Part shown: in pieces, positions 1-38,847 of the stretch | How the letters are laid out: each line of letters opens with the position of its first letter | Position numbering within the stretch: the first letter of the stretch is position 1 | IMG/VR virus record: IMGVR_UViG_3300032322_002937 | Span: 1-38,847 of that record | Length of the DNA: 38,847 bases | Source: a virus | Strand: one strand, 5' to 3' | Position numbers and translations under genes: made by a program | Notes under the pieces: model-generated | Database searches by the model: none | Told to the model about the DNA's origin: nothing | The model's input: the letters and a program-made list of their open reading frames with translations, nothing else

Positions 1-1
1 C

Positions 2-151
2 GCAAAGCCGCCCGCATACGGTTCGGGCCGGGAAGGACCCGTGGGGGCGATGGGCAAACGGCGTGCCAACGTGATGCGCAAGCGCCATGCCAAGTTTGAA
101 GAAGGATTTTCTGAGACGGTTGAAGGCGCCGGGCGCACTTCTGAGCGATAG
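2..151 (+). CDS. C-terminal end of an unrecognised protein (partial)
   Basis: An open frame enters from the left edge and stops with TAG at 149-151, giving 49 visible residues that are rich in Arg and Lys in the middle (MGKRRANVMRKRHAKFEEGF) and acidic to polar at the end. It converges on the minus-strand gene ending at 156, with only four bases between the stops. I do not recognise the family. It may be the tail of a basic DNA- or RNA-binding protein, or a chance open frame in high-G+C DNA. An in-frame ATG at 50 would also allow a short independent gene. Upstream sequence is needed to decide. Confidence 0.35.
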   Translation, partial: AKPPAYGSGREGPVGAMGKRRANVMRKRHAKFEEGFSETVEGAGRTSER

Positions 152-155
152 TTGT

Positions 156-794
156 TCATTGCACTGAAACGTGGTGGGAAGTCAAGCGGAAATCTTCACT
201 GTTCTCCCCTTCAATCGGAGAATCATACCAACCCAAGGAAAGCTTCAGCCGCGCCAAAGCGTTTCGCTGGTCAATTTGCAGCTCATCCGCCACTTGCCGC
301 ACGCCACGGTTCTTTACCACTATCAACCGCGTCAGGTCATAAAGCGTTTCAACCGATGGCCTGGGCAGCCGCCGAGCGGGGTAGCGTCGCGCCCGCAACA
401 TCCACGGTGCGAAGCGCTTGCGTTCTGCCTCTTCAATCCCAAGCAACTGCCCGGTGCCATCCCCGCCAGCGGCCAAGCGTTCTGAGAACTGACTGCGCAC
501 GATCAGCGACCGCCCACCATCCCTGAACTCAACAATCAGCTGGATTTCCTTCGCTGCCCGATACTCCGCCGGCGTGATCTTGCCCGCATCCCTGAGCCCC
601 GCCAGCTTATCCGCCCGCATCACGCGCTGCCGATCCACCCGCCGCGCCAGCCCTTCCGCTGCCCGTACAGCGGCTTCAGGGTCATATTCCACCGGCACCC
701 GGAAGAATGGCGCGGCATGGCACTGAGCGGCCACGGCGCGGGCTTCCTCGGCCATTGCACGCGCATGTGCCGTTTCAATCGCGTGCCGAGCCAT
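156..794 (-). CDS. Hypothetical protein of the replication module, HTH-like C-terminus
   Basis: The protein has about 212 residues from the ATG at 794, which follows a purine-rich GGGGACGG stretch. The frame stays open up to an ATG at 956, but that extension would translate the TTCACACC repeat array into low-complexity HTPSH and CEGG runs, so I prefer the internal start. The N-terminal half is an Ala/Glu/Arg-rich helix. The C-terminal part (LIVVKNRGVRQVADELQIDQ) has the spacing of a helix-turn-helix, and YDLTRLIVVKNRG resembles replication-linked proteins of other alphaproteobacterial prophages only in a general way. It lies downstream of the replication ATPase on the same strand, separated by the repeat array, so a role in replication initiation or its control is an inference. 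No function is assigned. Confidence 0.6.
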   Translation of the reverse strand: MARHAIETAHARAMAEEARAVAAQCHAAPFFRVPVEYDPEAAVRAAEGLARRVDRQRVMRADKLAGLRDAGKITPAEYRAAKEIQLIVEFRDGGRSLIVRSQFSERLAAGGDGTGQLLGIEEAERKRFAPWMLRARRYPARRLPRPSVETLYDLTRLIVVKNRGVRQVADELQIDQRNALARLKLSLGWYDSPIEGENSEDFRLTSHHVSVQ

Positions 795-855
795 ACCGTC
801 CCCGGTTACCCACGCCTCGCCCGGCTGGACAACGCCAACCCCCAGAGTCAACCCC

Positions 856-1080
856 TTCACACCACCTTCACACCCACCTTCACACCTTTCTTTATTGATT
901 TGAATAGAAGTGTGAAGGTGTGAAGGGTGTGAAGGTGTATGTACACGCGCGACCATGATCTTCTCCTATAAGGTTCCGCCCCACGCGCACGTAGGGAAAT
1001 TTGCTTCACACCCTTCACACCTTCACACCCTGAGTGTTTTCAACGAACGAAGGTGTGAAGGCGGGTGTGAAAGGTGTGAG
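856..1080. repeat. Twelve-copy TTCACACC array, candidate replication origin
   Basis: The octamer TTCACACC occurs as three direct copies at 856, 867 and 879. Its complement GGTGTGAA follows at 909 (one mismatch), 917 and 926. Three direct copies recur at 1005, 1014 and 1022, and three complements at 1052, 1064 and 1073 (last base differs). The two inverted triplet pairs each enclose a spacer; the first (887-908) has only 3 G/C in 22 bases in an otherwise G+C-rich genome. The array fills the otherwise gene-free stretch 795-1091 between the replication ATPase and the gene downstream of it. Iterons around an AT-rich segment are typical of phage and plasmid origins; an operator cluster is the alternative. 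Confidence 0.75.
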
Positions 1081-1091
1081 CGTTCCCCCTT

Positions 1092-2999
1092 TTATACGGG
1101 GGGCGCGGGGGGCCGCGCCGGTTCTTCAGCATCCAAAACCGCAAGGGGCACGCAGAATGCGCGGCCCGAATAAGCCTTGCCCATGCGCAGATTCCCGATA
1201 CTTCGCTTGGCATGCGGCATTTGCTCCATCGCGCGCCACCACGCCTCACCGGCAAACTCGGTCCCGTGGAACAGCCGCCGCAGTTCCTGATGCTGGCGCG
1301 CGAACCACACCACCTTCAGCGGCACACCGCCCAGCGGCTTAGCCTCATCATCATTCCAAGGATCACGCAGCAGCTTCACCGCATCATCGGCGGATAACTC
1401 CTCCGGCTTTAGCCCGTAGCGCCGCAATTCGCCCGCCGGATCGCCAGCCGCTTCACCTTCAAAGCATTCCCTCACCAAATCGCCCAAGGCGACCTTGGCG
1501 TTGCCCGCCGCGCGCTGGATGCTGGTTGAAGACAACATCACCCACACCCGCCTGCCTGCGCTGTCTTCTCGCTGTGCTACCGCCCCGCCAATGAAGCCCT
1601 GAGCCTCAGCAACCAAGGCAGCGGCTTCAGCATCCGTGGCCACGGCATCGCTTGCCAGCAGCCACCAGCCGGCCAGCAGCGCCCCAACCTGGTCCGCTTC
1701 ACGCGCCGTCGCGCCCGCCGCCACCATGGCCGCGCGCATCGCCCGCAGATTGCCATCCCATCGCCCGAACCCCTCAATGACGCGCCCAAGCATTGCCGCG
1801 CCAAGCGCATGAGCCTTGGCCTGTATCGCATCAATCGCATCCTTATTGTCGCGACCCGCCGGCATGAGCGTGAGTTCAGTGAAGCGCCCCATATGTTCAG
1901 GCTTCAGCACCGGCGGATGGATTGCGGCGTAGCAAACCGCACCCAGCACGCTGAAGGACCGCCCTCGCCCATCAGGCGTGCCCCGCAACCCGCGCGACCC
2001 TTCACCGCCGCTGGCAGGCAACATCATGTCAAACAGCGCCGCGGCGCCCGAGCGATCCCCCTGGGCCGCTTCATCCACAATGATCGGGCCGGGCCTATCA
2101 GTGACCCGTGATTCAAGCCCTGACTTTGTGGTGTCATTCGAATAGGCATGCACCGGCAGAAGCCCTTGGAGCACGCGAATCAAGCTTGTTTTGCCAGTGC
2201 CCGTGCCGCCCAACATCACCAGGTTCGGGCGCCAGCGCACAGCAGCCCCGAGCGACGCGACCGCGCACCACCCAAGCGCCAGCATGGCGGCCGCGGGGCC
2301 ATCCCGAAACACCCAAAGATCAGCAATCTCTCGCCGCAAATCATCAATTTCGGCTGGCGCGCACGGCTTGGCAGGCTGGCGCCGCACCGATGGTTCCAGC
2401 ACATACACGTGCCGTTCCGTCGCCCCTTCCACTTCCACATTCAGCACAATACCGGCACGTTCAGCCCGGCCATCCGCAAAGACCAGGCGCCCGCCAAGGT
2501 GCAGCAGCGGCTGGCCCTTTTCATCCGCCCATATACCTGTGCGGCGCGGCGGCGAGATGATGGGATCATACGGCCCCAACAGAAAGCAGGCCCGCATGAT
2601 GGCCTTGCCGACCTTATCCCAATCCTTGACCTTCAAAGCACCGTAGTCATCCATGCTGCCAAAATGCTGCGCCAGCCAGGTTTCATCGGCGCCGAACAAA
2701 TCCAGCAGGGCGGATTTCTGCATCATTTCCCGCGCCGGCAAGCCGCGAAAATTCCCGCCAGCATCCACAAGATAGTAAAAGCCCGGCGCCACGCCGATTG
2801 GCACAATGCCGCTATCCCCAAAATCCTGAGCATCTGCAGGCGCGGGCAACCTTACCGGGCCATCATCCTCCGCGCGCTTCTTCTTCGCCTTCTTCCCGCT
2901 GGCGTCTGCCTGCTGCTGCACATCGGCCATGGCGCCATTGAAGGGATCAATCGGTTCAGCGGCTGAGCTCTGCGACACGCGGCACCCTCCCGTAGCCAT
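1092..2999 (-). CDS. P-loop ATPase, probable phage replication helicase
   Basis: This is a 635-residue protein. Residues 1-50 are low-complexity with a Lys-rich patch (KKAKKKR). A middle domain of unknown fold precedes the ATPase core: Walker A GGTGTGKTS near residue 264, Walker B IIVDEAAQ near 303, and a candidate arginine-finger region GRFTELTL near 365. The layout (N-terminal recruitment region, then a single P-loop helicase-like core) matches phage and plasmid primase-helicase or VapE/DUF927-like proteins, but no primase motif is visible, so I call only the ATPase. It probably acts at the TTCACACC array just downstream of its stop. The ATG at 2999 overlaps the upstream gene by 44 bases; an internal start (for example MADVQQQ) is possible. 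Confidence 0.75.
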   Translation of the reverse strand: MATGGCRVSQSSAAEPIDPFNGAMADVQQQADASGKKAKKKRAEDDGPVRLPAPADAQDFGDSGIVPIGVAPGFYYLVDAGGNFRGLPAREMMQKSALLDLFGADETWLAQHFGSMDDYGALKVKDWDKVGKAIMRACFLLGPYDPIISPPRRTGIWADEKGQPLLHLGGRLVFADGRAERAGIVLNVEVEGATERHVYVLEPSVRRQPAKPCAPAEIDDLRREIADLWVFRDGPAAAMLALGWCAVASLGAAVRWRPNLVMLGGTGTGKTSLIRVLQGLLPVHAYSNDTTKSGLESRVTDRPGPIIVDEAAQGDRSGAAALFDMMLPASGGEGSRGLRGTPDGRGRSFSVLGAVCYAAIHPPVLKPEHMGRFTELTLMPAGRDNKDAIDAIQAKAHALGAAMLGRVIEGFGRWDGNLRAMRAAMVAAGATAREADQVGALLAGWWLLASDAVATDAEAAALVAEAQGFIGGAVAQREDSAGRRVWVMLSSTSIQRAAGNAKVALGDLVRECFEGEAAGDPAGELRRYGLKPEELSADDAVKLLRDPWNDDEAKPLGGVPLKVVWFARQHQELRRLFHGTEFAGEAWWRAMEQMPHAKRSIGNLRMGKAYSGRAFCVPLAVLDAEEPARPPAPPV

Positions 3000-3486
3000 T
3001 TGCGCGCAACAGCGCGGCGGCCGCCTGATAGATGTTCAGCCCCTTCATGAAGGCCATGAGGCTTGAAAAAGTTTCACCCCGCGCGCCGCCCGTTTCAGTC
3101 ACCCAATCACCGGATACAGTGCAGACATAAACGGCAGAGGCATCAGCGCGCGCCATCAAAAAAACAGGCCATTCCAGGACGGCCAATTGCAACTTCAAGG
3201 AAGACAAGCGGCTGAGCGGCGCCGTGAAATCCATCAGCGGCGTGGCAATGCGCGGGTGTTCGGAAAGCTTGCGCGTGAAGCCCATGGCAACAAAGCCGCG
3301 CGCCATATTCGCATCCGAATGGCGCATCACTGTTTCCGCGAGGCCGAAGGCAGGCGCATCACCAGCCTTGGTGCCGCGCTTCGGCAACGGCGCGAAAATG
3401 CCGGTGTCGATTCCATGCGGCTTGCGGTTGTCCCATGCAGATTGGATTCTGGCGTGAACGGCGGGGGCGAGGGCGGCAGCGCTCAT
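2956..3486 (-). CDS. Hypothetical protein upstream of the replication ATPase
   Basis: The protein has about 176 residues from the ATG at 3486, preceded by AAGGGG at a fitting distance; an ATG at 3504 is in frame but abuts the operator palindrome. I recognise no family. The body looks globular, with alternating hydrophobic stretches (LKLQLAVLEWPVFLMARA) and an Ala-rich C-terminus. Its end overlaps the start of the ATPase gene by 44 bases, so the two are translationally linked and it is probably the first gene of the replication operon. It could be a loader or accessory factor for the ATPase; that is inference from position only. Confidence 0.65.
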   Translation of the reverse strand: MSAAALAPAVHARIQSAWDNRKPHGIDTGIFAPLPKRGTKAGDAPAFGLAETVMRHSDANMARGFVAMGFTRKLSEHPRIATPLMDFTAPLSRLSSLKLQLAVLEWPVFLMARADASAVYVCTVSGDWVTETGGARGETFSSLMAFMKGLNIYQAAAALLRANGYGRVPRVAELSR

Positions 3487-3498
3487 GCCGAAAACCCC

Positions 3499-3527
3499 TT
3501 GCATGATAGGCCCGATGGGCCTATAAC
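3499..3527 (+). promoter_or_regulatory. Sigma70-like promoter, probably giving a leaderless transcript
   Basis: TTGCAT (3499-3504) and TATAAC (3522-3527) are 17 bases apart, a near-consensus housekeeping promoter. Transcription would start about seven bases after the -10 box, at or within a base or two of the ATG at 3534, leaving no room for a ribosome binding site. The spacer and -10 box are covered by a perfect palindrome (3506-3524). Confidence 0.55.
3506..3524. promoter_or_regulatory. Operator palindrome ATAGGCCC-GAT-GGGCCTAT
   Basis: This is a perfect inverted repeat with 8-base arms around a 3-base centre. It lies between the diverging genes at 3486 (minus) and 3534 (plus) and occupies the spacer and -10 box of the plus-strand promoter. 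The HTH protein encoded second in that transcript (3739-3927) is the obvious candidate binder, which would make this an autoregulatory site that could also control the replication operon. Confidence 0.6.
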
Positions 3528-3533
3528 TGCGGC

Positions 3534-3749
3534 ATGTTCAAACCCGCCACACGCCCCGCCCTTCCCGCCGATGCTATCGGCTTCATTGCCCGCCGCGATG
3601 ATCGGCCCGAGCGCTTGGCGCTGTTTAAGGTTGACAACACGCTGTCCAACACGTTCCGAATTGACGAAACGGTTGACACTCTGCGCCCCGCGCTTGCGGC
3701 CGCCGGCATGACGGTTGACGCGGCGGGCATTGTGCGCCGTGTCGCCTGA
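3534..3749 (+). CDS. Small hypothetical protein, first gene of a regulatory pair
   Basis: It encodes 71 residues (starting MFKPATRPALPADAIGFIAR) and is mixed charged with no membrane segment or recognisable motif. Its ATG lies seven bases after a TATAAC -10 box, so translation is probably leaderless. The stop overlaps the GTG start of the following HTH gene by eleven bases, pointing to coupled expression and a shared function, perhaps a regulator with a small partner. Opposite in strand to the neighbouring operons. Function unknown. Confidence 0.6.
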   Translation: MFKPATRPALPADAIGFIARRDDRPERLALFKVDNTLSNTFRIDETVDTLRPALAAAGMTVDAAGIVRRVA

Positions 3750-3927
3750 ACAATTCCGCGAAGCCGTAGCCGCCCTTGGGCTATCGCAGCGCGCGGCGGC
3801 ATTGGCGCTTGAAGTGGATGAACGCACGGTGCGCAAATGGGCGCTTGGTGAGCGCGCCGTTCCAGGCCCAGCCAGGGTCGCGCTACGCTGCATGTTGACG
3901 CTCCGCCAGCTTGGCCGTGACGCTTAG
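3739..3927 (+). CDS. Xre/Cro-type HTH DNA-binding protein
   Basis: It encodes 62 residues from the GTG at 3739. It is almost entirely one helix-turn-helix: FREAVAALGLSQRAAALALE then VDERTVRKWALGERAVPG, the second part being the recognition helix and the loop typical of small phage or antitoxin-like regulators. The GTG start is chosen because it overlaps the stop of the upstream gene and begins exactly at the domain; a TTG at 3715 is in frame. Its last 45 bases overlap antisense with the end of the methyltransferase gene. It probably binds the palindrome at 3506-3524 and controls its own promoter and the divergent replication genes (inference). Confidence 0.75.
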   Translation: MSPEQFREAVAALGLSQRAAALALEVDERTVRKWALGERAVPGPARVALRCMLTLRQLGRDA

Positions 3928-4815
3928 GATTGTTCGCCCAAGCAATTCTGGAATGACAGGGACAACTGCGTTTCCGAGGCATCGCAGGCGGTCCACCCTA
4001 TCGGGAACCCCATAAGCCACTCGACCCACGGCGGGTTCAGTTGCCCACCACTCCATTCCGCTAAAGTCGGGCCAGCCACCCGGCCGCGCTCCGCTTGCGT
4101 TGCATGACTGCCGGATTTCCAGTCGCGCGCTGTCGCGGTAGGAACCAGAACCGCATCGTTTAGATTCATCGAATACCCCTGCGCTTTCTTGCGCTGCGCC
4201 CGATGACTTTCCGGCTGGTCGCCGGATCGGCCATCCCTCGCCTGTGGCGTCGGCCAAAAGCGCGCCGCTGTCAGCAGTGACTTCGTGACATCCGCTCCCA
4301 TGGCATCCATGCCTTCCGCCCTCGGCGTGGGCAATAATCCAGACCCGATTCCGCTGATGCGGCGCGCCGACATGGACAGCACCCACCACGCCCGCCCACC
4401 AGGCGTAACCGAGTGCTTCCAAGTCAGCGAAAACCCTGTCTGCGCCGCGATTTCTGAGCGCAGGCACGTTTTCAGCAATGACCCAAGTTGGGCGGAGTTC
4501 TCCGATAAGTCGGGCAAATTCGCGCCACAATCCGCTTCTGGCGCCGTCAAGACCGACACCCTTTCCGGCAACGCTGATATCTTGGCAGGGGAAGCCACCA
4601 CAGATTGCGTCAATGGCGATTCCGTCAGTGGCAAGCCTGCCTGCACTGATGGCGGTGACATCATGATAGCGCCTCACCTGCGGCCAATGCTTTGCCAGCA
4701 CTCGCCGCGCAAAAGGGTCAATTTCACAGAAGGCGGCGGTATGGAAACCGCCTGTGCGCTCCAACCCCAGCGCGAAACCGCCAATGCCTGAAAACAAGTC
4801 CAGCGTGCGGATCAT
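3883..4815 (-). CDS. C5 cytosine-specific DNA methyltransferase
   Basis: A 310-residue enzyme that would transfer a methyl group from S-adenosylmethionine to cytosine C5 in phage or host DNA. All key motifs are present in order: motif I LDLFSGIGGFALGLE (5-19), motif IV GGFPCQDIS with catalytic Cys77, motif VI AENVP (114-118), motif VIII QRNRVWII (154-161), and a C-terminal motif X LRCLGNAVVP. The length is normal for a phage Dcm-type enzyme with a short target-recognition region (about 165-255). It ends the early operon; its ATG overlaps the stop of the 44-residue gene upstream (ATGA). Likely roles are protection from host restriction or control by methylation. A second long frame runs through residues 51-297. 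Confidence 0.95.
   Translation of the reverse strand: MIRTLDLFSGIGGFALGLERTGGFHTAAFCEIDPFARRVLAKHWPQVRRYHDVTAISAGRLATDGIAIDAICGGFPCQDISVAGKGVGLDGARSGLWREFARLIGELRPTWVIAENVPALRNRGADRVFADLEALGYAWWAGVVGAVHVGAPHQRNRVWIIAHAEGGRHGCHGSGCHEVTADSGALLADATGEGWPIRRPAGKSSGAAQESAGVFDESKRCGSGSYRDSARLEIRQSCNASGARPGGWPDFSGMEWWATEPAVGRVAYGVPDRVDRLRCLGNAVVPVIPELLGRTILSVTAKLAERQHAA
3924..4664 (-). CDS. Overlapping same-strand frame (+1) inside the methyltransferase gene
   Basis: An uninterrupted 246-codon frame, shifted +1 against the methyltransferase, opens with ATG at 4664. Its product contains TGFSLTWKHSVTPGGRAWW, two Leu/Phe-x-PTP-x-AR-D type segments (LLPTPRAEG and WPTPQARDG) and LNPPWVEWLMGFPIGWT. From memory, proteins with the same LPTP...ARD...NPxxVEWLMGFPxGWT pattern are common in phage genomes next to or within Dcm-type genes, and are often labelled hypothetical or methyltransferase. 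The LMGFPIGWT part is encoded by the same bases as methyltransferase segment GRVAYGVPDRVD. Whether it is translated or only a by-product of the conserved methyltransferase codons cannot be settled here. Confidence 0.45.
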   Translation of the reverse strand: MMSPPSVQAGLPLTESPLTQSVVASPAKISALPERVSVLTAPEADCGANLPDLSENSAQLGSLLKTCLRSEIAAQTGFSLTWKHSVTPGGRAWWVLSMSARRISGIGSGLLPTPRAEGMDAMGADVTKSLLTAARFWPTPQARDGRSGDQPESHRAQRKKAQGYSMNLNDAVLVPTATARDWKSGSHATQAERGRVAGPTLAEWSGGQLNPPWVEWLMGFPIGWTACDASETQLSLSFQNCLGEQS

Positions 4816-4946
4816 GCGACCACGCCTTCCAACAAGGCCCGCATATCCGCATGGCAGCGCGCGACTTCTTCATCATTCCGCATTTTGCGCCACACTTCCG
4901 CCAGAGTCAGAAGCGTCAGCAGCTTGGCAGCCAAATCCGCGCTCAT
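4812..4946 (-). CDS. 44-residue protein upstream of the methyltransferase
   Basis: A short gene beginning MSADLAAKLLTLLTLAEVWR and continuing with a charged helix. It is amphipathic and helical with no membrane span. It is joined to both neighbours by ATGA overlaps: its start overlaps the stop of the 87-residue gene and its stop overlaps the methyltransferase start. Function unknown; it may be an accessory factor of the methyltransferase or only a coupling gene. The perfect fit in the overlap chain is the main support. Confidence 0.65.
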   Translation of the reverse strand: MSADLAAKLLTLLTLAEVWRKMRNDEEVARCHADMRALLEGVVA

Positions 4947-5206
4947 GCGCGGCCCTCAATCGGCGCGGCGGCAAACACGGCGGTCTGGCGCGCCGTTTCC
5001 CCCAAGATGAAACCGTAAACCAGATCGAGCGTGCCCTTCCCCGCTTCCGCCCATTGATCCTGCCGCCGACCGGCGATGGTTTTGTGCGCAAGCAGCGCAG
5101 CCAACACCTGCCTCTCCTCCGCAGGCGTCAGCCCTTGGCGGGCGAGCGCTTCGCGCAGCCGCCGCCCGGCGAGACCAAGCCGCGCGAATTCCGCCCCATC
5201 ACACAT
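4943..5206 (-). CDS. Small hypothetical protein (87 residues) of the early operon
   Basis: The sequence begins MCDGAEFARLGLAGRRLREA. It is predicted helical and Arg/Ala-rich, with a middle segment LTPAEERQVLAALLAHKTI and a C-terminal LVYGFILGETARQTAVFAAA. The ATG at 5206 overlaps the stop of the GcrA-like gene by eight bases (ATGTGTGA), and its own stop overlaps the next start by four. No family recognised. The upstream frame is open further but would run antisense-free through the GcrA-like gene in another frame, so the short start is chosen. Confidence 0.6.
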   Translation of the reverse strand: MCDGAEFARLGLAGRRLREALARQGLTPAEERQVLAALLAHKTIAGRRQDQWAEAGKGTLDLVYGFILGETARQTAVFAAAPIEGRA

Positions 5207-5831
5207 AGGCCGGGAACCTTCCACGGGCGGGCGGGCCACGCCACGCCCGATCCTTTGGCCGGGGCCGAGCATCATCTTTTGCCGCCCCGCGCTTGCTGAA
5301 GCAGCGCGCGTGATGCGCTGGGCAGTAAGCGCTATCTTGCCGCCCTTCTTTATTCCGCCGCGCTGGCGCATCGCAAAAGCGCGGCTCTTCCCCGAACAGC
5401 CTTTCCTTGTCGCCCCACATCGGAAACTGACAACCCCGCACCGGAAAAAGCTGCGGCCGAGGTTTTGAAGCCTCAGCCGCGGAGTTTCCAGACAGGGAGG
5501 ATGCCACATGCGCGGAAGCAGCCGCCGCGCGCGGCCCGGGCTGGGCCGAAGCCTCAGCCAAGTTTTGGTGGGCGACGGGCGCCACCTGGAACCCCCCAGC
5601 ACCCGTCGCCCTAAGCCGCGTGAACGCCGCACGCGGCTTATTCTTCACACCTTCAAGCGCCGCCGGCAGAGGCCGGGCAGCCAACTTCAACCGATGCACC
5701 TTGCCAACAACGGAACCCTTGGACACGCCAAGGGCAGCCGCGATTTCGCTGTAGCTATCACCACGCGCATGTAATTCGCGCAGCCGATCAATCATGCCGG
5801 GCCTTGCCCATGGGCCAGGAGGCGCGCTCAT
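5199..5831 (-). CDS. GcrA-like cell cycle transcription regulator
   Basis: About 210 residues from the ATG at 5831, preceded by an AGGCAGG-type binding site. The N-terminus holds the GcrA HTH: LRELHARGDSYSEIAAALGV followed by SKGSVVGKVHRLKL. A long disordered Ala/Pro linker leads to the C-terminal GcrA box, GCQFPMWGD, then PRFCDAP and SAYCPAHHARCF, keeping the Cys/His pattern of the family. Host GcrA binds sigma70 and activates promoters with methylated GANTC sites; a phage copy could redirect that network. It is longer than typical GcrA (about 170) because of the linker and a tail after the Cys/His box. It sits two genes upstream of a DNA methyltransferase gene in one operon. Confidence 0.85.
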   Translation of the reverse strand: MSAPPGPWARPGMIDRLRELHARGDSYSEIAAALGVSKGSVVGKVHRLKLAARPLPAALEGVKNKPRAAFTRLRATGAGGFQVAPVAHQNLAEASAQPGPRAAAASAHVASSLSGNSAAEASKPRPQLFPVRGCQFPMWGDKERLFGEEPRFCDAPARRNKEGRQDSAYCPAHHARCFSKRGAAKDDARPRPKDRAWRGPPARGRFPAYV

Positions 5832-5953
5832 GACAGCACCTGCCTTTGAACCCAAAGCATCAGAAGCACAAAGAACCAAAGGGCGAAGCCAATACCGCTC
5901 GAAACAACAATGACGGCAATAAGCCGCGTCATGATTTCATCAAACCTATTCAC
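5828..5953 (-). CDS. Small single-span membrane protein (41 residues)
   Basis: From the GTG at 5953 the product reads MNRFDEIMTRLIAVIVV, then a hydrophobic stretch through residues 9-34 (FALWFFVLLMLW at its end) and a short polar tail. GGAGG lies about eight bases before the GTG, whereas the in-frame ATG at 5932 has no such site. The GTG overlaps the stop of the CII-like gene (GTGA), and its stop overlaps the GcrA-like start (ATGA), so it is a translated link in the chain. Function unknown; small membrane proteins in this position can be exclusion factors or regulators of host proteases, but nothing specific is visible. Confidence 0.65.
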   Translation of the reverse strand: MNRFDEIMTRLIAVIVVSSGIGFALWFFVLLMLWVQRQVLS

Positions 5954-6402
5954 TTCTTCACCCCCTCCAAAATCGCCGCTGCTTCTGTGGCGACGGCAAC
6001 CACATCAAGCATTTCCTGCAAAAGCTTTAGCCGCTCAGATTCAGTGATCACGCCATCACCCATCGCGCGCGCAAAATCGGCAAAGAATTTGCTCGCTTTC
6101 TCGCCGACCGAGGCAATGGCGCTGATGGCGCAGCCATTGATGGGTTCCACATGCACCAGCGCCAGGCCGTGCATGCCGGCCAGCAGCTTTGTCACCACAG
6201 GCGCACCCGCCGCGCGTTCCAAATCCGCCACAACATCCAGCGCAGGAAAGCGATTTATCTCCACCTGATCATAACTAGCCGCCAGATGAGTCTTGTTCAG
6301 GCGCGATGCCGCCGCCGCCGCTTCCAGCCCGCCGGCATGCTGCACCAGCACCCGAAACCCGGTTTTCAGCGCGCGACGTTCTTCATGCGTGGTCAGGTGC
6401 AT
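5950..6402 (-). CDS. CII-like phage regulatory protein
   Basis: A 150-residue protein. Residues 8-60 resemble the HTH of phage CII/CP76-type regulators: LVQHAGGLEAAAAASRLNKT then DVVADLERAAGAPVVTKLLA, the characteristic end of that family's DNA-binding part. The C-terminal half is a helical region (SEKxKFFADFARAMGDG-like, then LKLLQEMLDVVAVATEAA) that could oligomerise. As in lambda it follows the cro-like gene on the same strand, which supports a lysis/lysogeny or replication control role, but here a plus-strand gene lies between them. A 15-base palindrome lies 16 bases upstream of its start. Confidence 0.7.
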   Translation of the reverse strand: MHLTTHEERRALKTGFRVLVQHAGGLEAAAAASRLNKTHLAASYDQVEINRFPALDVVADLERAAGAPVVTKLLAGMHGLALVHVEPINGCAISAIASVGEKASKFFADFARAMGDGVITESERLKLLQEMLDVVAVATEAAAILEGVKK

Positions 6403-6417
6403 CAGCGCGCCACCTTC

Positions 6418-6432
6418 GCGGAATCATTCCGC
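6418..6432. promoter_or_regulatory. Palindrome GCGGAAT-C-ATTCCGC between divergent genes
   Basis: A perfect 7-base-arm inverted repeat with one central base, located between the starts of the CII-like gene (6402, minus) and the membrane protein gene (6484, plus). Position and symmetry suit a dimeric regulator, with the CII-like protein as a candidate binder. A short RNA hairpin is also possible, but no U-tract follows. Confidence 0.4.
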
Positions 6433-6483
6433 ATGACAAACGCGGTTGCCTTCGCCATATTCGCGGCGGAAAGGAGAATTCCC

Positions 6484-6894
6484 ATGGAAAAATCAACCAT
6501 TGGCAAAGGCGCATTGGCGCTTTGCGGCGTTTTCATTCTGCTGACGGCGTTTTCAGTGCTTTCAGCACAAACGACACCCGAAGAAGCAAAGGCCCTGGCC
6601 AACCTGCGCCGCGCTGCCTGCAATGCCCAGGCACTGACCTTTGATGCGCAGCTTGCTTGCGCCAGAATCCAACCCGAATCGGGCTTTGTGGTTGCCCGCA
6701 TGGGCATCGCCGGGTTCTTCGGGCTGGCCACGCTGATCACGCTGGGCTTCGGGCTGGCGATGCTGGCAAGGCCCGATGAGGACTCAGCGGCGGACATGGG
6801 CAGCACGGAAGAACGAGAGCGCCAGCGCAAGCTTGCCTTAGCCGCACAAGCAAAACTGCGGGAGGAAGAAGCCAAGCGCGATGGGACAAGCTGA
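6484..6894 (+). CDS. Membrane protein with two spans, antisense within the early operon
   Basis: It encodes 136 residues from the ATG at 6484, preceded by AAAGGAGA. Residues 7-28 (GALALCGVFILLTAFSVLSA) form a signal-anchor or signal peptide, residues 29-72 a small probably periplasmic segment with two cysteines (CNAQ and CARI), residues 76-98 a second span (IAGFFGLATLITLGFGLAML), and the tail is a charged cytoplasmic coiled helix (EERERQRKLALAAQAKLREE). The opposite strand is open too but gives a Ser/Ala-rich, non-protein-like product. The gene faces against the cro-to-CII transcript that must cross it. Such a gene expressed in the lysogen could be a superinfection-exclusion or conversion gene; that is inference. 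Confidence 0.7.
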   Translation: MEKSTIGKGALALCGVFILLTAFSVLSAQTTPEEAKALANLRRAACNAQALTFDAQLACARIQPESGFVVARMGIAGFFGLATLITLGFGLAMLARPDEDSAADMGSTEERERQRKLALAAQAKLREEEAKRDGTS

Positions 6895-6910
6895 AGGACA
6901 AGGGGCAGCA

Positions 6911-7117
6911 TCAGGCGGCCTCATTCTTGCGAGGCACGAAATCTGCCGCCGTCACCGCGTTACCAGTCGCGCGCTCAATCGCCGGGATGCGGTCCCAACT
7001 AGGGGCCGCTTCACCGCGCCGCCAGCGCAGCACCGTGACAACGGAAACGCCGACCTCCTTGGCCATCCGTGTCATGGCACCGCGGCCTGCTTGGTCCAGA
7101 TAATCGGAAAGGTTCAT
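6911..7117 (-). CDS. Cro-like (YdaS-family type) HTH protein
   Basis: A 68-residue protein dominated by an HTH: MTRMAKEVGVSVVTVLRWRR followed by GEAAPSWDRIPAIERATGNA, the recognition-helix-to-AIERATGNAVTAADF ending typical of YdaS/Cro-like phage proteins. Divergent from the Xre-type repressor gene at 7185 across a 67-base region with two operator-like repeats and a TTGACG -35 element for this gene. By position it is the lytic regulator opposing the repressor and the first gene of the leftward early operon. Confidence 0.8.
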   Translation of the reverse strand: MNLSDYLDQAGRGAMTRMAKEVGVSVVTVLRWRRGEAAPSWDRIPAIERATGNAVTAADFVPRKNEAA

Positions 7118-7127
7118 AGGCGCATTC

Positions 7128-7158
7128 CTACGCCAGAAGTAACTTACCCGTCAAGAAA
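7128..7158. promoter_or_regulatory. Left operator pair (TTAC-N7-GTAA type) over the Cro promoter
   Basis: Two adjacent 15-base sites, 7128-7142 (CTACGCCAGAAGTAA) and 7144-7158 (TTACCCGTCAAGAAA), each differ by one base from the pattern TTAC-N7-GTAA found twice after the repressor gene. On the minus strand TTGACG (7154-7149) in the second site is a good -35 element for the Cro-like gene, with a weaker TAGGAA 18 bases on. A repressor bound here would cover the promoter. GGGAGG at 7175-7180 is the repressor's ribosome binding site. Confidence 0.6.
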
Positions 7159-7184
7159 GAATTTTCAGATTTACGGGAGGTGTC

Positions 7185-7595
7185 ATGGCTTACCTATCGC
7201 CGCCTGATTACGCAGGGCGTATGGCCCGAACCCGCAAACCCCCACCCGTCGCAATCCCGCCAGACGAGCCGCATCATTTCGCACATTTAGCAGCTTGGCG
7301 TGACTTTGCAGGCTTGACACAAGAACAAGTAGCGAACATATTCCTAGTTTCAGACGTTACCATTCACCGATGGGAAACCGGGAAGGCGCCTGTGACCGTA
7401 GAAAACCTTTTCAAATTGGCGGAAATCTACGGCGCGAAGCAGGTGGGCGAGCTGACCTTTGCGCCAACTCATCGCCACCTGGCCGAAGATGCCAAAAAAG
7501 CGCTGAACCTTATTTCAAACCTACCCGAATCGGACAGGAAGCAATGGCTCGCAATCGGCCAAACCCTGGATGAGGCACGTCGCCGCCAGCAATAA
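7185..7595 (+). CDS. Xre-type repressor (probable lysogeny repressor)
   Basis: A 136-residue protein with an extended N-terminus (1-40, Pro/Arg-rich), then a classic Xre HTH: LAAWRDFAGLTQEQVANIFL and VSDVTIHRWETGKAPVTVEN, followed by LFKLAEIYG. The C-terminal 50 residues are helical (LNLISNLPESDRKQWLAIGQ) and probably dimerise. There is no S24 peptidase domain, so induction cannot be by RecA-stimulated self-cleavage of this protein. Divergent from the Cro-like gene and flanked on both sides by TTAC-N7-GTAA operators, the arrangement of a lambdoid immunity region. Confidence 0.8.
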   Translation: MAYLSPPDYAGRMARTRKPPPVAIPPDEPHHFAHLAAWRDFAGLTQEQVANIFLVSDVTIHRWETGKAPVTVENLFKLAEIYGAKQVGELTFAPTHRHLAEDAKKALNLISNLPESDRKQWLAIGQTLDEARRRQQ

Positions 7596-7644
7596 TTACA
7601 CGTGACGTAATTTTCCTCTTGCAAGTTTCTTACGCTTGAAGTAA
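7596..7644. promoter_or_regulatory. Right operator pair TTAC-N7-GTAA before the accessory operon
   Basis: Perfect matches to TTAC-N7-GTAA lie at 7596-7610 (TTACACGTGACGTAA) and 7630-7644 (TTACGCTTGAAGTAA), 34 bases apart, just after the repressor stop and before the GTG at 7678. TTGCAA (7619-7624) with a weak TAACTC 17 bases on is a possible promoter whose -10 overlaps the second site. The same pattern upstream of the repressor suggests one protein controls both flanking transcripts. Confidence 0.6.
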
Positions 7645-7677
7645 CTCAGCCTCCGTGAAACCCAGACGGAGGCCCAA

Positions 7678-8031
7678 GTGACCACGCAACCCGCCCCACT
7701 CCCCGAACCGGGCACCACGCATTCGCCAGCGCCGTGGCGCGTCCATAGCCAATCGGGAACCGGCCGCTACATCACCGTGAAGGCCAGGAATGGCCGCACC
7801 GTGGCGCGCGTGCCCTGGAACGTCGCAAACACCCCACTGGCGGAATGCACCGATGCGCGTGACGCGCTGACCATTGCCCTGGCGCCGGAACTACTGGCCG
7901 CGCTGGAAGACATGGTGGCCCTCGTTCAGGAACGCTTCGAAGCAGCCGCGCTTTCCGAAGATGAAGGCGACGACCTAACCCGGCGCTTCGATAAGGCAGC
8001 GAACCTGATCACCAAGGCGCGCGGCGAATGA
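7678..8031 (+). CDS. Small phage protein, first gene of the rightward operon
   Basis: It encodes 117 residues from a GTG preceded by GGAGG. The HSPAPWRVHS start, the RNGRTVARVP strand and the DARDALTIALAPELLAALED segment match a widespread phage accessory protein pattern (APWxV, a small beta region, then an APELLAALE helix) whose function is not known. Its stop overlaps the next ATG (ATGA). As first gene behind the right operators it is probably repressed in the lysogen. Confidence 0.7.
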   Translation: MTTQPAPLPEPGTTHSPAPWRVHSQSGTGRYITVKARNGRTVARVPWNVANTPLAECTDARDALTIALAPELLAALEDMVALVQERFEAAALSEDEGDDLTRRFDKAANLITKARGE

Positions 8032-8294
8032 ACGCGATCACCCCGCAATTTGCGCCAGCCACCACGCAAGCGCTGGACACCCTGATCCGCAGCGCCATCA
8101 GCTACAAGGCCACGGCCCTGCTTTGGCAGGGCCGCATCGCCCGCCGCCAAACCGCCCCCTGGGGTGAAGCCTATTGCCGCCAATGCAAAGACTTTTGGAC
8201 CGGCCAATTGGCGCGGACGCTCACGCTGATCATTGAAGGCACAGAAGCCGAAATCCTGGCCCATGCGCCCGCAACGCAGGAGGCGCAGCTATGA
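8028..8294 (+). CDS. Hypothetical protein (88 residues)
   Basis: Begins MNAITPQFAPATTQALDTLI and continues with an Arg-rich helix and a single CRQC pair, then LARTLTLIIEGTEAEIL. No family recognised. It is coupled to both neighbours by ATGA overlaps. Confidence 0.6.
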   Translation: MNAITPQFAPATTQALDTLIRSAISYKATALLWQGRIARRQTAPWGEAYCRQCKDFWTGQLARTLTLIIEGTEAEILAHAPATQEAQL

Positions 8295-8584
8295 ACCAGA
8301 TCACCCGCCCGCGCATGGTGCTGTTCCCGCGCATGGAACCCGTCGCCGCAATCTCCGCCCGGCTTGAAGACCTGCCCCCGCCGCTCTGCGCCTGGGCAAG
8401 CCTGACGCTGCGCACCGCCACCAGCGCGGATGCCCTGCTGCTTGTCGCCGATGGCGCAGATGAAGCCGCCCGCGAAGCCGAAAACATCCTGCGCGGAGAC
8501 AAAGAAGCAGCCGCCTACCGCCTGATGGCCGCGCTGCTGCGCGAAGCCGCTCCAATCATCGAAGCCAGCCGAAAGGATAGCTGA
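8291..8584 (+). CDS. Hypothetical protein (97 residues)
   Basis: Starts MNQITRPRMVLFPRMEPVAA. It has a short beta-like N-terminus and an Ala/Glu-rich helical C-terminus (ADEAAREAENILRGDKEAAA). No recognised domain. Its N-terminal MN-IT is similar to that of the gene before it. The start overlaps the previous stop; the next ATG follows after three bases. Confidence 0.6.
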   Translation: MNQITRPRMVLFPRMEPVAAISARLEDLPPPLCAWASLTLRTATSADALLLVADGADEAAREAENILRGDKEAAAYRLMAALLREAAPIIEASRKDS

Positions 8585-8587
8585 GGC

Positions 8588-8803
8588 ATGACACACCACC
8601 ACAACCAAGCGCCACACCGCGGCTGCTATGATTGGCCGGCCATCGAAGGCCAGCGCCTGCCGCGCAAAAGCTGGGTCGGCATGAAGCTGACCGCCCTTGT
8701 GCTGGCCAGCCCGCTTCTCGCCATCGGCTTCCTGTGGGTGGCCTACTACCTGGTGCAGGGCCTTGGCATATTGGCGCTGATCTTTGCGGCGGTGCTGGCA
8801 TGA
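8588..8803 (+). CDS. Small membrane protein (71 residues)
   Basis: A His-rich polar N-terminus (MTHHHNQAPHRG) is followed by a long hydrophobic region from about residue 31, with segments LTALVLASPLLAIGFLWVAY and LGILALIFAAVLA that can form two spans separated by a short turn. No family recognised. It overlaps the next gene by ATGA. Could be a membrane accessory or exclusion factor; nothing more can be said. Confidence 0.65.
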   Translation: MTHHHNQAPHRGCYDWPAIEGQRLPRKSWVGMKLTALVLASPLLAIGFLWVAYYLVQGLGILALIFAAVLA

Positions 8804-9081
8804 TCAGCACAGACATGACCGCCGCCATCACCGTGGCGTATGATGCGCTTTCCTCCGCCGAACACGCGCCAGACCGCATGGTTGCCCTGCTACACCTGCG
8901 CCGCGCATCAAGGGCCATTCAGGCTTTGGAAGCCCATGTGGCCCGCGTTGCCGCGATGGAGGCATCACCCATCCCCGCGCACTGGCGCCAGCAGCCGGTC
9001 GCGCTGGCCGACATGCCGGCGAATGTGGTGCCGATCCGCCGCGCGCGGCACATCCCCATCCACCACGGGGGCGCCGCATGA
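8800..9081 (+). CDS. Hypothetical helical protein (93 residues)
   Basis: It begins MISTDMTAAITVAYDALSSA; the middle is a long amphipathic helix (ALLHLRRASRAIQALEAHVA), followed by a Pro/Arg-rich end with VVPIRRARHIPIHHGG. No recognised family. The ATG at 8800 is chosen because it overlaps the stop of the membrane protein gene; the stop overlaps the next ATG. Confidence 0.6.
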   Translation: MISTDMTAAITVAYDALSSAEHAPDRMVALLHLRRASRAIQALEAHVARVAAMEASPIPAHWRQQPVALADMPANVVPIRRARHIPIHHGGAA

Positions 9082-9758
9082 CACACCCCGGCAATGGCCG
9101 CATTGTCTTCACGCCTGAACGCTGCGCGGCACTGAAAGAAGATTGGGAAGCTGGCGTTGACGCCAGCGCCATCATGGAACGGCTGAACACCATGCCCTGC
9201 GCCTACCCCGTCGCCAGCGCTCAAGCAGTGATAGACAAGGCCCGCGTGATGGGCCTCAAGCGGCCCGAAGGCTGGATGCGCGCAAAAAAACAAACCGCCA
9301 AGGCCCGCACCTGGACCGATCAGCGAAAGGAACTACTACACAACCTGGTCAACCTGATCCCGGATGATGATTTGCTGGAAAGGCTGAACGCCCTACCCGG
9401 CCCGGCAGTGCGCAACCGGCGATCCATGCGCGATCGCGCGCAGGAACTTGGCTATCTGGCCAAACGCCCGCGCAAATCCGGCCCCAATCAAGGCACCTGG
9501 ACAGAATTGCGGACATCCTTCCTGCGCGAAAACTACGGGCGCATCCCGCCGGCGCAACTGCTTGTCGCGCTGCAATACATGCCCGGCCCGGCCATCGGCA
9601 GCATCAAAACCGTGCGCAGCGCCGCGGTGCGGCTTGGCATCAAAAGCGCGGGGCTGGTGCGCCCCCCCGCCCGCGCCACGCGCACCCCGCGCAGCCAGGC
9701 CACGCCCGCCCATGGAAGCCAACACACCCGAACCCGCCCCGCGCCCCCTGACGATTGA
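9078..9758 (+). CDS. Protein with three tandem HTH-like repeats
   Basis: It encodes 226 residues. Three related units lie at about 9-63, 77-131 and 139-191. Each starts with an F/W-T-x-x-R box (FTPERCAALKED, WTDQRKELLHNL, WTELRTSFLREN), has LNTMP/LNALPGPA/LQYMPGPA in the middle and ends in a recognition-helix-like stretch with MGL, LGY or LGI. The pattern resembles SANT/Myb-like or GcrA-like HTH units repeated three times, so the protein probably binds DNA along an extended site. The last 35 residues are a disordered Arg/Pro tail. It overlaps the next gene by 47 bases. No named family recognised. Confidence 0.75.
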   Translation: MTHPGNGRIVFTPERCAALKEDWEAGVDASAIMERLNTMPCAYPVASAQAVIDKARVMGLKRPEGWMRAKKQTAKARTWTDQRKELLHNLVNLIPDDDLLERLNALPGPAVRNRRSMRDRAQELGYLAKRPRKSGPNQGTWTELRTSFLRENYGRIPPAQLLVALQYMPGPAIGSIKTVRSAAVRLGIKSAGLVRPPARATRTPRSQATPAHGSQHTRTRPAPPDD

Positions 9759-9930
9759 GGAACAGGAAGCGAATGTGCTGGCCAAATGGGCGCGCATCGA
9801 AGAACAGGCGATGAAACGCTTCGCCCGCGGCGAAAGCCCCGCGACCGTCAGCGGCGCGCTTGGAATCTACCTTCGCGAAGCGTGGCGCCTTCACGCGGTT
9901 TATCGCGATCAACAGAAGGAAGCCGCGTAA
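9712..9930 (+). CDS. Hypothetical protein with HTH-like middle (72 residues)
   Basis: Start at ATG 9712, inside the end of the three-repeat gene in another frame. The sequence EEQEANVLAKWARIEEQAMK followed by RFARGESPATVSGALGI looks like a helical lead and a short helix-turn-helix of sigma-4 or homeodomain-like type. It ends in QKEAA, whose codons AGAAGGAAG supply the ribosome binding site for the next gene. Function unknown. Confidence 0.6.
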   Translation: MEANTPEPAPRPLTIEEQEANVLAKWARIEEQAMKRFARGESPATVSGALGIYLREAWRLHAVYRDQQKEAA

Positions 9931-10145
9931 TGGGTGGCACAAATCACACGTGCATGGCGTGCAAGCGCCAAGTGGACCCGCACCTAAACTGCAATGAGAT
10001 TGGCTGCCCGGCAGATGAATCTCTGACCTTTGGTTTTCTCTGCGATGAATGCACCATGGATGAAGCCATCCCTGTGCCGAGCATTTTTTGCCCACGTACC
10101 GCCGATACCCCATGCAGCGACTGCGAAAAGAAGGAAGCCGCGTGA
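9930..10145 (+). CDS. Cys-rich small protein, probable zinc-binding
   Basis: It encodes 71 residues with ten cysteines arranged as CMAC, CNEIGC, CDEC, C and CSDC pairs, suggesting two or more zinc ribbons or knuckles. The ATG overlaps the previous stop (TAATG) and the stop overlaps the next start. No named family. The end KKEAA repeats the end of the previous gene at the DNA level. Confidence 0.6.
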   Translation: MGGTNHTCMACKRQVDPHLNCNEIGCPADESLTFGFLCDECTMDEAIPVPSIFCPRTADTPCSDCEKKEAA

Positions 10146-10960
10146 TGACTGACCGCCCGATCCTATTCAGCGCCGAAATGGTGCGCGCCATACTCGATGG
10201 CCGCAAGACGCAAACGCGGCGGATCGCCAAGACCCTGCCGCCGCCACCAGAAAACGCTATTCATCCAAACCACGAGCGATTGCATCCTGCGCCATATCTT
10301 GACGCCTATTGCAGCGAGAAAAAAACGCCACAGAACCCTCGCGGCATGAGCGCGATGTGGTGCTGGTGGACGCCGGATAATCGGATGGGCCAAGAGTTTC
10401 GCTGCCGTTATGGCCAGCCCGGCGACCTGCTTTGGGTGCGGGAGACGTGGGGAGCGGTCTGGCCTTCGGACGAGCCAGTACCGCTTAGGCACTGCGAGAT
10501 TGAGTATCGGGCCGACCTGCCACCCGGCTGCACGGATCGTCCGGGCCAATGGCCAGCCGACGAGGGCAATGGTCCAGAAGTGCCAAAGTGGCGCCCCTCA
10601 ATTCACATGCCGCGGTGGGCTTCGCGCATCACGCTCCGCATCACGGATATTCGCGTCGAGCGGTTGCAGGATGTTAGCGAGCATGATGCGCGGGCCGAAG
10701 GCTGCGAAGCGCGTCCATTTCCGGGGCCGTGGTGGCAGGGCTATCGAGATTTGGGAGATGGCGAGTTGTTCCATCAGCAGGCCATTGGCGAGACTGCACC
10801 AGACTGGATGATTGAGCCGAAGAAAATGCCGCCGACACCTTGGCTCGATCGATCTGCGCGGGACGGCTTCCGGTCAATTTGGATGGGCCTTCACGGCCCC
10901 GGCGCCTGGGACGAAAACCCCTGGGTGTGGGTGGTGTCGTTTGAAAGGGTGAAGCCGTGA
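10145..10960 (+). CDS. ASCH-like phage protein (MTDRPILFSAEMVRAILDGR type)
   Basis: A 271-residue protein of a type common in phages and prophages: RPILFSAEMVRAILDGRKTQ then TRR at the N-terminus, a central YGQPGDLLWVRETWG, SIHMPRWASRITLRITDIRV and a C-terminal NPWVWVVSFERV. These are features I associate with ASCH/PUA-fold proteins, proposed to bind RNA or modified nucleic acid; the true role is not established. The ATG at 10145 overlaps the previous stop. It is the largest gene of this operon apart from the integrase. Confidence 0.75.
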   Translation: MTDRPILFSAEMVRAILDGRKTQTRRIAKTLPPPPENAIHPNHERLHPAPYLDAYCSEKKTPQNPRGMSAMWCWWTPDNRMGQEFRCRYGQPGDLLWVRETWGAVWPSDEPVPLRHCEIEYRADLPPGCTDRPGQWPADEGNGPEVPKWRPSIHMPRWASRITLRITDIRVERLQDVSEHDARAEGCEARPFPGPWWQGYRDLGDGELFHQQAIGETAPDWMIEPKKMPPTPWLDRSARDGFRSIWMGLHGPGAWDENPWVWVVSFERVKP

Positions 10961-11187
10961 GCAAGATCGTGGAAATGCAAAACCTTGGGCGCGTGGAGCA
11001 GACCGGCGCACACAAGCGCGCATCTGCCGCCGTGGTGGTTTGCTTTGTCGAAGACGGGCCAAGCTTTATCGCCATCAATTTGAAATCACCACCAGGGCAA
11101 TTCAACGCGGCACAAGCGCGAGAGATGGCCGCGCTGTTATGGAAAGGGGCTGAGATTCTTGACGGCGCGAAGGAGGAACGGGAATGA
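10957..11187 (+). CDS. Hypothetical protein (76 residues)
   Basis: Translated from a GTG overlapping the previous stop. The middle looks beta-rich (ASAAVVVCFVEDGPSFIAIN), the end helical (REMAALLWKGAEILDGAKEE). No family recognised. Its terminal KEERE codons (AAGGAGGAA) are the ribosome binding site of the next gene, and this 22-base junction is repeated exactly at 11695-11716. Confidence 0.6.
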   Translation: MSKIVEMQNLGRVEQTGAHKRASAAVVVCFVEDGPSFIAINLKSPPGQFNAAQAREMAALLWKGAEILDGAKEERE

Positions 11188-11345
11188 TCGAGCGTTTGTC
11201 GCGACGCCTTTTGCAGGTAATAAGCGGTTTGATTTTACTTATTCTGTTTATGCCGGAGGCAGCTAATCTATTCGATTGGTTTGTGGCTGCGATGGCGCTC
11301 TACTATTTTGTATGGATCACAGCCGGAGGGATGAACGATGACTGA
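11184..11345 (+). CDS. Small membrane protein with two spans (53 residues)
   Basis: MIERLSRRLLQVISGLILLI opens a first hydrophobic span (residues 9-24), and FVAAMALYYFVWITAGG makes a second, with a short acidic turn between. The basic N-terminus suggests both ends inside. The ATG at 11184 follows AAGGAGG and overlaps the previous stop. Its codons are noticeably more AT-rich than its neighbours', which may mean separate acquisition. Function unknown. Confidence 0.65.
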   Translation: MIERLSRRLLQVISGLILLILFMPEAANLFDWFVAAMALYYFVWITAGGMNDD

Positions 11346-11583
11346 CCCCGCCACCCTCTTAGCCCTCGCCAAACGCTGCGAACAGGCAGCCGTGCCGGAC
11401 GCCGGACTGGCATTTCTTGGATATCGCCTGAAGCAATCTTGGAATCCGATTGATATATGGAACCGCCGCATGAAGGTGGTTCGAATATCTGACGAAAAAA
11501 ACATGGGCGCCATGACCGCGCGCGAAGCAACCGAGTTTGCGTATGCGGAGTTTTTGCGATGGAAGGATCAAACCAATGACTGA
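11338..11583 (+). CDS. Hypothetical phage protein (81 residues)
   Basis: MTDPATLLALAKRCEQAAVP followed by a central region with WNPIDIWNRRMKVV and EATEFAYAEFLRWKD. The beginning (ALAxRCExA) is a recurrent start of small phage accessory proteins, and MTAREATEFAYAEFLR suggests a helical end. Overlaps its neighbours by eight bases on each side. Confidence 0.65.
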   Translation: MTDPATLLALAKRCEQAAVPDAGLAFLGYRLKQSWNPIDIWNRRMKVVRISDEKNMGAMTAREATEFAYAEFLRWKDQTND

Positions 11584-11716
11584 ATGGTGGGTATATCAAA
11601 GCCTATATCCTGGACTAATTGTCTTCGGGCTTCTTTTGCTCATCGCCGTCGCCGTTCCCGTCGTCGTTGCCGTATCCGCCGCCTTGCTTGCCGCCGCGAA
11701 GGAGGAACGGGAATGA
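11576..11716 (+). CDS. Very small membrane protein (46 residues)
   Basis: MTEWWVYQSLYPGLIVFGLL starts the protein; residues 14-41 form one long hydrophobic stretch rich in Val and Ala, followed by KEERE. The ATG overlaps the previous stop by eight bases. It ends in the same 22-base junction found at the end of the 76-residue gene, including its ribosome binding site. Function unknown. Confidence 0.6.
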   Translation: MTEWWVYQSLYPGLIVFGLLLLIAVAVPVVVAVSAALLAAAKEERE

Positions 11717-11907
11717 ATGACGCATGCGGTTGCATTCGCTGCTATTCGGAGCGGGCCAGCAAGACGCCCACCACGAATATGTTCAGCCTTCACTTCCGAT
11801 ACGCCTGCGAGAAATGCGGCAATAAGCGATGCCCGCACCACAGCGACCATGAATTGAAATGTACTGGCAGCAACCGGCCAGGGCAAGCAGGGAGCGTTTT
11901 TAAATGA
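11713..11907 (+). CDS. Zinc-ribbon phage protein (CEKCGNKRCPHHSDH type)
   Basis: A 64-residue protein with CGCIRC, CEKCGNKRCPHHSDHELKC and CTGSNRPGQAGS. This Cys/His pattern with CTGSN-x-PGQ at the end is a recurrent small phage protein I have seen in many prophages without a known function; the cysteines and histidines should bind zinc. It is coupled to the previous gene by ATGA. After it comes a 14-codon open frame (11904-11948) that looks like a leftover gene start rather than a gene. Confidence 0.7.
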   Translation: MNDACGCIRCYSERASKTPTTNMFSLHFRYACEKCGNKRCPHHSDHELKCTGSNRPGQAGSVFK

Positions 11908-11944
11908 CTGACGCCGCCGCGCTACGGGCAAGGGCGGACGCGCC

Positions 11945-12286
11945 ATGACTGACCGCCTTCTCACCCGCTCCCAGGTTGCCGACCGCTTCCAAATCACCGC
12001 CCGTCACTTGGCAGATTTGGAGAAAGAGCATTCAATCCCCATCCTCAAGCCTGGCCGTGTGGTGCGGTATGACACCGCCGCCATCCAGCAACTGGAAGCC
12101 GCTATCAGATGCCCCTCACGCTCTTCCGCAGCGGCGCCACAGGCGCTTGGCAAATTGTCGGCACCGTTGCCGGGCAGCGCATCCGGCAATCTGCGCGGAC
12201 GTCTGACCGCAGGCTCGCGGAAGAAGCAAGGGCCGAACTCGAAGCCAGCCTGTACCGTAGTGCCGTTTTCGGTGCGCGGGCGGTAG
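11945..12286 (+). CDS. xis: Excisionase-type HTH protein overlapping the integrase
   Basis: A 113-residue protein. Residues 4-55 are a MerR-like winged HTH of the excisionase family: LLTRSQVADRFQITARHLAD then PILKPGRVVRYDTAAIQQLE. The remaining 58 residues are polar, basic and unstructured, and are encoded in a second frame over the first 178 bases of the integrase gene. The HTH part is the functional core and would bend attachment-site DNA and set the direction of recombination. Its position directly upstream of the integrase supports this. The long overlap makes the C-terminal tail doubtful as a conserved part. Confidence 0.75.
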   Translation: MTDRLLTRSQVADRFQITARHLADLEKEHSIPILKPGRVVRYDTAAIQQLEAAIRCPSRSSAAAPQALGKLSAPLPGSASGNLRGRLTAGSRKKQGPNSKPACTVVPFSVRGR

Positions 12287-13158
12287 TTACCTGGGACCAG
12301 GCCGTCAATTCCTATTTGGACGCAGCGCCGCGTAGCGCCGCCGAAAACGCCCGGCTGCTGCGCCTGCTGGATAGCCTGACCGGCAAGCGCCTTGCAGACA
12401 TCACCCAGGCCACTATTGACCGCGTTATCCAGGCTCGGTGCCGCCCGGGCGCCCAGCCAGCGACCAAGCTGCGGGAAGTGATCACGCCCGTCCGCGCCGT
12501 GCTGGCCCATGCCGCCAGGCGCCAGTGGTGCGATATGCCGAACTTTGAAGCGCCCAAGGGCGCCAGCGGCGTCAAGCGCACCCGATGGCTCACCCCGACC
12601 GAGGCCGATGCCCTCACCGCCGCCGCCGCGCCGCATTTAGCGCCGTTGATCCTGTTCCTGCTTGGCACTGGCGCGCGCCTGAGCGAGGCGCTGGCGCTGC
12701 AATGGGCCGATCTGGACCTGACACATGGCCGCGCGCTGCTACGCGATACCAAGCAGGGCCGAGACCGCGTGGCAAGCCTGCCGCCGCGCGCCGTGGCAGC
12801 CTTGGCCAACCTGCCGCACCGGGAAGGACACGTGTTCCGCCCGCCGGCCAAGAAGCGCGGCAAGCAGCCGCTGGCCTATGCTGACACCGGAGGGCTATAC
12901 GGCGGGCAGATCGCCAGCGCCTGGCGCGGCGCATGCAAGCGCGCCGGCATAGCTGATGCCAGCCCCCACACGCTCCGCCACACTTGGGCGAGCTGGCACT
13001 ACGCAATGCACCGGGACCTGATGCGGCTGAAATCGGATGGGGATTGGTCAACCGTGTCGCAGACGGAGCGTTACACGAAGCTGGTACCGGGCACGATGGC
13101 GCCGGAAATTCGGAAATTCTTGGGGCTAACCAAGCCCAGCAAGCGCGCTGCGGCGTGA
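12109..13158 (+). CDS. int: Tyrosine recombinase integrase
   Basis: A 349-residue enzyme for site-specific integration and excision. The N-terminal arm-binding part spans 1-60, a SAM-like core-binding domain about 62-150, and the catalytic domain 160-345. Catalytic residues are Arg190 (GTGARLSEAL), Lys215 (DTKQGRDR), His287-x-x-Arg290 (SPHTLRHTW), Trp313 (GDW) in the second His/Trp position, and nucleophile Tyr322 (TERYTKL). A tRNA-Thr-like attachment core lies 0.7 kb downstream. The start at 12109 lies inside the excisionase gene, so translation is probably coupled. Confidence 0.95.
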   Translation: MPLTLFRSGATGAWQIVGTVAGQRIRQSARTSDRRLAEEARAELEASLYRSAVFGARAVVTWDQAVNSYLDAAPRSAAENARLLRLLDSLTGKRLADITQATIDRVIQARCRPGAQPATKLREVITPVRAVLAHAARRQWCDMPNFEAPKGASGVKRTRWLTPTEADALTAAAAPHLAPLILFLLGTGARLSEALALQWADLDLTHGRALLRDTKQGRDRVASLPPRAVAALANLPHREGHVFRPPAKKRGKQPLAYADTGGLYGGQIASAWRGACKRAGIADASPHTLRHTWASWHYAMHRDLMRLKSDGDWSTVSQTERYTKLVPGTMAPEIRKFLGLTKPSKRAAA

Positions 13159-13169
13159 AAGGAAAGAAA

Positions 13170-13475
13170 ATGACTGCCAACCATGAGATGACTACCACCA
13201 CAGAAGAAGCCGAACTTCATCGCCATCACATCGAAGAGGTGCGCTTGTTATCTCTTGCCGCCGAGCGTGATGCGCTGCGGGCGCGCGCTGTGAAATGGGC
13301 TGGGATTGCCGGAACTTTAATTGCCGAACGCGATCAGCTTATTGGCGCTTTGCAGATAGCCGTTGAAAGAAGCGGCGATATGGAACCCCCACCGGCTTGG
13401 GTAGATGGCGCTTGTAGCCTTTTGAATCGCGGTTTTCTAAAGGTGGACCGCGCCGCGCTAGGAGAAACACAATGA
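13170..13475 (+). CDS. Hypothetical coiled-coil protein (101 residues)
   Basis: MTANHEMTTTTEEAELHRHH leads into a long charged helix with heptad-like spacing (LSLAAERDALRARAVKWAGI) and then a Pro-rich end PPPAWVDGACSLLNRGF. Start at ATG 13170 after AAAGGAAAG. No family recognised. It is cotranscribed after the integrase. Confidence 0.6.
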   Translation: MTANHEMTTTTEEAELHRHHIEEVRLLSLAAERDALRARAVKWAGIAGTLIAERDQLIGALQIAVERSGDMEPPPAWVDGACSLLNRGFLKVDRAALGETQ

Positions 13476-13708
13476 GCGAAGAGCTAACTTTTGCCGGTTT
13501 TGCGGCCATGTTTCGACTTGGGCCAGAGAAGATAACAATGACGAAGGCGGACGCGGTTCGGTTGGCAGAGGTGGCGCAGGTGGCCAGCGATGAAATCGCC
13601 CGCCTACGCGCCGAGAACGCGCGGCTGCGGGAGGCTTTCCAAAAGTATTTTGGGCAGTCCGAGGCAACTAACATCCGCGCGCTGGCGAAGGAGGAAGGCG
13701 ATGACTGA
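13472..13708 (+). CDS. Small coiled-coil protein (78 residues)
   Basis: Residues 28-60 form a coiled coil (VASDEIARLRAENARLREAF), preceded by a short N-terminal domain (LTFAGFAAMFRLGPEKITMT). It is linked to its neighbours by ATGA and eight-base overlaps. Its last codons (AAGGAGGAA) again act as the binding site for the next gene. Function unknown; with the previous gene it may form a coiled-coil pair. Confidence 0.6.
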   Translation: MSEELTFAGFAAMFRLGPEKITMTKADAVRLAEVAQVASDEIARLRAENARLREAFQKYFGQSEATNIRALAKEEGDD

Positions 13709-13835
13709 GCGTACCACGGTGCGATTCGCACCACTTGGCATATGTCAGAAACTTGCCACTGTTCCGTTCTTGTTCATGCCTTTTGGTGCCTTTCTGTTCC
13801 TGTTGGCCGCAAAAATATCCGCGCTAAGCCCTTGA
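13701..13835 (+). CDS. Small membrane protein (44 residues) next to attP
   Basis: MTERTTVRFAPLGICQKLAT is followed by a hydrophobic span VPFLFMPFGAFLFLLAA. The ATG overlaps the previous stop and follows AAGGAGGAAGG. The stop lies five bases before the tRNA-like attachment core, so integration would separate its promoter-proximal side from nothing essential but would set the host junction right behind it. Function unknown. Confidence 0.55.
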   Translation: MTERTTVRFAPLGICQKLATVPFLFMPFGAFLFLLAAKISALSP

Positions 13836-13840
13836 AATCA

Positions 13841-13888
13841 TGGTGCTGTTGGAGAGGATTGAACTCTCGACCTCTCCCTTACCAAGGG
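13841..13888 (-). other. attP: attP core: 3' part of tRNA-Thr(GGT)
   Basis: On the minus strand the sequence reads as the end of a tRNA: anticodon loop TTGGTAA with anticodon GGT, GGGAGAGGTC, T arm GAGAG-TTCAATC-CTCTC, acceptor half CAACAGC, then ACCA. The 5' half is absent: no GCTGTTG partner lies where the acceptor should start, and the base opposite GGGAG is CGCCC rather than the pairing CTCCC. So this is a tRNA 3' fragment, the usual core of a tyrosine recombinase attachment site, and not a working tRNA gene. Confidence 0.8.
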
Positions 13889-13973
13889 CGCGGCCTATCC
13901 TGAATTGTCTCACGCTATCAATACGTTAAGCGCCACCACACCATGCCGCGTGTCAATTTTGCGCCATCGCCCA

Positions 13974-14001
13974 ACCATTTCCCCGCCATCAGGAAAATGG
14001 T
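13974..14001 (-). terminator. Hairpin at the end of the late operon
   Basis: On the minus strand, ACCATTTTCC and GGAAATGGT form a stem of about nine pairs with one bulged base around a nine-base loop, overlapping the endolysin stop codon. No U-run follows, so termination is uncertain. The rest of 13889-13973 shows no gene. Confidence 0.35.
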
Positions 14002-14693
14002 CACGCCCCCGGCCAGGCCTCCAGCACCGCCGCCGCGCGGGCGTAGATCGCCCGCCGATCCGCCAAGCCATTCCGCCCGCCATTCACGCGCAGCGTAATG
14101 CTTTCCACCATTTCCCCCGCCCCCTGATCAGCCAGATCATTCAGCCGGTTATCCGCCCAAAACAGCCCGGCAGACATCGCCGCGCCTTCGCGCGTGGCAG
14201 CCCAGGCGGCCGCGGCTTCTGGCGTACCCAACCCATACACCTCAGCAAGCCGCGTAAAATTACGCCGCCCCGTGGTTTGGATCAGGCCGCGCGCGCGAAA
14301 GGCCCATCCATCCCCCGGCTTCACATTGCCCAGGTCTCGGCGGCCGCCATACACGAAATTCGCCAGCGCTTCCGGGTCGCGCACATAGCGCGCAGCCTCA
14401 GCCTCCGTCGCGAATCGGCGCGGCCATACCGCCTGAATGCGGGCGGCGGTGCGATAGAACAGGTCTTCTTCCGTGACGGTCAGGCCGTTACTTTCATGCC
14501 CTACCTGCGCCATAAAATGCGCCACGCGGCGCGGCGTGGTGATGGCGTAGCGCTGCATTGCCGCATCCAGCCACACTGCCCAATCGCCCCGGCCAGGGAA
14601 AATCGCGTCAAGCTGTTTGGCGGTGATGGCAGGATCAGGAACGCTCATTTTCACCTCCGGCGCTGGCGCAAAGATGCGCTTGAACCAATTCAT
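14001..14693 (-). CDS. Endolysin, GH19 chitinase-like family
   Basis: A 230-residue muralytic enzyme. The GH19-type fold is marked by VAHFMAQVGHESNGLTVTEE, with Glu67 as probable general acid and Glu75 or 76 as second acidic residue, then ALANFVYGGRRDLGN and the family signature RGLIQTTGRRNFTRL. It would cut the glycan strand of peptidoglycan after holin action. There is no signal peptide; the short basic N-terminus (MNWFKRIFAP) is cytoplasmic. It is last in the late operon, overlapping the Rz1-like gene by four bases. Confidence 0.9.
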   Translation of the reverse strand: MNWFKRIFAPAPEVKMSVPDPAITAKQLDAIFPGRGDWAVWLDAAMQRYAITTPRRVAHFMAQVGHESNGLTVTEEDLFYRTAARIQAVWPRRFATEAEAARYVRDPEALANFVYGGRRDLGNVKPGDGWAFRARGLIQTTGRRNFTRLAEVYGLGTPEAAAAWAATREGAAMSAGLFWADNRLNDLADQGAGEMVESITLRVNGGRNGLADRRAIYARAAAVLEAWPGA

Positions 14694-14923
14694 GGCGCGA
14701 CCAGCCCGCGCACCAGGCGCAGCTTGGCTCGGCAGTCTTCGCCGGCATCAACCGTGTCCAGCATCCAGCGCGCGACGGCGTGATCATCCATCACATCATC
14801 AAGGCCGGGCTGCGCCTGGCACTGAAGCAGGCTGGCGGGCACCACCACCTTGGGCTGCGCGCAACCCGTCAAGAGCAGCCCGCACAGGGCCGCTGTTAGC
14901 GCAGGAATTCGAAGCTGGTGCAT
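14690..14923 (-). CDS. Outer-membrane spanin lipoprotein (Rz1-like)
   Basis: A 77-residue precursor with a signal peptide ending in lipobox LLTGC (Cys21), giving a short mature lipoprotein with PKVVVPASLLQCQAQP and a helical end. It begins inside the Rz-like gene in the +1 frame, the classic nested or overlapping Rz/Rz1 arrangement, and runs on to the endolysin gene. It would pair with the Rz-like protein across the periplasm to fuse the membranes at lysis. Pro-rich content is lower than in lambda Rz1. Confidence 0.8.
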   Translation of the reverse strand: MHQLRIPALTAALCGLLLTGCAQPKVVVPASLLQCQAQPGLDDVMDDHAVARWMLDTVDAGEDCRAKLRLVRGLVAP

Positions 14924-15170
14924 TGGCCACCGCCCTTCTGATTGGTTCCATTTTTGCCCGGCGCGCGGCGCTTTCCGCCGCAGCCTGTTCCAGCGCGGCT
15001 ATCGCCTGGTCGCGCGCCGCCACCTCAGCCTCCGCCACTGCGGCCCGCGCCGATGCGGCATGGCGCCCCATGCGTTCCAGGCTGGCCCAGCCGATCAGGG
15101 CCGCGACCACACCCGCCAGCACCGCGAATCGGCCAAGGGGCGAGCGGATGAACGCCAAGGCCGCGATCAT
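14799..15170 (-). CDS. Inner-membrane spanin (Rz-like)
   Basis: It encodes 123 residues from the ATG at 15170. Residues 10-27 are a transmembrane anchor (FAVLAGVVAALIGWASL), followed by a coiled-coil periplasmic domain rich in Ala and Glu (RAAVAEAEVAARDQAIAALE). The start overlaps the stop of the small holin-like gene (TGATG). The Rz1-like gene begins within its last 125 bases. The order holin candidate, Rz, Rz1, endolysin is a complete lysis cassette. Confidence 0.75.
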   Translation of the reverse strand: MIAALAFIRSPLGRFAVLAGVVAALIGWASLERMGRHAASARAAVAEAEVAARDQAIAALEQAAAESAARRAKMEPIRRAVANAPASNSCANSGPVRAALDGLRAAQGGGARQPASVPGAARP

Positions 15171-15349
15171 CACTTCCGTTCCGGCAGAAACGCGGAAACA
15201 AGGCCAAGCAACACCCCGCACGAAAGCGCGATATGCGTCACCGCCGTGTCGCCGGTATCAAGCCCGGCCACGGAAAGGCACACCCAAATCAAGCTGCGCA
15301 TGGTGCCGGGTTCGGCCAGCCGTTCCCGCAAATAGGAAATCGCCTTCAT
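15170..15349 (-). CDS. Small holin-like membrane protein (59 residues)
   Basis: MKAISYLRERLAEPGTMRSL is followed by a hydrophobic segment (LIWVCLSVAGL), a short acidic turn (DTGDTAV) and a second segment (HIALSCGVLLGLVSAFLP), ending in PERK. Two spans, short loops and a charged end next to spanins and endolysin suit a class II holin or antiholin. A second holin candidate lies at 21274-21582. ATGA-type overlaps join it to both neighbours. Confidence 0.65.
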   Translation of the reverse strand: MKAISYLRERLAEPGTMRSLIWVCLSVAGLDTGDTAVTHIALSCGVLLGLVSAFLPERK

Positions 15350-15582
15350 TCGTCTTCCCCTTCATCATCTTTCACTTCCGGCCAAATCAGCCTTTCGGAC
15401 ATGATGTGCAGGCCGCGTTGCAGCGCAGGGCTTTCCGGTACGGAAAACACCCGGACACCATCGCGGTATTCCGCCACGATCATTAGGCTGAGCGGCCTAT
15501 CGGCCAGGGCCGCTTCCAGCGCGGTGACGGCCGGCACGGACAAATCCACAGGCGCAGCCTTGCGCTTCACGCTTGCCGTCAT
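15346..15582 (-). CDS. Hypothetical protein (78 residues)
   Basis: The sequence has a basic N-terminus, a central LSLMIVAEYRDGVRVFSVPE and a strongly acidic tail (EVKDDEGEDE). No known family. It overlaps the holin-like gene start by four bases and is separated from the kinase gene by 33 bases. Confidence 0.55.
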   Translation of the reverse strand: MTASVKRKAAPVDLSVPAVTALEAALADRPLSLMIVAEYRDGVRVFSVPESPALQRGLHIMSERLIWPEVKDDEGEDE

Positions 15583-15615
15583 GCGACCCCCAACTTGTAA
15601 GGAATGCTTAAAGGT

Positions 15616-16188
15616 TCAGCGCCACCCGAACGCGGAAACCGGGCTGGCCCAATTCAACCCAAAGGCCAGGCCAGAAGCCTGCGTGTTGCTGACTTCCATA
15701 TCGAAGCGGAGGCCATCCAGCGCGCCTTCACTGGCATGCCCGGCAAGCCGCGCAGCATCGGGCCGCGTGATCCGCACCAGCTTGCCGCCCGCTTCCTGAA
15801 TGGCCCGCGCTTCATTCGCAAAGCGCATGTCATCCACAATCACCGCCACACCTTCAGCGCGCAGCCGATTCGCGCGCATGATGGCCAGGCGCACCCAAAT
15901 ATCTGAAGCCATCGCACCCCGGCCCCATTCAGTGCCGAGCGTTTGCATGGTGTAGCGCGGGGTCCGCCCCGCCAGCGCTTCCATCGGCTGGGCTTTCAAA
16001 TCACCCTCGAGCGCGCGATCAATCACATCTGCCGATTCGCCCGCTTCGCTTAGCAGCGCAGCCACCATGGCCTTCAGCGGCGCGGCGAATTTCACCACCC
16101 GCCAGCCATGGCCGAACATTGCGCCGGCCAGAGTGGATTTCCCGGAACCAGGCGCGGGGCTGTAAAGCCCAATCAACGGCGCCATCAC
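15616..16188 (-). CDS. Deoxynucleoside monophosphate kinase
   Basis: A 190-residue P-loop kinase that would phosphorylate dNMPs (possibly modified ones) to dNDPs for phage DNA synthesis. Walker A GLYSPAPGSGKST (7-19), substrate-region TMQTLGTEWGRGAMASDIWV and VIVDDMRFANEARAI match the phage dNMP kinase family (T4 gene 1 type). It overlaps the methyltransferase gene by four bases. Its place in the late operon beside a methyltransferase is unusual for a nucleotide-metabolism gene. Confidence 0.85.
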   Translation of the reverse strand: MMAPLIGLYSPAPGSGKSTLAGAMFGHGWRVVKFAAPLKAMVAALLSEAGESADVIDRALEGDLKAQPMEALAGRTPRYTMQTLGTEWGRGAMASDIWVRLAIMRANRLRAEGVAVIVDDMRFANEARAIQEAGGKLVRITRPDAARLAGHASEGALDGLRFDMEVSNTQASGLAFGLNWASPVSAFGWR

Positions 16189-16872
16189 GCCACCGCATCC
16201 CGGAACATATCGCCTTGGCGCTGCGCTTCTTCTATGCGGCGGCAGGCTACATCGAAGTAGCGCGGCTCGATCTCAATCCCGATGAAGGGATGCTTCATTG
16301 AAATTGCCGCAAGGCCGGTCGGCCCCGAACCCATGTATGGGTCAAGGATAACGCCGCCGGGCGGAACCTTTGCCTGCTGAATACACCAACGCATCAATTC
16401 AACTGGTTTCTGAGTGGGATGCGCGCCCCTTTGATCGGCGGGCTCAGAACTCTCCACAACGGCACCGGAGGAAAAAAGCGGCTTCACGCGCACCACCTGG
16501 GCGCGATTGATCCAAGCCATTTCTGCATCCCCTTGATGATTGTAGCCGCGCCCGCACCGCTTATCCCACACAAGCCAACCGCCGGCTGGCACGCAATTTG
16601 CGGGGGGGGGGTAGAGAATTGTAAAAATGGTGCGCGCCCCAAAGAACTACGCGATCTGCAAAAGCAAGCCATGGCGCCGGATCAAACGCCTCATCATCGC
16701 CAAAGATGGGCCGCCAATCACCCCATCGGCCACCTTTGCTTCGCTTGAGGGCAAGCGCCTGCCCATAAGGCGGATCACTAATCACCGCCGCCGGACGTTC
16801 CAGCCCCGGCGCAATCTCCCGGCAGTCGCCCAGGTAAAGCGTCGCCAGCCCAATCTTTTCCACGCGCATCAC
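16185..16872 (-). pseudogene. Beta-class DNA methyltransferase interrupted by a frameshift in a G/C10 tract
   Basis: Two frames carry one enzyme. The first (16872 to 16561) has LGDCREI, motif IV VISDPPYGQ and VLWGAHHFYNSLP. The second (to 16185) resumes with GGWLVWDKR, then HPTQKPVELMRW and motif I ILDPYMGSGPTGLAA. The order (DPPY first, FxGxG-like last) is that of N6-adenine or N4-cytosine methyltransferases of the beta class. The break is at ten C on the coding strand (16602-16611); nine C would restore a 228-residue enzyme. It could be a sequencing or assembly slip, a phase-variable switch, or real decay. It is coupled to the upstream phosphoesterase gene by ATGA. Confidence 0.85.
16602..16611. 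repeat. Homopolymer of ten G (plus strand) inside the methyltransferase
   Basis: Ten consecutive G, standing exactly where the reading frame of the methyltransferase breaks. Such tracts change length by slipped-strand mispairing. Loss of one base, or gain of two, restores the frame. Confidence 0.9.
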
Positions 16873-18143
16873 GCCACCGCCACGAATTTCACTTGTTCAC
16901 GCTGCTTGGGTTCATCGCAGAACACATTAAAGGGCAGGTTCGGCCCAAAGCGCGGATGCACGAAGAACAGGCTTTGCGTCGGCGGCGCAAAGCTGTAGCG
17001 CTGCATCCGCGAATATTCATCAAACCCCTTTAAGGTGCCATTCACCACGAGCCCGCTATGCGGCTGCCAGATGCTTTGGTGGAAATGGCCCAACAACAGA
17101 ACATCAAAGTCGCGCCCAAGGGAACGTTCCGCCCGACCAGTCTTGATAGCACCTCGCATGATCGGCCCCAGCGCGCCGATAAGCCCATCGCCGCCCTTGA
17201 CCCCTAATTCATGCCCGTGCATGGCCAGAAACCGCGTGCCGGCCACCTGGAAAAGCGCATCGCCGCTTGCAGGTATCTGCCAGGTAATGCGCGCATCATC
17301 GCGCAGCCGATCCGATAGCGCCTCATAAATCGCGTGATCAAAGCAGCTTGTGGCGCCGCCCTTCGCCATGGGCTTCTTTGTCAGGCGCCCATGGTTGCCC
17401 GGGACACACACAGCATGAACGCGGCCAAAGGCTTCAGCCAGGCGCAACAGCGCGGCATGCAAGCGGCTGACACACCAATTCGTGGCTTGCGTCGGCGCGC
17501 ACCAATCCGTGCGGAACAATTCTTCATGCAACCAGCCAGAGACAAAATCCCCACCCAGCACCACCACAATCCCGGGATATTTCGGGTTCGGCGCATGATG
17601 AAAGGCCAGGTGCAAAACGCGATCAATCACGGATTTGACGCGCCTATCGGCAATGGCCGCGTTGAATTCATTCGCGCCGTGCACCTGCGCCGAATCAACC
17701 GTCTCCCCAATGTGCCAATCTGACAGCATCAGCACCGGCACGCCCGGCGCATCCTTGCCGGCAGGCACGCGCACGGTCCACTTCGGCGGGGCCTGGGGGC
17801 TGTCATGCAATTCAGCCGATAGCGCGCGGAACTTATCCGCCTGGGCTGCCTTGGCATCCGCTTCCGCAAGCAGCCGCGCCAATTCCCGGTTCTTTGCCTC
17901 CAAGGTTTTGTAGCGCACCCGATCTTCCAGGCTCATTTCCGGCAGGCGCTTGGCCCCGCCATCCTTATGCCCTGAGCCGGGCCTCACCTGCAGCCCGGCT
18001 TCACGCGCGCGCCTCAGACGATTATGCATGGCGTTATGCCCAATGCCCAGCGCCAGCGCAGCACGCGCCTTGTTATGGCCAGCCTTGTCATAGGCCTTCA
18101 CGGTCTTGACCAATTCGGCACGGCTCAGCGGGGTTGGCGGCAT
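16869..18143 (-). CDS. Metallophosphoesterase with N-terminal HTH
   Basis: A 424-residue two-domain protein. Residues 6-48 resemble a homeodomain-like HTH (ELVKTVKAYDKAGHNKARAA followed by LGIGHNAMHNRLRRAR), 70-115 a coiled coil, and 135-400 a calcineurin-type metallophosphoesterase with all metal-binding motifs: SDWH (Asp142, His144), GGDF (Asp199), PGNH (Asn250, His251), MHGHE (His309, His311) and GHFH (His353, His355). It may be a nuclease or phosphatase guided to DNA by the HTH. It stands in the late operon between fibre and lysis genes. Related HTH-phosphoesterases occur in other phages, but their substrate is not known to me. Confidence 0.85.
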   Translation of the reverse strand: MPPTPLSRAELVKTVKAYDKAGHNKARAALALGIGHNAMHNRLRRAREAGLQVRPGSGHKDGGAKRLPEMSLEDRVRYKTLEAKNRELARLLAEADAKAAQADKFRALSAELHDSPQAPPKWTVRVPAGKDAPGVPVLMLSDWHIGETVDSAQVHGANEFNAAIADRRVKSVIDRVLHLAFHHAPNPKYPGIVVVLGGDFVSGWLHEELFRTDWCAPTQATNWCVSRLHAALLRLAEAFGRVHAVCVPGNHGRLTKKPMAKGGATSCFDHAIYEALSDRLRDDARITWQIPASGDALFQVAGTRFLAMHGHELGVKGGDGLIGALGPIMRGAIKTGRAERSLGRDFDVLLLGHFHQSIWQPHSGLVVNGTLKGFDEYSRMQRYSFAPPTQSLFFVHPRFGPNLPFNVFCDEPKQREQVKFVAVA

Positions 18144-18144
18144 C

Positions 18145-18438
18145 CTACAGCTCCTTCACAAACAGCATCACGCTGCGTTCCAAGGTGCGGGCGCCCGCCG
18201 TCACAATCCGGCAGGTAATGGTGTAATCCGTGACAGCGACACCGGCGGAAAGCCAAATGGTTGCCACGCCGCCCAGCACGGATTGCGCACCCGCGGTCAA
18301 CCCCGCCGGCACGGTCCAGGTCGCGCTGCTGATGGTGTCGGCAGGGCTGGTCATGGCAAGCTGATCCGACCAGTCCAGGGCATAATCCAGCACATCGGCC
18401 GGGTCTTTATCCGGCCAACGCAAGGCGGCAATCGGCAT
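18145..18438 (-). CDS. Phage fibre-tail adaptor-type protein
   Basis: It encodes 97 residues. The pattern W-x-KDPADVLDYALDWSDQL, a middle ISSATWTVPAG and a C-terminal VTDYTITCRIVTAGARTLER matches small beta-sandwich phage proteins found with tail fibres (DYxxDW, then WLSxG, then YxxTxxIxTxxGR). It probably caps or joins a fibre, or is a virion surface protein. It lies directly downstream of the repeat protein gene. Confidence 0.65.
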   Translation of the reverse strand: MPIAALRWPDKDPADVLDYALDWSDQLAMTSPADTISSATWTVPAGLTAGAQSVLGGVATIWLSAGVAVTDYTITCRIVTAGARTLERSVMLFVKEL

Positions 18439-18448
18439 GTGGTTTTCC

Positions 18449-19063
18449 TTATTTGATCAGGATGATGCGCGCGGGAGCACCAGGCGCCCCAATGCGCGGC
18501 ACGCCTTCAACGCGCGCAGCGCGGGCCAGCGCTGCCACCAAAGCAACACGTTCAGCAGGCGGCACCGCTGGAAGCGTGACAAAGGGGCTGAATAGAATAT
18601 CCGCATCGGCCAGGAAGGGCAGGCTTAGTGACTGGGCGGCACCCCCCGCAAGGCCAACCGATGGCGCGTAAAGAACACCGCCCGAAGCCAGGAAGGGCAG
18701 GCCCAGCGAAACCGCCCCCGATGCCAGCGATGGCGCGAACAGCACATTGCCAGCGGGCAGGAAAGGCAGGCTTAGTGACTGCGCAGCACCACCCCCAAGG
18801 TTAACCGATGGCGCGTAAAGCACGCCGCTGGACGCCAGGAAGGGCAGGACCAGCGATTGCGCACCGCCGCCCGCCAAACTGACCTCGGGCGCATACAGCA
18901 CACCGCTGGACGCCAGGAACGGCATCCCAAGCGCAACCGCGCCCGGCGCCAGCGATGGTGGGTAAAGCACACCGCTGGATTCCAGGAAGGGCAAGGCCAA
19001 TGATTGCGCACCGCCGCCACCGCCTGTTACCGCTCTAAGCTGTGGAACCCGAACGCGAAGCAT
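18449..19063 (-). CDS. Tandem-repeat virion protein (six PFLASSGVLYAPS units)
   Basis: A 204-residue protein. Six units of 23-26 residues lie at about 19-41, 42-67, 68-93, 94-116, 117-142 and 143-167, each built on PFL-x-SSGVLYAPS. Units 1-3 and 4-6 match as two 75-residue super-repeats, so the gene grew by duplication of a three-unit block (225 bases). The units are strand-turn-strand like and would stack into a beta-solenoid or fibre shaft. It sits between the LamG-like fibre gene and the adaptor, so a fibre or decoration role is likely. The C-terminal 35 residues are unrelated and basic. Confidence 0.7.
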   Translation of the reverse strand: MLRVRVPQLRAVTGGGGGAQSLALPFLESSGVLYPPSLAPGAVALGMPFLASSGVLYAPEVSLAGGGAQSLVLPFLASSGVLYAPSVNLGGGAAQSLSLPFLPAGNVLFAPSLASGAVSLGLPFLASGGVLYAPSVGLAGGAAQSLSLPFLADADILFSPFVTLPAVPPAERVALVAALARAARVEGVPRIGAPGAPARIILIK

Positions 19064-19064
19064 A

Positions 19065-19892
19065 TCAGCCGCCGATCAGAGGTGGACGATTAACGAACGG
19101 ATGACCAGCAATCAGGGCGGCTCGCAGGCCCCACTTCCAGGCAAGGAAACCTTCGGTCTGTTCCCGGAGAGTGCGGCTGGCTGCGGAGTGCAACACTGCT
19201 GCTTCCGCAACGTCACCGTTAAAAAAACCACCGGTTCCTACTGCGTTCGCGCCGATGTAAAACGCACCTCCATCATTGTCGGTTACGCCTGATGTCTGGA
19301 ACGCTCGCGTGGATGTCTGGGTGCCGTTCTCAAATAGCGTCAGCGTAGCGGCGGAGTAGTTAAATACCCCCACCACAATGATATACGCAGATCTATAGGC
19401 CGATGCGCTTGTGGCTTGGAATGCGTCGGCGTTCAATCGCCTACCGCCAGTGAAAACCCCCTCAGCCCCGCTCCCGTCGCGGTATGCAATTGCTGCCCTA
19501 GTGGCAGTTGGTGTCCCGATCCCCATCACGGCAGCTTGGACTGCGTTGTTTGCAGCCCGTCGCGTGACTAAAATAAGGGTTGCGCCACTTACTTGACGGA
19601 GAAGCGCCGCACCCGAGTTCCCCATGACATTCGCTGTGCCGTCAAACCGTATAAGCGGGAGACCATTCAGCCCTGCTGGAACATAGGTGGGTCGCGCTGT
19701 CCCCGTCGCGGTGACATTCCGTCCGTTTCCGCTTTTGTCCCGCCATTCACTGACGCCCGTGGCAATTCTGATTGTGGATAAGTCAGCCGCGTCCAGCCAC
19801 AAGGCTGGGCGCAAAAGGCCAGGCGTCCACAACCGCCTCTGATGCGTTGCTTCCCGGTAAAGCCAATCAACTCCGACTGCCCTGGGCATCAA
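19065..19892 (-). CDS. LamG/concanavalin-like receptor-binding protein
   Basis: It encodes 275 residues. It starts MMPRAVGVDWLYREATHQRR; the lectin-like domain covers about 28-260, with PALWLDAADLSTI, EWRDKSGNGRNVTATG and the ending EQTEGFLAWKWGLRAALIAG followed by HPFVNRPP, which is the recurrent signature of phage and secreted LamG-type domains. It is probably on the tail tip and binds host-surface glycans. The gene is more AT-rich than the neighbouring tail genes, as expected for a recently exchanged receptor-binding gene. Confidence 0.75.
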   Translation of the reverse strand: MMPRAVGVDWLYREATHQRRLWTPGLLRPALWLDAADLSTIRIATGVSEWRDKSGNGRNVTATGTARPTYVPAGLNGLPLIRFDGTANVMGNSGAALLRQVSGATLILVTRRAANNAVQAAVMGIGTPTATRAAIAYRDGSGAEGVFTGGRRLNADAFQATSASAYRSAYIIVVGVFNYSAATLTLFENGTQTSTRAFQTSGVTDNDGGAFYIGANAVGTGGFFNGDVAEAAVLHSAASRTLREQTEGFLAWKWGLRAALIAGHPFVNRPPLIGG

Positions 19893-20299
19893 ACATCGTC
19901 GCCGAAGTCTGCCCGGTAAAGCGCATTACCGCTCGAAGCAGAGGTGGGACCAAGATTATTGGTCCAATAAATGCCATAGATGCCGGGTCCAGGCAGCCTC
20001 ATGGCAAAATCTAGCGCAAAGGCACGCGCGCCGGTGCCAGTGGGGGCGGATGTGACCTGCTCGCATGGGTTTTCGGCATAGGCCGAGCCTCGCTTCCGCC
20101 GCAGGCTAAGCGTAACACTGCCACCCGCAGCCGGCGTGATTGACCCAAATTCAGCCCAAAACGTGGCATACAAATCCCGGTCTACGGTGTTGTCCAGATC
20201 GGCAATGAAGGTGGTAGTGCCCGGCCCTTTGTTGTCTAGCCCGCCGCCATTAAGGTTAGTTATATCACCCTCAAAGGGAGACCATTTGACGATTGCCAT
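19889..20299 (-). CDS. Hypothetical tail-region protein (136 residues)
   Basis: The start at 20299 (MAIVKWSPFEGDITNLNGGG) is chosen because GAGAGGAG lies just upstream and the previous gene stops two bases before it. The protein looks all-beta, with GTTTFIADLDNTVDRDLYAT and PGIYGIYWTNNLGPT. No recognised family; the location suggests a fibre or base-plate surface protein. Overlaps the next gene by four bases. Confidence 0.6.
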   Translation of the reverse strand: MAIVKWSPFEGDITNLNGGGLDNKGPGTTTFIADLDNTVDRDLYATFWAEFGSITPAAGGSVTLSLRRKRGSAYAENPCEQVTSAPTGTGARAFALDFAMRLPGPGIYGIYWTNNLGPTSASSGNALYRADFGDDV

Positions 20300-20300
20300 T

Positions 20301-20789
20301 CTACTCGGCTCCTCTCGCAAGGCCAACGCTTCGCGCTGTCACCTCAATACCGTTGGCTTCAGCCCAGGACGGGATTTTCATAGTACCCGCCAGCACAGCG
20401 GCTTTCGTTGCGGGGGATAGCAACCCCATCACCTCCAACGCGCCAAGCATGGCGTTGACTTGAGCCGCAACGCCCGGAGCGCTTGGGTCAACCCGCAAAT
20501 CTTGCTCCACCGCGTAGAGCAACGTACCGATAGCCATCAAGCCCTGCGTCGGGATAAGGATGTTTTCACCTTCTGGCGCGACATCTGCCGGGATATGGCC
20601 AAGCCTCGCCACAATGTGGAGCATCGCAAGCTCACCGCTTAACACCGCAGGTTCCGCTATTGCGCGGCAGGAGAAAACCACCGGCACAGGCGCCAAATCC
20701 GGGTCCGGCGCATTCAACAAATCCGCCACCTGCCATTCGGGCAGGCCCGCCATGTCAGGTTGCTGTACGCGGTCGCTCAAGACGCTCAT
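20301..20789 (-). CDS. Conserved-type phage protein with LPEWQVADLLNAPDP start
   Basis: About 162 residues from the ATG at 20789; a TTG at 20822 is in frame. The N-terminal LPEWQVADLLNAPDPDLAPV and the C-terminal PSWAEANGIEVTARSVGLAR match a small protein found repeatedly in alphaproteobacterial phage tail regions, of unknown role. The middle is helical with ATKAAVLAGTMKI. It is not known whether it is structural. Confidence 0.7.
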   Translation of the reverse strand: MSVLSDRVQQPDMAGLPEWQVADLLNAPDPDLAPVPVVFSCRAIAEPAVLSGELAMLHIVARLGHIPADVAPEGENILIPTQGLMAIGTLLYAVEQDLRVDPSAPGVAAQVNAMLGALEVMGLLSPATKAAVLAGTMKIPSWAEANGIEVTARSVGLARGAE

Positions 20790-20868
20790 CTCACACCCCC
20801 ATAACCCCGCCTTACGCGCCAAGGCGACCAGGACATCCGGCGCAGTGTTATAAAAATTTCACGCATGG

Positions 20869-21270
20869 CTATAGCGCAAACCAGCCAGACGCATTGACAT
20901 TGATATTGATGTCCCCGCCATTCGGCGAGACAGGCAGGCCAGAAACGCCCGTGTCATAAAAGCCAACCAGCCGCGAAGTGCCGGGCGTGCCCGTATCAAT
21001 GAACAGAATCAGCGCTTCTGAAACATCACCGGTCACCGCCGTGAAGGAAGGATCAGCGCTATCGAATACGCCATTGGTGAAGGTTTTGCTGGCCAGGTTT
21101 GCGCTGGTCGCCACGCGGCCGCCTGCCGCCACGTCAGACAGGAATTCATGCGCGGCGGAGTAAGTATAATCCGCCAAATCCACCAACACCGCCTTGATGT
21201 TGCTGCTGGAAAGGTTCACACCGCCCTGCAGCGCCTGTTCCTTGAATTTCGGGTAGAGTGCGTTTGCCAT
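20869..21270 (-). CDS. Tail fibre-region protein of the ANALYPKFKEQAL type
   Basis: A 133-residue beta-rich protein. The pattern MANALYPKFKEQALQGGVNL, then IKAVLVDLADYTYSAAHEFL, and a C-terminal NGGDININVNASGWFAL, is a common small phage protein found with tail fibres in Gram-negative phages, probably a virion surface or fibre-tip protein. A 79-base gap with no gene precedes the next coding region. Confidence 0.7.
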   Translation of the reverse strand: MANALYPKFKEQALQGGVNLSSSNIKAVLVDLADYTYSAAHEFLSDVAAGGRVATSANLASKTFTNGVFDSADPSFTAVTGDVSEALILFIDTGTPGTSRLVGFYDTGVSGLPVSPNGGDININVNASGWFAL

Positions 21271-21273
21271 GGC

Positions 21274-21582
21274 TCATTTACCTTTCGGGTGCCGTTCGAG
21301 ATAAGCAGTCAATAAATCCAGCCCGCGCGTGCCCATGGCACCAGCCAGGCCAGCCGCGCCGGCGGTGATGAAGATCGCCCAGGAATCCGCTTTCAAGGCC
21401 GGGTCAAGCCACACCGCAGCCGCTGCGGCGATAACGCCAAGGGCCGCGCCCACAACAGCTTCAATCACCAGCCGCCAGCCACGCGCGCCGCCCTGCGCAG
21501 CAAAGGCCACGCGCACAACCGCGCCCATGCCAGCCGCCGCCGCCGCCACCTTGGCGATGAAGCCAATCGAATCATCAGACAT
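21274..21582 (-). CDS. Holin, LydA-like family
   Basis: A 102-residue membrane protein. Hydrophobic segments lie at about 8-28, 40-58 and 68-86 (VIEAVVGAALGVIAAAAAVW, then WAIFITAGAAGLAGAMG), with a GTRGLDLLTAYLER tail. The pattern resembles the P1 LydA / phage holin 3 family. It would make the inner-membrane lesion that releases the endolysin. It is placed in the fibre region, 6 kb upstream of the endolysin, which is unusual; a second small holin-like gene is with the spanins. Confidence 0.7.
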   Translation of the reverse strand: MSDDSIGFIAKVAAAAAGMGAVVRVAFAAQGGARGWRLVIEAVVGAALGVIAAAAAVWLDPALKADSWAIFITAGAAGLAGAMGTRGLDLLTAYLERHPKGK

Positions 21583-21593
21583 GATTGAATTCC

Positions 21594-22019
21594 CTAAGCG
21601 CGATTAACGAAGGGGAAAGCCTGCAATGAAGGCGGCGCCACCGGCTTGCGAAGCGCTGCCAGCGCCACCGTTGCAGGCGTCACGCTACCCAGCACGGCTT
21701 GCGCGGCCTGCCAGGCGTCCAGCGCCGGATTGGGCGGCGTGTAGGTGCCACCACCGGGCATTGGCACGCTTGGCAGCGCAGGCGGCGGCGTGCGGCCAGC
21801 CGTGAGCATCAGCGCAGCCTCATAGGCTTCTACCGCCGCCACGGCGTCATGCACGGCAATGTTGCCCGCCTCGGCTGCGCTGATGTCTCCCGCGCTGGCC
21901 GTGGTGGTATCCAGCGCGCCTTCAACGCATCGCGGGAAGCCGGCCACAAGCGTCCAGCGCCTGAGATAGCGGCCTGAGCGATAGCGGTCGGGCATAATGT
22001 CAAGGGCAGTGACCATCAC
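21594..22019 (-). CDS. Hypothetical tail-region protein (141 residues)
   Basis: It starts MMVTALDIMPDRYRSGRYLR. The N-terminus is basic and beta-like, the middle Ala-rich helix (SAAEAGNIAVHDAVAAVEAY) and the end a Pro-rich segment. No recognised domain. It overlaps the fibre gene by four bases, so it may assist fibre assembly, but this is only position. Confidence 0.55.
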   Translation of the reverse strand: MMVTALDIMPDRYRSGRYLRRWTLVAGFPRCVEGALDTTTASAGDISAAEAGNIAVHDAVAAVEAYEAALMLTAGRTPPPALPSVPMPGGGTYTPPNPALDAWQAAQAVLGSVTPATVALAALRKPVAPPSLQAFPFVNRA

Positions 22020-24967
22020 ACGGTATCCTCATACTGTGCATCCGCGATGCGGGTGATTTCCAGTGTGGCAGTCCAGACAATCCGCGTGCTGGCAACACCC
22101 GTCACTTGCGGCGTTACCGTCTGCGCCGTGGTGTCAATCAGCAGCGTGGCATCAGCTGTGCCCGTCACCTCGGTATCCGTGCCAATGGTTTGCACGCTGC
22201 CCTGAAGCGTCACGTTGCCGCCTGCATCGCGGTAATAAGTGGCGCGGCGCTGATAGCCGATGCGCTGCCCATCTGCCGCACCAAACACGCGCCCAACGAT
22301 GGTGGCTTGGACAATAAGCGTCTCGCGTTCGCCAATATGCACCCGGGGCGCCAGCGTTAGCGGCGTGGCGTCAGTGGTGACGCCCCGCGCGGTGATGAGG
22401 CGTGGCGCGAATGACGCACGTGGCGCAGCCTGCATTCTATCCAAGCCCGTGATGGCATCGCGCCGGACGCCTGCATTGGCCGTGGTGCCAATCATGAGCG
22501 CGCCAGCCTCAAGCGCGACCTTGGACGTGTTGTTGGCGCCCATGGCAGGCGAGAGGTCTCCTGTGCTGAGGTATTCCACCCGGCGCAGGCCTGAGAAGAT
22601 TGAAACGCCATCAGCCGTTGCCACCGCCAGGCGCCGCGATTGTTCGGAGAATGACAAGTCGTTGACCGCGCTGCTGGTGCCACCAAGGAACGCCTTGGCG
22701 CCAGCATCGAACAAAGGCGCTTCATCCCGATACATGCGCGCGATCTGCGCTGGCGTAGGGGCATAGGCGGCGATGCGGAAAAGCGCCAAAGAAAGATTTA
22801 CGCCTGGAACAGAAAGCGCAGAAGAAATACCGACGCGCAGCGGATTAGACGCCGATACACTCATGCTGGCGGCGATAGTCGCCTCACGCACACCATCAAT
22901 CCAGATTTCTGCAACGCCTGAGCGCCTTGACGCCACCACAAATCGCCAGACGGAAGGGACGGCCTGCGAAGTGCTGACTGCGGTTGGGTAGGAAGAACCA
23001 TCAGTGCAGGCAAAGCTGAACGTATTTCCGGAAGTCATCTGAATATAAAAGCCAGCCCCGGCCCCGGTGCCCGCCGCGCGACGGTCAAGCAAGTATTCGG
23101 TGTTGATGCCGCCGCGCACCCATAAAGCGATACTGAAATCCCCCGTGCCAAAATCGAGAAGCGAGCTATAGGGCTGTTCCAGATAGTTGCTGGCGGAGAA
23201 GCCGGAGAACGCCACCACGTCACTACCGGTGCCAACTGGGGCGCGCGACAAACTGCCAATAGCGTGCAGCCCGCGCGCGCGATAGCTGCGGTCTGCCACG
23301 CCCGCCCGCACGGTGATGTTATCGAATTCGGCATAATTAGTGCCGGTGCTGGTGATAGCGTATAAATCCAATCTCGCCGATGCCTGATCTGCGACGAATT
23401 GAACCCGCTGACCGGCGACGTCAGCCGTCTGGTCTGCCGAAAATAAATTAACAGAACCATTTACCTCAACTTGCCAAACGCCAGCCGTCCCGATCCAAGC
23501 ATCAAAATCAAGCGCATAAGTCTCGCCCACCGTTAGGCCAGAAAAAGCGACAGATGCGCCAGGATTATTGACCCCATTGCGCGCAATCCGAATGCGGCCA
23601 CCCGTAGTAGTAACCGTGCTGCTATTGAATGGGCTGACCGCCGCCACACTGGATCCATCCAGCGTTAGCCGGATGTCATTGGCCCAGGCGCCCGTCCGCC
23701 AGTCGCAAAGCGTGGCAAGGCGAATGTCGCCTGGCTGCCAGCCTGTAGCGTAGGTTTGGGCAGCATAAGAAACCATGCTGCTGGACGGGCTACCGGGTTC
23801 CTCTGCAATTTGTGTCACGCCCGCAGCGTGTCCAAGCGCGCCGGGCACCATGCCGCTTATCAAACCGCTCACACTCGGCGCGGCTACAAACGCGCCGGAT
23901 GATAAAGCGCCTTGTTGCGCGAAGTAACTGGCCCATGAGCTTTCAGCTACCGTCGCGTAAGGCACCGGGCCGACTTGCAACAATACCCCGCTATCCCCCC
24001 ACCCGACCATCAACCTGCCGTTATCAAGGAATGTGGCGGTGCCGTAACCGCCAGTCCGCGTAACGCTCACCACCTGCCCGCTTGGATGGATCATGCTAAC
24101 GCCGCCACCTGTAGCGACGGCAATTGTCGGGATAGGCAGGCCCGCACTGTCGCGCAGCGCGCCAGGCAGGACACGCATGGAAGCCTGAAAACAATCGTTA
24201 GCCACGATGACGGCGACAGACGTGACAATGTATAAATTTGCAGCGGAATTTCGCGCGCTGATTAAGCCGCTCCACCGACCAGAATTGAATGAGCTAAAAA
24301 GAAAAGTGGCGTCGCTGGTAAAACTAACGCGACCAACTCGGCCAGATCCAGCACCGCCGTTCGAGGTGACAACGATGCAGCCATTCAGCGCCGTGACAGA
24401 CGTAAGAGTTGATCCGCCGGAGGTAAAGATGTGGTTCTGGAATCCAGCATTAAAAACCATCCACATGCGCGGCGCGCCGCTGCCATCTAGATCGTGCAGG
24501 TCATAAATTGTCAGGGCACCTGCGCGCAGCACAATCAGCGCCACAGCCGGGAATTCCCGCTTCGCCCCGCGCGTGGCGGTGTTTAGCGCTTCCTGATACC
24601 AGCTTGCGTGCTGGCAGCGCCGCGTCCAAGCCCCGCCATCGCTGTCCAGGCGCGTATCGTAAATGAACACATCCCGCACATCCGCCGCCGTGACAAGGTT
24701 CGCCACTGCTTCCGGGTAGATCAGGTTGGCTGTGCTGCCTGCTGTGACACCCGCCACGCGATCCGCCGCCTGCGCCGCACTGGTTGCCGCCGCCGCAGCA
24801 CTAACCGCCGCATTCGCGGCCTGCACCGCGCTTTGTGCGCTTGCCGCCTGGGCAGCAAAATTGCCGAGCAAGTCGGGCAAAGCGGTGGCATAGCCAAAAG
24901 GACGGAAGTCAGCTTCATAATAAGTCTTGCCGTTGACAATGACGGGCCAGGTGAAAGTGCCGCTCAT
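22016..24967 (-). CDS. Large tail fibre / receptor-binding protein with LamG-like domain
   Basis: It encodes 983 residues from the ATG at 24967, which overlaps the previous stop (TAATG). The order of regions is a short tail-binding head (MSGTFTWPVIVNGKTYYEAD), a coiled Ala-rich neck (40-75), a propeller-like beta region (about 130-400), a carbohydrate-binding-like beta domain (about 430-560, ending AEFDNITVRAG), a LamG-type lectin domain (about 590-740) with DFSIALWVRGGINTEYLLDR and AEIWIDGVREATIA, and a C-terminal beta domain (HIGERETLIVQATIVGRV). It is probably the main host-recognition fibre. Base composition drops towards AT in parts, suggesting mosaic origin. Confidence 0.75.
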   Translation of the reverse strand: MSGTFTWPVIVNGKTYYEADFRPFGYATALPDLLGNFAAQAASAQSAVQAANAAVSAAAAATSAAQAADRVAGVTAGSTANLIYPEAVANLVTAADVRDVFIYDTRLDSDGGAWTRRCQHASWYQEALNTATRGAKREFPAVALIVLRAGALTIYDLHDLDGSGAPRMWMVFNAGFQNHIFTSGGSTLTSVTALNGCIVVTSNGGAGSGRVGRVSFTSDATFLFSSFNSGRWSGLISARNSAANLYIVTSVAVIVANDCFQASMRVLPGALRDSAGLPIPTIAVATGGGVSMIHPSGQVVSVTRTGGYGTATFLDNGRLMVGWGDSGVLLQVGPVPYATVAESSWASYFAQQGALSSGAFVAAPSVSGLISGMVPGALGHAAGVTQIAEEPGSPSSSMVSYAAQTYATGWQPGDIRLATLCDWRTGAWANDIRLTLDGSSVAAVSPFNSSTVTTTGGRIRIARNGVNNPGASVAFSGLTVGETYALDFDAWIGTAGVWQVEVNGSVNLFSADQTADVAGQRVQFVADQASARLDLYAITSTGTNYAEFDNITVRAGVADRSYRARGLHAIGSLSRAPVGTGSDVVAFSGFSASNYLEQPYSSLLDFGTGDFSIALWVRGGINTEYLLDRRAAGTGAGAGFYIQMTSGNTFSFACTDGSSYPTAVSTSQAVPSVWRFVVASRRSGVAEIWIDGVREATIAASMSVSASNPLRVGISSALSVPGVNLSLALFRIAAYAPTPAQIARMYRDEAPLFDAGAKAFLGGTSSAVNDLSFSEQSRRLAVATADGVSIFSGLRRVEYLSTGDLSPAMGANNTSKVALEAGALMIGTTANAGVRRDAITGLDRMQAAPRASFAPRLITARGVTTDATPLTLAPRVHIGERETLIVQATIVGRVFGAADGQRIGYQRRATYYRDAGGNVTLQGSVQTIGTDTEVTGTADATLLIDTTAQTVTPQVTGVASTRIVWTATLEITRIADAQYEDTV

Positions 24968-25833
24968 TATATGAGTTCCTCCGCAGTGATGTTCCAGGTC
25001 CAATTATTATGCGATGGGATAGCGATGGGCGCGCTATCCACCAGCGCGGCATAGATGCTGCGGCGAAAGCGAAACTGACCTACCTCATCCGGGTTGAATG
25101 AAACGTAGAAATTGCCGCCCTTGCCTAGCTGGCGGTTGATTTCAAAGGAAACGCCAAGCGCTTCATCCTTTGAAAGATGCTCGAAGGACATGCTGAATTC
25201 CCGGTAGCGCGGGCGGGCCAACACAAGGCGCCGCCCGCCGCGGGTGCGCTTGGTTTCGCTTGGGTCAATCCAGCGGATGGAAGCGCCGTAGCCCGCATTG
25301 TAGCGCGGCGACCAGGCGGCCCCGGCCATGAAGCGGCCGATCTGGATATAGCCTGCCGGGTTCGCCGCATCGGTCACATAAACCCAAAGATAGCGCCCCA
25401 GCCCGCTTTGGCCGGAGCGATGAAAAAACGCCGGGCCAGCCGGATAGGCAGCGGTATCCACACCATCCCAAGGGAAAACACCCCATGGAAGCGCGCCCGG
25501 CAGGACAGTCGGCACCCATACCGGAATGGCGGCGGTTTCCAGCGTGCGCGCTGAAGGCGTGGCATCGGCGGCATCAGTCGTCACCACAAAGCGCACAGTC
25601 GCAGCCGTGGTCAGGTTGTGCCCCAAAATCACAAAATCGCTTATGGAAACCTGCACGGTTGCGCCAAAATCCACCCGAAAGCGCGTATCTGCCGCCGCTG
25701 CGCTGGTGCTTCGCGCGACTTTCTTGACGTCGGGATCAGTCAGGTTTGCCAGCGGTAAGCTGCCAACCCATGAGCCTTGCGAATAAGTCGCGGCATCGGT
25801 CGGCTTATTCCACAAGATTGCGACGTTTGCCAT
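24967..25833 (-). CDS. Minor tail protein
   Basis: It encodes 288 residues from the ATG at 25833, which overlaps the previous stop (TGATG). Beta-rich, with NLTDPDVKKVARSTSAAAAD, an FVILGHNLTTAATV jelly-roll-like core and RRLVLARPRYREFSMSFEHL. These are marks of a tail-tip protein seen next to tape measure and hub genes in alphaproteobacterial phages. It is probably part of the distal tail or baseplate. Exact lambda counterpart not clear. Confidence 0.7.
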   Translation of the reverse strand: MANVAILWNKPTDAATYSQGSWVGSLPLANLTDPDVKKVARSTSAAAADTRFRVDFGATVQVSISDFVILGHNLTTAATVRFVVTTDAADATPSARTLETAAIPVWVPTVLPGALPWGVFPWDGVDTAAYPAGPAFFHRSGQSGLGRYLWVYVTDAANPAGYIQIGRFMAGAAWSPRYNAGYGASIRWIDPSETKRTRGGRRLVLARPRYREFSMSFEHLSKDEALGVSFEINRQLGKGGNFYVSFNPDEVGQFRFRRSIYAALVDSAPIAIPSHNNWTWNITAEELI

Positions 25834-27338
25834 CAGCCCCAAAGCTCCATCGTGACTTCCTGATCTGCCGCCAAGCGCTCGGTACGCATCACGCGAAACC
25901 GCTTGCCGCCGGCCAGGCCAAAGCGAGGGTCTGTGATCTGCACTGTTGCGCCAGCGCGAAGCCCGGCCACAAATTCCACTACGGCTTCAAAGCCCGCCCG
26001 CCGCGCGCCATACAGCGTCACCCGGCGCTGCGCCTCCGCCAAGGCATCGGCGCCAACATCAAAGGCGCTGTCTAGCGTTTCTTCCCGCGCCAGAAGGGAT
26101 GCAGCGGCTATTGTGGCGCTTGCGTCCTTTTCCTGCCGCCATTCTTCTATAAGCGCCTGGCGCGCGGTGCCGGTGACGCTGCCCGCAATATCCTGATCTT
26201 GCAGCGGGCGAAGGCGCCGACCCCAGCGGACGATTTGAGTCTTGAGCCGCCGTTCGGCAGGCAAAGGCCGCAAGCTGATCAGGTCTCGTTCGCCAAAGGA
26301 AAAATCTGGCGTGACGGCTGGCGCATCTAGGCGCCCCAGCACAATTTTCCGGCTATCGTCGAATCCGTAATAGGCGCCAATGCTCTGCGCCAGATCATCC
26401 AGCATGGCGCGCACGGTCAGGTCGTTGCCGCCATCATACCAATGCCCAAGGGTTTGCGGGCAGGTGGTGTTCAGCGCGCTTACGGTGCCCGTAGCGAAAT
26501 CAGCAGATGAAAGCGTGGTTGCGGTATCGATCACATGAACGGCGATGTCCGCAAATTTCTTAAGCACCACGCCGGAAGGCTTCGCACCTTCTGCGTCAAT
26601 CGTGAGCACGCCGGACAAGGCCGCGCCAAGCCGGATAAGCCCAAGCGCATTGCAGGTGGCATAGGTGCCCGCCGCAACCGTCGCGCCAGTCAAGGCGGCG
26701 TAAGTGGCGTAATCGGCGCCCGCCGTCAGCGCCACGCCTGCGTCACGTACCGCAAGCGGGCCACCAACCGGCCCATCGCCATAACACCACACCAGCGAGG
26801 CTTGATTGAGCAACAGCGGCGTGAATTGCCGCACCACGCCCATAACGCGCGGCTTGCGGCGGTCTTTGTATTCGGTCGGACCTTCCATGCCACCCGCGCC
26901 CAGAAAGCGCGCGGGCTGATAGGGTTCATCAAACAGGATTTGCAGGTCGCGCACTTCAATGGCGATTTCATCGCCGGTGACAATGCGCTCAGCCGTGCCG
27001 GAAAACACCACGGCGAAATCCGCCAAAACGGGATTGGCGAGCGCGCTATAGCGCACTTCAATCAAGCGCCCATCCCAATCGTAATCTGCCAGCGCATCAA
27101 GATCGCCATCTTGATTGGCGAGGGTGATCTGCCCAATGCTGACCTCGCTCCGCCCGCCAATATCAGCGCCGGAGAAAAGCGATTGCGACACCACCAAAGG
27201 CACTTCGATGCGCCGAACCCAATAGGTATTGGCGGGGCTTTCGGTAGGCGTGGTGACAAAGCCGACATCGCTGAAATACAGGCTGCGAATGCCGGGTATG
27301 GTTTCATCATAGGGTTGCGCGAAAAGCAGCCAGGGCAT
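25833..27338 (-). CDS. Minor tail protein, probable tail hub component
   Basis: A 501-residue protein directly downstream of the tape measure gene. N-terminal beta region (MPWLLFAQPYDETIPGIRSL, then ISIGQITLANQDGD), middle with EYKDRRKPRVMGVVRQFTPL, and a C-terminal part like LEEWRQEKDASATIAAA, then KRFRVMRTERLAADQEVTME. It has the gene position and mixed beta layout of hub or distal tail proteins. No enzyme motif is visible. The ATG overlaps the tape measure stop. Confidence 0.7.
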   Translation of the reverse strand: MPWLLFAQPYDETIPGIRSLYFSDVGFVTTPTESPANTYWVRRIEVPLVVSQSLFSGADIGGRSEVSIGQITLANQDGDLDALADYDWDGRLIEVRYSALANPVLADFAVVFSGTAERIVTGDEIAIEVRDLQILFDEPYQPARFLGAGGMEGPTEYKDRRKPRVMGVVRQFTPLLLNQASLVWCYGDGPVGGPLAVRDAGVALTAGADYATYAALTGATVAAGTYATCNALGLIRLGAALSGVLTIDAEGAKPSGVVLKKFADIAVHVIDTATTLSSADFATGTVSALNTTCPQTLGHWYDGGNDLTVRAMLDDLAQSIGAYYGFDDSRKIVLGRLDAPAVTPDFSFGERDLISLRPLPAERRLKTQIVRWGRRLRPLQDQDIAGSVTGTARQALIEEWRQEKDASATIAAASLLAREETLDSAFDVGADALAEAQRRVTLYGARRAGFEAVVEFVAGLRAGATVQITDPRFGLAGGKRFRVMRTERLAADQEVTMELWG

Positions 27339-30300
27339 CAGGCGACCCTCCGCCCCACAATAACCTCACGTCGCGCCATGGTGGAATTGGTGGCCGCCGT
27401 GTCTTCCGTCGCGTCCGCCGTGCGTTCGCCCGCGTCTGCCATGCGGCGCATTTCCGCGCGCAGCTCCGCGACCTCTGCAATGAGGCCATTGATTAGCTTG
27501 GCCATGCCGTCAGAACCGCCGCCGGCCACCCTGACGCCAAGCGAACCGTCAGACCCGCGCGCCAATGGCATGATCGCTTCTGGCCCGGCTTCGCCCAACA
27601 TGCCCATGCCGTCCCGCATGGGGAACATGATCGGCCCATCAAAGACGCCGCCCTTGGCAAAGCCCGAAATGGGGATACCGCCGCCGCCGCTGCGATTGGC
27701 GGCAAGCATGGTGTTGTACGCCGTGGCCGCCGCGTAGCGGTTGCCTGTAATCAGGCTTTGATTCGCAGCCTGAAGGCTTGCCGCCATGATCGTGTTACCG
27801 CTGTACGTCAACTGCCCCAGCGCCACCAGTGCGGAAGAAAGGCTATTCTGCTGAACAAGCTGCTCAACCGTTCCAGTGCCGGTACTGATCACGCCGTCCA
27901 GCCGGTTATTCGCAGCGGCGGACAGGGCAGATTGGATTTCCAACTGCGCCAAAGTGCCGTCGCCATTGCTGTCAAGCTGAGTAAAGATTGAGGCCAAGGA
28001 AGTGTTCGATACGCCAAGCGCGGATGCAAGCTGCGAAGTCTGCGCTTCGTTCGCCCTTGTCCATGCCTCAAATTCCGGCCAAGTAATCCGCTGGTCACGG
28101 TTTGCATCAGCCGAAAGCAGGCCAAGTAATTCCACCGCTACCTGCTGGCCATTCGCTATCCGCGTGAGAGTATCAAGCGTTTGCTGTTCATAGCTGCGCG
28201 TGGCTGGCAGATTGGCCAGAGAGCTTTGCACCATTTGCAGTAAAGCCTGAAATTCTGAGCCGCTGGCAAACATACCACGCCCAGCCGATAGCAGATTTTC
28301 GGCGCTGCCCGTAATGCGGCCCAGCGCGTCCAGATCGCCGCCACGGGAAAGTGCCAGGTCTCGCCCAAAAATGCTCTGTGCATTGGTAAATTGATCACTT
28401 GGCGAAAGCCCACCTGCACTTGTGGCGCTTAGACCGTCCAGATAGTTGCGTATTGCGCCGCCCGCCGCCAGCGCGGAGCGGAGGGTTTCCGCCGTTGCCT
28501 GCGCCGCTTCAGCCGCCTTAATCTGGGCTTCAGCAGCTTCTAGCTGTTCCTTTCGCGCGCGGGCAAAAAGCACCGCCACATCATCAAAACCATTCAGCGT
28601 ATCAATGGCCGTGGCAAGCTGTTTCACGTCCAAATTATTCACAATGGCACTGACCTGCGCCGCGTAAAGCACGTTCGCGTCGCGCCCCGCCGCAAGATAT
28701 GACCCGGCATTGGCCTGGAAATTGTCCCGCACGCCCATAAGCTGATCCACGAAGCTTTCGCCCCGCGCGCCACGCACCGATGCGTCGAAGCCGCGCTGCG
28801 TGTCCGCGCGTAATTTTGCCAGCGATTCGCTGCGCTTCGCGTCCAATGCCTCGGTCGCCAACCCCAAATCGCGCGCCTTGGTAATGGCGTCATCATAGGT
28901 TTTGGCCAGCGCTTCCATCGCGGCGGTGAAGCTATCAGTCTGTTCGCCCGCCTTACTGAGCGGTTCGAAAATCTGGGTGATGAAGTCCGCCGCTTGCAGC
29001 GCCTGTTCAAGATTGCCGCCGCGCCCGGCGAGCGTGCTGAAGGCGGTCATCTGGTTTGCATTGCCACCGCGTAGCTGGCCGACAAGGCTGGTCAGTGACA
29101 ATTCACGCGGGGAGCCAGAAGCCGCGCCAAAGCCGACCGCCGCTTGCCCAGCGCCTGCGAAGGAAAGACCACGCACGCCGATTTGCTGGTTGATCGCGTC
29201 AAGCTGCGCCTGAACTTCTGACCGTGCCGCACCTTCATCGAAACGCTTGCCGCGCGCGCCGGTGATGATCAGTTGGCCATTCGCGTCAGTGCCCAGATAC
29301 ACGTCACCGCCGGAGCGGGATGCCATGCCGCCGCGCGTCGGGCCGAACATGGCACCACCGCCGCCGCCAAGGGCGCCGCCGATCAACCCGCCCGCAAGCG
29401 TGCCGACACCTGGAAAGATGGAACCAATAAGCGCGCCAGCCAAGGCGCCACCGCCGGCGCCAATGGTGCCGCCAGGCCCCACAGTGCCGCGCTGCGACCC
29501 GACCAAGGAACTGGTGAGCATGCCAGCACCAAAGCCCACGCCAGCGCCGCCCAGCAGGCTGCCAAAGGTTGTGCCCATGCCCATAGGGCCAAGGGCTGTA
29601 GCCGGTAGCACCGGGCCCATCACACCAGCAGGCAGCGGCGCCGTTGCCATGGCGCCCGCGCTGGTTGTGAATAGCGGCGTGGTCAGCAGCCCGCCCGAGC
29701 CGGTCAAGCCAAGCGAAGACCCAAGGCCTGAGAACATGCCGCCGGATGAACCGCCGCCAAGCAGGCCCGAAAAGCCCAGGACTTCCCCAATGCCAACCGA
29801 AGGCATGCCGGATGCGCCTACCACAGGCGCGGAAGGCTGCGCCGCACCGCCGAAAGCCCCCATCAGCGTCGGGCGGCTGGTGCCGAAGACGGCATTGGTA
29901 ATGGGCGTGACAACGGCCAGCTTCAGCAAATCCGCCGCAATGCTGGCGGTGACGCCTTTCATCAGGGATTGAAAATCAAGCGCCGCCTTGCCGCCAGACG
30001 TGAAGGCATTCACCAGGCCGGTGCCGATCCGGTCCATGGCGGTTTCGCCGATTTGTGCCAGGGCATCGCGGGACCGGCGGGCGAATTGTTCAGCCTGGCG
30101 CGCGGCCTGTTCCTGCGCTTCACGCGCGGCGCGGGCGGCGGGGTCCAACGCGGCGACCGCGGCGTTGTATTGTTCCTGCGTGATCCGCGCGGCACCAAGC
30201 GCGGCGCTGAGCGCCAGCACCTGTTCGCCGTAGCGCTGCTGTTCCGTGGCGGCCGTGCCCGCAAGCTGAACACCCTGCTGCACCAGGCGCTGATATTCGC

Positions 30301-31258
30301 GTTCGGCTTCTGTGACTTCCTGGCGCGTGGCGCGACCGCCGCCGCTGCCACCGCCTCCGCCGCCAGGTGGCGGGGGCGGAGCATTTAGGAGGGAACCTGT
30401 TGCTTCGTTTAGCCCCGCAATCTGGCCCTGCAACCAGCGCAAGCGATCATCAAGTTCTCGCACTGCACCTTGACGCTGCCGCAGCTCCGCTGATGTTTGC
30501 TGCACCCTGGGGTCATTGGCCGCGCGCTGCCGAATGCCCTCAATTTCCATTTGCAGGATGCGTTCGCTTTCTTCCGGCGAGATAGAAGACGCGCCACCGA
30601 TCTGCGCCGCTTCACCTTGCCTTTGCGCCCGGAATCTCGCTTCATTGAAACCGATGCGGCGGTCAAATTCTCCTTGAAGGCTGGTGATTTCACCGGAAAG
30701 TGCTTGCCGCGAAGCTTGGCCGGCGGTTGCCAATGATTCCAGAGTGCGCACTTGAGCGCGCACCGCCCTTTCTGCGGCGGTTTCCGACAGCCGTGCAAAT
30801 TCGAGCAAGACGTCATTGACTTTTTTGAGCTCATCCGCGTTTTCGCGGTAGCGGCCAGTCAGCCAGTCAATTGTACTACCAAAGGTTTTGCTGATCGAGT
30901 CCCAATTTTGGAAAATGGCATAGGCAGCACTGGCCACCGCAACCACACCACCAATCGCGCCAGCAAGGCCGGCGCCAGTGCGCAGCGCGGCTGCAAGCCC
31001 AACAGTGCTGCGCGCCAAATCTTCGAACTGGCGGCCGGTATTGGCAAGATCGCCATTGATCTGCCCAAGCCCGGCCCGCAAGGCATCGCCCGCGGCGGAT
31101 ACTGCCGCCACACCACGGCCCGCCGCTTGCCCGCCCGTTTCCAGCTTGCGCATGGCGGTGTCACCCACTTGCCCAAGCTGTTCCAACTGCGCACGCGCTT
31201 CCTGCGCGCCATCAAAACTCAGCCTGATGGATAGGCGCTGATCGGAAGAACCGCTCAT
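27338..31258 (-). CDS. Tail tape measure protein with EF-hand-like loops
   Basis: A 1306-residue protein that sets tail length and is ejected with the DNA. N-terminal coiled-coil (GDTAMRKLETGGQAAGRGVA), a hydrophobic span near 105-125 (GAGLAGAIGGVVAVASAAYA), a Gly-rich hinge, long helices (AAREAQEQAARQAEQFARRS), a Gly-rich middle (GGALAGALIGSIFPGVGTLA), and the typical end FAKGGVFDGPIMFPMRDGMG followed by GEAGPEAIMPLARG. Two 12-residue EF-hand-like loops lie at 1051-1062 (DANRDQRITWPE) and 1096-1107 (DSNGDGTLAQLE). At about 0.15 nm per residue it predicts a tail of roughly 195 nm. Confidence 0.9.
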   Translation of the reverse strand: MSGSSDQRLSIRLSFDGAQEARAQLEQLGQVGDTAMRKLETGGQAAGRGVAAVSAAGDALRAGLGQINGDLANTGRQFEDLARSTVGLAAALRTGAGLAGAIGGVVAVASAAYAIFQNWDSISKTFGSTIDWLTGRYRENADELKKVNDVLLEFARLSETAAERAVRAQVRTLESLATAGQASRQALSGEITSLQGEFDRRIGFNEARFRAQRQGEAAQIGGASSISPEESERILQMEIEGIRQRAANDPRVQQTSAELRQRQGAVRELDDRLRWLQGQIAGLNEATGSLLNAPPPPPGGGGGGSGGGRATRQEVTEAEREYQRLVQQGVQLAGTAATEQQRYGEQVLALSAALGAARITQEQYNAAVAALDPAARAAREAQEQAARQAEQFARRSRDALAQIGETAMDRIGTGLVNAFTSGGKAALDFQSLMKGVTASIAADLLKLAVVTPITNAVFGTSRPTLMGAFGGAAQPSAPVVGASGMPSVGIGEVLGFSGLLGGGSSGGMFSGLGSSLGLTGSGGLLTTPLFTTSAGAMATAPLPAGVMGPVLPATALGPMGMGTTFGSLLGGAGVGFGAGMLTSSLVGSQRGTVGPGGTIGAGGGALAGALIGSIFPGVGTLAGGLIGGALGGGGGAMFGPTRGGMASRSGGDVYLGTDANGQLIITGARGKRFDEGAARSEVQAQLDAINQQIGVRGLSFAGAGQAAVGFGAASGSPRELSLTSLVGQLRGGNANQMTAFSTLAGRGGNLEQALQAADFITQIFEPLSKAGEQTDSFTAAMEALAKTYDDAITKARDLGLATEALDAKRSESLAKLRADTQRGFDASVRGARGESFVDQLMGVRDNFQANAGSYLAAGRDANVLYAAQVSAIVNNLDVKQLATAIDTLNGFDDVAVLFARARKEQLEAAEAQIKAAEAAQATAETLRSALAAGGAIRNYLDGLSATSAGGLSPSDQFTNAQSIFGRDLALSRGGDLDALGRITGSAENLLSAGRGMFASGSEFQALLQMVQSSLANLPATRSYEQQTLDTLTRIANGQQVAVELLGLLSADANRDQRITWPEFEAWTRANEAQTSQLASALGVSNTSLASIFTQLDSNGDGTLAQLEIQSALSAAANNRLDGVISTGTGTVEQLVQQNSLSSALVALGQLTYSGNTIMAASLQAANQSLITGNRYAAATAYNTMLAANRSGGGGIPISGFAKGGVFDGPIMFPMRDGMGMLGEAGPEAIMPLARGSDGSLGVRVAGGGSDGMAKLINGLIAEVAELRAEMRRMADAGERTADATEDTAATNSTMARREVIVGRRVA

Positions 31259-31986
31259 GAAAGCCTCCCTGCTATGGCTGCGTTGACTTCACGTTTTACC
31301 GCCCGGCGCGCGGTTTCTGCCGCGCCGGAGATATCCAGTAGTTTCTTGCCTTGAATCTGCTTGCGGAGCGCAAAAAGCGGCAGGCCCTTTGGCTGATCCG
31401 GCGCGTAGAAAACCGCCGTCAGGCCATCACCCTTGCGCGCCTTCATGATCACGATGCGCCGCCCGGCCAGGGGCGCATTCCGGCCCTTGGGCTTGGCTTT
31501 CGCCATACGCGGGCCGCGCTTGGCGTTATGGGCGGAAACCACCACGGCGCGCAGCAGCTTTGCCGCCGCTTCAATATCAGAAACCTTCCGCCGCTGGCCG
31601 GCTGGCACCGCGCTGCCCTTGCGGCTTTTGGTGGAATACCCAAGGCCAAGATGGATCGCGGCGGGCAGGGCAATCACCAGATATTGAGCGCGCACCGCGC
31701 GAACAAGGCGGCTTTCTTCAAAGGCGCGGTGCAAGATGGTGCTTTTGGAATAGACAACAGCCGCCGGCCCCATGTTCAGCTTTGATCGACGCTTGGGGTA
31801 TTTATCCAGGCGCCATGCCTTTTCCAGCCCTTCACCCAAATTCGCGCGGCGCACCTGACCGCGCAAATCCGCTTGGAGCATTTCACCTGTGCGATGCACG
31901 CCATCACGCAGGCCAGCCGCAAGAATTTCCTGACGCCGCTTGATTTCTTCCGAAACCATGCCCTGGACCTTCATCAGGATTTTCAC
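31255..31986 (-). CDS. DUF6441-type phage tail protein
   Basis: A 243-residue basic protein. MKILMKVQGMVSEEIKRRQE, DLRGQVRRANLGEGLEKAWR and AVVYSKSTILHRAFEESRLV resemble a conserved protein set between the tail chaperones and tape measure in alphaproteobacterial siphoviruses (DUF6441). Function unknown; it is probably a minor tail or tail-assembly protein. It overlaps the genes on both sides by four bases. Confidence 0.7.
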   Translation of the reverse strand: MKILMKVQGMVSEEIKRRQEILAAGLRDGVHRTGEMLQADLRGQVRRANLGEGLEKAWRLDKYPKRRSKLNMGPAAVVYSKSTILHRAFEESRLVRAVRAQYLVIALPAAIHLGLGYSTKSRKGSAVPAGQRRKVSDIEAAAKLLRAVVVSAHNAKRGPRMAKAKPKGRNAPLAGRRIVIMKARKGDGLTAVFYAPDQPKGLPLFALRKQIQGKKLLDISGAAETARRAVKREVNAAIAGRLS

Positions 31987-32845
31987 TCGCCGCCCCTTCG
32001 CCGTTTCTTTGCCGCTTCCATTTCCGCTTCAATCCCGCCAAGCGCGCGGAAGGCATCGAAAACCCATGCCGCCTGGTCCGCCACGCCGCCCGCATCCGGC
32101 CAGGCGGCATAGCCACCCATGCCAGCGCGGCAGGCGAACCAAAGCTGCACAAATTCAATAAATGGCCGCGGCGTGGTGATGCGCGGGTTCTCAGCAACCT
32201 CATCATCACCGATCAGAAAAGCGCCCCCGTCAGAGGCGAATCGGCCTTCGCCAGCGCCAATGCCGCTGAGTGCGGCAAAGGCGCCTTTCAGTTTTTTTCC
32301 GCGGCCTTGGTTACCTGCATCATATCCATCGCAGCGGCGGCGATGATGGAAAGGTCTTCTTCGCCGCATTCTTCCAGCAGCGCATCCGGCACCAGGCCGC
32401 GCACGCGGGCAAAGGCTGGCAGCAGGTCAGAATTCCAGCCGCGCAAAGCGTGGCGCGCGGTGACCAATGGCATCAATGAAAACCAGCGCACCTGATCCGC
32501 CAGCATGGCGGAATAGGCCGGCACCCTGCGCGCCGCGCTTTCCATGACACGGAGCGCATCTTCATCGGCCTTGGTCATGGGCTCCGCGCCATCGGCCAAG
32601 GCGGCTTCAGCGCGGGCAATCACCGCCAGCAAATCGGGCAGGTTGTCGGGCGCCAATTCCTTTAGCGCGCTGGCTAGGCCTGCCAGCAATTCATCCCGCA
32701 TCGGCAGGCGGCAGCCTTCGCGCGCCATATCGGCGCGATATTCCGCGCGTTCGCGGAAGCTCAGCGGCGCCACGGTATAGACACCGCGTTTGCCTTCCAC
32801 TTGCCGCGTGGTGTGGCGGGAAAGGATGGCTTCTTCATTTTTCAT
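31983..32845 (-). CDS. Tail assembly chaperone GT, -1 frameshift product
   Basis: Slipping back one base at AAAAAAC (32297-32291) joins the last residues of the shorter chaperone (VTKAAEK) to a second frame reading LKGAFAALSGIGAGEGRFAS and on to AEMEAAKKRRRGGE, total about 287 residues. The downstream frame has no usable start of its own, so a frameshift product is the simplest reading. Two overlapping chaperone forms made in a fixed ratio assemble the tail tube on the tape measure in lambda (G and GT); the gene order is the same here. Confidence 0.85.
32288..32845 (-). CDS. Tail assembly chaperone G
   Basis: It encodes 185 residues from the ATG at 32845, which follows a CCTATG-flanked short leader; a longer frame to 32887 would run into the hairpin. 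MKNEEAILSRHTTRQVEGKR begins the protein, followed by a helical core (SFRERAEYRADMAREGCRLP) and an end in AAEKN-stop immediately after the slippery heptamer. It binds the tape measure during tail assembly and does not remain in the virion. Located between tail tube and tape measure genes as expected. Confidence 0.85.
   Translation of the reverse strand: MKNEEAILSRHTTRQVEGKRGVYTVAPLSFRERAEYRADMAREGCRLPMRDELLAGLASALKELAPDNLPDLLAVIARAEAALADGAEPMTKADEDALRVMESAARRVPAYSAMLADQVRWFSLMPLVTARHALRGWNSDLLPAFARVRGLVPDALLEECGEEDLSIIAAAAMDMMQVTKAAEKN
32291..32297 (-). other. Slippery heptamer A-AAA-AAC for programmed -1 frameshift
   Basis: On the coding strand the zero frame is GAA AAA AAC TGA, so the slippery site A-AAA-AAC directly precedes the stop, a canonical X-XXY-YYZ heptamer. 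After the shift the next codons are CTG AAA GGC in the downstream chaperone frame. Confidence 0.9.
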
Positions 32846-32872
32846 AGGATGTCCCTTGTGCGAGGGGTGGTT

Positions 32873-32898
32873 GGCCGGGCCGCGCACACGGCCCGGCC
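32873..32898. repeat. Perfect 9-base inverted repeat between tail tube and chaperone genes
   Basis: GGCCGGGCC, eight bases, GGCCCGGCC: a G+C-only stem of nine pairs in the 119-base gap between 32845 and 32965. No U-run follows in either direction. It may be a pause or attenuator that lowers chaperone expression below that of the abundant tail tube, or an mRNA end or processing site. Confidence 0.55.
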
Positions 32899-32964
32899 GG
32901 TGTCACGCACGGCTTGCCGGTCAAGGGCCCGGCCGCGCGCAACGCCGTTCCGCTGTGCGGCGGA

Positions 32965-34143
32965 TTAGAAGGCGGTGATAAATACGGGGGCGTCAGCGCC
33001 GTCCGCCTGGAAGCCGATGCTGTCAACCGCAAGCGAACCGCGATCCCCTGGATTCATGGCCGTGGCGCGGATGGAAGGCAGCACAATGGCGAAGCGGTTG
33101 CCCGGCGCGCTGCCCAGGATGGCGCCCAGGATCATGTTGGTGCCGTTGCGAAAATTATTGAAGCGGCTGACGGAAACCGTGGTGTCCATCAGCGGGTCAA
33201 GGCTGCCAGCCACGTCGCGTTCCACAGGCACGGCGGGGTCATAGCCTTCCGTGGCTTCCGGGTTTTCCGGCAGCACCGTGGCCACACCAGCCTGCACCGA
33301 AAGCGCGCGCACGCGGGCGACCGCGCCATTCAAGCGGCAGGCACCAGCCACAAAGCGCGGCGCGGTTGGGCGGATAACCGTGTTCCAGCCGGTCGGCAGG
33401 GCAGTCGCGGTATAATCCACAAAATTGCCGACCAAATCAAAGGACAGCATGCCGATCCCGCCCGTGGTGAGGTCAAGGCTCCAGGTGCCAAGGCAACCCG
33501 TGAAGCGCCAGCGCATGCCATCCGCAAAGAAATAGATGGTGCAAGTCTTGAACACCGCTTCATCGCTGGTCGGCGCGTAGCGCTGGTTGATGGGGATTTG
33601 CGCCGTTTGCGTGGTAGTGAAAGTGGTGGCCACCGTATGGATCAAGGTGGCCACGCGGCCCGCCGTGTAATCCGAAATGGCGCTGAGCGCGGGTTGGTCG
33701 CCTGCGATGGCGCCAAGCGCGACAGGCATGCCGCGATAAAGCTGCGCCGTGGAAGCAAAGGTAGCGCCAAGCGTTGCGGTATTGGTGGTGCCAGCCGTCA
33801 GGGCAAGCGGGCTGGCGGGCACCGCTGCAGCGGTAAGGGTTTCCACCATGGTCGCGCATTGCAGCAGCCTGCCCCATTCCGGCGCAGTGCCGGCCGTGCC
33901 CGAACCGCGCAACGGCATCATCAGGCGCAAACGCGGGCGCAGACCACCCACAATGGCGGGCGAGCGATCCAGGCTGCCAGTCAATTCCGGGTTCGGCACC
34001 GCGGACTGGTCAAACTGGATTTGGCAATCGGACCCAATCCAATCTGCATTCGCGGGCGTGCCAGCGATGGCATCAATGCCAGGTGTGGCTTCGATTTTAA
34101 CAGCGACGGCAGCTTTGCGCAGCGCCACCAGATTGTTGCTCAT
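32965..34143 (-). CDS. Major tail tube protein
   Basis: A 392-residue beta-rich protein. N-terminal KIEATPGIDAIAGTPANADW, a core with AQLYRGMPVALGAIAGDQPA and SFDLVGNFVDYTATALPTGW, and a C-terminal DRGSLAVDSIGFQADGADAP are in line with tail tube subunits of siphoviruses. It is longer than lambda V (246), suggesting an added Ig-like surface domain in the middle. Placed upstream of the tail chaperones, as in lambda. Followed by the hairpin at 32873. Confidence 0.85.
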   Translation of the reverse strand: MSNNLVALRKAAVAVKIEATPGIDAIAGTPANADWIGSDCQIQFDQSAVPNPELTGSLDRSPAIVGGLRPRLRLMMPLRGSGTAGTAPEWGRLLQCATMVETLTAAAVPASPLALTAGTTNTATLGATFASTAQLYRGMPVALGAIAGDQPALSAISDYTAGRVATLIHTVATTFTTTQTAQIPINQRYAPTSDEAVFKTCTIYFFADGMRWRFTGCLGTWSLDLTTGGIGMLSFDLVGNFVDYTATALPTGWNTVIRPTAPRFVAGACRLNGAVARVRALSVQAGVATVLPENPEATEGYDPAVPVERDVAGSLDPLMDTTVSVSRFNNFRNGTNMILGAILGSAPGNRFAIVLPSIRATAMNPGDRGSLAVDSIGFQADGADAPVFITAF

Positions 34144-34154
34144 GGGTTATCCTT

Positions 34155-34598
34155 TCAAGGAGCGTATGGTGATTTTGCTGGCGTCATCGCCAAGGCTTCA
34201 AAGCTGGCGTTGAATTCGCCCGCGGGCTTGGCGGATTCTTCTGTCGAATACAGTTCGAACTGCGCACTGCCGACATTGCACTGGACAAAGCCTGACCCAA
34301 GGTCATGATCCTGCAGCGCCACAACCACGCGCGCATGCAAATCAGACATCGCCTGGTCTGCCGCCAAATCCGTGGCGGCGGTGATGTATCCCGCGACGGC
34401 AAAGCCGATTCGCCATTGGGTTTCCCCAAAGGACATATCTTCGTCAGCATCCATGCTGGTGCCCGTGATAACCACGGCAGGGCATTGGCGCGGGTCCAAA
34501 GCGGCGCGATACGCGCGCAGCACCGCCACGCCGGTAAGCTGCGCGGTCAGGCGCGCGGCGACTGCGGCCAAGATGGCTTCGCGAATGGGCGTGGGCAT
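34155..34598 (-). CDS. Minor tail / tail terminator-like protein
   Basis: A 147-residue protein. MPTPIREAILAAVAARLTAQ, QCPAVVITGTSMDADED and TQWRIGFAVAGYITAATDLA are in the pattern of small tail completion or terminator proteins (gpU-like position), just upstream of the tail tube gene and overlapping the previous gene by one base. Probably caps the head-proximal end of the tail tube. Confidence 0.65.
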   Translation of the reverse strand: MPTPIREAILAAVAARLTAQLTGVAVLRAYRAALDPRQCPAVVITGTSMDADEDMSFGETQWRIGFAVAGYITAATDLAADQAMSDLHARVVVALQDHDLGSGFVQCNVGSAQFELYSTEESAKPAGEFNASFEALAMTPAKSPYAP

Positions 34599-34921
34599 CA
34601 GGGCTCTACCGCCAGCATCAAACGCCAGACCAGTTGCAGGTCATCACGTTCCGCTGATTTGATGCGCAGATCATCCGTGCCGATGACCAGCCTATCGCCT
34701 TCGGCGGGCTGGGTGGGGACATCTGCCACCAGCATATCCGCCATGAGCGATGCCTGCAGATTACCCATGCCGCCGGCCGGGCCATAGACAGGCTGGATGG
34801 GCGCTGAGCGGATTACGCGCAGCGCCACCCCAGGGCCGGAGCCGCCAGCGTAATAGGTGGCGGGCTCCGATAGGTTTTGGTCCGCGTGCAGCACGGCGGC
34901 TGCGGCGGAAAAGGCGCTCAT
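34598..34921 (-). CDS. Head-tail joining / head completion-like protein
   Basis: A 107-residue protein. MSAFSAAAAVLHADQNLSEP, GVALRVIRSAPIQPVYGPAG and EGDRLVIGTDDLRIKSAERD followed by LVWRLMLAVEP fit a small beta-barrel head-tail connector (lambda FII position and size). No stronger family mark is visible. Confidence 0.65.
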   Translation of the reverse strand: MSAFSAAAAVLHADQNLSEPATYYAGGSGPGVALRVIRSAPIQPVYGPAGGMGNLQASLMADMLVADVPTQPAEGDRLVIGTDDLRIKSAERDDLQLVWRLMLAVEP

Positions 34922-34923
34922 GA

Positions 34924-35271
34924 TTAGGCCGCGACGGCGTTCGGCCCGCCCAGCTTCACCAGAATGTCAGTATTGTCCGCGCCCGCATTGGCCGCTGTGC
35001 CAACATGCCAGCCGATGCAGCGATTGCTGGTGGCCGTGGTCGTCACGCGCTTGGCAGTGTCATCCCAGAAAACGCGGACACCCACACCAATGCTGCCGGT
35101 TGCCTTGCGCAGGGTGAACACGCCACTGGTCTGAATCACAGCGGGCGCACCAGAAGCGGCATCGGCCAGCACCACGCCAAAAAGATCACCCACCAACAGG
35201 CTTTGCCCAGCGGTGACATTGGCAGGCGCCAGAATATCGATGGCGTTGCCATCTTGTACATAATTGCGCAT
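34924..35271 (-). CDS. DUF2190-type capsid decoration protein
   Basis: It encodes 115 residues from the ATG at 35271, preceded by a GGAGGAG-type site. MRNYVQDGNAIDILAPANVT, AGQSLLVGDLFGVVLADAAS and GVFTLRKATGSIGVGVRVFW are the ordered marks of DUF2190 proteins, beta-tulip capsid-stabilising proteins (lambda gpD-like role). Located just after the capsid gene, as usual. Confidence 0.8.
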   Translation of the reverse strand: MRNYVQDGNAIDILAPANVTAGQSLLVGDLFGVVLADAASGAPAVIQTSGVFTLRKATGSIGVGVRVFWDDTAKRVTTTATSNRCIGWHVGTAANAGADNTDILVKLGGPNAVAA

Positions 35272-35337
35272 TTCGAAAACTCCTCCACAGGGAAAAGGGA
35301 AAGCCCCGGGCACCCCATGCGCCCAAGGCCATCAAGA

Positions 35338-37377
35338 TCAGGTCGGCGCGACGCCTGCGTTGAAGTAGCCGCCGCGGTAATCAATGGCGCCAACAGCGAA
35401 GTCATGCACCACTTCAACCACAGTGCCATCCACGCCCATCGGCTGGCCCACACGCACCTGCGGCACTTCATTGTCGCCCACATAGCCGTAGACATAGACC
35501 GGCGCGGTCAAAGGATCAGCAAACAGATACCAGCGGTTGTTCGGAATATTGGCTTCCGGCACCACCCGAAAGATGCCCGCGAAGGGGTTAACATTGCTGG
35601 CACCGGAGGGAACCATCGCGGAATCCGCGAACTGCGCCGCCACAAATTGCTGAATGAGCGAACAGACCAAATAGCGCGGCTGCAGGTTCAGTTTCAGGCC
35701 GCCCAGGCTGGACTGCGCTTGGATGGCATTAAAACCAAGGCCGAGCGCCGCGGCTGTCACCGCGCTGGCGGTGCCAGCCTTGTTGTTACGCGCGCCGCCA
35801 GTGGCAAACACCGCTGCGCTGCCTTCGGCCAGCGTCGGGCCGTCACCGGAAGCGGTATTCACCACACCATAGGCCGTGGCGTTTTCAAAATCCGCTACGC
35901 TGCGCCCGATCATGGTACCAAAGTCAGCGAAGGCGCCCAGATCATCATTGACCAACATCCGGCGCGTGACGGACACGCTGGCTGAATAGGTGTTCGGCGT
36001 GATCTGTTCGCGCTTTTCATTGATGGTTCCGCGCTTGATTTCGCCACCCTCGTTCAAAACCTGCAGTGACGGGAAATCACCGACCGTCAGGAAGGAATGC
36101 GCCTTGAAGTCGTTGAAGCGGCGACGGGCGAAAAACTGCCGATATGAAGGGTTTGCCAGCGCATAACCCGCTTCAAGCATCTTGTTGCCGGCATTGGCCA
36201 GCAGCAGCGGGAAGTCAGAAGAAGTGTGGAAAGCGCGGGCGATCAGCTTTTCACGGTCACGGAAAGAAACCCGCTCACCACGCGCCTGCGCCAATTCGAT
36301 CAGCATATCGGAAGGGCGAAGACCCGCGAATTTGCGCCACTGGCCTTCACCAACCTTACTGGCCACTGCCGGCATGTGGCGGGCGGCGATGGCTGTCGCC
36401 ATGGCATCCGCAATGTTGGCAGGGTCTTCATAGGAATGGATGAACTGGCTGATCGGGCCAGGCACGTAAGCCTGTGGGCTTTTCTGCGCCACGGCTTCCA
36501 GCGCGGCTTCCAGCGCGGCTTCGCGCGTGGCACCGGCTTCCGCCTGCGCAACCACGAATTCGGCGGGCAGGCCGTTGCGGCTGGCAATGCCCTTCAGATC
36601 AGCAAGGCTGGCGCTGATGGGTTGAACCGCAGCGGCCTGGACCGGAGCGGCGGGAAGGACCGGAGAGACTTCCCCGGCGGGCTGGCTGATCTCCGGCATG
36701 CGGATCTCCTGCTGTATGGCCGGCTGAATTGCCGGCGGGGTGGAAACTGTTTCGGCCACAGGGGCCGCTTTCGCTGCCTGCACCAGGCGGCGAAGTGCCT
36801 CCGGCGTGCGGGCATAGCGATCTGTGGAAAGGGATGCGAAAACGCGGACTTCCGCTGGCGCCGAGGCTTCAGTGGCGAAACCATTGGTCACCGCGTCTTC
36901 AGCCGTGAACCAAGTTTCCGCCGCCATCAGCGCCGCCACGGCTTCTTCTGTCTGGCCGCTGCGCGCCGCATAGGTGCGGCGATAAGCACCACTAATTTTC
37001 TCAAGCATATCCGCCTGCTGACGCATGGTTTCGGCATCACCAAGCGCGCCGCCCCAAGCTTCGTGAACCATCATGAAGGCGTTTTCCGGCATGATGATTT
37101 CGTCGCCAGCCATGGCGATAAGGCTGGCCGCACTGGCCGCGATACCTTCAATCACCACCCGCTTTGGGCCTTCATGCCGCGCCAGGATGTTATGCACAGC
37201 AATGCCGGCCAAAGCGTCGCCACCATAGGAATTGATGGAAATGTTCAAAGGCGTGCCCTTGGGCACACCCTTCAGCGCCAGCGCGACATTCTGGTCGGTG
37301 ATTTCGAACCCAACATCGCCCATCAGCGCAAGCGTGATCGGCTGCGCCGCGGTGCCCGCGCGCATTTCAATATCCAT
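35338..37377 (-). CDS. ClpP-type prohead protease fused to major capsid protein
   Basis: A 679-residue fusion. Residues 10-200 are a ClpP/S49-like protease: SINSYGGDALAGIAVHNILA, catalytic Ser82 in EGIAASAASLIAMAG, catalytic His105 in FMMVHEAWGG, and ETWFTAEDAVTNGFAT. A Pro/Ala-rich linker and scaffold-like region lie at about 200-300. The major capsid domain runs from about 300 to 679 (KLIARAFHTSSDFPLLLANA, SVSVTRRMLVNDDLGAFADF, NPFAGIFRVVPEANIPNNRW, YFNAGVAPT). The protease probably cleaves itself out and trims the linker as the head matures. Such fusions are known in other phages. Confidence 0.9.
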   Translation of the reverse strand: MDIEMRAGTAAQPITLALMGDVGFEITDQNVALALKGVPKGTPLNISINSYGGDALAGIAVHNILARHEGPKRVVIEGIAASAASLIAMAGDEIIMPENAFMMVHEAWGGALGDAETMRQQADMLEKISGAYRRTYAARSGQTEEAVAALMAAETWFTAEDAVTNGFATEASAPAEVRVFASLSTDRYARTPEALRRLVQAAKAAPVAETVSTPPAIQPAIQQEIRMPEISQPAGEVSPVLPAAPVQAAAVQPISASLADLKGIASRNGLPAEFVVAQAEAGATREAALEAALEAVAQKSPQAYVPGPISQFIHSYEDPANIADAMATAIAARHMPAVASKVGEGQWRKFAGLRPSDMLIELAQARGERVSFRDREKLIARAFHTSSDFPLLLANAGNKMLEAGYALANPSYRQFFARRRFNDFKAHSFLTVGDFPSLQVLNEGGEIKRGTINEKREQITPNTYSASVSVTRRMLVNDDLGAFADFGTMIGRSVADFENATAYGVVNTASGDGPTLAEGSAAVFATGGARNNKAGTASAVTAAALGLGFNAIQAQSSLGGLKLNLQPRYLVCSLIQQFVAAQFADSAMVPSGASNVNPFAGIFRVVPEANIPNNRWYLFADPLTAPVYVYGYVGDNEVPQVRVGQPMGVDGTVVEVVHDFAVGAIDYRGGYFNAGVAPT

Positions 37378-37392
37378 CTTCTGTTCCTTTGC

Positions 37393-38847
37393 TTAGGCCA
37401 GGCCCGTGGCGGCAATTTCAATGGCGGCATTCTGCGCCGCATCTTGCGCACCGCCGGACGCATTGGCGCGGCGCGTATCCACATCAAGGATGATGCCGCG
37501 CACATCCAGCATTTCATTCGATTCTTTGATCTGATCCGCTTGCCGCTCAGGGTCATAGCCCTGTTCGGAAACAGCTTGCGGCCAGGTCTTCAAACCCATG
37601 CGGATCATAGCCTTGGTCGCCAGCGCATCCTTCAGCGGGTCAATGAATTCAAAAGGCGGCGGCGCCCAGGCGACCGGATAGTTGCTATCATCCGGCGGCA
37701 AGACTTCAGCAGCCACAGCTGCTTCCACCCATGCGCGCCATACCCGGTCACACATTCCCGGTATCAGCATCAGCCACTGGTCTTGTTCCAGACGGCGCTT
37801 AAAGGCGATGCGGCCAGCGCGCAGGCTGGAATAATTGGCGCCGGAAAGGTCGCCGGTCAGCAAATCATAGGTCAGACCATAAGCGGCCGCGATGGCGTGA
37901 AGCTGATGGCGCGAAAGCCCATCAAAGCTGCCCGCGCCGCTTGGCTGCGTGAAGCTGACTTCTTCGCCGGGTGCAAGGCGTTCCACCATGCCGGGGCTGA
38001 AGCTTTTCACTGCCTCGCCAGCGCTGTCTTTGCCCTCCAGGGGCCCAGCCGCGGGCGGTGCAGCGCTGGTCACAAAGGCAGCGAGGCATGCCTGGATTTT
38101 GGCCTGTTGTAAGGCAGCGTCTTCCAATTCATCTAGCTCGCGCAACCTGTTGATCACAGGCGATGGCACTGGCACACCGCGCACCTGGCCCGGGCGCTGC
38201 GCGCGGTACAGGTGGATGATGCTTTCGGCCGGCACGCGCCGGCGCTTGGCGTAAAAGGCAAAGCTGGCAGAATTGGCAGGCTGCCGGTCGAAAACCGTCT
38301 GGCCCATGCCGGACAGCGCGCCGGGGTGGCGTTCGAATAGGTGATACGCCACCGGCCGGGCCTGGGCGTCAAATTCAATACCGCTGCGGATGATGTTACC
38401 GTTGCTCAGCGTGTCGCTATTGAACGCCTCATCAAGCAAATCGGCTTCCAACACCTGCAGCACCAGGGGCACCTTCATGCCACGGCGGCGCGCTTCTGCG
38501 GGCGAAAGGCGCATCATCTGGATCAGCACTTCACCAGATTCGGCACGGGCGCGCGCGGCTTGTTCCTGGATGCCCCAAAAATCCAGCATGCCATGAGCAT
38601 CTGCGCGCCTGGCCCATTCGCCAAACAGCTTATCAACGCCAGCATTATCGCCGGTCTTCATGTCAGAACGCGGCGTGATGCCATAGCCGATCTGATAGGC
38701 GACCAGCATATCCAATGCGGACGACGCCCAGGCATTGTTCCGCGTCAGATCGCGGGACCGATTGCGCAGCACCTTAAGCCCGCCCGCCACTTCGGTCTGC
38801 GCATCTGAAAAATTAGTCTGCCAGTTGCGAGTCCGCCGCGTAACCCG
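37393..38847 (-). CDS. Portal protein, lambda B-like (N-terminus beyond the window)
   Basis: It encodes 484 visible residues and is cut at the right edge: in-frame codons upstream of the GTG at 38790 read RRTRNWQTNFSDAQTEVAGG, a normal portal beginning, so the real start is outside. KVLRNRSRDLTRNNAWASSA, YQIGYGITPRS, IQEQAARARAESGEVLIQMM, RAQRPGQVRGVPVPSPVINR and SSLRAGRIAFKRRLEQDQWL are in line with lambda-type portals (PF05136). It forms the dodecameric DNA gate of the head. It is the first visible gene of the late operon; terminase genes should follow upstream beyond the edge. Confidence 0.95.
   Translation of the reverse strand, partial: RVTRRTRNWQTNFSDAQTEVAGGLKVLRNRSRDLTRNNAWASSALDMLVAYQIGYGITPRSDMKTGDNAGVDKLFGEWARRADAHGMLDFWGIQEQAARARAESGEVLIQMMRLSPAEARRRGMKVPLVLQVLEADLLDEAFNSDTLSNGNIIRSGIEFDAQARPVAYHLFERHPGALSGMGQTVFDRQPANSASFAFYAKRRRVPAESIIHLYRAQRPGQVRGVPVPSPVINRLRELDELEDAALQQAKIQACLAAFVTSAAPPAAGPLEGKDSAGEAVKSFSPGMVERLAPGEEVSFTQPSGAGSFDGLSRHQLHAIAAAYGLTYDLLTGDLSGANYSSLRAGRIAFKRRLEQDQWLMLIPGMCDRVWRAWVEAAVAAEVLPPDDSNYPVAWAPPPFEFIDPLKDALATKAMIRMGLKTWPQAVSEQGYDPERQADQIKESNEMLDVRGIILDVDTRRANASGGAQDAAQNAAIEIAATGLA

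Follow-up and report, generated by a model that had tools for sequence, protein, structure and literature searches.

The window analyzed here is the whole 38,847-nucleotide stretch of IMG/VR virus record IMGVR_UViG_3300032322_002937. We class it as a temperate, siphophage-like phage because it carries portal, head protease, tape measure, tail, endolysin (lysis), integrase, and repressor-like genes; the extremes of its GC skew coincide with the ends of the contig and are uninformative. The locus under study comprises, in minus-strand order, a gene for a 635-aa AAA+ ATPase of family phrog_21086 (1092-2999), which we propose to be an initiator and self-loading replicative helicase; an array of short repeats (856-1080); and a downstream gene for a 266-aa protein (156-956). 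Two further repeats lie elsewhere: a perfect 12-bp tandem repeat, CGGCTTCCAGCG, present in 2.6 copies in the head maturation protease gene (36492-36522), and a 78-bp imperfect tandem duplication (18758-18924) inside a minus-strand gene of unknown function (18449-19063).

A mirrored array follows the ATPase gene

Exact copies of TTCACACC occur 12 times in the whole window, as compared to 0.73 expected from dinucleotide shuffles (shuffle maximum 5). Ten of the 12 lie within 856-1071, the remaining two being isolated at 5644 and 21215, and copies with one mismatch at 909-916 and 1073-1080 fill out an array of four triplets. The total of twelve copies in a first-pass annotation of this DNA thus stands, but only ten of the twelve are exact. 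The alternation of the four triplets in orientation, which that annotation had also described, is borne out, with the order >>> <<< >>> <<< on the minus (coding) strand, and the spacings, read on the same strand as 9,12 | 30 | 8,9 | 79 | 9,8 | 30 | 12,11, agree with its 8-12 base steps and its AT-rich 22-base centre, which corresponds to 887-908.

The array consists of two halves, each comprising an outer block with 9-12 bp steps, an AT-rich 22 bp spacer, and an inner block with 8-9 bp steps. Outer block A (1052-1080, minus strand) begins 11 nt past the ATPase stop codon and contains three units (1073-1080, which reads CTCACACC; 1064-1071; and 1052-1059) in steps of 9 and 12 bp; it is connected by spacer A (1030-1051, 22 bp) to inner block A (1005-1029, plus strand), with three units in steps of 8 and 9 bp. 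In the other half, inner block B (909-933, minus strand; three units, including the one-mismatch copy at 909-916, in steps of 8 and 9 bp) is separated by spacer B (887-908) from outer block B (856-886, plus strand), with units at 856-863, 867-874, and 879-886 in steps of 11 and 12 bp. The least stable 25-mer of the region (886-911) covers spacer B and is a candidate melting site. The centre between the halves (934-1004) is not AT-rich; it contains a palindrome (979-996) and, on the minus strand, an AGGAGA ribosome-binding site (962-967) and an ATG (954-956). The palindrome is GC-rich, lies just ahead of the AGGAGA site, and has a stem that is preserved in close relatives by compensating changes (CCCC/GGGG to CCTC/GAGG).

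All 12 of the 12 array copies share a single mirror centre, within 1 bp, and none of 300 random layouts with the same copy number and span was equally mirrored. The inner triplets form a perfect 25-nt inverted repeat (910-934 vs. 1004-1028, 69 nt apart). Neither the mirror symmetry of the whole array nor the difference in step size between outer and inner blocks had been described in the first-pass annotation. A literature search on the repeat itself found no paper.

The downstream gene probably reads through half of the array

The low-complexity extension of the frame at 156-794, which the first-pass annotation had explained by the array, is probably a genuine N-terminus, with the gene starting at ATG 956 and reading through half B. 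In all close relatives the frame is open through this half, with a one-codon indel only, and pN/pS is low (0.13-0.39 in informative pairs), a test that the iteron constraint itself weakens; because of the open frame and the low pN/pS, we consider half B probably coding, such that half of the putative origin would be translated as part of the downstream gene. Homologues of the 156-956 protein were detected only in close relatives and in viral locus L014. In a comparison of the window with locus L007, the ATPase gene and array are mostly 91-99% identical, but identity falls to 63-78% over the latter half of the 156-956 gene; the drop suggests a recombination boundary near position 600.

The predicted ATPase structure resembles self-loading initiator-helicases

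Compared with Pfam, the ATPase scores below the cut-off for every helicase family. Its family is phrog_21086, which has no assigned function; a primase-helicase family gives a second, weaker match. No primase domain was detected within the ATPase, and no CHC2 domain (PF01807, the DnaG-type primase zinc finger) was found in the window record; in Synechococcus phage MinM1 and in Phaeobacter phage-plasmids, the ATPase gene is immediately preceded by a gene for a CHC2 primase. A Foldseek search with an AlphaFold model (built from 21 sequences; pLDDT 78.9) returned SCCmec Cch (5dgk) as the best match (E = 6.7e-8 over 621 columns), followed by poxvirus D5/E5, NrS-1, asfarvirus PrimPol, MCM, and SaPI5 Rep. 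Agreement in fold is moderate, with a TM of about 0.48 of the target. SCCmec Cch and SaPI5 Rep are self-loading helicases, and the predicted model would place the ATPase in the same self-loading initiator-helicase group. We propose that its C-terminal domain, about residues 556-625, reads the iterons.

Arrays of different words occur beside ATPase relatives

The first-pass annotation had suggested searching related phages for the array next to homologous ATPase genes. The outcome is strongly positive: the array is present at the same place, with unchanged geometry, in 7/7 close viral relatives (83-99% ATPase identity), and in most of the more distant relatives, whose ATPases are 22-59% identical to that of the window, an array of another word follows directly 3' of the ATPase gene. 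In L014 (about 59% identity), the array is kept with nearly every unit turned into CTCACACC; the MinM1 ATPase is 46% identical; and relatives at roughly 22-34% identity comprise viral contigs, Roseobacter 40-kb phage-plasmids, Bdellovibrio phage phi1422, and Arsenophonus plasmids. ATPase scans of genome contigs gave zero matches. Nucleotide searches of a phage collection with the array returned only short, chance-like matches and Moraxella phage Mcat9, and it was through the Mcat9 match that the wider array pattern came to light.

To detect arrays blind to their word, we took a 510-bp interval at each ATPase stop and compared its best 6-mer with 100 dinucleotide shuffles. In most records the array outscores every one of the 100 shuffles, and in 31 of 42 records no other interval of the record scores as well as the one at the stop; the other 11 lack a top-ranked array 3' of the gene. 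By the 6-mer test, there is no array 3' of the gene in L072, L073, and L084, which are long, distant primase-helicase fusions, in L071, L083, and L099, or in the degenerate Roseobacter copies L076, L077, L108, and L120. In Acinetobacter phage Acjo_20 the array is 5' of the ATPase gene instead.

About fifteen words are used across the relatives: TTCACACC, CTCACACC, CTCACA (in MinM1), TCTCAC, TTCCCA, TGTCTC, TCTACA, GTTACG (in the Roseobacter phage-plasmid group), CGTTTC, CGTTGT, GTTACC (in phi1422), GTCACA, TGTAAT, TGTTAG, and TACAACC. Between lineages the word switches in all copies of an array together. The layout is retained across words, with outer blocks in 11-12 bp steps, an AT-rich spacer, inner blocks in 8-9 bp steps, and a centre of 60-100 bp. 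Mirrored copies number 12/12 in the window, 12/12 in phi1422, and 12/13 in paNv_CAN17; the arrays of L017, L094, L095, L102, and L115 are poorly mirrored. Among the G+C-rich phage origins that we examined, the distal spacer is the stretch of lowest stability in the window and in most of the others.

The word TTCACACC also recurs in other settings. About 25 viral loci (L018-L067; e.g. L031, 7301-9877) have arrays of it just 5' of a gene for a 760-aa Prim-Pol/DUF3987 protein; these arrays have 12-bp steps, are unmirrored, and are unlike the window's in layout, and the group is apparently a second initiator family that uses the same word by convergence. In Mcat9 (L068, 4000-4220), the gene for an 880-aa Zn-ribbon/Toprim/DUF5906 primase, annotated as a hypothetical protein, is followed directly on its 3' side by a TTCACACC array. 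Repeats of TTCACACC in a T5-like Klebsiella phage (L069) were set aside: they have 8-bp steps in one orientation, and no homologous ATPase is present.

The array word and the ATPase C-terminal domain change together

In Arsenophonus plasmids of 7.9-11.6 kb, most of which carry a protelomerase gene, the ATPase is the only replication-initiator candidate. Four Arsenophonus nasoniae plasmids (L078, L079, L081, and L082) have four different words, and paPv13 and paPv15, plasmids of the single strain aPv, differ in iteron word; two words in one strain is the pattern expected for compatible replicons. The occurrence of the ATPase and array in these small plasmids gives indirect support for autonomous plasmid replication by the module.

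When the rep DNAs of paPv13 and paNv_CAN17 are compared, identity is 94-100% in most of the body, drops to 48-84% in the C-terminal part and array, and returns to 95-96% thereafter; the corresponding protein identities are 96% (N-terminal part), 98% (AAA), 81% (middle), and 59% (C-terminal domain). In close pairs with the same word, conservation of the C-terminal domain about equals or exceeds that of the body (e.g. 83/92/81/91 for the window and L008), and L103 and L106, 57% identical overall and with one word in common, show no C-terminal excess. Across different-word pairs, it is not always clear that the C-terminal domain diverges more than the body. The linked divergence is as predicted for a recognition domain that is exchanged with its site, although independent swaps are few.

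Alternative explanations for the array

The first-pass annotation had allowed that the array might be an operator cluster. In that case, a repressor or activator bound to it would control the early operon or the downstream gene (156-956). The array centre does hold a start codon with its ribosome-binding site, short-word arrays can serve as operators, and an initiator bound at the array would repress the downstream gene too. However, the array follows the ATPase gene even where the gene downstream is unrelated (NusG-like in MinM1; phrog_9306 in Phaeobacter), the next annotated gene in the Arsenophonus plasmids is usually on the opposite strand, no relative of the 156-956 protein was detected outside the close group and L014, and the array diverges together with the ATPase C-terminal domain. 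We disfavor the operator explanation and regard it as quite unlikely.

An RNA element, in which the mirrored repeats form a large transcript hairpin that, past the end of the ATPase gene, acts as a terminator or attenuator, would be in keeping with folding of the transcribed strand far above that of shuffles (z -11.4), but any mirrored repeat must fold so. Forward and reverse copies all adopt one new word, a change that base pairing does not need, and the left half is unable to pair in L017, L094, and phi1422, where its outer and inner blocks run in the same direction. Given the co-changing words and the unpaired left halves, we reject an RNA hairpin as the function of the array and give it very little credence.

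A partition (centromere-like) or packaging site for a Par or terminase protein is likewise highly improbable: although the phage arrays are located between ATPase and terminase genes and partition sites are also repeat clusters, paNv_CAN18 (8.2 kb) retains the array without an annotated Par or terminase gene, and the array follows the ATPase rather than the terminase and changes together with the ATPase C-terminal domain.

Discussion

The array is, we are confident, a phage replication origin that would be read, on its mirrored half-origins, by the C-terminal domain of the ATPase encoded upstream. The first-pass annotation had proposed a candidate replication origin, and the presence of arrays next to homologous ATPases supports that proposal; we infer use of the array as an origin in vivo from this comparative pattern. 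That annotation had named the ATPase or the 156-794 protein as the initiator. The ATPase is favored, because the array tracks it even in plasmids without the downstream protein; the downstream protein is rejected as a conserved origin binder, its distribution being too narrow.

According to the mechanism we propose, copies of the ATPase would recognize the 8-bp iterons through their C-terminal domains and would assemble on both mirrored half-origins, most likely as two oppositely facing hexamers. An AT-rich spacer, for which 886-911 is the best candidate, would then be melted, and the helicase would load itself and then unwind the DNA both ways. Because the record yielded no CHC2 zinc finger, we propose that a primase encoded elsewhere would supply the primers.

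There is perhaps an even chance that these origins form a single class defined by geometry and not by sequence, with two mirrored half-origins, each serving one self-loading hexamer, and with word and C-terminal domain swapped as a cassette. A half-origin of this class would comprise a block with 10-12-bp steps, an AT-rich spacer, and a block with 8-10-bp steps. If the hypothesis is true, the P4 ori, PICI origins, and the origins of temperate phages, phage-plasmids, and protelomerase plasmids would be unified, and replacement of the cassette would yield compatible origins within one cell. The results offer a likely function for the large phage family phrog_21086, whose function has been unknown so far, and a rule for locating its origins from sequence alone. 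Because C-terminal domain and iteron word have been swapped together in nature, the code by which self-loading helicases recognize iterons can be tested directly.

Comparison with known systems

SCCmec Cch, the best structural match of the ATPase, has no sequence-level match to it. The C-terminal domain of Cch2 binds iterons 3' of its gene (PMC7581432), as proposed here, but the putative Cch2 origin has only three AAGTG iterons, as compared to twelve copies in the window.

Phage P4 resembles the window in having short iterons (TGTTCACC) in blocks of both orientations and in having crr just 3' of the alpha gene. The annotated type 1 iterons of the P4 ori, TGTTCACC, have steps of 10,11,22,43,10. 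P4 differs in its iteron word, in having an ori that is separate from the direct-repeat crr, whereas the window has one mirrored array, and in having in alpha a fused primase-helicase, whereas no primase domain was detected in the window ATPase; the window does not belong to the P4 ori/crr-alpha type.

The closest parallel in organization is with PICIs, including SaPIs. In both, the origin lies directly 3' of a gene for an AAA+ self-loading helicase (11 nt past the stop in the window); two iteron sets surround an AT-rich region (blocks B flank 887-908, and both halves conform in outline); the initiator has the SaPI Rep/Cch/D5 fold, as judged for the window ATPase from a predicted model; and the iteron word is specific to the element. 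The C-terminal domain of SaPI Rep reads iterons (PMC6092414, PMC7581432). The pri-rep-ori segment of the Escherichia coli satellite EcCICFT073 has been tested for plasmid replication (PMC6092414), and in our own reading of its sequence the ori contains a mirrored TCTACC array with steps of 9,46,22,11,9|31|11,22,46,9, one half of which (11,22,46,9) is close to the P4 ori. The EcCICFT073 ori is thus mirrored like the window array, with similar 9 and 11 bp steps, but its halves are joined via 11-bp-step blocks, whereas those of the window are joined via 8-9-bp-step blocks; the EcCICFT073 ori also has a lone inverted copy. EcCICFT073 Rep has no match by the ATPase family profile, with a best blastp of 7e-4 to a distant member; because it is not a detectable sequence relative of the ATPase, our claim is that the window module works like a PICI module, not that it is one. 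PICIs are satellites, with no full virion gene set of their own and with induction by a helper phage, a definition that does not extend to the window, whereas origins of the window type occur in whole phages, phage-plasmids, and linear plasmids. Our comparisons indicate that a PICI-type origin organization is common in phages and linear plasmids, against a 2018 statement that no other replicon has it.
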